DNA of 50,596 nucleotides from a virus, in IMG/VR virus record IMGVR_UViG_3300005663_000063, positions 1 to 50,596 of that record; one strand, given 5' to 3'. Each line of letters begins with the position of its first letter. Position 1 is the first letter of the stretch. The notes under the pieces were generated by a model. It saw nothing but the letters and a program-made list of their open reading frames with translations. It searched no databases and was not told the DNA's origin. This document shows positions 1 to 50,596 of the stretch, piece by piece. The position numbers were made by a program, and so were the translations under genes.

Positions 1-77
1 ATTTGTTTATTTTGAATAAGGGGGTTTTTGATGAGCGACTTTGAATATTACGGCACAAAATGGGAAGTGGGTAGACA
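1..77. repeat. Terminal redundancy, left copy
   Basis: These 77 bases are identical to the last 77 bases of the window (50520-50596). An exact overlap of this length is what an assembler leaves when it closes a circular or circularly permuted molecule, and 77 is a common assembly k-mer. It could also be a true short terminal repeat. The left copy contains the stop region of the methyltransferase gene and the start of the small zinc-protein gene at 31. Confidence 0.95.
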
Positions 78-315
78 GGAGTGCTTATCCCACGAGGGGC
101 ATTGCTATACCAGTGATATCTTTCGCTTGGGTGATGAGGGGTGTAGCTTTGAGGAAAAAAATAGTGAGGGGATAAGCTCTGGTGAGGATTATAAGAGGGA
201 GGGGGTTAGATATTGTAAGCATTGCGGTTGTAGGCAAATAGGCTATTCTCCAAAGCCCGCTATAAGATGGCTAACCATTAAGGAACCCAGCCAGTGGAGA
301 GTCACATTAGACTAA
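31..315 (+). CDS. Small Cys/His zinc-binding protein, paralog of 28317-28694
   Basis: A 94-residue protein of unknown function. It has a Cys-Leu...Gly-His-Cys-Tyr motif near the N terminus, then a Leu-Gly-Asp, and a Cys-x2-Cys-Gly-Cys-Arg-Gln motif in the second half, which looks like a zinc site. The same order (ECL, GHCY, LGD, C-x-HCG-x-RQ-x-GY-x-P) is found in the minus-strand gene at 28317-28694, so the two are paralogs. I place the start at the ATG at 31, with AAGGGGG just upstream; an in-frame TTG at 28 is less likely. Because the genome is circular it lies a few bases after the methyltransferase stop (50538) and just before transketolase, in one operon. Family not recognised. Confidence 0.75.
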   Translation: MSDFEYYGTKWEVGRQECLSHEGHCYTSDIFRLGDEGCSFEEKNSEGISSGEDYKREGVRYCKHCGCRQIGYSPKPAIRWLTIKEPSQWRVTLD

Positions 316-324
316 GGGGGCGAG

Positions 325-1092
325 ATGTTAGATGCAAGGTCAATCCAACTAAGAAGAAAAATAATAAGCGTTTTAGATGCTTCAAGAAAGGGGCATATCA
401 AGTCTGCCTTCTCTTGTCTTGAGATTGTCAGAGTTCTCTATGACGATATTCTTAGAGAGGGGGATAAGTTCATTCTCTCTAAGGGGCACGGTTGCCTAGC
501 TCAGTATGTAATGCTTGCTGATAAAGGTTATATTTCAGATGATGACTTGTTTCAATTCTGTAAAGAGGGGGCTTTATTAGGTGGACATCCATCTCACAAG
601 ATAAATGGTGTTGAGGTTTCCACTGGTTCATTGGGACACGGGCTTCCTATTGGAGTAGGCTTTGCTCTAGCAGGACACCGCACCTTTGTTCTCTTGGGAG
701 ATGGAGAATGTAATGAGGGTTCAGTATGGGAAGCTGCTATGTGTGCATCTAAACATAAGTTAAGTAACTTGACTGTTATAGTGGACTGTAATGAACAGCA
801 GTCCTATGGTTCCACTCGTGAGGTTCTTCCGTTAAAACCATTTACTGCAAAGTGGGAGGCATTTGGGTTTTTCACGAGAAATGTTGATGGGCATAACAGT
901 GATAGGCTCCTTGATGCCTTTTCAAGGGCATCTTTTATTCCAAGTAAACCGCAGTGTATCATCGCTCACACCACCAAGGGCAAAGGTATTAAGTTTGTAG
1001 AAGATGACCCAAGATGGCACTACAAGAATGATATAACAGACGAACAAATTAAAGAACTCTATGAAGGATTGGAGGGATACAATGAAGGCTAA
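325..1092 (+). CDS. Transketolase, N-terminal (TPP-binding) subunit
   Basis: A 255-residue protein matching the N-terminal half of a split transketolase. Visible hallmarks are the His of RKGH (24), SKGHG (52-56), GSLGHG (101-106) and the thiamine diphosphate motif running from GDG (125-127) to Asn156. TTKGKG follows near the C terminus. With its partner at 1296-2186 it should move two-carbon units between sugar phosphates in the cytoplasm; sedoheptulose 7-phosphate is a classical product. The ATG at 325 follows AAGGGGG. The gene overlaps the small membrane-protein gene at 1082. Split transketolases of this size are known from bacterial polysaccharide loci and archaea. The neighbouring GmhA-type isomerase and heptose-kinase-like gene fit a supply of heptulose phosphate. 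The substrate is inferred. Confidence 0.9.
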   Translation: MLDARSIQLRRKIISVLDASRKGHIKSAFSCLEIVRVLYDDILREGDKFILSKGHGCLAQYVMLADKGYISDDDLFQFCKEGALLGGHPSHKINGVEVSTGSLGHGLPIGVGFALAGHRTFVLLGDGECNEGSVWEAAMCASKHKLSNLTVIVDCNEQQSYGSTREVLPLKPFTAKWEAFGFFTRNVDGHNSDRLLDAFSRASFIPSKPQCIIAHTTKGKGIKFVEDDPRWHYKNDITDEQIKELYEGLEGYNEG

Positions 1093-1303
1093 GTTTTTTT
1101 CATCACTACTTTTCTTAATTCTGGGTATTGGTGTCTGGGTTTGGTTTATGGCTACGCTGATAGTTCTCGGTAATTCGGGTGTGGAGTTACCCCCGATACT
1201 TAACTTCGGGTTTGCTTTTCTTATTATCTATTTAATGTATAGTGTAGGATACTTCATTGTTTGTTTGATCAAATGGGTAATAAAGGATGATGAAGATGCG
1301 TAA
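1082..1303 (+). CDS. Small two-helix membrane protein
   Basis: A 73-residue protein with two long hydrophobic stretches (about residues 5-30 and 42-66) and an acidic C-terminal tail (KDDEDA). The start is the ATG at 1082, preceded by GGAGG; an upstream in-frame codon at 1061 lacks a good site. It overlaps the end of the transketolase N gene and the start of the C gene, so the three are translationally linked. Similar two-helix proteins sit at 44139, 46049 and 47891 between other enzymes of the cassette. Function unknown; membrane anchoring of the pathway is only a guess. Confidence 0.7.
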   Translation: MKAKFFSSLLFLILGIGVWVWFMATLIVLGNSGVELPPILNFGFAFLIIYLMYSVGYFIVCLIKWVIKDDEDA

Positions 1304-2186
1304 GACTTGCTTTGATATGATATACGAACTAGCCAAGAAGGACAAGCGGATAGTCTACATTGGCTCAGATGTGGGGGCTGGTACTCTACAAAAGATGAAG
1401 GAGGAGATGCCTAACCAGTTCTTTATGGAGGGAATACAGGAGCAGAACATAATCGGTATGGCTACAGGGCTTGCGCTGTCTGGTAGGATAGTCTATGTGA
1501 ATACACTGGCTTGCTTTTTAACTAGAAGGTGTTATGAGCAGGTTTACCTAGATGTGGGGCTTCACAATGCTAATGTCCGTTTATTAGGTAATGGTGGTGG
1601 GTTGGTTTATGCCCCTCTTGGTCCAAGTCACATAGCCTGTGATGATATAGCTCTAATGAGGAACATCCCCAATATGACCATAGTAGCCCCTGCTGATGCC
1701 GATGAGATGGCCAGGTTAATGCCGCAAACAGTAGACTATCAGGGGCCGATGTATATCAGGCTTGCTATAGGTGGAGACCCAATAGTATCCAAGCCTCCCT
1801 TTGAAATAGGTAGGGCTATCTTGATGAAGGAAGGGGAGAGGGCGCTTGTTATAACCACAGGGATTACCCTTAAGTTGGTAATGGCAGTGGATGATGTAAC
1901 TGTTATTCACCTCCCAACCCCTAAACCCATAGACGAGTGGCTTATTACCAAACACGCAATAGGGGCACGTAGAGTTATTGTAATAGAGGAACATAATTTC
2001 ACGGGGGGGATAGGTAGCGCTGTGGCTGAGATAATTTGTGCGAGGAGATTGTCGTCATATCTTTGTGTAAAAAACTTTTATAGAATTAGTATCCCAGATG
2101 TGTATGTAGATAGATACGGCACACAAGAGAGCCTTATGGAATACTATGGTATTACAACGGAGGGAATAGAGAATGCGATTTCTTGA
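1296..2186 (+). CDS. Transketolase, C-terminal subunit
   Basis: A 296-residue protein with the pyrimidine-binding and C-terminal domains of transketolase. The catalytic Glu is in GIQEQ (Glu49) and the conserved His in GPSH (His112). The C-terminal region has the usual Rossmann-like segment (VIVIEEHNFTGGIGSAVAEI). It would pair with the N-terminal subunit at 325-1092 to form the thiamine diphosphate site at the dimer interface. AAGGA at 1283-1287 suits the ATG at 1296; ATGs at 1287 and 1290 are in frame but too close to it. It overlaps the kinase gene by 14 bases. A DXS-type or pyruvate-dehydrogenase-like role is less likely given the short split form and the sugar-phosphate neighbours. Confidence 0.88.
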   Translation: MRKTCFDMIYELAKKDKRIVYIGSDVGAGTLQKMKEEMPNQFFMEGIQEQNIIGMATGLALSGRIVYVNTLACFLTRRCYEQVYLDVGLHNANVRLLGNGGGLVYAPLGPSHIACDDIALMRNIPNMTIVAPADADEMARLMPQTVDYQGPMYIRLAIGGDPIVSKPPFEIGRAILMKEGERALVITTGITLKLVMAVDDVTVIHLPTPKPIDEWLITKHAIGARRVIVIEEHNFTGGIGSAVAEIICARRLSSYLCVKNFYRISIPDVYVDRYGTQESLMEYYGITTEGIENAIS

Positions 2187-3171
2187 CCAGTTCCCCTACA
2201 CCGCTGAGGATATTATCGAGAGACTTGAAGGACTCAAGGGGCTGAAAGTCTTAGTTATTGGGGATGCTATCATAGACCAGTATCATTACTCTAGTTCAAT
2301 AGGGAAGTCACCAAAGGATAATGTTATGGTGGTGAGGTACTTATCAGAAGAGAGTTTTGCTGGCGGTGTGTTAGCTGCTGCCAATCATATCGCTGGCTTT
2401 TGTGATGATGTTCACCTCGTAACTTGTCTGGGTATGCAGAACACTCAAGAAAGGTTTATCCGCAATCATCTGAAAAAGAACATCACACCTAAGTTCTTCT
2501 ATCGGGAAGACACTTACACGGCGGTCAAGAGGAGATATATAGAACCCAATTCTTTGACAAAGATGTTTGGGGTTTCTTACCTTGACGATTACGATTTACC
2601 TGAAAGTATATCACGGTCAGTAAGTAGTTATCTGTGGGCGAATATAATAGACTATGATTTAGTGTTAGTAACTGACTTTGGGCACGGGTTCCTTGACCGA
2701 AATACTATAAAGGCGCTCTGTGAGGGGGGTTCCTTCATAACAGTTAATACCCAAACTAACACTGATAATGCAGGCTTTAATCTTATAAGCAAGTACCATA
2801 AGGCAGATTATATATGCCTTGATGAACCTGAGACAAGGCTTGCCTTTCAGGATAAGTATGGCGATATAAAAAGTATGGTCAAGAAACTAGAGTGCGATAA
2901 GGTTGCCATTACTCACGGGCGATATGACACTGTAATGTATGACGGGAGTTTCTATAAGATACCTACCTTCACAAACGGAATCAAAGATACGACAGGGGCA
3001 GGGGATGCTTTCTTTTCTATCACCGCCCCTTGTGTTCAAGCAGGCTTCCCAATGGATATGGTAGGGTTTATAGGAAACGCAGTAGGAGCATTGAAAGTAG
3101 GAATAGTATGTAACCGTTCTTCTGTAGAACCAGAACCATTATTTAAGTTTATTAAGGAGTTATTAAAATGA
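2173..3171 (+). CDS. PfkB-family sugar kinase, RfaE/HldE N-domain-like
   Basis: A 332-residue ribokinase-fold kinase. It has VIGDAIIDQY near the N terminus (28-37), the substrate-side AGG motif (63-65) and the PfkB signature DTTGAGDAF (272-280) with catalytic Asp278. Its layout resembles the kinase domain of HldE/RfaE, which phosphorylates D-glycero-D-manno-heptose 7-phosphate at C1. The nucleotidyltransferase half of HldE is missing; a separate nucleotidyltransferase lies at 48623. The next gene overlaps its TGA as ATGA. The neighbours (transketolase, GmhA-like, HAD phosphatase) support a heptose substrate, but another sugar phosphate cannot be excluded. Confidence 0.85.
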   Translation: MRFLDQFPYTAEDIIERLEGLKGLKVLVIGDAIIDQYHYSSSIGKSPKDNVMVVRYLSEESFAGGVLAAANHIAGFCDDVHLVTCLGMQNTQERFIRNHLKKNITPKFFYREDTYTAVKRRYIEPNSLTKMFGVSYLDDYDLPESISRSVSSYLWANIIDYDLVLVTDFGHGFLDRNTIKALCEGGSFITVNTQTNTDNAGFNLISKYHKADYICLDEPETRLAFQDKYGDIKSMVKKLECDKVAITHGRYDTVMYDGSFYKIPTFTNGIKDTTGAGDAFFSITAPCVQAGFPMDMVGFIGNAVGALKVGIVCNRSSVEPEPLFKFIKELLK

Positions 3172-4163
3172 ATGACTTTGGATTAGATACCCACAAACTA
3201 ATGCTACACCCAGAAAGAGTCTCTAAGTGGCTCGACGGAGAGGATACAGCACCTATTCTCGTAGAGATATGTCCTATAGGAAGGTGTAATCATAGATGCG
3301 TGTTCTGTGCTTACAACTATACCGATTACAAGGGGCCGCAACTAGACTACACCACAATGATTGAGACATTAACCGAGATGGGTAAGATGGGAGTGAAGTC
3401 AATAGATTGGGATACTGAGGGGGAGCCCCTTCTACACCCCCACCTTGCCCACTTTATAAATCATGCCAAGCTCTGCGGGATTGACTCCGCTGTGGAAACC
3501 AACGGGGTATTCCTAACTAAAGAGTTTATGAGGGAGTGTGGTCATAATATAACCTACATCAAGGTCAGTGTAGACGCAGCCTACAACGATACGCACTACA
3601 AGCTACATAGAGGGGGGGAGAAGGATTTAGTTAAGGTATTGGGGAACATACGAACTGCGGTGCAACTTAACACGGGTTGTACTATCGGAATACAGATGGT
3701 TTTATTAAAGGAGAATGAGGATGAGGTTAGGGATTTAGCAGAGATAGCTAAATATCTGGAGGTTGATTGGTTCGTGGTTAAGCCTTTCTCTGTGCATCCG
3801 TTTCAAGATGACTCATTGGTTCACATGGGGGATATAAATAAGGCACTAAATGTGCCATTTGTCACATTAAGGGAAGAGACCTTTGGTAGATTATTCCAAG
3901 AGAGGGATTACCCTGTGTGTTATGGAGTTAATTTCATATCAAACATAGACTGCTATGGGAATGTAACTGTCTGTAATACACTCACACGGAGTTACGAGTA
4001 TAACCTTGGGAATATTTACAATGAATCATTTGGGGAAGCATGGAAAAGGAGACCGAGAGAGTTTAATATAAAGAAATGCAAGAGGGAAGTGTGCAGGATG
4101 GATAAGCAGAACTTATATCTGTGGCAGTTGAAGAATCCAACCAAGCATGTGAATTTTATTTAA
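3168..4163 (+). CDS. Radical SAM/SPASM-type protein
   Basis: A 331-residue protein with the radical SAM cluster motif C-x3-C-x2-C at Cys40, Cys44 and Cys47. The C-terminal part has a SPASM-like set of cysteines (CYGNVTVC and CKREVC), which usually bind extra iron-sulfur clusters. Such enzymes cleave S-adenosylmethionine to start radical chemistry on peptides or sugars. It is coupled to the kinase gene by an ATGA overlap with AAGGAG 8 bases upstream. It ends the enzyme part of the cassette. The substrate is unknown; a sugar or a phage protein would both fit. Confidence 0.85.
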   Translation: MNDFGLDTHKLMLHPERVSKWLDGEDTAPILVEICPIGRCNHRCVFCAYNYTDYKGPQLDYTTMIETLTEMGKMGVKSIDWDTEGEPLLHPHLAHFINHAKLCGIDSAVETNGVFLTKEFMRECGHNITYIKVSVDAAYNDTHYKLHRGGEKDLVKVLGNIRTAVQLNTGCTIGIQMVLLKENEDEVRDLAEIAKYLEVDWFVVKPFSVHPFQDDSLVHMGDINKALNVPFVTLREETFGRLFQERDYPVCYGVNFISNIDCYGNVTVCNTLTRSYEYNLGNIYNESFGEAWKRRPREFNIKKCKREVCRMDKQNLYLWQLKNPTKHVNFI

Positions 4164-4174
4164 GGAGGTAAGAT

Positions 4175-4399
4175 ATGTATAGACCTGAAGGATGGGAGGA
4201 AAAGAAGTGGAAGGATATTCCTTATAACTGCCCATTGATTAGCGGTGAGCAGGTCGCCAATGTCTACGAAGCAGGGGCTGATGCTATGCTGGAGGGGTTG
4301 AGGGAGGACTGCCAAAAGCATATCACAGATAAGAATGGTGAGTGGGTTTTGATTATGGAAGATAGGTCAGGGTGCGTAGTCTTTATCCCATGGGAATAA
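4175..4399 (+). CDS. Small hypothetical protein
   Basis: A 74-residue soluble protein with a very good ribosome site (AAGGAGGT) before the ATG. It has one acidic helix-like segment (EAGADAMLEG) and ends in a beta-like FIPWE. No family is recognised. It is the last gene of the rightward transcription unit and ends 2 bases from the end of the convergent minus-strand gene. No clear terminator is seen at the junction. Confidence 0.6.
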   Translation: MYRPEGWEEKKWKDIPYNCPLISGEQVANVYEAGADAMLEGLREDCQKHITDKNGEWVLIMEDRSGCVVFIPWE

Positions 4400-4401
4400 T
4401 C

Positions 4402-4623
4402 TTAGCCACCTAATAATTGAGAGATACCCATACCAACACCACCACTACCGAGGACACCAAGTCCGATAAGGATACCCTTTAATCTACTTTGTTTATTCTC
4501 TACATCCCTTAGTCGCCCATTCATCTTCTCTAGGTGTTCTTCTTGGCGTTCAGTGGTGTCCTTAATAGCTTCCGTTCTCTCATCCAGACGAACAAGTAAC
4601 TCATCACGCTCTGCTGGTTTCAT
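4402..4623 (-). CDS. XhlA-like coiled-coil membrane protein, holin candidate
   Basis: A 73-residue protein. Residues about 5-48 form a charged coiled coil (RLDER, then heptad-like repeats). Residues about 50-70 form a Gly-rich hydrophobic segment. This is the layout of the XhlA (haemolysin/holin-associated) family found at the end of phage late operons. Its start overlaps the stop of the 30-codon gene upstream as ATGA. It is the last gene of the late region, where lysis genes are expected. No endolysin lies beside it. Confidence 0.6.
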   Translation of the reverse strand: MKPAERDELLVRLDERTEAIKDTTERQEEHLEKMNGRLRDVENKQSRLKGILIGLGVLGSGGVGMGISQLLGG

Positions 4624-4712
4624 GGCTTTCTCTTCGGCACAAATATTTCAATGAGTTTCTTTAATAGGTGGGCTATTAGGTTTATCAGGTCTATCATAGC
4701 TTGCTTGTTCAT
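4620..4712 (-). CDS. 30-residue peptide coupled to the holin candidate
   Basis: A short reading frame with GGAGGTGA at the right distance before its ATG. Its stop overlaps the next start as ATGA. The ribosome site overlaps the TAG of the tail gene at 4723. The peptide is an amphipathic, Leu/Ile-rich helix with a basic end (PKRKP). It could be a small lysis or membrane peptide, or only a coupling leader. No family known. Confidence 0.6.
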   Translation of the reverse strand: MNKQAMIDLINLIAHLLKKLIEIFVPKRKP

Positions 4713-4722
4713 TCTTCACCTC

Positions 4723-6552
4723 CTATGAAATAGTAAACGAAACTTCCTGTAGTCTGACGACTAGTGCCAATTCGGGTTGCCTCTGCTTGGCGTGCTTTAC
4801 CTCAACCTCCTTGGGATAACCTGGCATCATGGTACACCATACATAGTCAGTAGTTGAAGTTGACTGCCCATATCTCAGGTCGGCAAACTTAATCAAAGTA
4901 GTAGTGTTCCTACCCTCTCTTAATAGAGTTCTAACAGTCTTTACCCTATCGGTGGGTTTATCTCCTATGGCGTAATATGCTTCATGTATCCTCACTGTCT
5001 GAGGTTTCTCTACCCCCTTAGCCTGAAAGGAATAGACTACAGGGGTAGCTGTGTTAGAATTGGAAGCAAGGTGTAATTCGTATTGTATTCTCTTATCATT
5101 AATCGCTAAGGAGAAGTTTGTCTCCACCACTCCAGCCGTGATATAAGCAGCGATAGCAGATGTAGACCCTATATCAGCGTCATCCCTGTAGAAAACAGCA
5201 GTTGTCTCACCCGCTGAGGCAGCTGTGATTGTTCCTGAATTTACCCTGTGCTGTTCAATAACTGCCGACTGCCATAGTTTGTCATGTATCGGGTCAGCTC
5301 CATAAGTGTAGCTCATTCTAATAAAACCAGAGGTGGTGTATTTATAAGCAGAATCAGCTAATGGATTATCAGATAGTAAAACATACCCAGTGTTTGTCCC
5401 GTAACCAAACCACAACCTTCTATCCGTAGTTGAGTGCTGAGCAACCTTTATTGTAGTGCAAGCCTTAGTTCCTAAAAAGACAAATGGGCAATATTCCCAT
5501 CTTAGTTTTTGCCCAGTCCACACCTCTCTACACTTGTATATTATAGTGTTAACCTGTTCTTTAATGGCTACATAAAGCCAATCCCTATCAGAGGTTATAC
5601 CTACTATATCACCCAGTTTTCCTATGTCATCTATCTCGGTTAGTGGTCCCATAGGTCTAAAGGTCTCGGCAGTGGTCATCTCCCCCATCCCTCTTAAAAG
5701 AGAGAAATAACTTGAGGTCTGCCAGTTTGATACATACTTAAAGTTATCAGTGGAATGACTTACCTTGAGTTCGTCAGGAAGTTCGGCATGAACCCCGCCA
5801 GCGGAGTCAAGCCAGAATAATCCATCCTCTTTACCTGTGTATATCTTATTAGCATTGAGAAAGATGTTTGTAATGTTATTCCCTGTTTCTCCGATAAAGG
5901 TAGGAGACTCCCATTCAACCCCCCCAGAACCCCCATTAGTAGTTCTGGTTAGTTCGTTGGGAACTTTGAACTTCCACAAGTTTTCTGCCAAGCCGTCAGG
6001 GTCGGGAGCAACCAGCCATCCATCAGCCTCATTATCCGTCAGGTCAGTTGCAGCCCACGTATCACCATCAGCGGAAGTGTAATAGGTAGTTCCAGAACCC
6101 AAGCCAGCATACATAACAGCATCAAACTCTACCATTTGTTTAACACTCGCTATGTCAGTTGTCGCTGCTTCCCAAGAAGTTCCATAGAGGTAAATCTTCC
6201 CAGCCGTAAAGACCTGCCACTTAGTGTTGGCTTCTGACCACGCAAAACCTACAGGGGCAGAGTCTAAATCACTTGCGTCATCCTCCTTAATCTCCGTAAT
6301 TTCGGGCCCAAGAAACACCTTGCCTGGCTGTGTAGTATCAATCGCCTGCCCCTCATAATACTTATCAAATTCTCGAAACACATCCTGCCCATGACCCCCA
6401 ATCCAGTCAGTCTGTCCAAAGCGAAGCCTTGAGGGAGACTCAGGGGCTTCTTCAATAACCTGATACATAGCCCTGCCATCATCACCTCTTAAAAGATAAT
6501 ATCGGGAGTCTGTACCGTTTATATTTAATTGATGGTCAAATGTATGTGGCAT
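4723..6552 (-). CDS. Large beta-rich tail protein
   Basis: A 609-residue protein with many short beta-like segments rich in Trp, Gly and aromatic residues, including repeated units such as W-x-VFTAGKIYLYG and TSDRDWLYVAI. This suggests a propeller-like or solenoid fold. It sits near the end of the structural operon and directly follows the 509-aa protein (6553-8082) with no gap. A distal tail or receptor-contact role is likely from position and composition. No catalytic motif was recognised. Confidence 0.65.
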   Translation of the reverse strand: MPHTFDHQLNINGTDSRYYLLRGDDGRAMYQVIEEAPESPSRLRFGQTDWIGGHGQDVFREFDKYYEGQAIDTTQPGKVFLGPEITEIKEDDASDLDSAPVGFAWSEANTKWQVFTAGKIYLYGTSWEAATTDIASVKQMVEFDAVMYAGLGSGTTYYTSADGDTWAATDLTDNEADGWLVAPDPDGLAENLWKFKVPNELTRTTNGGSGGVEWESPTFIGETGNNITNIFLNANKIYTGKEDGLFWLDSAGGVHAELPDELKVSHSTDNFKYVSNWQTSSYFSLLRGMGEMTTAETFRPMGPLTEIDDIGKLGDIVGITSDRDWLYVAIKEQVNTIIYKCREVWTGQKLRWEYCPFVFLGTKACTTIKVAQHSTTDRRLWFGYGTNTGYVLLSDNPLADSAYKYTTSGFIRMSYTYGADPIHDKLWQSAVIEQHRVNSGTITAASAGETTAVFYRDDADIGSTSAIAAYITAGVVETNFSLAINDKRIQYELHLASNSNTATPVVYSFQAKGVEKPQTVRIHEAYYAIGDKPTDRVKTVRTLLREGRNTTTLIKFADLRYGQSTSTTDYVWCTMMPGYPKEVEVKHAKQRQPELALVVRLQEVSFTIS

Positions 6553-8082
6553 TTATGCCTCCAATGACGGCTTCGTAGTTGCGTATCTTAACTCTATAAG
6601 ATTTAGAATTATATCATCCACCTCAGATGTATCTGTTTCAAGGTTGAGGGCGAATGAAAGAATATCCAAAGAGGCAATCTCACTACCACTGCCATCATGG
6701 TCTATAGTAAATACAGTCTTGTATTGTTTATACTGAGCCGAAGCCCCAACAGTCGTGGCTACTTCTACCGTTTGAGTTTTAATCGCTGTATTACCTTCCC
6801 CCTTATATCTAACAACAAGCTGAAGGTCGGCTGTGTCAGTAGCGGTACCGCCAGTATTGTCTACATTAACCTCCCACCAAGCGTTTACTATCAGGTCACT
6901 TGCTGCATCCCACTCCGCTTCCATATGAGCTTCAAAGTAGAGCGTCTCGCCAACAGCATTCATTTGCCAACCACCCAGAGTATTAGCATCTGGAGAAGTT
7001 CTGGTCGCCCCAGAAGCACCTGGGTCAAGAGATGTAGCGAAGAGGTCGTGTTCATGATTCCAAACTGAAGAGGCAGCCGTGATAGTTCCTGTTTCAATCA
7101 ATCCTTGACCATTCCAGTCAAAGTTAGCAGTACCAGTATTACTTAGGTCTGCAAGAACATCCGCATAGGCTATTCCCTCAAACCCCGTTCCCGTGAACTT
7201 GGCATAATCATTATCAACCGCTGCGGTATCCATTATCGGATAGTTACCACTACCAGTTCCTATATTGGACTCTAACATATATCCTGTATGGGGGTCAGCA
7301 GAACCTACGTGGTCAAATGCCCAGTTACTTGAAATGGGGGCAATGGTAACTCCATTTACAGGTGTGTCATCTACATCTCTTGTGTGGAGATAGGTATCCT
7401 CAACGGCGTTCTCCTCGAACCCTCGAAGATTCTCGTCCTCCATCCAGATATACCCAGCGTGGACAAGGTTTATTACCTGTAAGTCTTGAGAATAACCGCT
7501 TTGTGTATTATTTACATTGTTGTCTCTTGTGATAGCACCATGTACATACCTGTAATCTATCTTGGCAGCATGAAGGGTAATTGTAAGATTTGCAAGTGCC
7601 TCGCCAGCAACCCTGGAGGAATTGGGAAAGACATCGCAATAAAATGTGCCGTATGTCCCAACATCCTCATCCCTGCGTATCTTAAGGTAGTAATTCGTTC
7701 CTCTCGTTAATGTATAGAAAGCTGCCGACTCAGCTTGTGTACCCCCATAATACTCCTGTATTACTATCCTTAATTCATCTGGGCTTGATGGATTTGTTAG
7801 TCTCACGCAAAGTAAGTTACCACTAGCATCGGCGATACCCTTTATATCATCCAATGAATTGGTCATTGCCCAAGGGAACATCTCTGATGTTTGTGCGGAC
7901 GCTGTTGTGTTGATGGTTAGATAGGATACGAAATTACCAGCAAAATGCTTTACCCCAAAGTCCCTATACACATAGGCATCCTCGTTTGCAGTAATACCTG
8001 TCCATGTAACTCGAGATGCCGATACAGCAATCCTTGAGTTCGGGTCCACCTCAGTATAGGTAGTAAAATCTTGTACCGCCAT
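6553..8082 (-). CDS. Tail or fibre protein with LamG/jelly-roll-like regions
   Basis: A 509-residue protein, Ser/Thr/Gly/Asn-rich, with beta-strand patterns of a concanavalin-type jelly roll in both halves (for example NYYLKIRRDEDVGTYGTFYC). Its last residues are followed immediately by the next tail gene. The start overlaps the preceding stop by one base (TAATG). Position between other virion genes supports a tail or adhesin role. Confidence 0.6.
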   Translation of the reverse strand: MAVQDFTTYTEVDPNSRIAVSASRVTWTGITANEDAYVYRDFGVKHFAGNFVSYLTINTTASAQTSEMFPWAMTNSLDDIKGIADASGNLLCVRLTNPSSPDELRIVIQEYYGGTQAESAAFYTLTRGTNYYLKIRRDEDVGTYGTFYCDVFPNSSRVAGEALANLTITLHAAKIDYRYVHGAITRDNNVNNTQSGYSQDLQVINLVHAGYIWMEDENLRGFEENAVEDTYLHTRDVDDTPVNGVTIAPISSNWAFDHVGSADPHTGYMLESNIGTGSGNYPIMDTAAVDNDYAKFTGTGFEGIAYADVLADLSNTGTANFDWNGQGLIETGTITAASSVWNHEHDLFATSLDPGASGATRTSPDANTLGGWQMNAVGETLYFEAHMEAEWDAASDLIVNAWWEVNVDNTGGTATDTADLQLVVRYKGEGNTAIKTQTVEVATTVGASAQYKQYKTVFTIDHDGSGSEIASLDILSFALNLETDTSEVDDIILNLIELRYATTKPSLEA

Positions 8083-8285
8083 TATATATCTCTGTACTTA
8101 TCTGTTCCAGTGGGTATCTTTAATGAGCTTCTAACTGTCAAATTATTGACTATCAGGTTATCAAAGTCTAAGGTAATCCCCACAGTCGTATTATTCTGAA
8201 TATGCTGAACAGCACCAAGTAGATCCTTCTGGGTTCCTTTACCACTAAACCCAGCCTGTAGTTTTCTCCAAGCGATTAAACTCAT
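8082..8285 (-). CDS. Small structural-operon protein
   Basis: A 67-residue protein with a basic N terminus and a beta-like second half (TLDFDNLIVNNLTVRSSL). It is packed between two virion genes with four-base and one-base overlaps, so it is very likely translated with them. No family is recognised. Confidence 0.55.
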   Translation of the reverse strand: MSLIAWRKLQAGFSGKGTQKDLLGAVQHIQNNTTVGITLDFDNLIVNNLTVRSSLKIPTGTDKYRDI

Positions 8286-9577
8286 TCGTGCCCCCAGCTA
8301 ATCGTTATCGGAAGAATGGGCATTCCGTACTTACCCTTCTTCTTTCTGGCTTTATCCTCCCAGTAGGCTAGCATTTGTTGATAGTCTTCTCTTGTCCCTG
8401 ATTCAAAGTTGGGCATAGACATCCAAGTATAAAGATAAACAGCAGCTTCGGCAGCCAATATCTCAGTCTGAGGAGAGTTTAGGTTAATCGTTGCTGACCA
8501 AGACTCTGAACTCGTACCACTGGAAAGGAAGTCTAGTATCGCTGGTCCGACAATCCTCAAACGGTAATCAGACCTGAGTTGAGTAGTGAAGTATATATAC
8601 CCATCCTCATCTACTTCCCAGTCGTGTATACCAATCCACGGTTCTTGGTTGCTGTAGTTTTCAGGTTCAACCTCTACTCTATAGGGACGGTTCTGGTGAA
8701 TACCAAGATGTCCGATATAAAGTCTACCTCTGTAGTCAGATATAACCCTGGCATCATCCACATAAGAAGTCGCAGCAGTCACCTCGTGAACTATCTTAAA
8801 TGTAACCTCAGTGGGGTTGTAGTCTATCGTAGCAATGACTTCTAATGGAAGATTGTTTTCTGTCCACGCCGTTCCCCCATCATGGTAAGACGAAAAGGAA
8901 TCAGTGGTTCCGTCACTAACAACTAACCTTAAGCAGTCTGCGGTATCACAATGCCCCTGAACAGAAAACCTGACTGTCTTGCCTGCAAGGAATTTTAAGT
9001 CGTCATTCTCGGTGTAGCCCTGAGAAAGTGTCCCCGCTGCCGTGCTTAGTTTAGCACTGGTTAAACCATGCTTGAATAAACCATTGGTAGTAGTTTTGGT
9101 AACGGTCACGGTATTTGCTACCCAATTAGATAAGGCAGTTCCAGCACTATCCCATATTTCAAATGAGCCATCATATAACCAGTTCCCAGTAACAAGAGAT
9201 TCATCCCACACCATATCATAGCATTCAGGGAATATGTTTTTAGCTGCGGTAATCAAAGCCCTTCGCTTTTCAGAGGCTTCAAACAACCTGTGAACTCTAT
9301 AAGTAACACCAGAAGCAATAGAACCACCATGAGTACCAACAGATAGAGTCCCCGTACTGACAGAGGAATTAGCATGCGAAATCTTTCGCTCTTCTTCACT
9401 CCGACTTCCACTGGTAACCATATCGTAGGAGACATCGGTTATCCAATCATCAGGGAACCTTATTAAGGCTGTGTCTACTATGGTTATAGCGCCCGAGGCA
9501 CTTGTCGTAGTCCCTTCCCAGTAGTCCCCTATTTGTTTGGATAAAATTACCTCGCAGTTAAGTAGGGTAGTTGTCAT
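8282..9577 (-). CDS. Adaptor/baseplate-like protein with inserted carbohydrate-binding-like domain
   Basis: A 431-residue protein. Residues about 60-130 look like an adaptor segment (SEKRRALITAAKNIFP). The middle (about 140-270) is a Thr/Gly-rich beta domain like a carbohydrate-binding module. The end is helical and basic (KARKKKGKYG). I place the start at the ATG at 9577, which overlaps the previous stop as ATGA; a GTG at 9601 is also in frame. A role at the head-tail or tail-tip interface is inferred from position. Confidence 0.55.
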   Translation of the reverse strand: MTTTLLNCEVILSKQIGDYWEGTTTSASGAITIVDTALIRFPDDWITDVSYDMVTSGSRSEEERKISHANSSVSTGTLSVGTHGGSIASGVTYRVHRLFEASEKRRALITAAKNIFPECYDMVWDESLVTGNWLYDGSFEIWDSAGTALSNWVANTVTVTKTTTNGLFKHGLTSAKLSTAAGTLSQGYTENDDLKFLAGKTVRFSVQGHCDTADCLRLVVSDGTTDSFSSYHDGGTAWTENNLPLEVIATIDYNPTEVTFKIVHEVTAATSYVDDARVISDYRGRLYIGHLGIHQNRPYRVEVEPENYSNQEPWIGIHDWEVDEDGYIYFTTQLRSDYRLRIVGPAILDFLSSGTSSESWSATINLNSPQTEILAAEAAVYLYTWMSMPNFESGTREDYQQMLAYWEDKARKKKGKYGMPILPITISWGHE

Positions 9578-9810
9578 ATCTCCACCATAGTGTCGGAACA
9601 CTTGATTTGGTTACTAGGGTCGTCATGGTAACAAGTATGATATGTAGCCTTGACGGTCATTTCCTCGTTCGCCAAGCCATCATTTATTCTGACAGATAAA
9701 GCCTTTAGAGCCTTAACTTCTTTAAGGAAAGCCTTCCTTCTTGTTAAAGATATAGCGTCATACACCGCCATAGGTATTGCTAGGGCTATATCAAATCTCT
9801 TCAAAGCCAT
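9574..9810 (-). CDS. Small structural-operon protein
   Basis: A 78-residue protein with a helical, basic middle (TRRKAFLKEVKALKAL) and a C-terminal Cys/His-containing segment (TYHTCYHDD). It overlaps the next gene as ATGA. No family recognised; virion assembly is inferred only from its place. Confidence 0.5.
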   Translation of the reverse strand: MALKRFDIALAIPMAVYDAISLTRRKAFLKEVKALKALSVRINDGLANEEMTVKATYHTCYHDDPSNQIKCSDTMVEI

Positions 9811-9812
9811 TA

Positions 9813-10505
9813 TTAATACCTCCCCCTAGTTCGATTATAAATATATAGCATTTCATCAGTACTTAAGGCTCTATTGTAAACCCAAACATCACCAACGGAA
9901 CCTGTCAAAAAAGTAGGAGTATCCTTACCCTTACCTACAAGAAGGTCTGTTCCTGATGCTGTGTTCAAAGCAGCAGCACTAGAAAGAGCATCCGTATTTT
10001 TGAGGTCTCCATTAACATAAAAAAGAATGTCAGTGGCATCAAGGGCATAAGTAATCCCAATCAACTGCGAAATACCAGCTGTAAGGTTGAAACCGCTATC
10101 AGCATTATTGGTATGCCCACCAAACTTAAATTCCCCAGTAGTCTCTTGTATGAACAAACCACAATACTCATTATTGGAAAATGTGCCATAGACAAAGATG
10201 TGGTTACTCCCAACAACAAAGTCATCGGGCTTTACCCAGATTAGCATAGTGCGGGCCTCACTACCAACGGGTATGCCAGTTGGGTTTGTAACAGTGATAA
10301 CATCATCACCATCAAAAACCCAGCCATCATCACCATGAGTAGCACCAGTAACCGTACCCGTATGCCCATAGGGGTCGGGTGATTTAAAAACAGGTCCCTT
10401 CAAGCTCGGATGCCACGCTGGTAAGTGCAACACACAACCCCTAGGGATAGGATTATAAGACCAGAGACTCTTTGAGTATCTTAAGGCAATTATTTCTGTG
10501 CCCAT
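9813..10505 (-). CDS. LamG/concanavalin-like fibre protein
   Basis: A 230-residue protein with a LamG-type jelly roll: GWVFDGDDVITV, then RTMLIWVKPDD, LFYVNGDLKNTD, and the closing GDVWVYNRALSTDE typical of LamG_3 domains. Such domains bind glycans. The ATG at 10505 follows GGAGGGAGGGG and lies inside the end of the upstream gene (16-base overlap). It is probably a fibre or host-glycan-binding virion protein. Confidence 0.75.
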   Translation of the reverse strand: MGTEIIALRYSKSLWSYNPIPRGCVLHLPAWHPSLKGPVFKSPDPYGHTGTVTGATHGDDGWVFDGDDVITVTNPTGIPVGSEARTMLIWVKPDDFVVGSNHIFVYGTFSNNEYCGLFIQETTGEFKFGGHTNNADSGFNLTAGISQLIGITYALDATDILFYVNGDLKNTDALSSAAALNTASGTDLLVGKGKDTPTFLTGSVGDVWVYNRALSTDEMLYIYNRTRGRY

Positions 10506-11776
10506 CCCCTCCCTCCTCCTACTGCTGCCGCTGACCACTCAACATATAGTTGTGCTCCTAAGCTTGTACCATCATCCCAAGCCCAGAAGTTCAATACCTT
10601 TTCAACATCGGTGTTAGGTCTAGTAAGAACAGCTACCCTCGTTGAGGAATAGGCATCTGTTACTTCCTGCATTGGGGTAACAAGTGAGGGTGAATTTTTG
10701 TAACCAGACACCCCTCCTCTTATACCATCTGCTATCCATGAAACACTTGCCTCAGTCCTGTCCCTACCCGTAATGTCGCTACCAGTCGTAGTAAAATCGA
10801 CAGGTGCAGCCAGTTCTTCTATATGCAGGTTGAGGTTGGCATCATCTTTGGCATCATGGTATATATAAATCCTGATATAGCAGGTATCTATTGTATCACC
10901 AGAACTTATAGTGTCGCCCAAATCCCAGACTAGACCTGCCCAGTATCTAAGGCTGGCAGCATCACCTGAGTTTGCAACAATGGCAATGTCATCTATATCT
11001 ACAACACCACTACTCTCAAGCTCTTGGGCATCTTCCCCAGAAGCATCAACCTCGACATCCACTGTAGCATTCTTTAATAAGATAGGGAACTTCATATCAC
11101 TTAGGTCAAAGCCCAGTTCTAGTTGACCATCTTTAAACGACCAATCAAGCCGTCTCCGTTTAGGGTGTAACAAAGACTCATCTGCTTCAATGAGTTGTGG
11201 ACTGGGTATACCCACCCCTCGTTTTGATTTTAGGAGTTCGGCTATGTCCAACCCAGCAGTCTCAGCGTCAAGGACAAATCGCTCCGCAAATCCTCTAGGC
11301 GGTGCTTTCTTGAACAGTGTGTTGAAACGCATACCTGTATTAGTAAAGCTTATGATAATATCCGCCCAATCGCTAAGGGGTATGACAATCTTGTTTGGAA
11401 GCATTTGCCCATCTATCTGTGTGGGGCTACTGACTACCTTCTTATTTAAGGTAAACATCAAAGGTGCATTAGGTAACTTGAAATACTTGCTTCGCTCAAA
11501 CTTGTCGGGACAAAATAGCCTCGTCCCATTATCCTTAAACTCAGCATAGTAAGGAGCACCCTCTATATGCCAACCATCAGTATCCCTGACAAGGTGAGGC
11601 TTTATGTCCACCCACGGCTCAGTATCATCTACCCTCATCTGGACAGCACCAAGAAAACAATTGAGGGCAAACTTATTACTCTTTGCAACTAAGGCAGGTG
11701 TCGCTAGTTTGCGGGGTAATGTTTGCCCGTCTAGGGTTATTGGTAACCGTGTGAGCTTACTATTCCGAAGTTCCAA
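10490..11776 (-). CDS. Tail/baseplate protein with C-terminal beta domain
   Basis: A 428-residue protein. The first 240 residues contain two related LPITLDGQTLPRKL- and TQIDGQMLPNKI-like units, so there may be an internal repeat. The rest (about 245-420) is a DNRLRE/CBM-like beta domain (CYIRIYIYHDAKDD, LYVEWSAA). The likely start is a TTG at 11776 behind GAGGTG, because no nearby ATG fits. Position suggests a tail-tip or baseplate part. Confidence 0.55.
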   Translation of the reverse strand: MELRNSKLTRLPITLDGQTLPRKLATPALVAKSNKFALNCFLGAVQMRVDDTEPWVDIKPHLVRDTDGWHIEGAPYYAEFKDNGTRLFCPDKFERSKYFKLPNAPLMFTLNKKVVSSPTQIDGQMLPNKIVIPLSDWADIIISFTNTGMRFNTLFKKAPPRGFAERFVLDAETAGLDIAELLKSKRGVGIPSPQLIEADESLLHPKRRRLDWSFKDGQLELGFDLSDMKFPILLKNATVDVEVDASGEDAQELESSGVVDIDDIAIVANSGDAASLRYWAGLVWDLGDTISSGDTIDTCYIRIYIYHDAKDDANLNLHIEELAAPVDFTTTGSDITGRDRTEASVSWIADGIRGGVSGYKNSPSLVTPMQEVTDAYSSTRVAVLTRPNTDVEKVLNFWAWDDGTSLGAQLYVEWSAAAVGGGRGWAQK

Positions 11777-12194
11777 CTTGCACCTCTAATCCTATGAACC
11801 TCAGATTGGCAGCAACTTCGACAAGGCGGTTATCCGTAAAGCGACTGAGTTTCTTGCCATAAGAATTTTTAGTGGATAGAATTCTCCCTGCTTTCCTCTG
11901 ATTACTAGAGGCATTGGGATTACTCAATAGACTGTCAAGACTCTCTGTAGTAGTTATATCAAATATCTCCTTTAGTAAACTTACCAAACCCTTACGGGAC
12001 AAGGCAGGATCAATTGCTATGAAGTGAGTAAACATTGCTCTCTGTCCCTGTTTATTAAAAACTGGGGGATTCTCACCCTCCAGTTTATAGGATTCAAAAA
12101 GGCTTTTATGGGATGATTCGGCATAGAGGTCTACCCCGATTTTCAGGAAACCACCCATCCGATGCGTTCTCAGTCTATTGAACTTCGCTATCAT
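11760..12194 (-). CDS. Hypothetical structural-operon protein
   Basis: A 144-residue basic protein with no recognised domain. It shows a short helical middle (KGLVSLLKEIFDITTTESL) and Asn/Ser-rich loops. The start overlaps the preceding stop (TAATG). It lies among head and tail genes. Confidence 0.5.
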   Translation of the reverse strand: MIAKFNRLRTHRMGGFLKIGVDLYAESSHKSLFESYKLEGENPPVFNKQGQRAMFTHFIAIDPALSRKGLVSLLKEIFDITTTESLDSLLSNPNASSNQRKAGRILSTKNSYGKKLSRFTDNRLVEVAANLRFIGLEVQVGTSE

Positions 12195-12499
12195 TATATG
12201 TACCCCACAACGACCTTACACGTTCCAGTTGACACATCAAGATAAATGCCTAAGTCAAACTGTAAAGGGGGATCAAAAATCCACATACCATACCCGTCGG
12301 CTGGTATGTCCACAGCCCATTTGTCGGCACCAGTACCAACAAGACTATCGTTTAGTTCGATAGCCAAAGCCGCTGTATCACTCACCGAAATCCAAAAAAC
12401 ATTCCCAGGGTTAGCCTTAATAGCAGTATCTGTTCCTAGCACACCACTGGATGAAAGGTTATCACCTCTATCTCTTACAACTGGCATTACAGGAGGCAT
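12194..12499 (-). CDS. Hypothetical structural protein
   Basis: A 101-residue protein, mostly beta-like with Gly/Asp turns (WISVSDTAALAIEL, GYGMWIFDPPLQF). It fits a small head-decoration or fibre protein by size and place, but no family is recognised. It shares a base with the next gene. Confidence 0.5.
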   Translation of the reverse strand: MPPVMPVVRDRGDNLSSSGVLGTDTAIKANPGNVFWISVSDTAALAIELNDSLVGTGADKWAVDIPADGYGMWIFDPPLQFDLGIYLDVSTGTCKVVVGYI

Positions 12500-12514
12500 T
12501 TCTTTTATTCCTCC

Positions 12515-13207
12515 TTAATACTGTTCGACTGTCAAATCAATTCTGGTTGTTAAGTTCGTTCCTGCGGTAACGGCATCCCTGGTTACAAGAAGTGCATACA
12601 AGTCATCAGCCCCTGAAGCACAAGTAAAACCCAAGGGTAAACCACCCACAGTACTAGGGGTGACCAATGCCTCCGAATCACCACCAGTACCCAATGTCTC
12701 CAGAGACATGAAGTCTATCGCACCGATATAACCATCCTGGTCTGTTCCCTGCACGTTGTCGTTTACGACACCATCACGGATAGTTCCCCCGACTACAGTA
12801 CCAACATTGAATATAAGAGCCGTAATACGGGGAGATAAGAGAGTGGTGCCGAGGGAAAGATGGGCGTTGGTGATGTAACCACTACCACCATTTTCTCTAG
12901 CAACCGCAGCGAAGGCGGTCATAGTTCCAGTGGCGGTTGAATCACAAACCATCTCATTGACAGCATAAGCACCTGTTGAAATTGCTGAAGATGTACCAGT
13001 GATTGTCTTCATTTTACCAGGTACAACATCACCCTTGATTACCCAGTTCACCCCCCTGTCATGGGTAACAAACGTATTCCCCGTATCATACTCGTATACA
13101 GTGGAGCCTGGGGGGACTTGCAACCCACTCCCCTCACTAGGTTTAGTGGTAGCGGCTGTCAGAATCCATCTGGTTGGAGCGACTACCCGTTGGTCGGCTG
13201 TAGCCAT
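12515..13207 (-). CDS. Structural protein with phage fibre-type N terminus
   Basis: A 230-residue protein. The N-terminal segment (PPGSTVYEYDTGNTFVTHD) is a short beta-hairpin motif common in phage head and fibre proteins. The remainder is Gly/Thr/Ser-rich and beta-like. GGAGGA stands before the ATG. Probably a virion protein; exact role unknown. Confidence 0.6.
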   Translation of the reverse strand: MATADQRVVAPTRWILTAATTKPSEGSGLQVPPGSTVYEYDTGNTFVTHDRGVNWVIKGDVVPGKMKTITGTSSAISTGAYAVNEMVCDSTATGTMTAFAAVARENGGSGYITNAHLSLGTTLLSPRITALIFNVGTVVGGTIRDGVVNDNVQGTDQDGYIGAIDFMSLETLGTGGDSEALVTPSTVGGLPLGFTCASGADDLYALLVTRDAVTAGTNLTTRIDLTVEQY

Positions 13208-13221
13208 TTCGTTTTCCTCCT

Positions 13222-13872
13222 TTAGTCTTTGTTCACTCTATCTTTATCGCTAATATAAAGAGGGGCTTCTTCTTCAGCCTCCAGTGTAGCCTGTGCCTTG
13301 GACTCCTCAGCTTTCACGGCTTCCAATTTAGCCTTTCCCTTAGCAACCACATCAGCTTTTAGTTTAGATTCCTCCCCTACACTCTCCTTTGCCTCACCCA
13401 ACATCTTACCAAGAACAGCACGCTGGAGTGCCCTGTCTTCTTCTTCCTTCCGTTCTTTCTGCTCTTCTCTAATAACATCATATTCTTTAGGATGTTTCCT
13501 GAGCATGTGCAGGTTTCTTTCGTGGAAGTTCCTTATATTGTCTTTCTTGCAAACCCTCAATCCTAGAAAGTTATAGTGCTTTCTATCTTCACCATCCTTG
13601 TGTAGCAAGCACTTTACATCCCCTCTGATTTCTAACTGATGAGGGTCTTTAGTTGTCCACCTGCGTGAGCCATCTTCCCTTATATCCCTTAGTTTGGCGT
13701 TCAGCATATAGGCAAGAACATAACCAGTGTGGTAAGTTCTGGTATCCCATATCTGCACCTTCTCGGCTTCACTGATTACCTTTACCCTGCCCATCTCTGC
13801 CTCGGCGGGTATCTTGTCTGACATTGCCTCAACAACCGCCTCTTCTACTCTGCCTTGTGTGTCTGTCGTCAT
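13222..13872 (-). CDS. Zinc-site plus coiled-coil protein
   Basis: A 216-residue protein. Residues about 90-135 have spaced Cys and His (CLLH, then RVCKKDN, then FHERNLHMLRKH) that resemble a treble-clef or C2H2-like zinc site. Residues about 140-205 are a long charged helix (EEQKERKEEEDRA and repeated Lys/Glu/Ala). It lies in the virion operon between a small gene and a fibre-like gene. Function unknown. Confidence 0.55.
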   Translation of the reverse strand: MTTDTQGRVEEAVVEAMSDKIPAEAEMGRVKVISEAEKVQIWDTRTYHTGYVLAYMLNAKLRDIREDGSRRWTTKDPHQLEIRGDVKCLLHKDGEDRKHYNFLGLRVCKKDNIRNFHERNLHMLRKHPKEYDVIREEQKERKEEEDRALQRAVLGKMLGEAKESVGEESKLKADVVAKGKAKLEAVKAEESKAQATLEAEEEAPLYISDKDRVNKD

Positions 13873-13922
13873 TTTTCCTCCTTATGACTTAACCGTTTCC
13901 ACTTGCCACGGCATAGCTTCGC

Positions 13923-14237
13923 TTAAACTAATTTAGCCTCATTTAATTCCATGAAGTCCATAACATCTAACTTTGGTCTACCCCTTAATTCGTCTGCTAA
14001 ATCCATTAACTCATCAACTGTGTGCTCCATGAAACTTGGTATATTTATCTGGTTAATCCCCTTAAATAAACTAGCCAACCCCATATCTTTACGCCATTCT
14101 GCCCTCCTGCCATCCCTGATAACACTAATAATCTGATAGCGGTGGAATCCCCCAAAGGTGGGGGATTGCTCATGCCTTTCCTGTAACCATAAAGCCTTCT
14201 CGTTTCCACTTATTGTATTCGCTGCTATAGTAATCAT
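13923..14237 (-). CDS. Hypothetical protein
   Basis: A 104-residue soluble protein with a Trp-rich N-terminal half and a helical second half (HTVDELMDLADELRGRP). It follows a strong hairpin (14252-14270) and a weak GTGAGGT ribosome site. No family recognised. Confidence 0.5.
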   Translation of the reverse strand: MITIAANTISGNEKALWLQERHEQSPTFGGFHRYQIISVIRDGRRAEWRKDMGLASLFKGINQINIPSFMEHTVDELMDLADELRGRPKLDVMDFMELNEAKLV

Positions 14238-14251
14238 ATTACCTCACCCCA

Positions 14252-14270
14252 GCGGGGGTTTCCCCCCCGC
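14252..14270 (-). other. GC-only hairpin before the gene at 14237
   Basis: GCGGGGG at 14252-14258 pairs with CCCCCGC at 14264-14270 around a five-base loop. The hairpin lies 15 bases before the start of the next late gene. There is no T-run after it, so it is not a normal intrinsic terminator. It may slow ribosomes or polymerase, or protect the downstream messenger end. Confidence 0.5.
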
Positions 14271-14308
14271 CGAGGATTAAAAGGGGGTCTCTCACCCTCT
14301 CGGATGAG

Positions 14309-14470
14309 CTATTCAAGTAATCTATTTATCAGCCTGTATTCTCCCTGAAGCCTAATCTGCTCCATCTTTGCCTTTCTTTGCTCTTCGCCTAGCCGCTCTA
14401 TTATCCCCGCTAGGCTTTGAAACTCCGCTTCTATCTTTTGCTTTTCCACTCCCAGTTCCTTTTTTGTCAT
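14309..14470 (-). CDS. Small coiled-coil protein nested in the glycosyltransferase tail
   Basis: A 53-residue helical protein (MTKKELGVEKQKIEAEF...) that ends in RLQGEYRLINRLLE. This form is common among small phage proteins. The ATG at 14470 has GAAGGGGG before it. Its first 119 bases lie in another frame inside the end of the glycosyltransferase gene (stop at 14352), so both frames are used. An earlier in-frame start at 14527 is possible but has no good ribosome site. Confidence 0.65.
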   Translation of the reverse strand: MTKKELGVEKQKIEAEFQSLAGIIERLGEEQRKAKMEQIRLQGEYRLINRLLE

Positions 14471-15329
14471 CCGTACCCCCTTCTCTATTAAATCCTGACG
14501 CCATACTTTTCGGCATATAGATTCCATTTACTTGGTTCTCATCGTCAGGATTGATTGGTTTCCTGTCTGGTATCTGTCTCCGTTTCTTGTCAATCGCCAC
14601 CCAGCCTTTCCACTCAGTCTCAAGCCCTCCATAATCCACTGGATAAGTCGGTCTGCGTGTTATCGCTAACTCTGTGTTCGTATCCTGATAACCTTTATGC
14701 CCGTAATGTCTTAACTTGTTGAAGAACCCTGACTCTATTCCCACCGTATTAAAGGGTTGTGTAAACGGGAAACAATTCAATACTTTCGTGTAAATCAACA
14801 CACAGGTAAATACCGCCCACTGTATTGGTTGTAACCCACTGCCCTTTTTGTAGAATGGTGCACATATAGGTTTTTTGAGTACGCTATCCATTATGTAAGG
14901 CACAACAACTGGCATGTCCCAATGAAGCAACTTTAATAATAGGTCTGATTCAGGCATGGCATCATTCTCTATTAGCATCACCCACTCAAACCCAGCATCA
15001 ATGGCATACATACAAGCCGAGTCCCTCATCATGTTAAGGTGCGCAGCGGGTATCCCCGCATTGATGTCTGTCATCTCATGCAACCAGCAACAGACACCCG
15101 CCTCATTTGTCTTAACTACCATCTCTACGGTTTTCTGCCAAGCCCCTGGTTCCCACATCACCCCAATCGGAGCCACAAGGGTAGACCCTGGTCTTATATG
15201 GATGGGGCGGAAGTGCTGTGTCTTAAACGCCCTATCCTTCTCTACTTCATTGGCAAAGAACCTGAGTTCTATCCCCGTGTTGGCATTAGGATTTTGCGAC
15301 AAAAACTCTTTTTTGTCTTCGTCACCCAT
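14352..15329 (-). CDS. GT-A-like glycosyltransferase in the virion operon
   Basis: A 325-residue protein. Residues about 45-210 resemble a GT-A (family 2-like) nucleotide-sugar fold: STLVAPIGVMWEPG, then WVMLIENDAMPESDLL with an acidic DxD-like site. The C terminus (about 270-325) is a Gly/Lys-rich disordered tail ending NRAARRRAKKGKDGAD. ATG at 15329 follows AGGGGGG. It stands between fibre and head genes, so it could glycosylate a virion protein. This is inference; it may also act on the cell surface. Confidence 0.65.
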   Translation of the reverse strand: MGDEDKKEFLSQNPNANTGIELRFFANEVEKDRAFKTQHFRPIHIRPGSTLVAPIGVMWEPGAWQKTVEMVVKTNEAGVCCWLHEMTDINAGIPAAHLNMMRDSACMYAIDAGFEWVMLIENDAMPESDLLLKLLHWDMPVVVPYIMDSVLKKPICAPFYKKGSGLQPIQWAVFTCVLIYTKVLNCFPFTQPFNTVGIESGFFNKLRHYGHKGYQDTNTELAITRRPTYPVDYGGLETEWKGWVAIDKKRRQIPDRKPINPDDENQVNGIYMPKSMASGFNREGGTDDKKGTGSGKAKDRSGVSKPSGDNRAARRRAKKGKDGAD

Positions 15330-15356
15330 ATTCAATTACCCCCCTTTATTTTATGG

Positions 15357-16124
15357 CTACTTCTGCCATGTTGGAAAGTATCTTTGAGACCCATCCTCAT
15401 TTAGCATAACTGCCCATTCAGCAACCGTTGTTCCTAATCCTGACACTCCAGAAGTACCAAAATCAACAATGGCTGTGCTCGTTGATTCCCAAGTAGCAGT
15501 ACCATCAAGTCGAATATACCCATGAGTACCAGTACCTTCACCAATACCAGGTGTGAGGATGACATCCCCAGGGTCTCCTTCGGCTACAGCAGCGGAACCA
15601 GCAGGACTATTACCTGCTACTAATTGAACGTCCCCACCATCAGCACCAGTTCCAGGCCCTGTGTCACCCACAGTACCCCCAGCACCTGCCGTGATAGTAA
15701 TTGACGCACCAGTCCCACCAGTAGTTGTAGCACCTGCCCCGCCATCTTCTGCCTTAATAAAGACATTTTGTCCCGCAGTAGCTCCAGCTTCAGCAGCTAA
15801 AGTGATAGCAGAGTCATCAAAAGCCAAGAAGTCAACTGCCCCAATTTGGATGGTTAGTGCCTCAACGGAGTCTATCACCACAGCACTACCAGCTATGGTA
15901 TTTGAAGTTACTTTCATCCAGTCTGTCGCAGAGCCTGTTCCATGAATATAAAGAGTAGTAACTGAATCCGCCGATAACGCCAAATCCAGTTCAGTGTCAA
16001 GTATCCCTATGATGTGGACTTGCTTTGTAGTATCGTCTGGGACTATGCCTAGAGTTCTCCCAAGAGACTCATCTCGGTAGAGCTTCTTAAAACCACCATC
16101 CCACGCCTTATCGTTTACTCCCAT
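15357..16124 (-). CDS. Gly/Ala-rich fibre protein
   Basis: A 255-residue protein. About residues 110-195 are dominated by Gly, Ala, Thr and Asp in a collagen-like, turn-rich pattern (GGAGATTTGGTGASITITAG, GGDVQLVAGNS). The ends are ordinary beta-rich segments, and the C-terminal part repeats units seen in phage fibre proteins. AAGGAGAT precedes the ATG. A two-hairpin intergenic region lies just upstream. Confidence 0.6.
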   Translation of the reverse strand: MGVNDKAWDGGFKKLYRDESLGRTLGIVPDDTTKQVHIIGILDTELDLALSADSVTTLYIHGTGSATDWMKVTSNTIAGSAVVIDSVEALTIQIGAVDFLAFDDSAITLAAEAGATAGQNVFIKAEDGGAGATTTGGTGASITITAGAGGTVGDTGPGTGADGGDVQLVAGNSPAGSAAVAEGDPGDVILTPGIGEGTGTHGYIRLDGTATWESTSTAIVDFGTSGVSGLGTTVAEWAVMLNEDGSQRYFPTWQK

Positions 16125-16132
16125 TTTATCTC

Positions 16133-16195
16133 CTTGATGCGGAAGCTGTCCGCACCTGAATCAAGTTTAATTGGCGGTTTATACGATACCGCCAA
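16133..16195 (-). other. Two hairpins between fibre genes
   Basis: The 76-base gap holds two inverted repeats. One is TTGGCGGT (16171-16178) with ACCGCCAA (16188-16195), loop of nine. The other is TGCGGA (16138-16143) with TCCGCA (16149-16154), inside CTTGAT (16133-16138) with ATCAAG (16160-16165). The second ends next to the ribosome site of the downstream gene. There is no clear T-run, so attenuation, messenger processing or translational control is more likely than termination. Confidence 0.55.
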
Positions 16196-16200
16196 ACGAC

Positions 16201-16965
16201 TTAGTCTGCTATTGATTGCTCCCAATAGGGAAGTTTAACAAACACCCCTCTGGCAATCCCAGCCTTATTCATGACATTTAGTGACCAGCAAAGAGCTTGG
16301 TCTCCATCTACTGTCGTGTCGAACTCACTGGTCCAGTGTTTGCCATTATGTACGGCATGGAAGGTTGCCCTTATAGGTTGCCCCGACCCCAAACTCTGTG
16401 TCTCTATACGCATCCAGAGCCATTTATCGGCAACCATATTCATGCCCCGCATCCTCAAGTTTGTCAGTTTCTCCTGAGTATCAACATCGTCATCAACCCA
16501 GAAAGCGTGAAGCTCATCGTTAGTCGCATCAAAGTCTTTAACAATACCAATAAATGTGGATGCTGATGACTGCCATGTAGCAGTCTGGAGTGAAACTGGT
16601 AAGTCATTGGATGACTCCCCCACCTCGTCATTGAAGCCGAAGTTGAAAGCCATAGATGAGGCTTGGTCAACCATAAGCATGACCTCAATAGCCTGATGCC
16701 CCACTGAACCATAGAACATCAACTGGTCTCCACATATCTCCATTACATCGTCATTAGTTGAATCAAGTGAACCAGCCCAATGCAATCCCTTACTGGCGCT
16801 TACTGACCGTGTGAACGATGTATTCCCAGAATCCATGTTCTGTATCCACGCTATCCCCGTAGCTTGCGATGTTCCACCAAGATAGGTTGGTAACCCTGTC
16901 CCCAAGTTGTCAACTGCAAAGGTTTCCTCGTATATTACTATTCCCTTTCTACCTACATTAGCCAT
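16201..16965 (-). CDS. Capsid-proximal jelly-roll protein, second tandem copy
   Basis: A 254-residue protein nearly the same in length and order as its neighbour at 16976-17737. Shared blocks are MANVGR-x-GIV, WIQ-x-MD, FYGSVG-x-QA, FIGIVKDFDATNDELHAFW and WEQSIAD. It is beta-rich with a LamG-like core. The pair follows the major capsid gene, where decoration or head-fibre proteins are often found. The two have diverged, which suggests an old duplication. Confidence 0.65.
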   Translation of the reverse strand: MANVGRKGIVIYEETFAVDNLGTGLPTYLGGTSQATGIAWIQNMDSGNTSFTRSVSASKGLHWAGSLDSTNDDVMEICGDQLMFYGSVGHQAIEVMLMVDQASSMAFNFGFNDEVGESSNDLPVSLQTATWQSSASTFIGIVKDFDATNDELHAFWVDDDVDTQEKLTNLRMRGMNMVADKWLWMRIETQSLGSGQPIRATFHAVHNGKHWTSEFDTTVDGDQALCWSLNVMNKAGIARGVFVKLPYWEQSIAD

Positions 16966-16975
16966 TCATCTCTCC

Positions 16976-17737
16976 TTAATCCGCAATGGATTGTTCCCAC
17001 GCAGGTAGTTTCATGTATATCCCTCGTGCAGTCGCACCCCTGTTTGCAACACCTAGATACCAGCCCATCGCCTGGTCGTTGTCCAGTGTGGTATCAAATT
17101 CCTTAGTTACATGCTTACTACCCTGAACAGCATGGAAGGTTGCCCTCACACCAGTTCCTGAACCCCTATCCTGTGTCTCAACACGGAGCCATAACCACTT
17201 ATCAGCAGTCAAAGACATACCCTTCATTCTGAGTTTATCTATGGGTTCAGTGCTATCCACGCCATCGTCTGTCCAGAAGGCGTGCAGTTCATCGTTGGTA
17301 GCATCAAAGTCTTTAACAATGCCTACAAACGAAGCAACCGTGGAAGAAATAGTTGTGGTAGAGATTTCCACTGGTAAGCGAGCACTCCCCGTAAGGTCAT
17401 CATTGAGACCAAAGCACATAGCAAAAGTCCCCACATTGTCGAACTGAATCATGAGTTCGACTGCTTGCTGTCCTACTGACCCGTAGAACATTGTCTGATT
17501 AGAAGTAAGTTCCACTAAATTGTCATCAGTAGCAGCCATTGACCCAGCAAGATGTAATCCCTTACTAGCACTCACGGCTCTTCCGAATGGTGTATCACCT
17601 GTATCCATAGCCTGAATCCACGCAATACCTACGGCATCGGCGGTTCCGCCATCAACACCTGCTATTCCTGTACCGATATTATCGGCAGCAAAAGTTTCTT
17701 CGTATCTTACGATACCTTGTCGGCCTACATTAGCCAT
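16976..17737 (-). CDS. Capsid-proximal jelly-roll protein, first tandem copy
   Basis: A 253-residue paralog of the gene at 16201-16965, with the same MANVGR-x-GIV start and WEQSIAD end. Differences cluster in the loops (for example the 130-150 region), as in proteins under selection for binding. It is the first gene after the major capsid protein. Likely a decoration protein or head fibre; no experimental anchor is visible. Confidence 0.65.
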   Translation of the reverse strand: MANVGRQGIVRYEETFAADNIGTGIAGVDGGTADAVGIAWIQAMDTGDTPFGRAVSASKGLHLAGSMAATDDNLVELTSNQTMFYGSVGQQAVELMIQFDNVGTFAMCFGLNDDLTGSARLPVEISTTTISSTVASFVGIVKDFDATNDELHAFWTDDGVDSTEPIDKLRMKGMSLTADKWLWLRVETQDRGSGTGVRATFHAVQGSKHVTKEFDTTLDNDQAMGWYLGVANRGATARGIYMKLPAWEQSIAD

Positions 17738-17809
17738 TTATTTTCTCCTTTATCTGGAGGCCTTCACCCCCAGCGTTTATCTGTTTTTTCGACAAAGGAT
17801 TATCCTCGT

Positions 17810-18688
17810 CTAGCTCGTGGGTGCTGTAGCATCACTTACCATCGAATAAACCCAATTGCTCAGTCTCTCACCATAAGCGTACTCGTCATAGTGATAGACA
17901 TGATGTCCACCACCACCACGCTTCTCGTTACGAACACTTACAATCCTTGCACCCCTACCCTGAACGAATATGATGCCATCTTTGGCGAACACCCCACCCA
18001 TAGCATCACCGCTACCATCTATTGAGATATTATTGTCGTTATAGACGGTAACATCAGCAATGGGTAGATTGAACCCATGCTTAAAGATTTCAGCAGTCGG
18101 GCCTTCCGTTACTATACCCGTGCCAACATTAGCAATCAGTTCATTGAAGAGATCGTGCCTTTGGAACGAATGTATGACACAATAGACGGGGTCTTTCCCT
18201 GGCTCAGTCGTGTTGCCCCTGATATTCTCAGCAGCAGAAGCTATATAACCACTTGCCAGAGTATTCCCAGCCCCTGGGTCAGATGTACCTGTTGCAGTAG
18301 TAAAAAGGCTTAATCCATCCTCATCTATCTTTCTCTCTATAGCATTCGCCTGAAGCGTCCCTAATTTAGAGAAGCCCATTTTGGTTATCCTTAACTGAAC
18401 CCTATCAGTAAGGAATGTCTCACTCCCGATTAAACTTGGAGTGATTGAGATGATTGTGTCAGACATCTGTTGAGGATTGTCCAGCTCTGTGGTTTCGGTG
18501 ATTGCCTGAGCTACCATTTTGGCATAGAGTATTTCCTGCCACGAGTTACCAATACCCTCACCTAATGTCTCCTTGGTGACGAGTTGCTTCATAATGCCCT
18601 CGTCTTCCCTTACTATCCTTGCTGAAGAACGGACATCATCCATACTATCAGCAAGTGCTGAAGTAGTTGTCCATCCACTGTTAGCCAT
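17810..18688 (-). CDS. Major capsid protein
   Basis: A 292-residue protein matching the coat-protein family of many uncultured tailed phages in size, place and motifs. It has an N-terminal SARIVREDEG segment, then GEGIGNSWQEI, ITETTELDNPQQ, SDTIISITPSLIG and a C-terminal GRGARIVSVRNEKRGGGG region. It lies after the scaffold gene with a 10-base gap. These are the typical head-gene order and spacing. The fold is probably HK97-like, by family. Confidence 0.85.
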   Translation of the reverse strand: MANSGWTTTSALADSMDDVRSSARIVREDEGIMKQLVTKETLGEGIGNSWQEILYAKMVAQAITETTELDNPQQMSDTIISITPSLIGSETFLTDRVQLRITKMGFSKLGTLQANAIERKIDEDGLSLFTTATGTSDPGAGNTLASGYIASAAENIRGNTTEPGKDPVYCVIHSFQRHDLFNELIANVGTGIVTEGPTAEIFKHGFNLPIADVTVYNDNNISIDGSGDAMGGVFAKDGIIFVQGRGARIVSVRNEKRGGGGHHVYHYDEYAYGERLSNWVYSMVSDATAPTS

Positions 18689-18698
18689 ATTTTATCTC

Positions 18699-19457
18699 CT
18701 AATATTTCGCTTGTATTTGTTTCAACCGAGCACGGTTTTCCTTGGTGAGTGAGAGACTTGCGTCCCCCATCCCCGCCATAAAATCCGCATCCGATTGATT
18801 AACCACACCAGCTCCTCCGCTAGTGTCATGAGAGTCAAGATTATGTTCTTTGCGAAATTCGGTTTCCAATTGCTTAAACCGCTCTTCCGCTTTCCCAACT
18901 AAGGTCTTCTCCTTATCTTCCCTGTCAGAGTTGAGTATCTTTGCCACAGAAGCATCGAGTTTATTTCTAGCCTCAACGTAATCCCGTGAACCTTCTCCCC
19001 AATCTAACCTCTTGTCATCCCTTAGGATGCCAAGACTTTCCAGATGGCTGAAAACCCCATCGTTCATCCTTTGATAGAAAGCATCAGTCTGTTGTTTCTG
19101 TGTCTCCTCCTGCATGGTTGAACGATTATACTTGTCTTGCTCTCTGAATCTTGCCAGTTCTATATCTTTTTGAACTTCCTCATCGAGACCCTTAAAACTG
19201 GTTTCGTAGGCACGGACATCACTTTCAGCCCGTTGCCTAGACTGTTTTTCAAGTCTATTAGATTCTTGCTGGCGTTGCAATTCCCTGCGGCCAACCTCTT
19301 TCGCATCCAGTACCGCCTTAGCAGTAGCCTCGGCTATTAACTCTTGTACCCTTTCCTCAGTAAGGGTTGCTTTCTCTTCACCCTCTGTTTCTACAGCGGG
19401 TGGAGAAGTGTCGCCCTCAAGCGTTTGCTCCTCAATCACGGTATTTTTTTCCGTCAT
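18699..19457 (-). CDS. Scaffolding protein
   Basis: A 252-residue, strongly charged, Gln/Glu/Lys/Arg-rich protein that is mostly helical and coiled (about residues 35-200). This composition and the position directly before the major capsid gene are those of a capsid scaffold. GGAGGAG precedes the ATG. Its promoter and terminator-like leader lie at 19471-19588. Confidence 0.8.
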   Translation of the reverse strand: MTEKNTVIEEQTLEGDTSPPAVETEGEEKATLTEERVQELIAEATAKAVLDAKEVGRRELQRQQESNRLEKQSRQRAESDVRAYETSFKGLDEEVQKDIELARFREQDKYNRSTMQEETQKQQTDAFYQRMNDGVFSHLESLGILRDDKRLDWGEGSRDYVEARNKLDASVAKILNSDREDKEKTLVGKAEERFKQLETEFRKEHNLDSHDTSGGAGVVNQSDADFMAGMGDASLSLTKENRARLKQIQAKY

Positions 19458-19470
19458 ATCTCCTCCTTTG

Positions 19471-19517
19471 AAAATAAAAAGCCCACACCGAGCGTCTTGC
19501 GCTTCAAAATGTGAGCT
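19471..19517 (-). terminator. Terminator-like hairpin in the scaffold/capsid leader
   Basis: On the minus strand the arm at 19510-19517 pairs with 19480-19487 (eight pairs, one G-T), around an inner hairpin (19491-19494 with 19500-19503). The arm is followed by a run TTTTTATTTT (19480-19471). This is the form of an intrinsic terminator. It stands after a promoter (19560-19588) and just before the scaffold gene. Either it dampens transcription into the capsid genes or it is overcome by antitermination. Confidence 0.65.
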
Positions 19518-19559
19518 TCTACGAGCTTCTAAATATTCTATTTTTAATGTACTTCAAAC

Positions 19560-19588
19560 AGTATACACTATAAATCAACTCTTGTCAA
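19560..19588 (-). promoter_or_regulatory. Sigma70-type promoter for the scaffold/capsid genes
   Basis: TTGACA (minus strand, 19588-19583), 17-base spacer, TATACT (19565-19560). The -35 box lies inside the last codons of the Com-like gene. Transcription should start near 19553 and run into the leader with a terminator-like hairpin. The upstream ACTTGACAA context is shared with the promoters at 32214, 32507 and 34235. Confidence 0.8.
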
Positions 19589-19694
19589 GTTTTACCATAT
19601 TATAGGTCTTACACTTCTGGCAAACCCACTCAATTATGCCAAATTCAACCTCAGCAACCTTCTTCCCACATTTCTTGCATCGCAAATCTATCAT
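19575..19694 (-). CDS. Com-like small zinc-finger protein
   Basis: A 39-residue protein with two Cys-x2-Cys pairs (RCKKCGKK and VCQKCKTYN) about 17 residues apart. This resembles the zinc-finger core of Mu Com, which binds an RNA stem-loop to activate translation of mom. The start overlaps the stop of the DUF6496 gene as ATGA. Its end overlaps the capsid promoter. A role as a zinc-ribbon regulator or structural scrap is inferred; Com-like identity is by motif only. Confidence 0.65.
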
Positions 19695-19825
19695 TTCTTT
19701 TTTCGTGACTTCCCCGCCTTTGAAAAAGCTATGGCTACTGCCTGCTTCTGTGGTTTTCCAGCGTGCATCTCCCTGCGTATATTCTCAGAGATAACCTTCT
19801 TTGAACCCCCCTTTTTAAGTGGCAT
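19691..19825 (-). CDS. DUF6496-like small basic protein
   Basis: A 44-residue Lys/Arg-rich protein matching the common phage form MPLKKG...SKK-x-IS-x-NIR...[10 protein letters not shown]-x-SKAGKS. Preceded by AGGAGA. The function of this family is unknown. It sits between the 1188-aa protein and the zinc-finger gene. Confidence 0.8.
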
Positions 19826-19833
19826 AATTTCTC

Positions 19834-22800
19834 CTAAAAACGATAGAACATATTTAGAGCATTGGCTATATCTTGATTGGTTGCCTTCATCTGTCTCTTT
19901 CTGAGTGCAATCATCTTTCTAGCGAAAACTATCTGGGGATACCTAAATAACTGCAAATCCGCCCCCCGTGGATCGGTTCTTGCTAAAATCTCAATCTGTT
20001 CTGATATTTCCTTAAATCCTTGAGGAAGGTTCGCCCATATCTGGTTTTCTATTTGCCAGTATGGTTGAAGGATTTGTTGTGCCTGTCTTAGTAACTTAAC
20101 CGAGGGCGGTTCGTCTGCCCGCCTTTCTCCAATAACCTGCTCTACAGAATTAAGAGCATCCAAGCCATACATCTGAATAAACATCTGCCTACGCCTATCA
20201 GCTTCAGTGAAATTATATTCTCCGAATTCGGTAAACATATCAGAGGCATACATCAACTCGTTATAATCACGGTATAGTAACTTCTGGGGTTCCATCTGGG
20301 CACGTGCCTCTGGGGATAACTCTCTGCCGAATGAGTCCCTTACAATGGCAAATTCATCCTTCTTTAGTATATCCCTCATCATCTGACTCTTCATCCAGTA
20401 TGCCTGATTAACACGGTCTCTTAGTTGCGACCCATCACGAGTAGCAACAAATTGTCTATCGGCTTGGTTTAGTTCGTTAGTGACCATATTACCTATACGG
20501 TCTACTTCCCTACCATATTTATTCCATTCAAGTTGGTCTCCACGTGCAAACTTGGCAGACTCTAATTCCGCTTTGTCTTCTAAATCTTTTAGTTCTTGGG
20601 TTTGAGATAACCTAATCTGCTCTGTAAATCCATTGGGCTGTTGCCCTAACTCATCCCATGACACACCGAATTGCTGTCGGGCTAGTTCGTCTTGTTTATC
20701 TTTCAAGTCGGCAAATGCCCCTGCTGGATATGCCCTTAATCCCCCAAACTCTGCCAAACCTCTAGTTACCCTTTCATTCAACTCCCCGCCTTCAAAGGCA
20801 ACACTTTGAACCCAAATGGGGAGAAGGTTGTTTCCTATTACTGTTTCTGTCAAACTGAGTAGCCCATCCCTCGTTGGGTCTCCTAAGAAGTCCTTACCTG
20901 TGATTAAATCTATACTCGTTCCCAAGAACGGGGAGAAGTTCCCCTTTAGAAATCTACCAGCATGAAACGCTGCGTCCTCTGGGTTTTTTGTAATCTTACC
21001 GAAAGTAGCTAGTAGACTTCTAACCTTTGAACCTGGACCAATCCGCTGTCCCGCTATATCCCATGTCATAAAATTAGATGAACGGGGATTGAGATGGTCT
21101 ATGATTTCTTCTTGACTTTCTCCCATAGCATAAGACACAGCCACTGTCATTGCCATTATAGCAGTAACACCCTTAGCCATATGCTCCCTTGCCAACTGAC
21201 CCCTGAGATTACCCTGTCCTATATCCCACAGTAAAGCACCAACAGCACGATTATACTGGGGAGCTAATACAATGGTTCTTTCTATCTGCCTTTGCCCGCT
21301 ACTAATCCCTATCCTTGTTGTACTAAGCAAGCCCCTGAACTCATTAATGAAAGCATCTACTTGGGCTGTACGCATTGGGGTGGTCGCTAGATGGTCTAAT
21401 GATTCTGCCATATAAATCCCCGCAGTATCCAATGCCCCCTCAAAACCCCTTTGAAACGGCTCTAATGCTTTACCGAATAACTTAAATGGTTGTTTTCTTA
21501 AAAGACCCCCCCTAGCCATTGCCTCAGTCATTTCAGTTGAACCACCACGGGTGATTACCATCCCTCGATGCTTCTGTATCGTTCCTAAATGTTTGCTTAT
21601 AAGATTATCGTGATAGAGAGGGTCAAACATCGCCTTAACAAATCCACCCACAGCCCTACCGAATATCCTGGGTTGAGAACCTGCAAAGAATATAAGTTGA
21701 ATAGAAAATGGACTGGCATCACCAGCCAGTGCAAAATATCTGCCAACGGCATTAACTTGGTTTATTGCCGAGAGTGCCTGATTGGATTGGGGATTCAGTT
21801 CCTTTCTAATAATGTTGATATACTCTTTGGCTTCAGGGCTGGTAAAAACTTTCCCCGCAAACGCAGGAATGTCTGGAGCCTGAACTTCACCAAACCTAGT
21901 AACTCTAGCTTTCCCCTTTAGTGTCTCGTGAGGGACTAGCTTCAAGAACCACTCACTAAACTGCTTATTTGCTACTCGGTTATAGGCATTCACTATATTA
22001 TGATAAAGAGCTTCTTCTTCTGGTAAGTATCTAAATTTATCTTTGATAGCATCTTCAATGTTGGCATAACTCCTCACCTTTTCTTGTGCGGATTTTGCAC
22101 CAACCCTTGTTGGCTGCCTAGCACCAACATAAGCTACATCTACTAATTCATTTCCCTCAAATCTACCAACAACTCTGCGACCAGCATATATTCCACCCTC
22201 TTCAAAGGTCAGGTCAGAGATTTTAATACCAGCCCTCTTGAATAACTCTCTTTTTTCACCTTCTAATAGTTGAGCTTGTGTTATCCATTCTTTTTGGCGG
22301 GTAGTGAGTTGGGTTTCGTATCTCTTGGGGAAGGTTCTAACTGTATTGATATGAACATCCTTTCCACCTATCCTCATAAACCCATCATTAGTAAGGTTGA
22401 ATACTGTCTTAGAACTTCCCATACGGTTCAATGTTGCAACAGAAGCCAATGCCTTGTTAGCACCCTCAAACCTTAGAACATTTCTACCTGTCAAAGCTAA
22501 TAACGCAGGGTTATCAGCCACCGCAGCCATACCGCCAACTATCTCAGCAATACCCCTTAGTGGTTGTTTTCCACCTATAGTTTTCCCTAAAACTTTTATC
22601 GAAGGAGTAGTAATATTAACCAACTTACGTAACTTAGTTGGGTCGGCAGCAATACTTATAGCTTCACCGATAGGTTGTAAGTCAGGTACAAGACGAACAG
22701 ATGTGTCTACTACTTTCTTGGCTATCCCTTTTGCTGCTTTTGCCAATGGTTTAGTAACAGGAGCTAATATCTTACCCGCTACCTTAAATGGGGCGGCGGC

Positions 22801-23400
22801 AGCAACCGCCTCAGCAGTCCTTATAGGCTTTAGTACCCTCAATCCTGCCTGTGCGGCTCTAGTTATTCCAGTTGCCCCCACTCTAGCACCCAAAACACCA
22901 GCAGCACTCAATCCACCAGTGGCTATTGCGGTAGCAAACCAAGGTACTGTCTCTATCGCACCCTTAATACCAATAGTCCACGGTCTCTCCCTTTCTTCCT
23001 TAGATGTCCAAGGAAGTCTGAATAATGGGTCTACTTGAAAACTGGGTTCATCCCAAGCCTTATATTCAAGTTTCTCTCTTTCAAAAAATGACAAACCTTC
23101 TGTGCCTGGAACAGAGGGAGTAAATGGGGCAGTAACCAATGCACCGAACCCTGTTTCAACGCCTCTTATAAAGTTTAAGGGGTGTTGCCACCAAGGAATC
23201 TGTTGAGGGGCTTCCTGCCCTATCTGGGGTTGTCTGGTGGTAGGTTGTGGTGTAATCCCTTGAGGGAATATATCGGATAGTTCAGGCATAGAGACAATAC
23301 GGGCATAAGTCGGGTCTCCAGCCCTTGCCCTTTCAAAAGCCTGTTGCTTGAATATACGGAGAGCTCCAGGGCTTAATGCCCTGATTCGTTCTTGTACCAT
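19834..23400 (-). CDS. 1188-residue internal virion/ejection protein candidate
   Basis: A large, mostly helical protein with a Gln-rich N terminus, hydrophobic segments (about residues 150-170 and 750-770, for example [16 protein letters not shown]) and long charged regions near the C terminus. The part around 640-930 resembles large polyvalent phage proteins ([33 protein letters not shown]). It stands between portal-side genes and the scaffold. Size and position suit an internal or ejected virion protein. No tape-measure pattern and no enzymatic motif were seen. Confidence 0.6.
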
Positions 23401-23403
23401 TTA

Positions 23404-24471
23404 CTACCTCAAAAAGCGGAGTCCTGGGTTTCTACCGCCAGGGGCTGCGCCTATCCTTTGTTGAAAAGCAGTTTGCTGTGGGGTTGCCCCTGTCCTGGCT
23501 TGACGGAAACCTGCGAATTGAGCCTGTACATCTGGCCCTTGCCTTGATAGAAACTGAGCAGATGGATTAGTTAATTGAGGTAGATTTTCAAATGATGCAC
23601 CTTGCCCACCAAAGCCAGGTAAAGGTTGCCCTGCTGTTAAATCATCGCCTCCAGCAAGACCCAACTGTTCCATCCATGGCTGAACGCCAGGGTCTTGTCC
23701 AGTAAAAGAGGCTAATTCAAGCCAACTTACTGGCCCCCTTGCTGCCAGACCTGCTATATGTTGTAATCTCTGATTCTCTGCGTTCTGTTGGGATTGTTGT
23801 TGCATAAAATCAAGTTGTTGCTGTTCAAATTCTGAAACGAAACCAGGCTCTCGTGTTGGGTCAATTCTCTCTAATCCCCAACCATCACCCACTTGGACTG
23901 CTCTGAATCCTTCTGGTGCAGCAGCATCCGCTTCTTTGAATGTCTTATAGATATTACCCGCCGCTCTTTGTCTAGTAGGGACACGCTTAATAGTAAAAAA
24001 CCCAAACTCATCCCTATCTACAACCCATCCCTCTGGAGCAGCAGCACTAGCCTCTTCAAATGTTCTGAACTGTAATGGTAGTAAATCACCATCCCCATCA
24101 TCAGGAGTGGGTTCGTCAATATCTCTCTGAATACCCAATGCCCCTATTCTATCAGCGACTGGTATCTGGGATGGATCAGGGGGAGGTGCCGTAGTTACCC
24201 CAGCAGGGACTCCACCAGTCCTTGCCAGTATATCGGTAGCACGAGGTGTAAGGGCAGTAGCACCTGGAGGGATGTCAGGCGCTTTCCTGAAGGCATTAAA
24301 TCCCTTCCCACCACCTTGGTCTTGATAAAATTTCCAAACAGCGTGTACTGCGCCAGTATTGGAAATAGCCCCTACGGCCTTTCGGGCTATAGCAGGACCG
24401 CCTGGTATGTCACGCATCCACGGGTGCTTAGTATAAACATCCTCTACTGACCTAAATGTTTCGTTAGCCAT
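23404..24471 (-). CDS. Portal-side virion protein with internal repeat
   Basis: A 355-residue Gly/Pro/Gln-rich protein. Residues about 135-165 and 172-203 are an internal repeat (FRTFEEASAAAPEGW and YKTFKEADAAAPEGF). The Gln-rich middle (about 215-240) is helical, and the C terminus is low-complexity (RTGATPQQTAFQQR). The start overlaps the preceding stop (TAATG). Most likely a virion protein near the portal; family unknown. Confidence 0.55.
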   Translation of the reverse strand: MANETFRSVEDVYTKHPWMRDIPGGPAIARKAVGAISNTGAVHAVWKFYQDQGGGKGFNAFRKAPDIPPGATALTPRATDILARTGGVPAGVTTAPPPDPSQIPVADRIGALGIQRDIDEPTPDDGDGDLLPLQFRTFEEASAAAPEGWVVDRDEFGFFTIKRVPTRQRAAGNIYKTFKEADAAAPEGFRAVQVGDGWGLERIDPTREPGFVSEFEQQQLDFMQQQSQQNAENQRLQHIAGLAARGPVSWLELASFTGQDPGVQPWMEQLGLAGGDDLTAGQPLPGFGGQGASFENLPQLTNPSAQFLSRQGPDVQAQFAGFRQARTGATPQQTAFQQRIGAAPGGRNPGLRFLR

Positions 24472-24650
24472 TATAATTCCTCCTCTAGTCTGTGCATTTC
24501 TGCTATTTCTCTATTAGCTATCTTTTTTTCCCGTTCAGCACGGAATTTAATCAATGGTAAAATAGTCTCTTCTACAAGTTCTTTTAGAGCTTCTATATCA
24601 CCCTCCCCAAGTATCTCCTGCATTATATTTAGTACGTTTTCCTTAGCCAC
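24471..24650 (-). CDS. Small helical protein after portal
   Basis: A 59-residue, Glu/Lys/Leu-rich helical protein, likely started by a GTG at 24650 that overlaps the end of the portal gene. It ends with the TAATG overlap of the next gene. Probably coupled to the portal gene. Family unknown. Confidence 0.55.
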   Translation of the reverse strand: MAKENVLNIMQEILGEGDIEALKELVEETILPLIKFRAEREKKIANREIAEMHRLEEEL

Positions 24651-26364
24651 GATTTACAACTCCAAACTGAGAATTACCACCCCCACCTTGACCTTGCCCC
24701 GGGGGTTTGGGTATATCAGGTACTAATGGTCTACCTTGACCAGTTGTTTTTTCTCCTGATGGTAGGGGTTGTCCTGCAAGTGGGTCAACTGCTGGAAGCC
24801 CAGCTTCCGCTAAGGCTTGATTAACCAATGGTATGAAGTGTTGTAAGAGAGTCCCCAGATATGCCTCTGAGCTCCTAAGCATTTCCTTTAGCTCCTGCTT
24901 TTCTAAAGCCTTCACATCCACATCGGATAACTTACTTCTAGCGTGCTGTTTGGTGTAAAGACCCGAATTAAACATCTCCATTAAGTCCTGATGCCTGCGA
25001 TACTCATCTTCTTCTGAGATAGGAGAGAACTCAACATAGAAGTTAAACGGTTCTCTAAAATCCTTCTTGTTCACAGAAACATCGAAATCCATAGATGAAC
25101 TCTTTGCCCATATAGAGAAGTCACCAGGAATTACATCCTTCACTAATTTGGCACACTTAGCAAGAATCTGTGCCCATCCATTGCCAAAGGCATCTTTTGA
25201 GTAATTTAGTTTAGACTGCGCTTCAGCTAACACCAATCTCCTGTCAGCACCCGATCTCACACCTGTCTCCCCTAGACCAAACATTGACTTCGGGGCAGAG
25301 TGAATATCAATCAAATCCGTAATAAAGGCTAAATGAGCATAGGCTTCTCTGGGAGCAAGATTTCTTTCCCACCTGTTAAATTTAATATCCTTATTGGGAT
25401 ATGCTGTCCATTTTCCATAGGCTTGTGATATTTTACCCACAGTTCCCGCATCAGCCCCAGTAATATATCCACCAATCATTGTCTCCAGTTTAGTTAAAAT
25501 GTCAGCCATTGAATAGATAGACGACTGCGAAACTAAGAGCCCCTTCATATATCTTAAAATGCCAACATATCTCTTAACAAGACTATTATCAACATCGACA
25601 TTTCCCAACCCTGACTCAATGGCAGTATAAGGGAGAAAGCCATACTTATGAGCAACCACTCCACGCCCCACAGTCCACACGGGTTCTCTCTCTATTAAGA
25701 TACACCGATACTTATCATCCCAATACTCTATCTGCTCTACTTCTACATCACCCTCCATATTCTCTAGCCTTGCACCGACCATTGAATTTTTCTTATACCA
25801 CGGCATACGCTTGGCATCATAGACAAGTTTCTTCCTGACCTCGAAGATATAATCCCTTCCATTGTGATAGGGGTCTGGTATAATGTTTGAGGGATTAATT
25901 GCTTGTAAGATAATCGGGAGGGATGTGCCGCCATCCTTATCCCAAACATCCCTATCAAAGACAGTCTTAATCCACGATATCCCGTGAAGCCAGAAATGTT
26001 TGGCACTTACCCTTAAGGGTGAAATATCGGATTCCACATTAGTCCTATGTATAAGACCCTGCCCAAACTTCTCAAGCATTTCCAATCTATTAAGTTCAGC
26101 CCCACTGTGCCTTCTTTTGTTCACAGTAATCCTAGCATTAGATATATCGGTATGGTCAACTAGAGCATCTAACCTGTCCCTCGCTGTTGGTAAAACAGTA
26201 GCATCTTTCTTGAATTCAGTGGGGATATTCAAGTCAGCCAAAAAGTCAAGTTCATAAAACCTGTTATCCTCTATAAAGGCTTCTTGAAGTTTTGATGCTT
26301 TATATGTTTTCAGACTCTTATCATAGACTTCCAGTATTTGTTCCCAAGTTGGTTTATCTGCCAT
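24643..26364 (-). CDS. Portal protein
   Basis: A 573-residue protein with the overall pattern of phage portals: an N-terminal helical region, a conserved DPYHNGRDYIFEVRK stretch, a middle NDVDV-type turn region (GNVDVDN), a long helix with APREAYAHLAF, and a Pro/Gly/Gln-rich disordered C terminus. It follows terminase in the late operon with three genes between. The start is probably the ATG at 26364, with GGAG six bases upstream; ATG at 26376 is also in frame. The family call rests on size, order and pattern. Confidence 0.75.
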   Translation of the reverse strand: MADKPTWEQILEVYDKSLKTYKASKLQEAFIEDNRFYELDFLADLNIPTEFKKDATVLPTARDRLDALVDHTDISNARITVNKRRHSGAELNRLEMLEKFGQGLIHRTNVESDISPLRVSAKHFWLHGISWIKTVFDRDVWDKDGGTSLPIILQAINPSNIIPDPYHNGRDYIFEVRKKLVYDAKRMPWYKKNSMVGARLENMEGDVEVEQIEYWDDKYRCILIEREPVWTVGRGVVAHKYGFLPYTAIESGLGNVDVDNSLVKRYVGILRYMKGLLVSQSSIYSMADILTKLETMIGGYITGADAGTVGKISQAYGKWTAYPNKDIKFNRWERNLAPREAYAHLAFITDLIDIHSAPKSMFGLGETGVRSGADRRLVLAEAQSKLNYSKDAFGNGWAQILAKCAKLVKDVIPGDFSIWAKSSSMDFDVSVNKKDFREPFNFYVEFSPISEEDEYRRHQDLMEMFNSGLYTKQHARSKLSDVDVKALEKQELKEMLRSSEAYLGTLLQHFIPLVNQALAEAGLPAVDPLAGQPLPSGEKTTGQGRPLVPDIPKPPGQGQGGGGNSQFGVVNRG

Positions 26365-26629
26365 TTTGTTCTCCATTCATCCTTAAAAGAAATGTGCTTT
26401 TTATCATCCTAGCCAGACATTCAACACCACCCCTGTTGAGTTTAGAAAGAACTATAGGTGTAATTGCGGTATCTATACCCATCACACCATCAGTGTCCTC
26501 CTTGTATGTATAAATATGCCAAGATGGACAATCCTCCTTGTCCACCTTGTTTTCTTTCCACACACTAGCAACACTATCAAAGAATGGTTCAGCCCTTAAT
26601 ATATCAGTCACCCCACTAATATTTTTCAT
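26354..26629 (-). CDS. Hypothetical protein before portal
   Basis: A 91-residue protein with no recognised domain. It has one Trp-His segment (SWHIYTYKEDTDG) and a basic C terminus. Its end overlaps the portal start. The 14-base leader GGAGTGAAATAATG before it is identical to that of the gene at 26931. Confidence 0.5.
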   Translation of the reverse strand: MKNISGVTDILRAEPFFDSVASVWKENKVDKEDCPSWHIYTYKEDTDGVMGIDTAITPIVLSKLNRGGVECLARMIKSTFLLRMNGEQNGR

Positions 26630-26643
26630 TATTTCACTCCTAC

Positions 26644-26931
26644 CTAACTATATTGAAACACGTGCCCACATAAACCACAACGGTCTTCTTCATAATAATG
26701 ATACGAGCCAGTAACATTCTTTAGCGGATGTACCTCTCCGCAATCAGGTATAGAATGATGTCCCCCAGAACATAAATCACCCTTTATATAACTATGGAAG
26801 GTATTTACTGCTTTACAGTTGGGACATCTTCTCTCAAACTCTTTCGCCTCAGTGAGTGTAAATGGGCGGTCACAAACAGGACATAACCTCTCGCCGCCAC
26901 ATTTTAAACAAAACCCATCATCATCTCCCAT
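26644..26931 (-). CDS. Multi-zinc-ribbon protein
   Basis: A 95-residue protein with several Cys-x2-Cys pairs: CLKCG, CPVCD, CPNCK, an isolated C and H set, and CGLCG. At least two zinc ribbons are likely. The start at 26931 overlaps the radical SAM stop (TAATG). Function unknown; possible DNA/RNA or protein binding. Confidence 0.65.
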   Translation of the reverse strand: MGDDDGFCLKCGGERLCPVCDRPFTLTEAKEFERRCPNCKAVNTFHSYIKGDLCSGGHHSIPDCGEVHPLKNVTGSYHYYEEDRCGLCGHVFQYS

Positions 26932-28316
26932 TATTTCACTCCCACCATATCGCAAGCATTCCTGCGTGTTTCCTTCCGAATTTCGTCAAGTTCTTCCAGC
27001 GTTACTTCCATCATTTCCGCAGTTCGCTTTCTCTTCTCTGGATTGGTGAAGTTAATTCTGTCCCACTCATAAGCCCTTAGAATAGTCAAGTCTTCAGGGG
27101 TGAACTCTCTAGTTCTTATATTCCCCTTACTCCATACGAAATGCCCATTCCCGCCAAAGGCGTTTTCCTGCTCACACAAGTCCCATAACCTTGTATGGGG
27201 TAAAGGAACAGCGTGGAACAATTTGATATAATCCACATCTATTTCTTCGGCGAATTCAATGGTCTGCCTGATTTCCTCCCATGTCTCGGTGGGAAAACCC
27301 ACTATAAAGTTAGCCACAATATAAATCCCCGCTTCCTTAATCGCCTTAATCATCTCTCTGGCATGCTGGAAATTGACAGGCTTCTTTATAATCTCTTTCA
27401 AAACCCTGTCTGTGCCCGATTCTATAGCAACGGCTAAATACTGGCAACCACTTGCCTTCATTAACCCCACTAACTCCTTATCCATCTTGAAAACGGCCAC
27501 CGCCAGTGAACTCCACGGCATAACCAAGTCTCTGTCAATCATCCCTTGGAAAAGCTCCTTGGCACGATCCATATCATACAAAAGGTTATCATCATCAAAG
27601 ATAATGGACTTAATACCATACCTTTCCTTTAGCCATTGCATTTCATCCAATACCTTAGAAACACTGCGTGGTCTAAACTTCGCACCCATTATTGTCTCCA
27701 CCTGACAGAAGGCACAGCCAAACGGACACCCCCTGGAAGCCATTATTCTGGCAAAGGGTAGTGGTCTGGGTGTATCCACGCTTTTCCTTGGAGCACTGTT
27801 AATGTATTTCTTGTAACCTATCAAGTCATAGGCAGGTAATGGAATGTCATCAAGATTCTTAATCCGCCCACCAACTAAATGCTCTTGCTTCAACCATTCA
27901 CCCCTTTCGTAAAGACCAAGCAGATAGGGAAGCATTTCCTCGCCCTCTCCCTCAATCACGCAATCTATATTACAATCCTCAAGCACCTTCTCTGGGTTGG
28001 TTGTAGCATAGACACCACCCATTACAGTCTTGATTTTTCTACTAACCTTCTTAGTGAGTTCGGCAACTTTATGTGCACTGGGGGCATACTGGTCAAACAA
28101 CATCGTAATTCCCACAATGTCAGGTTCTAATTTCCTTAGCTTGCGAGAGAACTCCTTTTCAGTCATATCATCTTTATAAGCATCAATTATAGACACATCC
28201 ACCCTATCCCTGATGACACTTGCCAGTAGGCACAGATTATAGGGTATATAGTGCCACAAGGTGTTTTTATCTGTTTCACACCATCTAAAGTTAGGAACTA
28301 CGAGTGCTACTTTCAC
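26931..28316 (-). CDS. B12-binding-type radical SAM enzyme in the late operon
   Basis: A 461-residue protein. Residues about 1-150 form a B12-like Rossmann domain (SIIDAYKDD, DIVGITMLFDQ, KTVMGGVYAT). The classical cobalamin His (D-x-H-x2-G) is not visible. The radical SAM motif is C-x3-C-x2-C at Cys197, Cys201 and Cys204, with SRGCPFGCAFC. The GTG start overlaps the previous TAG. It lies between a zinc-protein gene and another zinc gene, close to terminase and portal, which is an unusual place. Possible roles are a virion or host modification; substrate unknown. Confidence 0.85.
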   Translation of the reverse strand: MKVALVVPNFRWCETDKNTLWHYIPYNLCLLASVIRDRVDVSIIDAYKDDMTEKEFSRKLRKLEPDIVGITMLFDQYAPSAHKVAELTKKVSRKIKTVMGGVYATTNPEKVLEDCNIDCVIEGEGEEMLPYLLGLYERGEWLKQEHLVGGRIKNLDDIPLPAYDLIGYKKYINSAPRKSVDTPRPLPFARIMASRGCPFGCAFCQVETIMGAKFRPRSVSKVLDEMQWLKERYGIKSIIFDDDNLLYDMDRAKELFQGMIDRDLVMPWSSLAVAVFKMDKELVGLMKASGCQYLAVAIESGTDRVLKEIIKKPVNFQHAREMIKAIKEAGIYIVANFIVGFPTETWEEIRQTIEFAEEIDVDYIKLFHAVPLPHTRLWDLCEQENAFGGNGHFVWSKGNIRTREFTPEDLTILRAYEWDRINFTNPEKRKRTAEMMEVTLEELDEIRKETRRNACDMVGVK

Positions 28317-28694
28317 CTACTTTTCATCCACGTGCAGTCCTGGACCGAGGGAAAAATTGAAGGGCTTTTTATCATCAATATCTTCCCACCGTATCAACTC
28401 AGGCAAGTATTTCCGTATCTTCCCCATAGCCCCACCTTCTACTCCAAGAGGAGGATAGCCTGCCTGTCTATTACCACAATGAGCACAGGCACGGACAGAA
28501 CACTCAAAATCCGACCTCACGTGGTCGCCAAGGGTGGACATCACCATTCTATAACAATGCCCACCAAGAGCCAAACACTCTTCTGGCTTCAATTTATAAT
28601 CCTCTTTTAATAGAGAATATCTACCTGAATCTGTCCCCCAAGAATATTCATTTTCCTTTATCTCCCACGGATATGCAGGTGGCTCACCTTTCAT
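28317..28694 (-). CDS. Small Cys/His zinc protein, paralog of 31-315
   Basis: A 125-residue protein with the order ECL, GHCY, LGD, C-x-HCG-x-RQ-x-GY-x-P, as in the gene at 31-315. The N- and C-terminal extensions differ. Start at 28694 follows AAGGGGG overlapping the terminase stop. Function unknown, but one copy lies beside each radical SAM/sugar region. Confidence 0.7.
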   Translation of the reverse strand: MKGEPPAYPWEIKENEYSWGTDSGRYSLLKEDYKLKPEECLALGGHCYRMVMSTLGDHVRSDFECSVRACAHCGNRQAGYPPLGVEGGAMGKIRKYLPELIRWEDIDDKKPFNFSLGPGLHVDEK

Positions 28695-28696
28695 TC

Positions 28697-30361
28697 TTAC
28701 CCCCTTGCTAATTCTTTTTCCCAATGTTCCCTTTCGGCTTTTAATTCCAGTACCCGCTCCATTATCTTAGACTTTTCATCGCTTTCCTCTTCAAAGTGAA
28801 CACTATCAATGCCTTCAACCTCTTCCAAGCCAAAGGATACGGTTTTTCTCATTAAGTTAGCTATTCCTACGGCTATGGGATAATCGTCATGTCCTGAAGG
28901 GCGAGCTTCTATCCTACCCTTTTTATCAGCGTTTTTTATCACAGACCCGAAGTGCTGTATGCCTAAAGGATTGAATAGAGTAATCTGGAAATTATTGATA
29001 GCAGGGATTAAGGCGGAGAATAAGTCCATTCTTGTCTTTTCGTCAGTTATAAAACCAGGCTTCTCTCTCTTAGCATCCCGATAGCCTAGATTCCTATAGT
29101 TGTTACTTTGGGCTATACCAACGACCCTTCTGCCGTATAAATTGTATTCAGGCCACCACTTCGGATTATTGAAAACATCTAATAGTTGAAGAGTCAGCAT
29201 AGCAAACATTTCCTCGTTAATCGTGTTGTCTAAAATATCAGCCACTACGACTCCCGTCCTGACATTCATAATCGCTGTTGCCTGATAATCCCGCCCAACT
29301 CCTAAAGAAATATCTGAACCCGCTATATAGAACTCTCCCAAGTGAAAGTCCCGATAGATATTTATGTAATTATAATCCAGTCCATCTTTTCCAACATGTA
29401 TAGTGGGTTGTTTTTCAGCTTCTTCGAGCATCTGCTTAAGAACATCCTTATTAAAGGCACTGACTGTCTGGGGAACAGATAGAGCCTCTTCTATGGAACG
29501 AGGATAGTTTTTAAGCATGTAAAGTTCGGGGGTAAGCCCACTTAACTCACCTTCGGGAATACTGTCCTTTACATCGCTGTACCACTTGTCGTCCCTGCCC
29601 TCCATCACACTATAAGGATAAAATAAGGGTGTCCAACCATTCTTCCCTTCTAATGCCCCTTCAAATAATTCGGTGGCAAGATTATCTTTATCCCAGGCGT
29701 TCTCTGTAAAACAGGAGATACACTGCCCTGCTTTATCAATTGTAGGTTTGGAATGGAGATAATTCTGTCTGGCGTATTCGTGTTCAGCATGTTCGTCCCA
29801 AACTATAATAGAAGCCGTAAAACCAATCCCAGCAGTCTCTGTGGAAGGTAATGCCCTGATAATACTCTGCATTACAGGAAAACTCATCTCTTCCCGACTA
29901 TCAAGACCTGCCTTCGGTCTTAAGAAAGCAGGTAACTGATTATAAATCCGCTTCGATTTATCCAGAAGTTCCCTTGCCTCTAACTGCCCTTTCGAATATA
30001 AAAGAACATTAGCCCCCTCATGAAAAATGGCATACCACAAAACATAAGTGGCAATCGTAGTGGAAAGTCCTATCTGACGAGCCTTTAAAACAGTCACAAA
30101 CCTCTTCTCAAGAAACTGTAAGAGGATTTGCTCAACATGATGAAACAACTGGAAGGGAATCAAGCCACCGCCAGAACTTGTAGGCGATGGAGCTTCTACT
30201 ATCTTACAATACCTCAAAAAGCGGAAGATGTTTTTCTGGCACAAAGTCCACTCATACTTAAGCATACCCCTGTCTTCAGGAGTATATGTCTCAATGGGCT
30301 TTAAGAGTATCTTATCTATCTTCTTATCGTGCTTTTGTAGAAAAGTCTCTACACCAGCCAT
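28697..30361 (-). CDS. terL: Terminase large subunit
   Basis: A 554-residue packaging motor. The ATPase half has the Walker A-like ARQIGLSTT (94-102) and Walker B IIVWDE (185-190). The nuclease half has GSDISLGVGRDYQ and the Asp-rich DDYPIAVGIAN near the C terminus. It cuts and translocates phage DNA through the portal. The start is the ATG at 30361 behind GGGAG; it overlaps the end of the dehydrogenase gene upstream. A small terminase is not certain; the DUF5681 protein at 31628 is the best candidate. Confidence 0.92.
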   Translation of the reverse strand: MAGVETFLQKHDKKIDKILLKPIETYTPEDRGMLKYEWTLCQKNIFRFLRYCKIVEAPSPTSSGGGLIPFQLFHHVEQILLQFLEKRFVTVLKARQIGLSTTIATYVLWYAIFHEGANVLLYSKGQLEARELLDKSKRIYNQLPAFLRPKAGLDSREEMSFPVMQSIIRALPSTETAGIGFTASIIVWDEHAEHEYARQNYLHSKPTIDKAGQCISCFTENAWDKDNLATELFEGALEGKNGWTPLFYPYSVMEGRDDKWYSDVKDSIPEGELSGLTPELYMLKNYPRSIEEALSVPQTVSAFNKDVLKQMLEEAEKQPTIHVGKDGLDYNYINIYRDFHLGEFYIAGSDISLGVGRDYQATAIMNVRTGVVVADILDNTINEEMFAMLTLQLLDVFNNPKWWPEYNLYGRRVVGIAQSNNYRNLGYRDAKREKPGFITDEKTRMDLFSALIPAINNFQITLFNPLGIQHFGSVIKNADKKGRIEARPSGHDDYPIAVGIANLMRKTVSFGLEEVEGIDSVHFEEESDEKSKIMERVLELKAEREHWEKELARG

Positions 30362-31097
30362 ATATTGTCTCCCACGAATCAGGTTGGTCGAAATCACTCT
30401 CTAATGTCGTATTCGGATGTCCTATCTCCGCCTCTACAGGATTCACCAGACTTAAATCTACCCCTATGTAATTAGCAAAATGGTAAGCTATCCTGTCGTA
30501 AGTTAAGTCACTATCCCCCGAAACCTGCAATAGACCACCCATTCTATCCCTGCCTATCTTATAAAGTATGTCAGAAACAAAATGGACACTCATCGGGGAC
30601 ATCGACATGTTAGAATAAGGATATATTGTCCTCCCACCTTTTAAATCGGTAATCCATCCTTCAAACAAGGGTACATCATAACCTAAGACCTTCGAAAGTC
30701 TAATTACTGTCACACCCATATCCAGTAAAATCCTTTCTATGCCTGCCTTCTGCCTGCCATATTCAGTTGTTGGACAAACTGCATCATTAACATTGCGAGA
30801 GGCCTTAGAACCATCAAATACCCTCTCGGAAGACAACCACACTACAAAACCTTTTAACTTTTCGGCCAACCTAATAGTACCATCTACATTTATCCTCCTC
30901 GTTTCCTCAGGATATCGCTCACACTTCTCTGTAGACGTCTCGGCAGCACATATATACGCCACATCACTCTCAGGTAAATCCCAATCAGTACCATCAAGGC
31001 TAACAACATCACGACCAAGTATGACGGCATTACCCATCCTCCTTAAATAATAATAAAGATTCCTCCCTATTAAACCATTGCCTATTACTAAGTTCAT
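30324..31097 (-). CDS. RmlD-like sugar-nucleotide dehydrogenase
   Basis: A 257-residue extended short-chain dehydrogenase. The NAD(P) motif is GNGLIG (6-11), with the catalytic Y-x3-K at Tyr113/Lys117 (YGRQK) and a Ser pair SSERVFDG (89-96). The pattern is that of RmlD/NAD-dependent epimerases acting on nucleotide sugars. The first Met of the fold (31097) is used, because earlier in-frame starts would add a basic leader. It lies beside terminase, yet serves sugar chemistry like the cassette at 44345-4163. The exact substrate is unknown. Confidence 0.8.
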   Translation of the reverse strand: MNLVIGNGLIGRNLYYYLRRMGNAVILGRDVVSLDGTDWDLPESDVAYICAAETSTEKCERYPEETRRINVDGTIRLAEKLKGFVVWLSSERVFDGSKASRNVNDAVCPTTEYGRQKAGIERILLDMGVTVIRLSKVLGYDVPLFEGWITDLKGGRTIYPYSNMSMSPMSVHFVSDILYKIGRDRMGGLLQVSGDSDLTYDRIAYHFANYIGVDLSLVNPVEAEIGHPNTTLESDFDQPDSWETIYGWCRDFSTKAR

Positions 31098-31107
31098 ACC
31101 AATGATT

Positions 31108-31272
31108 CTACGGCCACAACGAATCAACAATACGCCAAAAGCGATTGTTTATCTGGGTATCGTAGAATTTGACTAAATGGTCTATTAATGTGAACTTTCT
31201 CATTATATCCTCCCTTGCTGCAGTTTGCGGTGATTTACCTTGAAGCATTTGCATTATCGTCCTTAACATCAT
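31108..31272 (-). CDS. Small basic helical protein
   Basis: A 54-residue protein. The start at 31272 overlaps the preceding stop as ATGA. It has two Arg/Met-rich helices (LRTIMQMLQGK and RKFTLIDHLVKFYD). Family unknown. Confidence 0.5.
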   Translation of the reverse strand: MMLRTIMQMLQGKSPQTAAREDIMRKFTLIDHLVKFYDTQINNRFWRIVDSLWP

Positions 31273-31478
31273 TCCTTCTCTATCAATGGCTTTACTATCC
31301 AATAACCTGTATATATGTTGTGTTCTTCTACCTTTATCACTACACCTTGAGAGTGCAGATACTCAACAATCTTAAAGGAAAATTCCTCTGATTGGTTATG
31401 CTTATCAAGTAAATCCCTATTGTTTTCCAGGGCATACAATAAACCCCTTATCCCTTCCCTTATCTCTTCTCTAGTCAT
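31269..31478 (-). CDS. TREEIREG-type small protein
   Basis: A 69-residue protein with MTREEIREGI at the start, LHSQGVVIKVEE in the middle, and a C-terminal KPLIEKE. The gene at 43846-44139 has the same blocks, so these are paralogs on opposite strands. Preceded by a G-rich ribosome site. Function unknown. Confidence 0.65.
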   Translation of the reverse strand: MTREEIREGIRGLLYALENNRDLLDKHNQSEEFSFKIVEYLHSQGVVIKVEEHNIYTGYWIVKPLIEKE

Positions 31479-31627
31479 TATACCCCCCTTATGTAAAGTA
31501 CCTTAATTTTGTTGTAAAATTCTGTGTGAGGTCAATACTAATAATAACCCCGACCCACTGTCCCTGCCACTTCCAAACGAGCCTTGCCTACCAAAGGTTT
31601 AGGGCTCAAGCATACATACCTGACTAT

Positions 31628-32047
31628 CTATGACTCATCAGTTATCATCCTCTGCTTCCTATCCTCAAGGTCTGTCTTCATAGCTTGTAACCCCAATTGG
31701 GCATAATCATTGCCTATATGTATAAAGGCAGCCTTAATATTGACATCAGTAGGTATACGACCATCCGTTCTGTCGGTTATCTCAACAGTATGAGGCAATA
31801 AGCCCTTCTTTGCCAAATCTACAGCCTTAAGAGCTATCTCTTGGGCTGCAATACCCTCATTTTCAGCTAATATCCGCTTATACCAGTAAGTAATAGAGGA
31901 TGTATTGGGTGGCCTACCATTGGGATTGCCTGACTGCTGAGGTTTCCATTGATTATCAATGAAAGCCTTGTTATGTCCTTGTTTGCCTTCGTTTATGTTT
32001 AATTCTTCTTCTGAGTAAGAGAATGGATCTCTTAGTGGTTTAGTCAT
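31628..32047 (-). CDS. DUF5681-type protein, small terminase candidate
   Basis: A 139-residue protein with the DUF5681 motif WKPQQSGNPNGRP (about residues 33-45), followed by a helical C terminus (AFIHIGNDYAQLGLQAM). Proteins with this motif often lie just before the large terminase. The start overlaps the end of a 32-residue gene. A small-terminase role is inferred from place; sequence alone does not prove it. Confidence 0.65.
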   Translation of the reverse strand: MTKPLRDPFSYSEEELNINEGKQGHNKAFIDNQWKPQQSGNPNGRPPNTSSITYWYKRILAENEGIAAQEIALKAVDLAKKGLLPHTVEITDRTDGRIPTDVNIKAAFIHIGNDYAQLGLQAMKTDLEDRKQRMITDES

Positions 32048-32138
32048 TATTATTCCAGGGGGAGGCTTTGCATATTCTCATGGCGGTTAGCAGTTGTTCT
32101 TTGGTAAGTGACCTTCCCTTCCTTTTATTTTTAGTCAT
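32040..32138 (-). CDS. 32-residue basic peptide
   Basis: A short Lys/Arg-rich peptide (MTKNKRKGRSLTKEQLLTAM...) with AAGGAG six bases before the ATG. It is the first gene after the promoter at 32214-32242 and overlaps the DUF5681 gene. Family unknown. Confidence 0.6.
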   Translation of the reverse strand: MTKNKRKGRSLTKEQLLTAMRICKASPWNNND

Positions 32139-32213
32139 AGATGCTCCTTATAGCCTATGCCTCCCTCCCCTGGCTTTAAAGGCTATTAGACCCACCATAT
32201 CTCACCTTGGTAT

Positions 32214-32242
32214 ATTATAGTCTATTAAGGGAAGTTTGTCAA
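32214..32242 (-). promoter_or_regulatory. Consensus sigma70-type promoter for the packaging genes
   Basis: Minus strand TTGACA (32242-32237), 17-base spacer, TATAAT (32219-32214). Both boxes match the consensus exactly. The -35 overlaps the stop of the zinc gene at 32239. It drives the 32-residue gene, the DUF5681 gene and terminase-side genes. Confidence 0.88.
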
Positions 32243-32436
32243 GTCAGGATTTGTTTTTGTTCAGGGGAATAGCCTTGGCTGGCGCAGGTAAGGCATTGAG
32301 CTTCCTTCTTAAGGGGGATATAATAAAACTCATCTCTTGGTAAGATGGGTTTACCGCATCTACAGGTAGATTTATATTTAGCAATCAGCCATTTACCGGT
32401 ATCATACAGGGGAGTGTATTGGTTAATATAGCTCAC
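32239..32436 (-). CDS. Small zinc-ribbon protein, first gene of the leftward unit
   Basis: A 65-residue protein with two Cys pairs, TCRCGKP and CLTCASQG, that likely bind one zinc. It starts at a GTG (32436) behind AGGTGG. It is the first gene after the promoter at 32507-32535. Function unknown; a regulator is possible. Confidence 0.65.
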   Translation of the reverse strand: MSYINQYTPLYDTGKWLIAKYKSTCRCGKPILPRDEFYYIPLKKEAQCLTCASQGYSPEQKQILT

Positions 32437-32506
32437 ACCTTACCACCTAATAGCTTATTTTTATTATCTTCTCATTTAGTTACGATAATAAATAGAACTA
32501 TTTGCT

Positions 32507-32535
32507 ATTATACTCTTTTTAAACAGGTTTGTCAA
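32507..32535 (-). promoter_or_regulatory. Consensus sigma70-type promoter, leftward
   Basis: Minus strand TTGACA (32535-32530), 17-base spacer, TATAAT (32512-32507). Exact consensus. With the rightward promoter at 32623-32652 it forms a divergent control region. The leader is about 70 bases to the GTG of the first gene. The flanking T/A-rich sequence shows only weak dyads. Confidence 0.9.
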
Positions 32536-32622
32536 GTATACATAGACTAACTAAGTATATAGCCTTGGAATGATACGAAAGGATAGTTTATTCTAAAGTA
32601 GTGAAAATAACTTGAAAGGGTA

Positions 32623-32652
32623 TTGACAATAGGGTAATTAGTATGATATGCT
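32623..32652 (+). promoter_or_regulatory. Rightward early promoter, extended -10
   Basis: TTGACA (32623-32628), 18-base spacer, TATGCT (32647-32652), with TGA just before the -10, an extended -10 TGn form. It drives the plus-strand early genes starting at 32680. It is about 90 bases from the divergent leftward promoter. Confidence 0.85.
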
Positions 32653-32679
32653 ATTGACAATTGAACAAGGAGGGTAGAA

Positions 32680-32835
32680 ATGGGGGCAAGGGCAAGTAGA
32701 CCGCACAACCCAACTAAAAGACAGTTCTTAGCCGTAGCTGACAGAATAGCGCAAGAAATGGGTTACAAAGACCATGCAGATGCTATTCGTAAAATAAAGG
32801 AAGCCGGAAGGCAGCAAATAAAAAAAGGAGGGTAG
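32680..32835 (+). CDS. 51-residue basic protein, first early gene
   Basis: A small basic protein (MGARASRPHNPTKRQF...) whose middle is helical (LAVADRIAQEMGY, HADAIRKIKEAG). The ATG lies 27 bases after the promoter -10 and follows AGGAGGG. DNA binding is possible but not shown. Confidence 0.6.
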   Translation: MGARASRPHNPTKRQFLAVADRIAQEMGYKDHADAIRKIKEAGRQQIKKGG

Positions 32836-32841
32836 AGAGGG

Positions 32842-33036
32842 ATGCAAGTTGGACAAGAACATAGAGTGGGTTTAGTCAATTCAATTTTAACAGACGGCGA
32901 AAAGTTGACAGCCTTGAGAGTAATAGACCTCTTGAGAGAGGCAAACATGATGACTGAGGCACTGGAAGTAATTTCAAGAAGATTTGCTATAAGGGTAAAG
33001 GCTATAGCAGATTGGTATTATTCACAAAGAAGCTAA
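32842..33036 (+). CDS. Hypothetical helical protein
   Basis: A 64-residue protein, mostly helical (GEKLTALRVIDLLREANMM, EALEVISRRFAIRVKAI). It begins six bases after the previous stop. Family unknown. Confidence 0.55.
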   Translation: MQVGQEHRVGLVNSILTDGEKLTALRVIDLLREANMMTEALEVISRRFAIRVKAIADWYYSQRS

Positions 33037-33079
33037 TCTCTTGACTACTCCCAGGTAGGCTGAGATGAGGAGGTAAGAA

Positions 33080-33292
33080 ATGGCTATGGTTAGTTTAGAT
33101 TACATTCGAGGGATAATGGTAGCAAGTGGTATAAAATATCTCTATCTCAAGACACCAGACAAGGTTTCAGGACTGTCGGAGTGCCCAAGCGCTGGACCAT
33201 ACCCAAACATCAGTGGCATGAGGAAGTTATATTGGGGAAAGGATGCTCTTATAGTGAAGCAAGGGGCGTATGCTTATAATGTAAGCGGTTAG
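33080..33292 (+). CDS. Hypothetical protein
   Basis: A 70-residue protein with beta-like segments and an ECPSAGPYPNISG loop. A very strong GAGGAGGT ribosome site precedes the ATG. Family unknown. Confidence 0.55.
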   Translation: MAMVSLDYIRGIMVASGIKYLYLKTPDKVSGLSECPSAGPYPNISGMRKLYWGKDALIVKQGAYAYNVSG

Positions 33293-33317
33293 CTTGAGAA
33301 TAAAAGGGAGGTAAACT

Positions 33318-33752
33318 ATGGAATACACTGAAGGGGAATTGAAGATGGGCAAGAAAAGAATCTATCAGACTGATTGCTCCAAGTGTGGTGAGACTTTTGC
33401 AAGAAAGCCTAACGAGTCTATAACCTGCCCCAAGTGCAGAGAGAAAAAGGTAGGAGGTCTAACAATGGAATATACTAGAGGGGAATGGGAAGTTAAGGGC
33501 TATCCGAGCGGGCGATATATTCAAACTAATGAGAAAATCGTTGCTCAGATATGGGGACAGAAACCAATGGCTGAAACAGAAGCCAATGCCCGCCTGATAG
33601 CAGCAGCACCAGCTATGTATGAGGCTTTGAAGGGACTCATCCCAGGAATTCATACTATGTTCTTTGAGCAGTTTGAAATAGATGGGACAATTCCTTTTAT
33701 TGAAGGATATAAGGATGCAGTATTAGCCCTAGCCAAAGCGGAGGAGAAATAA
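33318..33752 (+). CDS. Zinc-ribbon leader fused to a phage LIAAAP-type protein
   Basis: A 144-residue reading frame of two parts. Residues about 10-48 hold a zinc ribbon (CSKCG and CPKC). Residues 50-144 resemble a common phage early protein (MEYTRGEWEVKG, then ANARLIAAAPAMYEALKGL). A second ATG at 33465 (Met50) has AGGAGG seven bases upstream, so the C-terminal part may also be made alone. The two starts share MEYT-x-GE, as if a 5-prime end had been duplicated. Confidence 0.6.
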   Translation: MEYTEGELKMGKKRIYQTDCSKCGETFARKPNESITCPKCREKKVGGLTMEYTRGEWEVKGYPSGRYIQTNEKIVAQIWGQKPMAETEANARLIAAAPAMYEALKGLIPGIHTMFFEQFEIDGTIPFIEGYKDAVLALAKAEEK

Positions 33753-33931
33753 TGGCAGCGAGAATTATGAGAGGGCACGGGGAGTATTGCCACACATGCC
33801 ACTGTGAAATACAAAGGGGAGAGCGGTGGGAAAGGTATGACGGAGTAAGATGCACGGAAACAAGAAAGATATACCATTTTGACCGGAGAATATGTTACAA
33901 GAACCTAAACGATAAGAAGGAGGAGAAATGA
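33752..33931 (+). CDS. Cys/His-rich small protein
   Basis: A 59-residue protein with the cluster YCHTCHCEI and a later RICYKN, which may bind zinc. The start overlaps the previous TAA (TAATG). Family unknown. Confidence 0.6.
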   Translation: MAARIMRGHGEYCHTCHCEIQRGERWERYDGVRCTETRKIYHFDRRICYKNLNDKKEEK

Positions 33932-34056
33932 ACTTTAATCTTGATGGATGGGACTATCTGTTTACACTTGGTCCCTTAGATGTCTATGCCTATGGTAGCT
34001 TAAGGGTAGGAATAGATATCCGAACAGGCAGGAAAGTAATATCATATGTGAGGTAG
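33928..34056 (+). CDS. Small hypothetical protein
   Basis: A 42-residue protein started by an ATG that overlaps the previous stop (ATGA). AGGAGA precedes it. It is beta-like and has no family match. Confidence 0.5.
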   Translation: MNFNLDGWDYLFTLGPLDVYAYGSLRVGIDIRTGRKVISYVR

Positions 34057-34059
34057 ATA

Positions 34060-34233
34060 ATGCTAACCAAAGAACAGTTTATGAAAATGTATAACACGAT
34101 ATATGCAGACGGAGCTACCCAAGGGTATGAACTGAGAGACCTGATGGCAAAGGTCGAGAAACGCAACCGGGAATACACACCTAGACTAACCCAAGAGCTA
34201 GAGCAAATACTTAAGGATAAGTCAATAACATAA
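34060..34233 (+). CDS. Small helical protein
   Basis: A 57-residue charged, helical protein (MLTKEQFMKMYN..., LRDLMAKVEKR). The ATG stands a few bases after the previous stop. It ends at the promoter at 34235. Family unknown. Confidence 0.5.
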   Translation: MLTKEQFMKMYNTIYADGATQGYELRDLMAKVEKRNREYTPRLTQELEQILKDKSIT

Positions 34234-34234
34234 C

Positions 34235-34263
34235 TTGACAAGTGCTAAGTATTGTGGTAGTAT
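34235..34263 (+). promoter_or_regulatory. Sigma70-type promoter before a HTH gene
   Basis: TTGACA (34235-34240), 17-base spacer, TAGTAT (34258-34263). The -35 is in a CTTGACAAG short inverted repeat. It would give the HTH protein at 34281 its own transcript. The -10 is only a fair match. Confidence 0.6.
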
Positions 34264-34280
34264 TGTAAATAAGGTAAGAT

Positions 34281-34451
34281 ATGGATAAAAAAGACCGCAG
34301 TTTGATGTTCCAAGCCATCGCTGGAACAGTGGGCAGGAATAGGGAGATTAGACGACTACACTTTGAGAAGGGCAAGAGTATTCCTGAGATAGCCAGGATG
34401 TATAAAATGTCCCGTCAGGCAATATGGGTAATATGCACAAGGGAGGAATAA
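34281..34451 (+). CDS. Small helix-turn-helix protein
   Basis: A 56-residue protein. Residues about 22-52 form a typical HTH (LHFEKGKSIPEIARMYKMSR, then QAIWVIC), like sigma region 4 or small repressors. It has its own promoter just upstream. It is the only clear regulator in this window, so it may control the early region. Target unknown. Confidence 0.75.
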   Translation: MDKKDRSLMFQAIAGTVGRNREIRRLHFEKGKSIPEIARMYKMSRQAIWVICTREE

Positions 34452-34452
34452 A

Positions 34453-34728
34453 ATGACAAAACGAGAAGCAATTAGGGAATGTAAAGGACTGTGGAAGGAG
34501 ATTGAGAGGTCGGGGAAATCTAAGTGGGAGTTTCTCGAAAGTCCTGCTGGTAAAAAGTGGAAGGATAAGGATTATACCAGCGATTGCCCGCTATGTGAGT
34601 ATAGTGATGGAGATTGTGATAAATGTCTACTTCTAATACAGTATGGAGAGGATTGCTACGACTTAGGTTATGAGGATGATAGATTAAACTCCCCATCCTT
34701 CTTTGAGGCAGTAAGGGGGCTGAAATGA
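34453..34728 (+). CDS. Cys-rich small protein
   Basis: A 91-residue acidic protein with CPLCEYSDGDCDKC, four Cys that fit a zinc ribbon. GGAGG precedes the ATG. The type is common in phage early regions. Function unknown. Confidence 0.65.
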   Translation: MTKREAIRECKGLWKEIERSGKSKWEFLESPAGKKWKDKDYTSDCPLCEYSDGDCDKCLLLIQYGEDCYDLGYEDDRLNSPSFFEAVRGLK

Positions 34729-34874
34729 TATGTCCGTTGCCGTCAGATACTAAACCAGGATACATTAGCTCAGGTGATTGCTATGGGGAAGAGTGTGCTT
34801 GGTGGGATAAAACTAAAGGATGCTGTGTTATTCTCAGACTAGCCGACATCGCTAGGGCTATTAGGGAGAGATAA
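34725..34874 (+). CDS. Small Cys/Trp-rich protein
   Basis: A 49-residue protein with CYGEECAWWDKTKGCCVIL, a common phage form of CxxxCxWW. Overlaps the previous stop (ATGA). Function unknown; a metal or redox site is possible. Confidence 0.65.
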   Translation: MICPLPSDTKPGYISSGDCYGEECAWWDKTKGCCVILRLADIARAIRER

Positions 34875-35252
34875 ATGAGAGAGATAAAGTTTAGGGCTTG
34901 GATAAAACCATCATACAAAAGTAAAGGCAAAGGGCAAATGGTTGACTGGGATACAATTTGGTCAACTTGGGATGTCGCAGATTTATTTGGTAAAGTGGGG
35001 ACAATCCCTTTAGAGTGGACAGGACTCCAAGACAAGAACGGCAAGGAGATTTATGAGGGGGATATACTAGACTTTGGTGATTACTCTATCGCTAAATATG
35101 GGAGATGCTTACATATCGTTTATTGGAATGATGAAGATGCTGGCTTTAATTCTAGGGAAGTCGGGTTTCAGAAATTGGCGGGGTTCGGTATAGATGAAAC
35201 AGGTGCAGTCATCGGCAACATCTATGAGAACGAGGAGTTGTTGAATGGATAA
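34875..35252 (+). CDS. YopX-family protein
   Basis: A 125-residue protein with the YopX pattern: MREIKFRAW at the start, TGLQDKNGKEIYEGDIL in the middle (about 54-70) and GNIYENEELL at the end. Function of the family is unknown. The start directly follows the previous stop. Confidence 0.9.
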   Translation: MREIKFRAWIKPSYKSKGKGQMVDWDTIWSTWDVADLFGKVGTIPLEWTGLQDKNGKEIYEGDILDFGDYSIAKYGRCLHIVYWNDEDAGFNSREVGFQKLAGFGIDETGAVIGNIYENEELLNG

Positions 35253-35343
35253 TTTTCTTATAGGTATATTGGTTTTTCTCGGTGTTATCCTTATATGGGT
35301 TATTGGAGTCTTTTGTGGTAAAGATTGGGCAGGGAGAAAATAG
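35245..35343 (+). CDS. 32-residue single-helix membrane peptide
   Basis: A very hydrophobic peptide (FLIGILVFLGVILIWVIGVF) with a short basic end. The start overlaps the YopX stop. It probably spans the membrane once. Confidence 0.55.
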   Translation: MDNFLIGILVFLGVILIWVIGVFCGKDWAGRK

Positions 35344-35535
35344 ATGGATAATTTTTATGGTTGGCTAGAAGGCGGTATATTCTGCTTAGATGGGTATGGG
35401 TATGGAGTAACAAAGTCAGGTAGGACTGTTAGTGTTGGCAAGACAGAAGATTTGATTAAAGAACACCCTCCAGCACCAAAGGCTGAACCTGTTATGAGAC
35501 GACCTAGAATAAGCAAGAAGGGGGGTAAAAGATGA
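35344..35535 (+). CDS. Small hypothetical protein
   Basis: A 63-residue protein with a beta-like Gly/Tyr start and a very basic end (MRRPRISKKGGKR). It directly abuts the previous stop. Family unknown. Confidence 0.5.
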   Translation: MDNFYGWLEGGIFCLDGYGYGVTKSGRTVSVGKTEDLIKEHPPAPKAEPVMRRPRISKKGGKR

Positions 35536-35744
35536 AAGCTAGTGACAATTACCCACGCTTTGACGCTAAGGGTGTAAAGGAGCACTACCAAGAATTAAGT
35601 CGCCAGCATTGGATTGATATAGGTAGAAAGGAAGTGGTGGAGTGGGCAGAAAACCATAGCCACAAGATGAATACCAATATGTATGGTATATCTCTTGGAC
35701 GTGATGAATGGCAAAACCAACTTAAGGAATGGGGGATAGAATGA
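35532..35744 (+). CDS. Small hypothetical protein
   Basis: A 70-residue mostly helical protein (KGVKEHYQELSRQHWIDIG). ATGA overlap with both neighbours. Family unknown. Confidence 0.5.
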   Translation: MKASDNYPRFDAKGVKEHYQELSRQHWIDIGRKEVVEWAENHSHKMNTNMYGISLGRDEWQNQLKEWGIE

Positions 35745-35899
35745 AACTAGAGTTACACATTAAGAATACTAGAGGAGTTAAGTACAATGACATAGACGAG
35801 TTAGCAGAAGCACTTAAGCGAGAAGGCTATGAGGCTAGGGTTGACGCTCCAGGGGACTCTTGGAATAGATATATCGTAGTAAGTAAGGAGGTAAAATAA
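35741..35899 (+). CDS. Small hypothetical protein
   Basis: A 52-residue protein with one alpha segment (DIDELAEALKREGYEARV) between beta segments. The start overlaps the previous stop. Family unknown. Confidence 0.5.
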   Translation: MKLELHIKNTRGVKYNDIDELAEALKREGYEARVDAPGDSWNRYIVVSKEVK

Positions 35900-36061
35900 G
35901 TGAAAGTTGACTTATATTATGATGACAACGGTTGGCAGTTCGGGGTAGAGCCAGAAACGGAGATGGAAAAATGTGCCCTTGAACAGCTAGCAAGTATACC
36001 CACAGAGCAGGTAACTATCTTAATTACTCGGCTTGGTCTATTCAAAAGGGAGGTGAAATAG
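35900..36061 (+). CDS. Small hypothetical protein, GTG start
   Basis: A 53-residue protein starting at GTG (35900), directly after the previous TAA and behind AAGGAGGT. Acidic N-terminal half and helical end. Family unknown. Confidence 0.5.
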   Translation: MKVDLYYDDNGWQFGVEPETEMEKCALEQLASIPTEQVTILITRLGLFKREVK

Positions 36062-36511
36062 ATGGCAGAACCTAAGATAGAGCGATATGAGGTGATTATA
36101 CCAGACACAGTTGCCAATGATGGCTACGGAAATATTGTAGTCCAAAGACAAGGCGGGCAAGAAGTAAGGGTGAATAAGAAGCACGAACCCTTGCATGGTT
36201 TATTCCGTGAGGCTGCTGAAACTAACAGGGCGTTGAAGCTGGGCTTTGCAGTCTATCTGGATAAAGAGTATGTCCACACAGCCGAGTTCTTTGACGGTGA
36301 GCCGCCAGGAGAGAGGCAAGTTGAGCATATAACTGCTCGAGAGAAACCATTACCAGCACCCCAAGAATTGGGCATGTGGTGGAAGGAACTAGGGAATCGT
36401 ATCGGGGATGGCTCTATTGAAAGGGACTATCCCACTGAAGCAGTTAAAATTAAGACACAGTATTACAGACAGATGGCTAAGGTAACGGGGGTTAAATTCA
36501 CCATGGAGTAA
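36062..36511 (+). CDS. Hypothetical protein before the structured RNA
   Basis: A 149-residue protein. The N-terminal part is beta-like (IERYEVIIPDTVANDGYGN), and the end has a helical segment with ELGMWWKELG and TEAVKIKTQYYRQMAKVTG. It could bind DNA or RNA, but no family is recognised. It ends just upstream of the structured-RNA candidate. Confidence 0.55.
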   Translation: MAEPKIERYEVIIPDTVANDGYGNIVVQRQGGQEVRVNKKHEPLHGLFREAAETNRALKLGFAVYLDKEYVHTAEFFDGEPPGERQVEHITAREKPLPAPQELGMWWKELGNRIGDGSIERDYPTEAVKIKTQYYRQMAKVTGVKFTME

Positions 36512-36526
36512 CAATTGAATATGTGG

Positions 36527-36914
36527 CTTGCTGGTGTCCTGAAATAAGAGGATTAAATGTTGGGAGGCATCTGCAGATAAACTCCGTATCCGAGCCAGCA
36601 AGATTGCCAGTTTGCCCAATAGTGATGTTGGGCTTAGGAAGGACGAGGGATAAGGTCATCCTTGTCGGTGGCAAACTCCCTGTCTTTGACTGGCAGCCAG
36701 CCACCCCCCAACTCATTGGAGTGGTAGCAGTAATGAGGTACTCTGATCTACCGATTGGGGCTGGCAAAACCTGAGCCGAGGAGTAGCGTGCGCTGGGGAA
36801 GGCTACTACTAATGATTTGGAACGGGAGTAGGCTCAGGTTGGCTTTAGGTGGGGTGAACAAGGAAGGTGCTTTGTCTACCTTCTGCGTGGTGGGGAAGTA
36901 CACCAGCCCCACCT
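36527..36914 (+). ncRNA. Candidate structured RNA, about 390 nt
   Basis: No convincing protein gene is present here, but complementary arms follow each other and nest. Main pairs: CTTGCTGG 36527-36534 with 36595-36602; TGCCAGT 36605-36611 with 36689-36695, continued by TTGCC 36612-36616 with 36670-36674; GCCAG plus CCCCAA 36696-36711 with 36755-36765, with CTCATT 36712-36717 to AATGAG 36732-36737 inside; a ten-base arm AACCTGAGCC 36768-36777 with 36831-36840, enclosing AGTAGC 36782-36787 with 36802-36807; and AGGTGGGG 36847-36854 with 36907-36914, enclosing GAAGGTG 36863-36869 with 36877-36883 and GGTG 36889-36892 with 36901-36904. The stretch is also visibly GC-richer than the flanking genes. 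It matches none of the RNase P, tmRNA, group I or group II core motifs I could recall. It could be a free RNA or a leader for the gene at 36931. Confidence 0.6.
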
Positions 36915-36930
36915 GAGCTAAGGAGGAATA

Positions 36931-37056
36931 ATTAAGAAAGTAACAGCGCCACTCCAAGCTAAGATAGTAATTGTCTGCCCTACCTGTGGTGAAGTCATAG
37001 AGGTTAAAGTAGAAGGGGTATCTAATTATAAGGAGAATAATGAGAACACTGAGTGA
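36931..37056 (+). CDS. 41-residue zinc-knuckle-like peptide with a probable ATT start
   Basis: A strong AGGAGG (36921-36926) lies just after the structured RNA. Four bases later the frame opens with ATT; no ATG, GTG or TTG is available in frame near it. The peptide is protein-like (KVTAPLQAKIVIVCPTCGEV), with one Cys-x2-Cys. It overlaps the next gene by 17 bases. ATT is a rare start codon, known from infC. Alternatively this is a gene that lost its ATG. Confidence 0.5.
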   Translation: MKKVTAPLQAKIVIVCPTCGEVIEVKVEGVSNYKENNENTE

Positions 37057-37279
37057 TGAGGCATACAAAGAACTAATCGGCTATATTCCTATACCCGAAC
37101 ACGATGTGAGGAAGGTAGCCCGCAAAGCAGAGCAGGAGGCATGGAGGCAGGTAGAGGAACAATTTATATGGGGACAAGTTCCTTACCACGACATAAAAAG
37201 TGGTACTATAAAAGAGCGGACTATGCACTGTATATCTGATGAGGATTGGCAAGAACTCAAAACGGAGGAGAAAGGATAA
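37040..37279 (+). CDS. Small hypothetical protein
   Basis: A 79-residue acidic/basic helical protein (RKVARKAEQEAWRQVEEQF). AAGGAG before the ATG. Overlaps the next start. Family unknown. Confidence 0.55.
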   Translation: MRTLSDEAYKELIGYIPIPEHDVRKVARKAEQEAWRQVEEQFIWGQVPYHDIKSGTIKERTMHCISDEDWQELKTEEKG

Positions 37280-37404
37280 TGAAAATCATCCCTTTTGTCA
37301 TCGCTACTATATTGGCACTAATGGTTGTATTAGGTATAGCAGGTGGTGTAGCCTTTGTCATTTTAGTCTGGCAAGGATTCTTCACCCCATTGGTAGGAGG
37401 CTAA
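37279..37404 (+). CDS. 41-residue membrane peptide
   Basis: A hydrophobic peptide of one long or two short helices (FVIATILALMVVLGIAGGVA, FVILVW). Its start overlaps the previous stop (TAATG). Confidence 0.55.
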   Translation: MKIIPFVIATILALMVVLGIAGGVAFVILVWQGFFTPLVGG

Positions 37405-37407
37405 GTA

Positions 37408-37647
37408 ATGGCTAAAAAAGGACTCTATAAAAAGTATATTGTCACCAAAACTAGTGGGAAGCCAATCCCACCTGAAGCACAATTCATTGTTCTCCGTGTT
37501 GATGCAGGGCAATATGTTGGGGCTTGCAGAACAGGAGTAGCAGCCTTCGCTAAAGCAGTTGAGCCGCTAAACCACAATTTATCTTGGGATATACAGATGT
37601 TGTTATTAGGGTTAGTCGCAAAGGATATAAGGGAAGGTGGAGAATAA
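37408..37647 (+). CDS. Small hypothetical protein
   Basis: A 79-residue protein with a basic start and beta-like FIVLRVDAGQYVGA. Its stop overlaps the next ATG (TAATG). TAGGAGG precedes it. It resembles small phage proteins with a PPEA-x-FIVLR core, but I cannot name a family. Confidence 0.5.
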   Translation: MAKKGLYKKYIVTKTSGKPIPPEAQFIVLRVDAGQYVGACRTGVAAFAKAVEPLNHNLSWDIQMLLLGLVAKDIREGGE

Positions 37648-38534
37648 TGGCTAAGAAAAGACAGGTCATACCTCTTGGCAAGAAAAGAAAGTTGACACCA
37701 GAGAGAGCTATTGAGTTATTAGATACAGCGAAAGAGGGATTTCCTGCCAACGATACCGAGAAATACTATCTTGCTATGGAGCTAGGTATTGAAGCCTTGA
37801 AAGTCCAACTAGCCAAGAGCCAAGAGGTATGCCCTGAGTGTCACGGGGAAGGGAAACACGCCTATGCTGGAACAACAGTTGATATATATGTGGGTACTTG
37901 TATTACCTGTCAAGGAACAGGCAAAGTCTTATCCGACACAAGAACTGCCTCTCGCTCCTCACCTCAATTTCATAGTGTCGGAGCTATATGTCCCACCTGT
38001 CAAGGTAAGAAGCACTATATCGCCCCTTTCGGAAAAGTGCCTGACGGTACAGGTAAGAGGCTGGATATAGCACTAGACAATGTAGAGAGGATGGGGCATT
38101 TTGGGGTAGTCAGAGATTGGACTATCAACCTTAAAGATGGAATGGAGGTTTTACTTAATGCTAGGGTTATTCAAGAAATAATTAAGCACGAAAATGCCGA
38201 GCAAAGGCTGGATAGACCCAAAATTATATGCCTTTGTGGTTCCACCCGCTTTGTGGCTATATTCAACGAGTGGCGACAGAAGTTAACACTAGAAGGTAAG
38301 ATTGTAGTCTCCATAGAATTAGTGTTGCCCCAATCTGAAAGGGAAGACCCTCAGCATAGTAATTACAAAGTGAAACAGGCACTTGATGAACTTCACTTGC
38401 GGAAAATTGACCTTGCCGATGAGGTAATGATACTAAATGTTGGTGGTTACATCGGCGAATCTACCAGAAATGAATTGAATTATGCTATGCAAATAGGCAA
38501 GACAATTACTTACTTGGAGGAACAAGATGGATAG
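37647..38534 (+). CDS. DnaJ-type zinc finger fused to a deoxyribosyltransferase-like domain
   Basis: A 295-residue protein. Residues about 60-120 have three Cys-x2-Cys-x-Gly repeats (CPECHGEGK, CITCQGTGK, CPTCQGKK) like the DnaJ central domain. Residues about 195-292 match the nucleoside 2-deoxyribosyltransferase-like fold, from IICLCGSTRF through KIDLADEVMILNVGGYIGES to NELNYAMQIGKTITYLE. The latter acts on nucleosides in its family; here it may degrade or sense host nucleotides. The start at 37647 (TAATG overlap) excludes an upstream extension. Confidence 0.75.
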   Translation: MAKKRQVIPLGKKRKLTPERAIELLDTAKEGFPANDTEKYYLAMELGIEALKVQLAKSQEVCPECHGEGKHAYAGTTVDIYVGTCITCQGTGKVLSDTRTASRSSPQFHSVGAICPTCQGKKHYIAPFGKVPDGTGKRLDIALDNVERMGHFGVVRDWTINLKDGMEVLLNARVIQEIIKHENAEQRLDRPKIICLCGSTRFVAIFNEWRQKLTLEGKIVVSIELVLPQSEREDPQHSNYKVKQALDELHLRKIDLADEVMILNVGGYIGESTRNELNYAMQIGKTITYLEEQDG

Positions 38535-39006
38535 ACCTGATAGGGAGAAGATAGCGACCTATGAGAAGATATGTCTGTCCTTTTGCATTAGAAACTCTGA
38601 TAAGGCACAAGTGGCAGGGATATTCAAAGAAATCCTAGCTCTCTTACCTGAACCTATAGATAGCCCTAAGCTGAGGGAGAAGATAAACCAGATTTTACAC
38701 CAATACATTATCCGCAATCTTTATGAAACTACTATTATAAGCGAAGGGTTGGTAACTGACCAAATCCTAGCCATTTGTGAGGAAGAGATAGGGAAGCACT
38801 ATAGTCCTGACTGCCCACAATGCTATGAAAACCTTCTTGAAAGTGGAGTTATTAAACAAGCCAAGCGTGAGGAGAGGAAGAGGATAATGAGGGAACTCGG
38901 AAATTATGCTTTTGCTGAGGCTCAACACATACCACAGTCGGGGCGAGAACCTGTTATTATTTGTTTAACCGAAGCTGATTTGCAAGCACTTCGAGGTGAG
39001 GAATGA
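38527..39006 (+). CDS. Hypothetical helical protein with a Cys pair
   Basis: A 159-residue, mostly helical protein with CPQCYENLLESG (Cys-x2-Cys), suggesting a small metal site. The ATG overlaps the end of the previous gene. AAGATGG-type ribosome site is weak but GGAGGA lies upstream. Family unknown. Confidence 0.5.
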   Translation: MDRPDREKIATYEKICLSFCIRNSDKAQVAGIFKEILALLPEPIDSPKLREKINQILHQYIIRNLYETTIISEGLVTDQILAICEEEIGKHYSPDCPQCYENLLESGVIKQAKREERKRIMRELGNYAFAEAQHIPQSGREPVIICLTEADLQALRGEE

Positions 39007-39215
39007 AAGCGGGAGATAGAGTTAGGAACATATATTCAGGTAAAGCTGGTGTTGTGATTAAGGTGTGGGATGGCAAATATACAGTATCATATTATAAAGG
39101 GGAGCAATACAACCCTTACAGGATAACGGTAGAGTTAGACCATCAACCCCATGCAGCCCTTGACTCTTATATCCGTACCTTCAAAGCTGAACACTTAGAG
39201 GTAAGTGAAAAATGA
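39003..39215 (+). CDS. Small KOW/SH3-like protein
   Basis: A 70-residue protein starting MKAGDRVRNIYSGKAGVVI, a KOW-type opening, with a beta barrel pattern to about residue 50. It may bind nucleic acid or protein. ATGA overlap with the previous gene. Confidence 0.6.
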   Translation: MKAGDRVRNIYSGKAGVVIKVWDGKYTVSYYKGEQYNPYRITVELDHQPHAALDSYIRTFKAEHLEVSEK

Positions 39216-39394
39216 TAACAACATGGGAAGAACTGGGTGAAGTTTTGGCTGAGTTTGAGAACCGCATCTCTTTATTAGAGAACTCTCTACCTTCCCATTC
39301 ACAGGAAGTAAGGGGAGTTAACTTAGAGCCAATTGTAAAAATCGTAAGGCATGTTTATGCAAGTAAAAAGAAAGAGGAAGGTCTTTATGAATAA
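39212..39394 (+). CDS. Small hypothetical protein
   Basis: A 60-residue helical protein (EELGEVLAEFENRISLLENS). It ends in LYE-stop within the first copy of a 22-base repeat. Family unknown. Confidence 0.5.
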   Translation: MITTWEELGEVLAEFENRISLLENSLPSHSQEVRGVNLEPIVKIVRHVYASKKKEEGLYE

Positions 39395-39405
39395 GATAAT
39401 ATATG
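39384..39405 (+). repeat. Direct repeat A, copy 1
   Basis: The 22 bases TTTATGAATAAGATAATATATG recur exactly at 40587-40608 as their only other copy seen. Each copy spans the last codons (YE-stop) of one gene and the leader of the next. See the A/B finding for the paired arrangement. Confidence 0.8.
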
Positions 39406-39419
39406 GAGGGTGGGGATAG

Positions 39420-39566
39420 ATGAAATGTTGTGTGTGCGGATGTAGTTCAACAAAAGAAAACCCCATGATAAAAGACCCTGACCCATACGAGTCGGAAATA
39501 AACAATGATGAAACAGAGGTGTGGGAATGCGAACAGTGTAGGGATGATTCAGCAATGGATATTTAG
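39420..39566 (+). CDS. Small zinc protein
   Basis: A 48-residue protein with CCVCGC near the start and CEQC near the end, two Cys pairs fitting a zinc ribbon. GGAGGG and GGGG precede the ATG. It lies between copies of repeats A and B. Confidence 0.65.
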   Translation: MKCCVCGCSSTKENPMIKDPDPYESEINNDETEVWECEQCRDDSAMDI

Positions 39567-39583
39567 GCAATGAAGTAGAGAGT
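39564..39583 (+). repeat. Direct repeat B, copy 1
   Basis: The 20 bases TAGGCAATGAAGTAGAGAGT recur exactly at 40903-40922. Copy 1 includes the stop of the zinc gene, and copy 2 stands just before the HNH gene at 40924. Confidence 0.8.
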
Positions 39584-39591
39584 GAAGAGCT

Positions 39592-39723
39592 ATGATTGTT
39601 CTAAGTTGTTCTGTTTGTTCCACTCTAGGCGTGAATATACCATTTCTTGTTCTAATCTGTGTTGTGTGTTCCTCTTGTTCTCTTTGTTCTGTCTGTTCTA
39701 GGAGTGGATATGGATTTAACTAA
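39592..39723 (+). CDS. Possible Cys/Ser-rich 43-residue peptide over the 9-bp array
   Basis: An ATG frame runs across the repeat array and ends in the ATPase start region. The peptide is hydrophobic then Cys-rich (CSVCS, CSSCSLCSVCS), with the 9-bp unit reading as Cys-Ser-x. A ribosome site is weak (GAAGAG). It overlaps the ATPase gene by 14 bases. This may only be a by-product of the array. Confidence 0.3.
   Translation: MIVLSCSVCSTLGVNIPFLVLICVVCSSCSLCSVCSRSGYGFN
39597..39699 (+). repeat. TGTTCT nine-base repeat array
   Basis: TGTTCT or TGTTCC starts at 39597, 39607, 39616, 39648, 39667, 39676, 39685 and 39694, mostly nine bases apart. The last four are in strict nine-base register. The array is in the gap before the ATPase gene. 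It could be a set of binding sites, such as an origin (iteron-like) or control element, or a coding repeat. Confidence 0.7.
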
Positions 39724-40597
39724 GGAAGCACTAAGGGCTTGGTGGATACAGACCACAGGTGAGAATCACTATAAGGCAGCCCTTGATGGGGATTTTAAGG
39801 TAAAGGATACTTTCTTTTATGACAAACTGCGTAAGTTAACCTTTGAGCTTGTGGCGGATAAAGTTATAACAAAGGTTCGCACCAAGAAGGATGGGATATA
39901 CCGCCTAGTGGATAAGGCAGATGAGGAGATAATGTGGTGGGAAGGGGAAGGCATAGATGATAGTAAGGTTAATCTCTTATTACCATTTGGATTGCATAAG
40001 GCAGTCTATGTACCACGCCCCGCCCTCATTCTTATATCGGGTGATACAAACGCTGGCAAGACAGCTATCGCCAATCAGATACTAAATATCAACCAAGAGA
40101 AGTTTGATGATATTCTGTTATTAATGACTGAGGGTTTGGATATGGTAAAGGGTAGGATGATGAACGCTATACCGAAATGTCCTATGCCACCCAAGTTCCG
40201 CACCTTCAGGAAGATGAACCACTTTGAGGATGACGTGCTTCCCAACGGGTTAACAGTAGTAGATTATCTAAGACCACCCAACCCTACATCCTTAATGTCT
40301 ATTGGCGAACCCTTAGAAGCAATTGCGGGAGTATTAAATAAGGGTACAGGGATAGCTGTAGTATGCCTTCAGAAGCCACGAGGCGAACGAGGGGAGGCTT
40401 TCGGGGGTATAATCACTCAATGGGACGCCTCTTTGGCTATGAGCATCCATACTACCGATACAAACTTCGTAAGCTATCTAAAACTCAATAAGATTAAGAA
40501 GCCCCTTATGTTGGATAAGGATTTATACAAGCTCAAGATACGGTTTAAAATATCACATGGAATACAACTGACAGAACTGGAGAAGGTTTATGAATAA
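39710..40597 (+). CDS. RecA-fold ATPase, helicase/replication candidate
   Basis: A 295-residue protein. Residues about 1-75 are a winged-helix-like N domain. The Walker A is GDTNAGKT (111-118), with a Walker B-type hydrophobic strand following (IAVVCLQ). The order fits DnaB/RepA/KaiC-like ATPases. It is the only replication-type gene seen. Start ATG 39710 behind AGGAG; upstream in-frame sequence belongs to the repeat array. The role may be helicase loading or replication initiation. Confidence 0.7.
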   Translation: MDLTKEALRAWWIQTTGENHYKAALDGDFKVKDTFFYDKLRKLTFELVADKVITKVRTKKDGIYRLVDKADEEIMWWEGEGIDDSKVNLLLPFGLHKAVYVPRPALILISGDTNAGKTAIANQILNINQEKFDDILLLMTEGLDMVKGRMMNAIPKCPMPPKFRTFRKMNHFEDDVLPNGLTVVDYLRPPNPTSLMSIGEPLEAIAGVLNKGTGIAVVCLQKPRGERGEAFGGIITQWDASLAMSIHTTDTNFVSYLKLNKIKKPLMLDKDLYKLKIRFKISHGIQLTELEKVYE

Positions 40598-40608
40598 GAT
40601 AATATATG
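40587..40608 (+). repeat. Direct repeat A, copy 2
   Basis: Exact copy of 39384-39405, again over a YE-stop end and the leader of the next gene. The copies are 1203 bases apart. Confidence 0.8.
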
Positions 40609-40624
40609 CTGAAAGGAGGGAATG

Positions 40625-40900
40625 ATGCCTATTGCCATTGTGGAAGAAATAATTATAGCTTTTTGTTCGCTGGTAATGATAACAGCAATTATGGTTGTTA
40701 TCTACTTTGGGCTAAAGGGGCTAAATATAGCTTGCCGATTAGGTCATCACCAACCTAGCCTTAGCGAAATGAGTTATAACTTTGAGACTAGAGAGATAAG
40801 TGTTCATTGTAAGGTCTGTCAGAAGGTAGTATATAAGGTTAAATCTGAAGACCAACTCACCGATAAGCAGTGGCTTGGGTTTAAGCAGATATTTGAATAG
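40625..40900 (+). CDS. Membrane-anchored Cys protein
   Basis: A 91-residue protein with one long N-terminal helix (IAFCSLVMITAIMVVIYFGL) and a soluble part with CKVCQK (Cys-x2-Cys). The ATG at 40625 fits AGGAGGG better than 40622. A membrane-bound zinc or redox protein is possible. Confidence 0.6.
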   Translation: MPIAIVEEIIIAFCSLVMITAIMVVIYFGLKGLNIACRLGHHQPSLSEMSYNFETREISVHCKVCQKVVYKVKSEDQLTDKQWLGFKQIFE

Positions 40901-40902
40901 CG

Positions 40903-40922
40903 TAGGCAATGAAGTAGAGAGT
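40903..40922 (+). repeat. Direct repeat B, copy 2
   Basis: Exact copy of 39564-39583, ending one base before the ATG of the HNH/NinG-like gene. Copies are 1339 bases apart. Confidence 0.8.
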
Positions 40923-40923
40923 T

Positions 40924-41262
40924 ATGAAGATAAAGATTGACCCGCTGGATAAGCTAGTAGCCAAATATATTAAGTTAAGGGATAAATGGTGTCAGCGGTG
41001 TAGTGGCACAAGCGGTCTGCAAACTGCTCACTTTCATTCACGGCGGAAGCGGAGTGTGCGATACGATGAGGATAATCTGTGCCTTCTTTGCTTTGGCTGC
41101 CATAGTTACCTTGATGGCAACCCCTTAGAGAAAGTGGAATTCTTTAAGCAGAGACTAGGGGATAGGTTCGACTTCTTGGTAGCTAGGGCTAACAGGCCAG
41201 CCAAGCCAGATAAATCAGCAATCGCTTTATACCTGAAAGAACGAATAAAGGAGATGGAATGA
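40924..41262 (+). CDS. HNH/NinG-like nuclease
   Basis: A 112-residue protein with CQRCSG, AHFHSRRK, and CLLCFGCH in the order of HNH and NinG-type zinc nucleases, followed by the typical NP-x-EKVEFFKQRL helix. It probably nicks or joins DNA in recombination. It starts directly after repeat B copy 2. Confidence 0.75.
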   Translation: MKIKIDPLDKLVAKYIKLRDKWCQRCSGTSGLQTAHFHSRRKRSVRYDEDNLCLLCFGCHSYLDGNPLEKVEFFKQRLGDRFDFLVARANRPAKPDKSAIALYLKERIKEME

Positions 41263-41408
41263 AGTATAAAATTACCATGCAAGTATTGATGCTCCTTTGG
41301 GGGATATGCCTAATGACTATACCTGCCTTTGAAGAGATTGGTGGTTATATCTTAGGCACTATCTGGATAGTGGGCAGTATCATTGTTGGTGCTATCCCTA
41401 ATAAATAA
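41259..41408 (+). CDS. 49-residue membrane peptide
   Basis: A peptide with two hydrophobic segments (QVLMLLWGICLMTI and GGYILGTIWIVGSIIVGAI). It overlaps the HNH-like gene. Family unknown. Confidence 0.55.
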   Translation: MKYKITMQVLMLLWGICLMTIPAFEEIGGYILGTIWIVGSIIVGAIPNK

Positions 41409-41422
41409 CGGAGATGGAATAG

Positions 41423-42274
41423 ATGGCTGAAGAAGAACTAATACTTAGTGGAGAACCGATATATTATTCTCATACGCTCAACCCTAAATTCAAGGGCTTA
41501 ATCATAGCCCCTATATCTGATGTGCATTACGGCAACCCCCTCTTCTCCAAGAAGCACTTTCTACAGACAGTAAAATACTTAAAGGATACACCGAATGCTT
41601 ATACGCTTTTAAATGGGGATATGTGCGAGTCAACCATTAAGACCTCAAAGGGTGAGATTTTCAAACAAGTCGGCTCTCCGCAAGACCAGAGGGATTGGAT
41701 AATAGACCAACTAGAACCTATCAAAAAGAAGATACTCGGAATGACTATCGGCAACCACGAAATGAGGATTTACAATGAGGTTGGTATAGATATATGTAAA
41801 GACATTGCCAAAGCCCTCGGTGTGCCATACAGGGCGTCTGGTATGCTACTGAAGATAGCCTTCGGGGACTGGAACAGGAGTGTAGATGGGAAACCGTTTG
41901 TCTACTGGGGTTACTTCTCTCATGGATATGGTGGGGCTAGAACTAAGTCGGCTAAAGCAGTGAAAGTTGAGCGAGTAGCCACTTGGATACATGCTGATTT
42001 CTACTGCCTGTCGCATGACCATGTAGTGAATGCTGCCCCTGATATTTACTTATTACCAGACCCTAGAACTCGTGCTGAGAAGGATGCCGATGGTAAGGAA
42101 ACGGGTTTTACTGTGGGTAGACTAACCGCACATAGAAAGATGCTGGTTAAGACCAATGCTTATTTGAAATGGGGTGGCTATGCAGAGATGTTGGGCTTTC
42201 CGCCCAGTGATTTAACTACACCTTTAATCAAACTGTTTGGAACGGGTAAACCAACTGTAAGGGTAGAAGTATAG
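41423..42274 (+). CDS. Metallophosphoesterase (calcineurin-like)
   Basis: A 283-residue hydrolase. Motifs are D-x-H (Asp33, His35 in SDVHYG), NGD (64-66), GNHE (110-113), then SHGYGG and SHDH. This is the dinuclear-metal phosphoesterase set, as in Mre11/SbcD and phage exonuclease cofactors. The role may be DNA repair, nuclease activity or nucleotide cleavage. GGAG before the ATG. Confidence 0.85.
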   Translation: MAEEELILSGEPIYYSHTLNPKFKGLIIAPISDVHYGNPLFSKKHFLQTVKYLKDTPNAYTLLNGDMCESTIKTSKGEIFKQVGSPQDQRDWIIDQLEPIKKKILGMTIGNHEMRIYNEVGIDICKDIAKALGVPYRASGMLLKIAFGDWNRSVDGKPFVYWGYFSHGYGGARTKSAKAVKVERVATWIHADFYCLSHDHVVNAAPDIYLLPDPRTRAEKDADGKETGFTVGRLTAHRKMLVKTNAYLKWGGYAEMLGFPPSDLTTPLIKLFGTGKPTVRVEV

Positions 42275-42514
42275 ATGAGTTTAGCAGAATGCCCTATCCA
42301 GGATATCTGTCAGAACTTTATTACAGGTGATAATAAGCCACCCAATAATCATGTCCGTACCATTGTGCCATGCAAATCATTCTTGGATATGTCTTGTGAG
42401 GAGAGTGTAAGAATACAAGCTTGGCTTGGGGGTGGTGAGGGAATAAGTTGTAATATTGAAAAAATAGGAAGAATAAAAAAAGAACTTCACAACTCGGATG
42501 TAGATGTGGTATAA
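42275..42514 (+). CDS. Small Cys protein before the HNH gene
   Basis: A 79-residue protein with Cys spaced through CPIQDICQNF and FLDMSCEE, and a C-terminal CNIEKIGRIKKEL. That ending resembles the end of the HNH protein (CDIEKIKRIKAGK). It directly abuts the metallophosphoesterase stop. Its last bases overlap the promoter at 42486. Confidence 0.5.
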   Translation: MSLAECPIQDICQNFITGDNKPPNNHVRTIVPCKSFLDMSCEESVRIQAWLGGGEGISCNIEKIGRIKKELHNSDVDVV

Positions 42515-42515
42515 T
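42486..42515 (+). promoter_or_regulatory. Own promoter of the HNH endonuclease gene
   Basis: TTCACA (42486-42491), 18-base spacer, TATAAT (42510-42515) with TGG before the -10, an extended -10. It overlaps the stop of the gene before. A private promoter is typical of homing-endonuclease genes. Confidence 0.7.
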
Positions 42516-42534
42516 ATGAATGGAGGTGATTATT

Positions 42535-43167
42535 ATGCCACAAATAGGTGATACCAAAAGAGCCAGGGAGATAGGAAAGTGGTTTAAGAAAGGCACAGGA
42601 AGTAAGGGGACTAAATATATCTGGTATGCTTGCGAGGATTGCGGTAGGGAGCGCTGGGTAGCAGTAGTGAAAGGTAAACCTAGTTACTTGTTTTGTAGAT
42701 ACTGTGTTCGTAAGGGCAAACGCTTTGACGATGTATTAAGAAAGAAACTTTCTCTATGTAATTCTGGGGCTAATAATAGGCGTTGGAAGGGGGGGCGGAG
42801 TGGAACCACTTCTGGTTACATAATGGTTAAAGTTCATCCTGATGACTTCTTCCTCCCTATGGCAACTAAGGATTGCTATATAATGGAGCATCGCCTTGTT
42901 ATGGCAAAACATCTCAATCGTTGCCTTTTACCGTGGGAGATTGTTCATCACAAGAATGGAATTAGAGATGACAATAGATTGGAGAATTTGGAATTATTAC
43001 CCACGAACAAACAACATGCTCCATCAATGAAATGGCAAGCGGAAATATTAAAACGTGATAATCAGATAATTGAATTGAAAAATGAAATAGCGGAATTACA
43101 ATTATATCTAGGAGAAGAACTTGCTTGCGATATTGAGAAAATAAAGAGAATAAAGGCAGGGAAATAG
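42535..43167 (+). CDS. HNH homing-type endonuclease
   Basis: A 210-residue protein. The N-terminal part has a zinc ribbon (CEDCG and CRYCVRKG). The HNH region runs through EHRLVMAKHL, LPWEIVHHKNGIRDDN and LENLELLPTNKQH. The C-terminal part is coiled. It is of the type that moves as a free-standing homing endonuclease. The ATG at 42535 follows GGAGGTGAT. Confidence 0.85.
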   Translation: MPQIGDTKRAREIGKWFKKGTGSKGTKYIWYACEDCGRERWVAVVKGKPSYLFCRYCVRKGKRFDDVLRKKLSLCNSGANNRRWKGGRSGTTSGYIMVKVHPDDFFLPMATKDCYIMEHRLVMAKHLNRCLLPWEIVHHKNGIRDDNRLENLELLPTNKQHAPSMKWQAEILKRDNQIIELKNEIAELQLYLGEELACDIEKIKRIKAGK

Positions 43168-43171
43168 AGCT

Positions 43172-43357
43172 ATGAAAAATAACTCAACAGAATGTGATTT
43201 CCTTGACAAGTATAATGTGAATGCTGCGTCAATTGGTAAGGGGTTGGTTACTTTGGAAGATGGGACTGTCTGCCCTGAAGCCGACTTATGCCTTGATTAC
43301 TGTCCTTATAAGAAGTGTGTCTTGATAAAAGGTAAAAAAAAGGGAGGAATTAGATGA
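43172..43357 (+). CDS. Small Cys-rich protein
   Basis: A 61-residue protein with several Cys (CPEADLCLDYCPYKKC) that may bind metal, and a Lys-rich end. Overlaps the next gene. Family unknown. Confidence 0.55.
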   Translation: MKNNSTECDFLDKYNVNAASIGKGLVTLEDGTVCPEADLCLDYCPYKKCVLIKGKKKGGIR

Positions 43358-43671
43358 AAGTTAAGATACCAAGAGAGATTAAGATAGCAGGACACTGGTT
43401 TGCTATTGGATATGAAGAGGGACTCGCTTCTAGGCACCATAAATATGGGTTTGTCAGTACTGATACCCTTGTAATCCATGTAGAACCGACAATTCCCGAT
43501 TCATTGAAATCACAAACCTTACTCCATGAACTTGTGCATACACTGAGCGACCAGTTCATTTGTGCAAATGCCTTCTCAGAAGAAGTGGTGGGGCAAATAG
43601 CAACGGGTATTTGGGTAATGCTTTCAGATTTGGGTATTGAGTTTGACTGGTCAGAGATAAAGGAGGAATGA
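43354..43671 (+). CDS. HExxH zinc peptidase-like protein
   Basis: A 105-residue protein with HELVH (HExxH) and a downstream Glu (EEVVGQ), as in small phage gluzincins. The start is beta-like (KVKIPREIKIAGHWFAIGY). It may cleave a peptide or be an inactive relative. ATGA overlap with the previous gene. Confidence 0.7.
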   Translation: MKVKIPREIKIAGHWFAIGYEEGLASRHHKYGFVSTDTLVIHVEPTIPDSLKSQTLLHELVHTLSDQFICANAFSEEVVGQIATGIWVMLSDLGIEFDWSEIKEE

Positions 43672-43856
43672 TGACTAGAGAAGAGATAAGAGCAGATAGA
43701 GAGTTAGAGTTAGGTAACTACCAAGAATTCAGTTCAGTAGATGCGCTATTGGGGGACTTACATTCTTGCAGTTACATTTCGTGTCCTCTTTGCGGGTGTG
43801 TATTCTATCCAGAGACGGCGAGTTCCGTCTGTTGTGGGGTAAATAATGCCAACTAG
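43671..43856 (+). CDS. TREEIR-type zinc protein
   Basis: A 61-residue protein starting MTREEIRAD, as in its neighbours at 43846 and 31269. It then has CPLCGCV and CCG, likely one zinc site. The ATG at 43671 suits AGGAGG better than 43668. Confidence 0.6.
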   Translation: MTREEIRADRELELGNYQEFSSVDALLGDLHSCSYISCPLCGCVFYPETASSVCCGVNNAN

Positions 43857-44139
43857 AGAAGAGATAAGGGAAGGGATAGCTAGAACTTATTTCAGTCATC
43901 GGTTTGCGGGTGATGTTTCCTTTGATGAGGTTAGTGATGAATGCTATGCCTTCGCAGATGTTGATATGGCAAATCTCCACTCTCAAGGTGTAGTAATCAA
44001 GGTGAAGGGGGAGTTGCCTCAGGTTGAGATTACTTACACGGGTTGGCTTACACCCTCTCAAATTACAGAGATAGGTGCTGCTTATCGCAAGGCTTATGCT
44101 GGCTTCGGAGCTTTTGAGCCATTGATAAAGGAGAAGTAA
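43846..44139 (+). CDS. TREEIREG-type protein
   Basis: A 97-residue protein with TREEIREGI, LHSQGVVIKV and PLIKEK blocks matching the gene at 31269-31478, with an insertion in the middle. Overlaps the previous gene. Function unknown. Confidence 0.65.
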   Translation: MPTREEIREGIARTYFSHRFAGDVSFDEVSDECYAFADVDMANLHSQGVVIKVKGELPQVEITYTGWLTPSQITEIGAAYRKAYAGFGAFEPLIKEK

Positions 44140-44348
44140 TGCTCTGGTATCTTTCAGCCTTAGCCTTAATGTCTTACCCAATAGCGGAACTCAGTAGGGT
44201 TATAGTTATAGTGATAGTACGCTATCCCAATATCGCTATTGGAGCAGGGGAAGTTCCTCAGTCCGACTTTGTATGGGAGATTATATTGATGTGGATAGCT
44301 TACATTGTAGGAGCTGCTATACTAGCTTGGAGATTAAACAAAAAATGA
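44139..44348 (+). CDS. Two-helix membrane protein
   Basis: A 69-residue protein with hydrophobic stretches near both ends (LWYLSALALMSYPIAEL and IILMWIAYIVGAAILAW). It overlaps the radical SAM gene. It may be part of the set of small membrane proteins in the cassette. Confidence 0.6.
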   Translation: MLWYLSALALMSYPIAELSRVIVIVIVRYPNIAIGAGEVPQSDFVWEIILMWIAYIVGAAILAWRLNKK

Positions 44349-45709
44349 AACCAGTGTATTTCTTCAATCCGTCCTACGATGAGAGGAATATAAACTTCTA
44401 CAACCTCGGACTGATTAGTATTGCCTCTCATCTAAAAAGGAAGGGTATCCCTGCCTATGTTTATATGAACTACCTAGACGAAAGGCATACCAAGGACAAA
44501 GATTATGACCTTGTGTTGGAAGATGTATTAAAGGAGAACCCACAATATGTAGGGATTTCTTGTATGACAACACAATATATGGGGGCATTGGATTTAACCA
44601 AGAGGATTAAGGGGCTATCTGATGTTCCCGTTGTATGGGGCGGGCATCATGTTAATGCTTATGGGTGCAATGGGGCTGACTTAGGGGTAAGGGGTTGGGG
44701 GGAATTTAATGCAGAGAGGATTTATAATAATGCCCCACTATTTGTAAAGCGTGGAATACCAGCGAACCTTCCCCTAGATTTCTCTACTGTTATCAACTAT
44801 CAACCAGTAGAACGCCTGATGAGAGGCAGGATGGTCAAGCAGGCATCTATAATGACCTCTTATGGGTGTCCATATAAGTGCAGGTTCTGTGTTAATGCAA
44901 TAAAGGATAGCCAAGTTATCTATCGGGATATAAAGGCAGTGGTTCAAGAGATAAAGCAAGTCCTGAGTATGGGTGCTAACTCCATAGCTTTTTATGATGA
45001 GCTGTTCTGGGCAAAGCCTAAAAGGGTGGTTGACATAATAAAAAACCTAAAAGTTGAGGGTTTTAATTTTCCATGGTTGGCACTTGCAAGGATTGATAGT
45101 AGGCTGGAGGACTTAAAATATCTGGCAAGCAACGGTTGTGAGGAGATACACTTTGGAGTGGAGTCAGGCTCTCAGAGAATGATAGATGAGTGTATCAACA
45201 AGAGGATTAAGATAAAGGATGTTATCCCTGTTCTGCAAAGAGTATTGGATGCAGACATTATGCCCAGGGCTTCGTTCATATTTGGTATGCCTGGGGAGAC
45301 AATGGATGATGTATCACAAACCATTCACCTGATAATGGAAATGGCAGAGAGGTTTGGTAATCGGTTCGTGATAAACGCTTTCTTCTTCTATCCTATACCC
45401 AACACTCCTATGACAGACGAGGCGTTTAAAGGATTGAGTGCTCAGGATTGTATTGATGCAGCAAGACTCTCAGTCCATCCCTATAAACTCTTTGAACACT
45501 TTGATGCATATGACTGGTTGCCTGATAAGAAGTTCTTTGCTGAGTGTTGGTATATAGCAAGGGTTATCTCAGAGATATGTGCTCCTTATAAATATTACGA
45601 AGGTTATAAGCCAGAGTTCGGGGGGATGTCAGTATCTGATGGGACTTATAATGAATTGAATAATAGTGAACTAGCAAAGAAATGGCTAGATAAAGTAAGG
45701 GGGTTTTGA
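44345..45709 (+). CDS. B12-binding-type radical SAM enzyme in the sugar cassette
   Basis: A 454-residue protein. The first 150 residues are a Rossmann-like B12-type domain (LGLISIASHLKRKG, YVGISCMTTQY, VPVVWGGHHVNAYG). The radical SAM motif is at Cys175, Cys179 and Cys182 (SYGCPYKCRFC). The C-terminal part has GMPGETMDD and other family blocks. The classical cobalamin His motif is unclear. The ATG at 44345 overlaps the previous stop (ATGA). It starts the sugar cassette and may methylate or rearrange a sugar or lipid; substrate unknown. Confidence 0.85.
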   Translation: MKPVYFFNPSYDERNINFYNLGLISIASHLKRKGIPAYVYMNYLDERHTKDKDYDLVLEDVLKENPQYVGISCMTTQYMGALDLTKRIKGLSDVPVVWGGHHVNAYGCNGADLGVRGWGEFNAERIYNNAPLFVKRGIPANLPLDFSTVINYQPVERLMRGRMVKQASIMTSYGCPYKCRFCVNAIKDSQVIYRDIKAVVQEIKQVLSMGANSIAFYDELFWAKPKRVVDIIKNLKVEGFNFPWLALARIDSRLEDLKYLASNGCEEIHFGVESGSQRMIDECINKRIKIKDVIPVLQRVLDADIMPRASFIFGMPGETMDDVSQTIHLIMEMAERFGNRFVINAFFFYPIPNTPMTDEAFKGLSAQDCIDAARLSVHPYKLFEHFDAYDWLPDKKFFAECWYIARVISEICAPYKYYEGYKPEFGGMSVSDGTYNELNNSELAKKWLDKVRGF

Positions 45710-46074
45710 TGAAGATAGTAAATAAACCTTGGGGATATGAGAAATGGCTACACGAAGGAAAGTATGTTCTCAAAGAGATATTTATTAAGAAAGGATTTAA
45801 GACAAGCCTTCAATACCACAAAAAGAAAACTGAAACAAACTATATCATAAGGGGGAAGGCAAAGCTCCAATGGTCTATAGTCGGTTACGAAATTAAGAAG
45901 AAGGGAGACTACTTCCATGTGAACCCAAATGAGGCTCATAGAGTAGAAGCACTTACTGACCTCCTTATGATTGAGGCATCTACACCAGAAGTGGATGATA
46001 TTGTAAGGCTAGAGGACGACTATGACAGAGGGAATGGGAGGATAGATAGTGAGCACGAAGAAGATAATAAATAA
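45709..46074 (+). CDS. Cupin, mannose-6-phosphate isomerase type II-like
   Basis: A 121-residue cupin starting KPWGYEKW, with the metal-site region YHKKKTETNYIIRGKA and NPNEAHRVEA, and the closing VRLEDDYDRG seen in sugar-phosphate isomerases and capsule proteins. It probably binds a sugar phosphate. It is coupled to the radical SAM gene. Confidence 0.85.
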   Translation: MKIVNKPWGYEKWLHEGKYVLKEIFIKKGFKTSLQYHKKKTETNYIIRGKAKLQWSIVGYEIKKKGDYFHVNPNEAHRVEALTDLLMIEASTPEVDDIVRLEDDYDRGNGRIDSEHEEDNK

Positions 46075-46300
46075 AAGGAGGGGGAAAATAACTGATGTTG
46101 AGAAATCTGAAAGGTTAAGGATAAAATGCCTCATTGTATGGGGCATCATAGGCATCTTGATGCTAATTTCATTTGTAGTATTTAATAGCTTTCTTGAGGG
46201 CAAGTCTATGCGTGAATTTCCTGCTAACGTTGCTGGTGCTTTTCTAATGCTTTGGATGCTTACAGGTATTGGATTATCAGGTGGTGGGGGGGGTATGTAA
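46049..46300 (+). CDS. Two-helix membrane protein, GTG start
   Basis: An 83-residue protein with two hydrophobic stretches (LIVWGIIGILMLISFVVF and VAGAFLMLWMLTGIGL) and a Gly-rich tail. GGAGG stands before the GTG at 46049, which overlaps the end of the cupin gene. Function unknown. Confidence 0.6.
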   Translation: MSTKKIINKRRGKITDVEKSERLRIKCLIVWGIIGILMLISFVVFNSFLEGKSMREFPANVAGAFLMLWMLTGIGLSGGGGGM

Positions 46301-46304
46301 TAAT

Positions 46305-47894
46305 ATGAATAAATTAGCTATTCTTGTAACAGGAACATATAGAGAGATAGACTTCCTGTTGGATGTCTTTCCACAGATAACTAAAGGGATAGACCACGAC
46401 ATTTATGTTGTTTTAAGGCATACCGCTGGAGAGTTAAGTAGGCTTGGGTTAAAGGAACAGGACTTCACCCTTCCGAAAGGTGGGGATAATGTCTTTATGT
46501 GTGAGTTACCCAGTATGGATAAAGATGAAGCCCACTCTCGTTACCTGATACCAGTTGGGCCGACAGATAACGATAGGGAATGTGCTATGCTCAGTATGTT
46601 TCATGGAGTGTTCACTGCCATCTCTATGATGAAAGCCTCTCTTAGAAATTACACCTATGTTATGAAGACACGGACAGATTATCTCCCCCCAATGTCTATA
46701 CCTGAGATGATTGAGGCTCACACAAAGACGGGGAAGATTATCGTTGATGGGTGTGCTAACTGGCACCATCGCTACCCCGATAGGGGCGATATTCATTGGC
46801 AAGGTTCGTTGAATGATATATTTTGCTTTACCACCTATGATGGGTTTCTTAAACTGTGGGATTTTGAGGACGAACTCAGCAAGTATTGGACAGGCATACC
46901 AGAAACGACTCTATTCAGGGTGGCTATGAAAAGGTTTCTGGGTGATGAGATGCAGTCCCCTCGCAAGAACGAGACTTTCCTGAAGAAGTATTTTACTTGG
47001 GATGATAATGATACCAAGCAATCCTTCCACGTTCTAAGAAGAAAAGGGGATGGGTTGCCCAAGATGGGTGAGGCAACCTTTTTCAAGGGGGATGAGGTTG
47101 TTAAATACTTCGTCGATAAAGAGAAGGTTAAGGGTAGAGTAGAACGTGCTATACTATTGAGCGGGTTTGTCCCTGAACCAGTAAAAGTATCGGATAACTT
47201 TTTTACCTACAAGTATGTAGGGGGGAAGTTGCTTTCAGATACGGATGTGGATACCTTTACCGAGTTCCTTGAGTTTATGAAGAGGAATATATGGGTTGGC
47301 AATTACCACAGTATCAGGAAAGCCTGTGAAGAGTTTTACATTACTAAGACAGATGAGCGCATTAAATTATTTAGGGAAAAGACTGGGATTATAGATAAAA
47401 AGGAGGATATTAACGGTGTAGAAGTACCCTCCATAGAAGATACGCTGGAAAACATAGATTTGAAGTGGCTGTGTGATGGGATACCCGCCATCATACACGG
47501 AGACCCACAACCAGAGAATGTGATTGTAACTGAGGATGGGTTTTCTCTACTAGATTGGCGTGAGGACTTTGGGGGACTACCCTATGGTGATGTCTATTAT
47601 GATTTAGCCAAGATTTACCACGCCCTCTGGGTAGCAGGGGAGATAATCCGCCAAGAGAGATACACTATTAAGGAAGACCCCATAGAATATACCATAGATT
47701 TCAAAGATAACCTAATGGAGTTCAAGGATGTGATGGAGAAGTTTATCGCAGATAATGGATATGACCTATACAAAGTTAAAGTCTTATCAGCACTCATTTA
47801 TCTAAACATAGCACCCTTACATCACGAACCTTACAATAAATTCCTTTACTACTTTGGGAAGAAATATCTTTATGAGTTACTGGAGGAGAAATGA
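46305..47894 (+). CDS. Glycosyltransferase-kinase fusion
   Basis: A 529-residue two-domain protein. Residues about 1-245 look like a WavE/GT-A-type glycosyltransferase, with an RTD site (KTRTD 121-125). Residues about 255-529 are an aminoglycoside-phosphotransferase/choline-kinase fold: HGD 398-400, Asn405 and Asp417 (LLDWRED). The kinase could phosphorylate a sugar or lipid head, and the transferase could add a sugar. The pair is unusual in a phage. ATG at 46305 follows a run of G. Confidence 0.75.
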   Translation: MNKLAILVTGTYREIDFLLDVFPQITKGIDHDIYVVLRHTAGELSRLGLKEQDFTLPKGGDNVFMCELPSMDKDEAHSRYLIPVGPTDNDRECAMLSMFHGVFTAISMMKASLRNYTYVMKTRTDYLPPMSIPEMIEAHTKTGKIIVDGCANWHHRYPDRGDIHWQGSLNDIFCFTTYDGFLKLWDFEDELSKYWTGIPETTLFRVAMKRFLGDEMQSPRKNETFLKKYFTWDDNDTKQSFHVLRRKGDGLPKMGEATFFKGDEVVKYFVDKEKVKGRVERAILLSGFVPEPVKVSDNFFTYKYVGGKLLSDTDVDTFTEFLEFMKRNIWVGNYHSIRKACEEFYITKTDERIKLFREKTGIIDKKEDINGVEVPSIEDTLENIDLKWLCDGIPAIIHGDPQPENVIVTEDGFSLLDWREDFGGLPYGDVYYDLAKIYHALWVAGEIIRQERYTIKEDPIEYTIDFKDNLMEFKDVMEKFIADNGYDLYKVKVLSALIYLNIAPLHHEPYNKFLYYFGKKYLYELLEEK

Positions 47895-48124
47895 GGGAAA
47901 TGAACCATCGGCGTTTAGGAAGGCTTGTGCTAGTTGTTACCTTGATTGGTTTCTTTTGCTGGCTTGGTAATATCTGGGTCAACAAACTAGAACCAGATAT
48001 TACATTAGCGCAGGAGATATTGGGCAGTATTGTTTTTGGTACGACGATAGCATTTGCGACCACCCTTTTGATAAGTGTACTTTACATCCTCTATGATTGG
48101 CTATACTCCAAGGAGGAGAAATGA
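47891..48124 (+). CDS. Two-helix membrane protein
   Basis: A 77-residue protein with hydrophobic stretches (LVLVVTLIGFFCWLGNIWV and IVFGTTIAFATTLLISVLYI) and a charged tail (YSKEEK). ATGA overlap with the fusion gene. Same layout as 1082. Confidence 0.65.
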   Translation: MREMNHRRLGRLVLVVTLIGFFCWLGNIWVNKLEPDITLAQEILGSIVFGTTIAFATTLLISVLYILYDWLYSKEEK

Positions 48125-48630
48125 AATTGGATTATTCTCAAGAGTTAGCCTCATGTTGTGGAAATGAAACTGAAATGAAAACATTTGTAATAGATGTAGA
48201 TGGTTGTATGACTGATGGGAGGATGTACTACACCGCAGAAGGTAAGCAGATGAAAGCCTTTGGAGCTGATGACCACGATGCGCTGAATATGTTAAAGGAG
48301 TTTATTAAGATACACTTTGTCACTGGCGACCATATAGGATTTGACATTTCTGCAAGGCGTATTGCCACAGATATGGATTTTAATATATGGCTAGTAGAGG
48401 TGGAAAACCGCACCAACTGGATAAAGGAAAATTTTGGCTTATCAAAAACAATCTATATGGGCGATGGCATACTTGACCCACCTATCTTTGAGAAGGTAGG
48501 GTATAGTATCTGTCCTGCTGATGGGTTTTATCTGGCCAGAGAAAAGGCTGACTTTGTAACACAATCAGGGGGAGGACACCGTGCCGTAGCAGAAGCCTGT
48601 ATGCACATTAAGGAGAAGTTCTTTGTATAA
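48121..48630 (+). CDS. KdsC/YrbI-like HAD phosphatase
   Basis: A 169-residue HAD enzyme. Motif I is DVDGCMTDG (25-33), motif II TGD (68-70), motif IV GDGILD (114-119). The short length and lack of a cap fit the KdsC subfamily, which removes the phosphate from KDO 8-phosphate. Here a heptose phosphate or similar sugar is equally possible. Ribosome site AGGAGGAG before the ATG. Confidence 0.85.
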   Translation: MKLDYSQELASCCGNETEMKTFVIDVDGCMTDGRMYYTAEGKQMKAFGADDHDALNMLKEFIKIHFVTGDHIGFDISARRIATDMDFNIWLVEVENRTNWIKENFGLSKTIYMGDGILDPPIFEKVGYSICPADGFYLAREKADFVTQSGGGHRAVAEACMHIKEKFFV

Positions 48631-49303
48631 AGTATGTATCCTGACAGCGGGTATGGGAACACGGAATAAGTATGCCAAGGATACTAATAAAGCTTGTCTT
48701 CCCATAGGGGGTAAGCCTGCCATCTCCCGTATGATTGATAAATTCCCAGAAGATGTTGAAATTGTTATCGCAGTTGGGCATAAGGCGGAGTTGGTAATAA
48801 ATGTTGTGATGTCCTCATACCTCGGTAGACCTAACCTAATATATATGCACGTTAATTATCAGGGGGAAGGTAGGGGTCCAGGATATTCGTTACTTCAATG
48901 TAGACCCTTCCTGCAATGCCCGTTTATTTACACTTGTTGCGATACTCTTGTTCTTGAGGATATTCCCGAACCAAAGGTGAACTGGATGGGGGTATCTCTC
49001 GTAACAGAGAAATTACCCTATCTAACCGCTGATGTTGAAGATGGATTGATAAATAAAGTTTATGATAAGGGGGATAAAAATGCTACATATCTAGCTTCTA
49101 TAGGTCTGGTCGGAGTAAGGGACTATAAAGCCTTCTGGGAAGGATTAGCTAACCCGACAATAGTTGAGGGAGAACACCAGGACACTTCGGGAATAAACGC
49201 CCTTATTCCCTTATACCCAGAATACTTTACTTGGTTTGATACAGGAAGTACGGAGGGTTATGAAAATGCAAACAGATACTTTAGTAAACAGATACCTAAA
49301 TGA
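48623..49303 (+). CDS. Sugar-phosphate nucleotidyltransferase
   Basis: A 226-residue nucleotidyltransferase with the signature LTAGMGTR (7-14) and Lys of NKACLPIGGKP (22-32), plus a metal Asp in CCDT. It joins NTP and a sugar 1-phosphate. It starts at TTG (48623) behind AAGGAG, overlapping the phosphatase stop. Of the possible substrates, a heptose or other product of its neighbours is likely. The nucleotide base is not decidable. Confidence 0.85.
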   Translation: MYKVCILTAGMGTRNKYAKDTNKACLPIGGKPAISRMIDKFPEDVEIVIAVGHKAELVINVVMSSYLGRPNLIYMHVNYQGEGRGPGYSLLQCRPFLQCPFIYTCCDTLVLEDIPEPKVNWMGVSLVTEKLPYLTADVEDGLINKVYDKGDKNATYLASIGLVGVRDYKAFWEGLANPTIVEGEHQDTSGINALIPLYPEYFTWFDTGSTEGYENANRYFSKQIPK

Positions 49304-49898
49304 ACACGTAAGTATAGCACAAGGGTTTCCTGTCCTTGATGTGATTGAATTTTTTGATTTGGTAGAAAACACATATAAGATGAACGGTGAGGTGTTTGTC
49401 TTTGGGAATGGTGGTGGGGCAAGTATAGCTGAACACTTTGCTAGTGACTTAAAGATGCACCCATTTGTATCTGATGACAAGCACAAGCCGACAGATACTC
49501 ATAGGTTGAGGGTTCACTGCCTCAATGAGTCTAATGGGATAATCACACGCATAGGTAATGATATTGGGTACTATCACATCTTTATTGAGCAACTTAAAAA
49601 CTATGACCTTAATGAGCTTGCCTTAGTAGTAGCTTTCTCTGGGAGTGGTAATTCCCTCAATATTATTAAGGCTCTTCAGTATGCAAATGATTGTGATGCC
49701 ATAACTGTCCTTATCGGCGGGCGTGACGGTGGGAAGGCTAAAGACTTAGCTGACCTTTGTATCTTAATCCCAGGCACTTCTAAGTTCCCAGGTCAGGTTG
49801 GAGCTAACGATAACTGTTTCCACATTGAGGACTTTCAGTGTAGTATAACCCATATAGTAACAGGTCTATTAAAGGAGGCAGTAGATGAGGGAAATTGA
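49266..49898 (+). CDS. SIS isomerase, GmhA-like
   Basis: A 210-residue SIS-fold protein. The phosphosugar site is GNGGGAS (47-53) and FSGSGNS (124-130), as in GmhA, which turns sedoheptulose 7-phosphate into D-glycero-D-manno-heptose 7-phosphate. Its length fits GmhA. The ATG at 49266 lies eight bases after GGAGGG; the ATG at 49260 is also in frame. Overlaps the nucleotidyltransferase gene. Confidence 0.85.
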   Translation: MQTDTLVNRYLNEHVSIAQGFPVLDVIEFFDLVENTYKMNGEVFVFGNGGGASIAEHFASDLKMHPFVSDDKHKPTDTHRLRVHCLNESNGIITRIGNDIGYYHIFIEQLKNYDLNELALVVAFSGSGNSLNIIKALQYANDCDAITVLIGGRDGGKAKDLADLCILIPGTSKFPGQVGANDNCFHIEDFQCSITHIVTGLLKEAVDEGN

Positions 49899-50538
49899 AT
49901 TAGTTACCCCACTGCACAAGCAGACAAAGAGAAACTATCTAGCTAGAATGAATGACGACAAGGTTCACTGTATGCTCAAGGCTAAAGAGTATGGGTATGA
50001 TTACTGGGATGGGGACCGAAGATACGGATATGGAGGGTATAAATATGATGGAAGATGGAAACCAATCGCTGAAAAACTTATTGAGACATATGGACTTAAG
50101 TTTGGAGACTTGGTTTTGGATGCTGGGTGTGGGAAAGGGCATCTCTTATACGAGCTTCAAGAACTGGGTATGCGAGTTAAAGGGTTTGATATTTCTCACC
50201 ATGCGTTAGTAAACGCCCCCGCAGAAGTTCGGACTTCTGTAGGCATTATGAAGGCACAAGACTATTATCCTTGTCCCGACAAATACTATGATTTAGTAAT
50301 CTCTCTGGGGTGTCTTCATAACTTGCGCATCTTCGACTTAGAAAGAGCTATTAAAGAGATAGAAAGGGTGGGCAAACAGAAGTATATTATGGTGGAGAGT
50401 TGCCGCAACGAACAGGAGTTATTTAATTTGCAATGTTGGGCTTTGACGGCGGAGTCATTCTTTGATAGGGATGAATGGGTATGGTTGTATAAACACTTTG
50501 GATATACAGGGGATTATGTATTTGTTTATTTTGAATAA
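49885..50538 (+). CDS. Class I methyltransferase
   Basis: A 217-residue SAM methyltransferase with motif I VLDAGCGKG (77-85) after a DYWDGDRRYGYGGYKYDGRW block typical of a polysaccharide-locus family. It ends just before the circular junction (stop at 50538). The substrate may be the sugar or the lipid carrier. ATG at 49885 overlaps the SIS gene. Confidence 0.85.
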   Translation: MREIELVTPLHKQTKRNYLARMNDDKVHCMLKAKEYGYDYWDGDRRYGYGGYKYDGRWKPIAEKLIETYGLKFGDLVLDAGCGKGHLLYELQELGMRVKGFDISHHALVNAPAEVRTSVGIMKAQDYYPCPDKYYDLVISLGCLHNLRIFDLERAIKEIERVGKQKYIMVESCRNEQELFNLQCWALTAESFFDRDEWVWLYKHFGYTGDYVFVYFE

Positions 50539-50596
50539 GGGGGTTTTTGATGAGCGACTTTGAATATTACGGCACAAAATGGGAAGTGGGTAGACA
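50520..50596. repeat. Terminal redundancy, right copy
   Basis: Same 77 bases as 1-77. The bases after 50549 repeat the start of the zinc-protein gene, so that gene appears truncated here only because of the overlap. Confidence 0.95.

Follow-up and report, generated by a model that had tools for sequence, protein, structure and literature searches.

A five-domain array in a virus genome and a virus-borne family of putative noncoding RNA modules gained and lost unit by unit

The closest described cases to the locus presented here are STAXI and the ROOL and GOLLD RNAs. In STAXI (RF01728), an Enterobacteriales motif of unknown function, one pseudoknot is repeated, and the tandem units lie near genes for single-strand DNA binding, recombination or antirestriction (PMC2864571). 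Phages and prophages carry ROOL and GOLLD, large and structured noncoding RNAs that often lie by tRNA islands and are likewise of unknown function; these are single molecules, and they assemble into cages (PMC12286853). A more distant analogy is offered by the type III antitoxins, which consist of RNA repeats arranged in tandem, bind the toxin and in some cases occur in phages (PMC8860590).

Comparison with these systems reveals both shared and distinct features. As in STAXI, the arrays described here consist of tandem structured units beside DNA-manipulation genes, but STAXI repeats a single pseudoknot, whereas these arrays combine four module types, occur in phages, and have no supported pseudoknot in the first module (M1). 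ROOL and GOLLD are single molecules; here there is a row of separable domains, variable in number. With type III antitoxin RNAs the arrays share tandem small folded RNAs, some phage-borne, but antitoxin repeats would be expected to be short and near-identical, whereas the array modules differ in sequence and size and have no toxin gene alongside. Phage tRNA islands also comprise tandem, nearly abutting, tRNA-sized RNA units that are gained and lost, and some arrays hold tRNA or tRNA-Leu-like genes; M1 to M4 differ in having no match to the tRNA model and no recognisable anticodon or T arm. By the tests made, the array would belong to neither STAXI nor ROOL/GOLLD. The STAXI model matched nothing in the window (the whole stretch of DNA analysed, 50,596 nucleotides) or in three family records, its one 10-bit match in a metagenome-assembled genome (MAG) being a chance one, and no family of Rfam 15, GOLLD, ROOL, OLE and HEARO included, scored above its gathering cut-off in the whole window or in ten family loci. 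Searched at E 10, the array region gave no match and there was one irrelevant weak match outside it; at E 5, eight loci gave two weak snoRNA matches only, and in L286 and L283 a true tRNA-Met was the only Rfam match. An earlier note on this DNA, made from its letters alone, had proposed a comparison with Rfam for a possibly new RNA, and the outcome is the one that novelty needs; the family appears to be uncatalogued within Rfam 15 and the open-access literature, and unpublished or subscription descriptions are possible. Resemblances to an HDV-like ribozyme, a CRISPR-repeat mimic and Y RNA were considered on the strength of single shared motifs, and topology or Rfam gave them no support.

The window corresponds to a 50.6-kb virus record with ends that are repeats of one another, and the array fills a gap (36512-36930) in its rightward early region. 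As the earlier note had observed, this gap contains no good gene, its ORFs being short (83 and 53 aa) and without a homologous frame. As a whole, 36527-36914 folds at -152.6 kcal/mol (z -2.98, with 2 of 100 shuffles as good), a stability equalled by none of 101 sampled 388-nt stretches of the window, and its GC content, which the note had described as raised, is at 52.8% indeed the window maximum for that length (0 of 1005 stretches match). Both of the structures that the note had singled out are real: the ten-base arms AACCTGAGCC and GGCTCAGGTT that close module D (Table 1) are exact complements, and the three-way unit at 36847-36914 closes around two inner hairpins (z -3.05, a value matched by 0 of 200 shuffles). 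It had also seen nested and ordered helices within what might be a new, ornate phage RNA of about 390 nt. The named helices exist, and the element is phage-borne, structured and without an Rfam match, but its modules are exchangeable members of an array and not parts of a single nested molecule; they form five closed domains at about 36527-36602, 36605-36694, 36696-36765, 36768-36840 and 36847-36914 (fold z, in order, of -2.1, -5.1, -1.4, -2.3 and -3.1). The opposite strand also folds strongly (z -4.4), as long perfect stems would lead one to expect, and the strand is therefore not given by folding alone; its assignment depends on the orientation of the genes, on the units that stand alone and on a U-G pair that is nearly invariant. 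Elsewhere, the early region encodes a B12-binding radical SAM protein and an APH-like kinase domain protein (44273-45709 and 46269-47894).

Table 1. Features of the array and its immediate flanks, in window coordinates
Feature	Position	Strand	Detail
Upstream gene, 149 aa	36062..36511	+	ends 18 nt before GCTGG of M1
Module M1	36525..36604	+	closing helix 36527-36534 (CUUGCUGG) / 36595-36602 (CCAGCAAG)
Module B, M2-like	36605..36694	+	closing helix 36606-36612 / 36688-36694
Module C, type M2	36693..36768	+	closing helix 36696-36702 (GCCAGCC) / 36759-36765 (GGCUGGC)
Module D, type M3	36767..36841	+	closing helix 36768-36777 / 36831-36840; conserved CCGAGG and GUA adjoining
Module E, type M4	36845..36916	+	closing helix 36847-36854 (AGGUGGGG) / 36907-36914 (CCCCACCU)
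Ribosome-binding site AAGGAGG	36920-36926	+	directly after array
41-aa zinc-ribbon-like ORF	36931-37056	+	probable ATT start; strong ribosome-binding site

The window M1 carries a conserved U36535-G36594 wobble, GUGUCC after its 5' arm and CCGA before its 3' arm, and is scored at E 7e-13 by covariance model R1, the training set of which includes the window copy. The same holds for module C, matched by model R2 at E 2e-4 with the window copy in training. Module B resembles M2 by inspection alone, its 5' arm UGCCAGU leading directly into a hairpin; it was not reported when the window was searched with R2, and it folds with a z of -5.13 (0 of 200 shuffles). Model R3, built without the window, matches module D at E 4.6e-9 as its sole significant match there, and also recovers the modules of L139 and L183. 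Module E has the conserved motifs GGGGUGAA and CACCAGCCCC, and its arm motifs are identical in L145 and near-identical in L153. The 149-aa upstream gene has no family match. Inspection had suggested an SSB/OB-fold identity for the upstream genes; Pfam and PHROGs gave no support and the AlphaFold model was unusable (pLDDT 40).

Homologues were sought by gene synteny, DNA patterns and covariance models. The single IMG/VR relative of the upstream gene (L004), found without using the RNA, is followed shortly downstream, with one small ORF between, by GCTAGTGTCCTGAA...GACCGAGCCAGC, the window counterpart being GCTGGTGTCCTGAA...ATCCGAGCCAGC; similarly, the primase-like gene located 3 kb downstream led, again without the RNA, to a relative in L083, which carries the M1 arms CTTGCTTGCTGGTGTCC...GCCGAGCCAGCAAGC. 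The window's primase-like gene (39659-40597) has relatives in Methanosarcina virus MetMV and in array-bearing phages, and its relative in a Methanomicrobiales virus is annotated as DNA primase. An alignment search with the upstream protein gave no new genome. A pattern of shared M1 parts found 71 viral stretches, about half of them chance coding matches; the remainder share, beyond the pattern itself, an extension of the stem, the (A)TCGG(Y)/(R)CCGA pairing and often a second module. New real members found with the 3' half of M1 only have the 5' arm CTTGCTGG..GT upstream, and a scan anchored on M2 gave 10 further contigs with an M1 model match, mostly immediately upstream. A DNA pattern from the window arm and a first motif pattern were abandoned, their matches being nearly all chance or coding and L004 alone real. 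About 59 distinct M1 copies result (40 in alignment A3, 10 from the M2-anchored scan, 8 from the 3'-half scan and 1 more in a MAG), and 37 of 42 whole records contain one copy, the other five two.

Only trivial matches were returned from 50,697 cultured-phage records, queried with two of the fullest arrays, and from 72,556 plasmids, queried with one. Among 84,980 species genomes, searched at exact-pattern sensitivity, the array occurs in one Dehalococcoidia MAG only (L183); the scan of genome contigs gave 55 matches, of which 54 were chance coding matches and L183 was real, and the covariance model recovered a second M1 in this MAG. No further trusted member emerged from 393 genomes of the class, and one match (G306, E 4e-5), which lacks every conserved motif, was left out of the count. 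Since viral contigs are often binned wrongly, a Dehalococcoidia host is a lead rather than a result.

Across the family, four module types recur in the constant order M1, M2, M3, M4, separated by gaps of a few nucleotides. Any module can be absent: the window has M1, an M2-like unit, M2, M3 and M4, the fullest sets elsewhere are those of L129, L139 and L183, and other phages hold subsets, down to a single module. One downstream gene is found behind M1 alone in L125 and behind M1-M2 in L130. The consensus is gcuuGCUGGU-GUCC...UCGGY...RCCGA-GCCAGCaagc for M1, UGCCAGCYA-CCCGAAAGGG...CUACURGCUGGCA for M2, GCCUGAGCC-GAGG...GUAGGCUCAGGC for M3 and GUGGGGUGAA...CACCAGCCCCAC for M4. Modules measure 60-145 nt and differ from each other in sequence; conserved nucleotides gather at the foot, that is, the closing stem and the junction just inside it, and the distal arms vary freely. 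An H-type pseudoknot in M1, pairing GUCC with the GG of GGNGAA, was considered and rejected, the extension pairs performing no better than permutation and support being limited to two conserved pairs. More types probably exist. Extra closed units outside M1-M4 are seen in L087 (for example GATGCTG...CAGCATC), L109, L241, L257 and L265.

The pairing evidence is comparative. In the M1 alignment A3 (40 sequences), 87.4% of cells are paired, against 20-43% with slid partners, and 47 cells are changed on both sides, where shuffles average 23.5 and none of 500 reaches 47. The search pattern itself largely dictated columns 6-15 and 109-116, and the evidence for M1 therefore comes from the outer stem pairs (columns 1-5) and from pair 58/106, which varies between U-A, C-G and A-U. 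The M2 alignment A4 (32 sequences) is 87.2% paired, against 20-39% when slid, with 25 double changes (0 of 500 shuffles). For M4, compensatory changes among 19 copies beat permutation at closing pairs 2 to 4 (p 0.0012, <0.0002 and 0.012), and for M3 the closing stem of L246 exchanges C-G for U-A (CCTGAG/CTCAGG to CTTGAG/CTCAAG). The U-G pair adjoining the M1 stem becomes C-G in L300. At inner pairs, G-U exceeds A-C by 13 to 9 in M1 and 8 to 3 in M2, a small excess that makes a weak test of strand. A reading frame in M1 is excluded because its lengths fall evenly into the three classes modulo 3 (15/18/17) and 98 of 150 frames contain stops. The earlier note had set homologues that keep a frame against its structural reading; they keep the pairs and not the frame. 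We consider it close to certain that the modules form a structured RNA family.

In our proposed mechanism, the modules would be transcribed within the early polycistronic RNA or from a promoter of their own, would be stable or be cut out as tRNA-sized pieces, and would act in trans, most likely by offering a host or phage protein a binding platform or a decoy. Different module types might engage different partners, given conserved feet and variable distal arms. The reading as a whole, a five-domain noncoding RNA array from a virus-borne family with unit-wise gain and loss, its modules being putative trans-acting platforms or decoys, we regard as evenly balanced.

Chief among the rivals is an intercistronic element acting in cis, in which the modules fold within polycistronic mRNA and control its cutting, stability, read-through or the translation of the next gene. 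We rate this as a serious minority possibility. In most phages the array sits inside an operon, between co-oriented genes and on their strand, mostly just before a ribosome-binding site, where a cis element would fit equally. In 36 of 50 cases M1 begins 3-54 nt after the stop codon of an ORF of 45 or more codons on its own strand, and the last module often lies within about 25 nt of the ribosome-binding site (L004, L108, L125 and the window). This position also lends some weak support to the earlier note's suggestion of a leader. However, the flanking genes differ widely: those recognisable upstream are ERF, RecT and a head maturation protease, those downstream include PD-(D/E)XK exonucleases (four), HNH, MazG and the terminase small subunit, and a comparison of upstream and downstream neighbours gave no protein partner common to all arrays. 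Promoter-proximal placement would be expected of nut- and put-type antiterminators; in the window, several or even many genes of the rightward early region come before the array. M2 can, moreover, stand alone. In L264:683-830 and in L257 (minus strand, 4427-4519) it has a near-consensus sigma-70 promoter (TTGACA-17-TATGAT) just upstream and, behind it, a hairpin capped by GAAA that leads into a T-rich tail. The M2 units of L245 and L247 run into intrinsic 14-pair terminators; such terminated units lead into no gene, which counts against a leader as much as against a cis element. At one of 44 loci, an Acb2/Tad1 hairpin domain, as known from anti-CBASS and anti-Thoeris proteins, is present in the first protein encoded behind the array.

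It is unlikely that the arrays are decayed or remodelled tRNA islands, whose modules would derive from phage tRNA genes, keep acceptor-like closing stems and be either tRNA mimics or non-functional. Such a descent is suggested by L286:5140-5522, where two degenerate tRNA-Leu-like elements (GCTTGCTAGTGGCGGAAGATAGACGC..., CAGCTTGCTGGTGGCGGAAT...) precede M1 and a true tRNA-Met begins 4 nt after it, by tRNA-Leu-like elements near M1 in L112, L137, L140 and L183, of which that of L137 occupies the M4 slot, and by the M1 start GCUUGCUGGUG, which resembles the elements of L183 and L286. Yet the tRNA model and ARAGORN called neighbouring elements only and no module, M1-M4 of the window giving no tRNA signal at E 10, and modules so precisely conserved and covarying do not look like the product of mere decay.

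Slightly less probable still is that the modules form in single-stranded DNA displaced during replication or recombination, as was also considered for the STAXI motif (PMC2864571). Recombination genes are frequent neighbours (ERF, RecT, PD-(D/E)XK exonuclease and HNH) and the stems pair equally well as DNA, but the near-invariant T-G pair adjoining the M1 stem and some G-T pairs, the promoter and terminators of M2 units, and the position of some arrays beside structural genes or in tRNA islands all count against this reading. Finally, phage-borne decoys of the type III toxin-antitoxin kind, directed against host endoribonuclease toxins, would also be tandem small folded units gained and lost, the type III antitoxins being toxin-binding tandem repeats (PMC8860590), but this is very improbable: the modules are too large and too different to be near-identical repeats, the M1 pseudoknot is unsupported, and 44 downstream proteins compared with PADLOC and Pfam include no ToxN/AbiQ-type endoribonuclease, the only nucleases being of the Cas4/PD-(D/E)XK and HNH kind.

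Returning to trans-acting platforms or decoys, we lean slightly towards action in trans, since units can stand alone, arrays can be set in tRNA islands and no neighbour is constant. A role as decoy or adaptor is tentative, a commitment rather than a result, and since no partner gene accompanies every array it names no target. More speculatively still, the array could be an expandable viral RNA cassette of exchangeable folded modules, each type for a different host factor, from which phages assemble the set they need; if so, it would be the RNA counterpart of an anti-defence island or a tRNA island. The modules add what appears to be an uncatalogued structured RNA family to the phages of uncultured hosts, and searches for it in other genomes can begin straight away with the covarying alignments and the covariance models. 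It is unusual for RNA domains to be gained and lost as units at a single locus, and this allows function to be tested one module at a time; the family may also illuminate why phages retain large RNAs of unknown function beside their tRNA islands.
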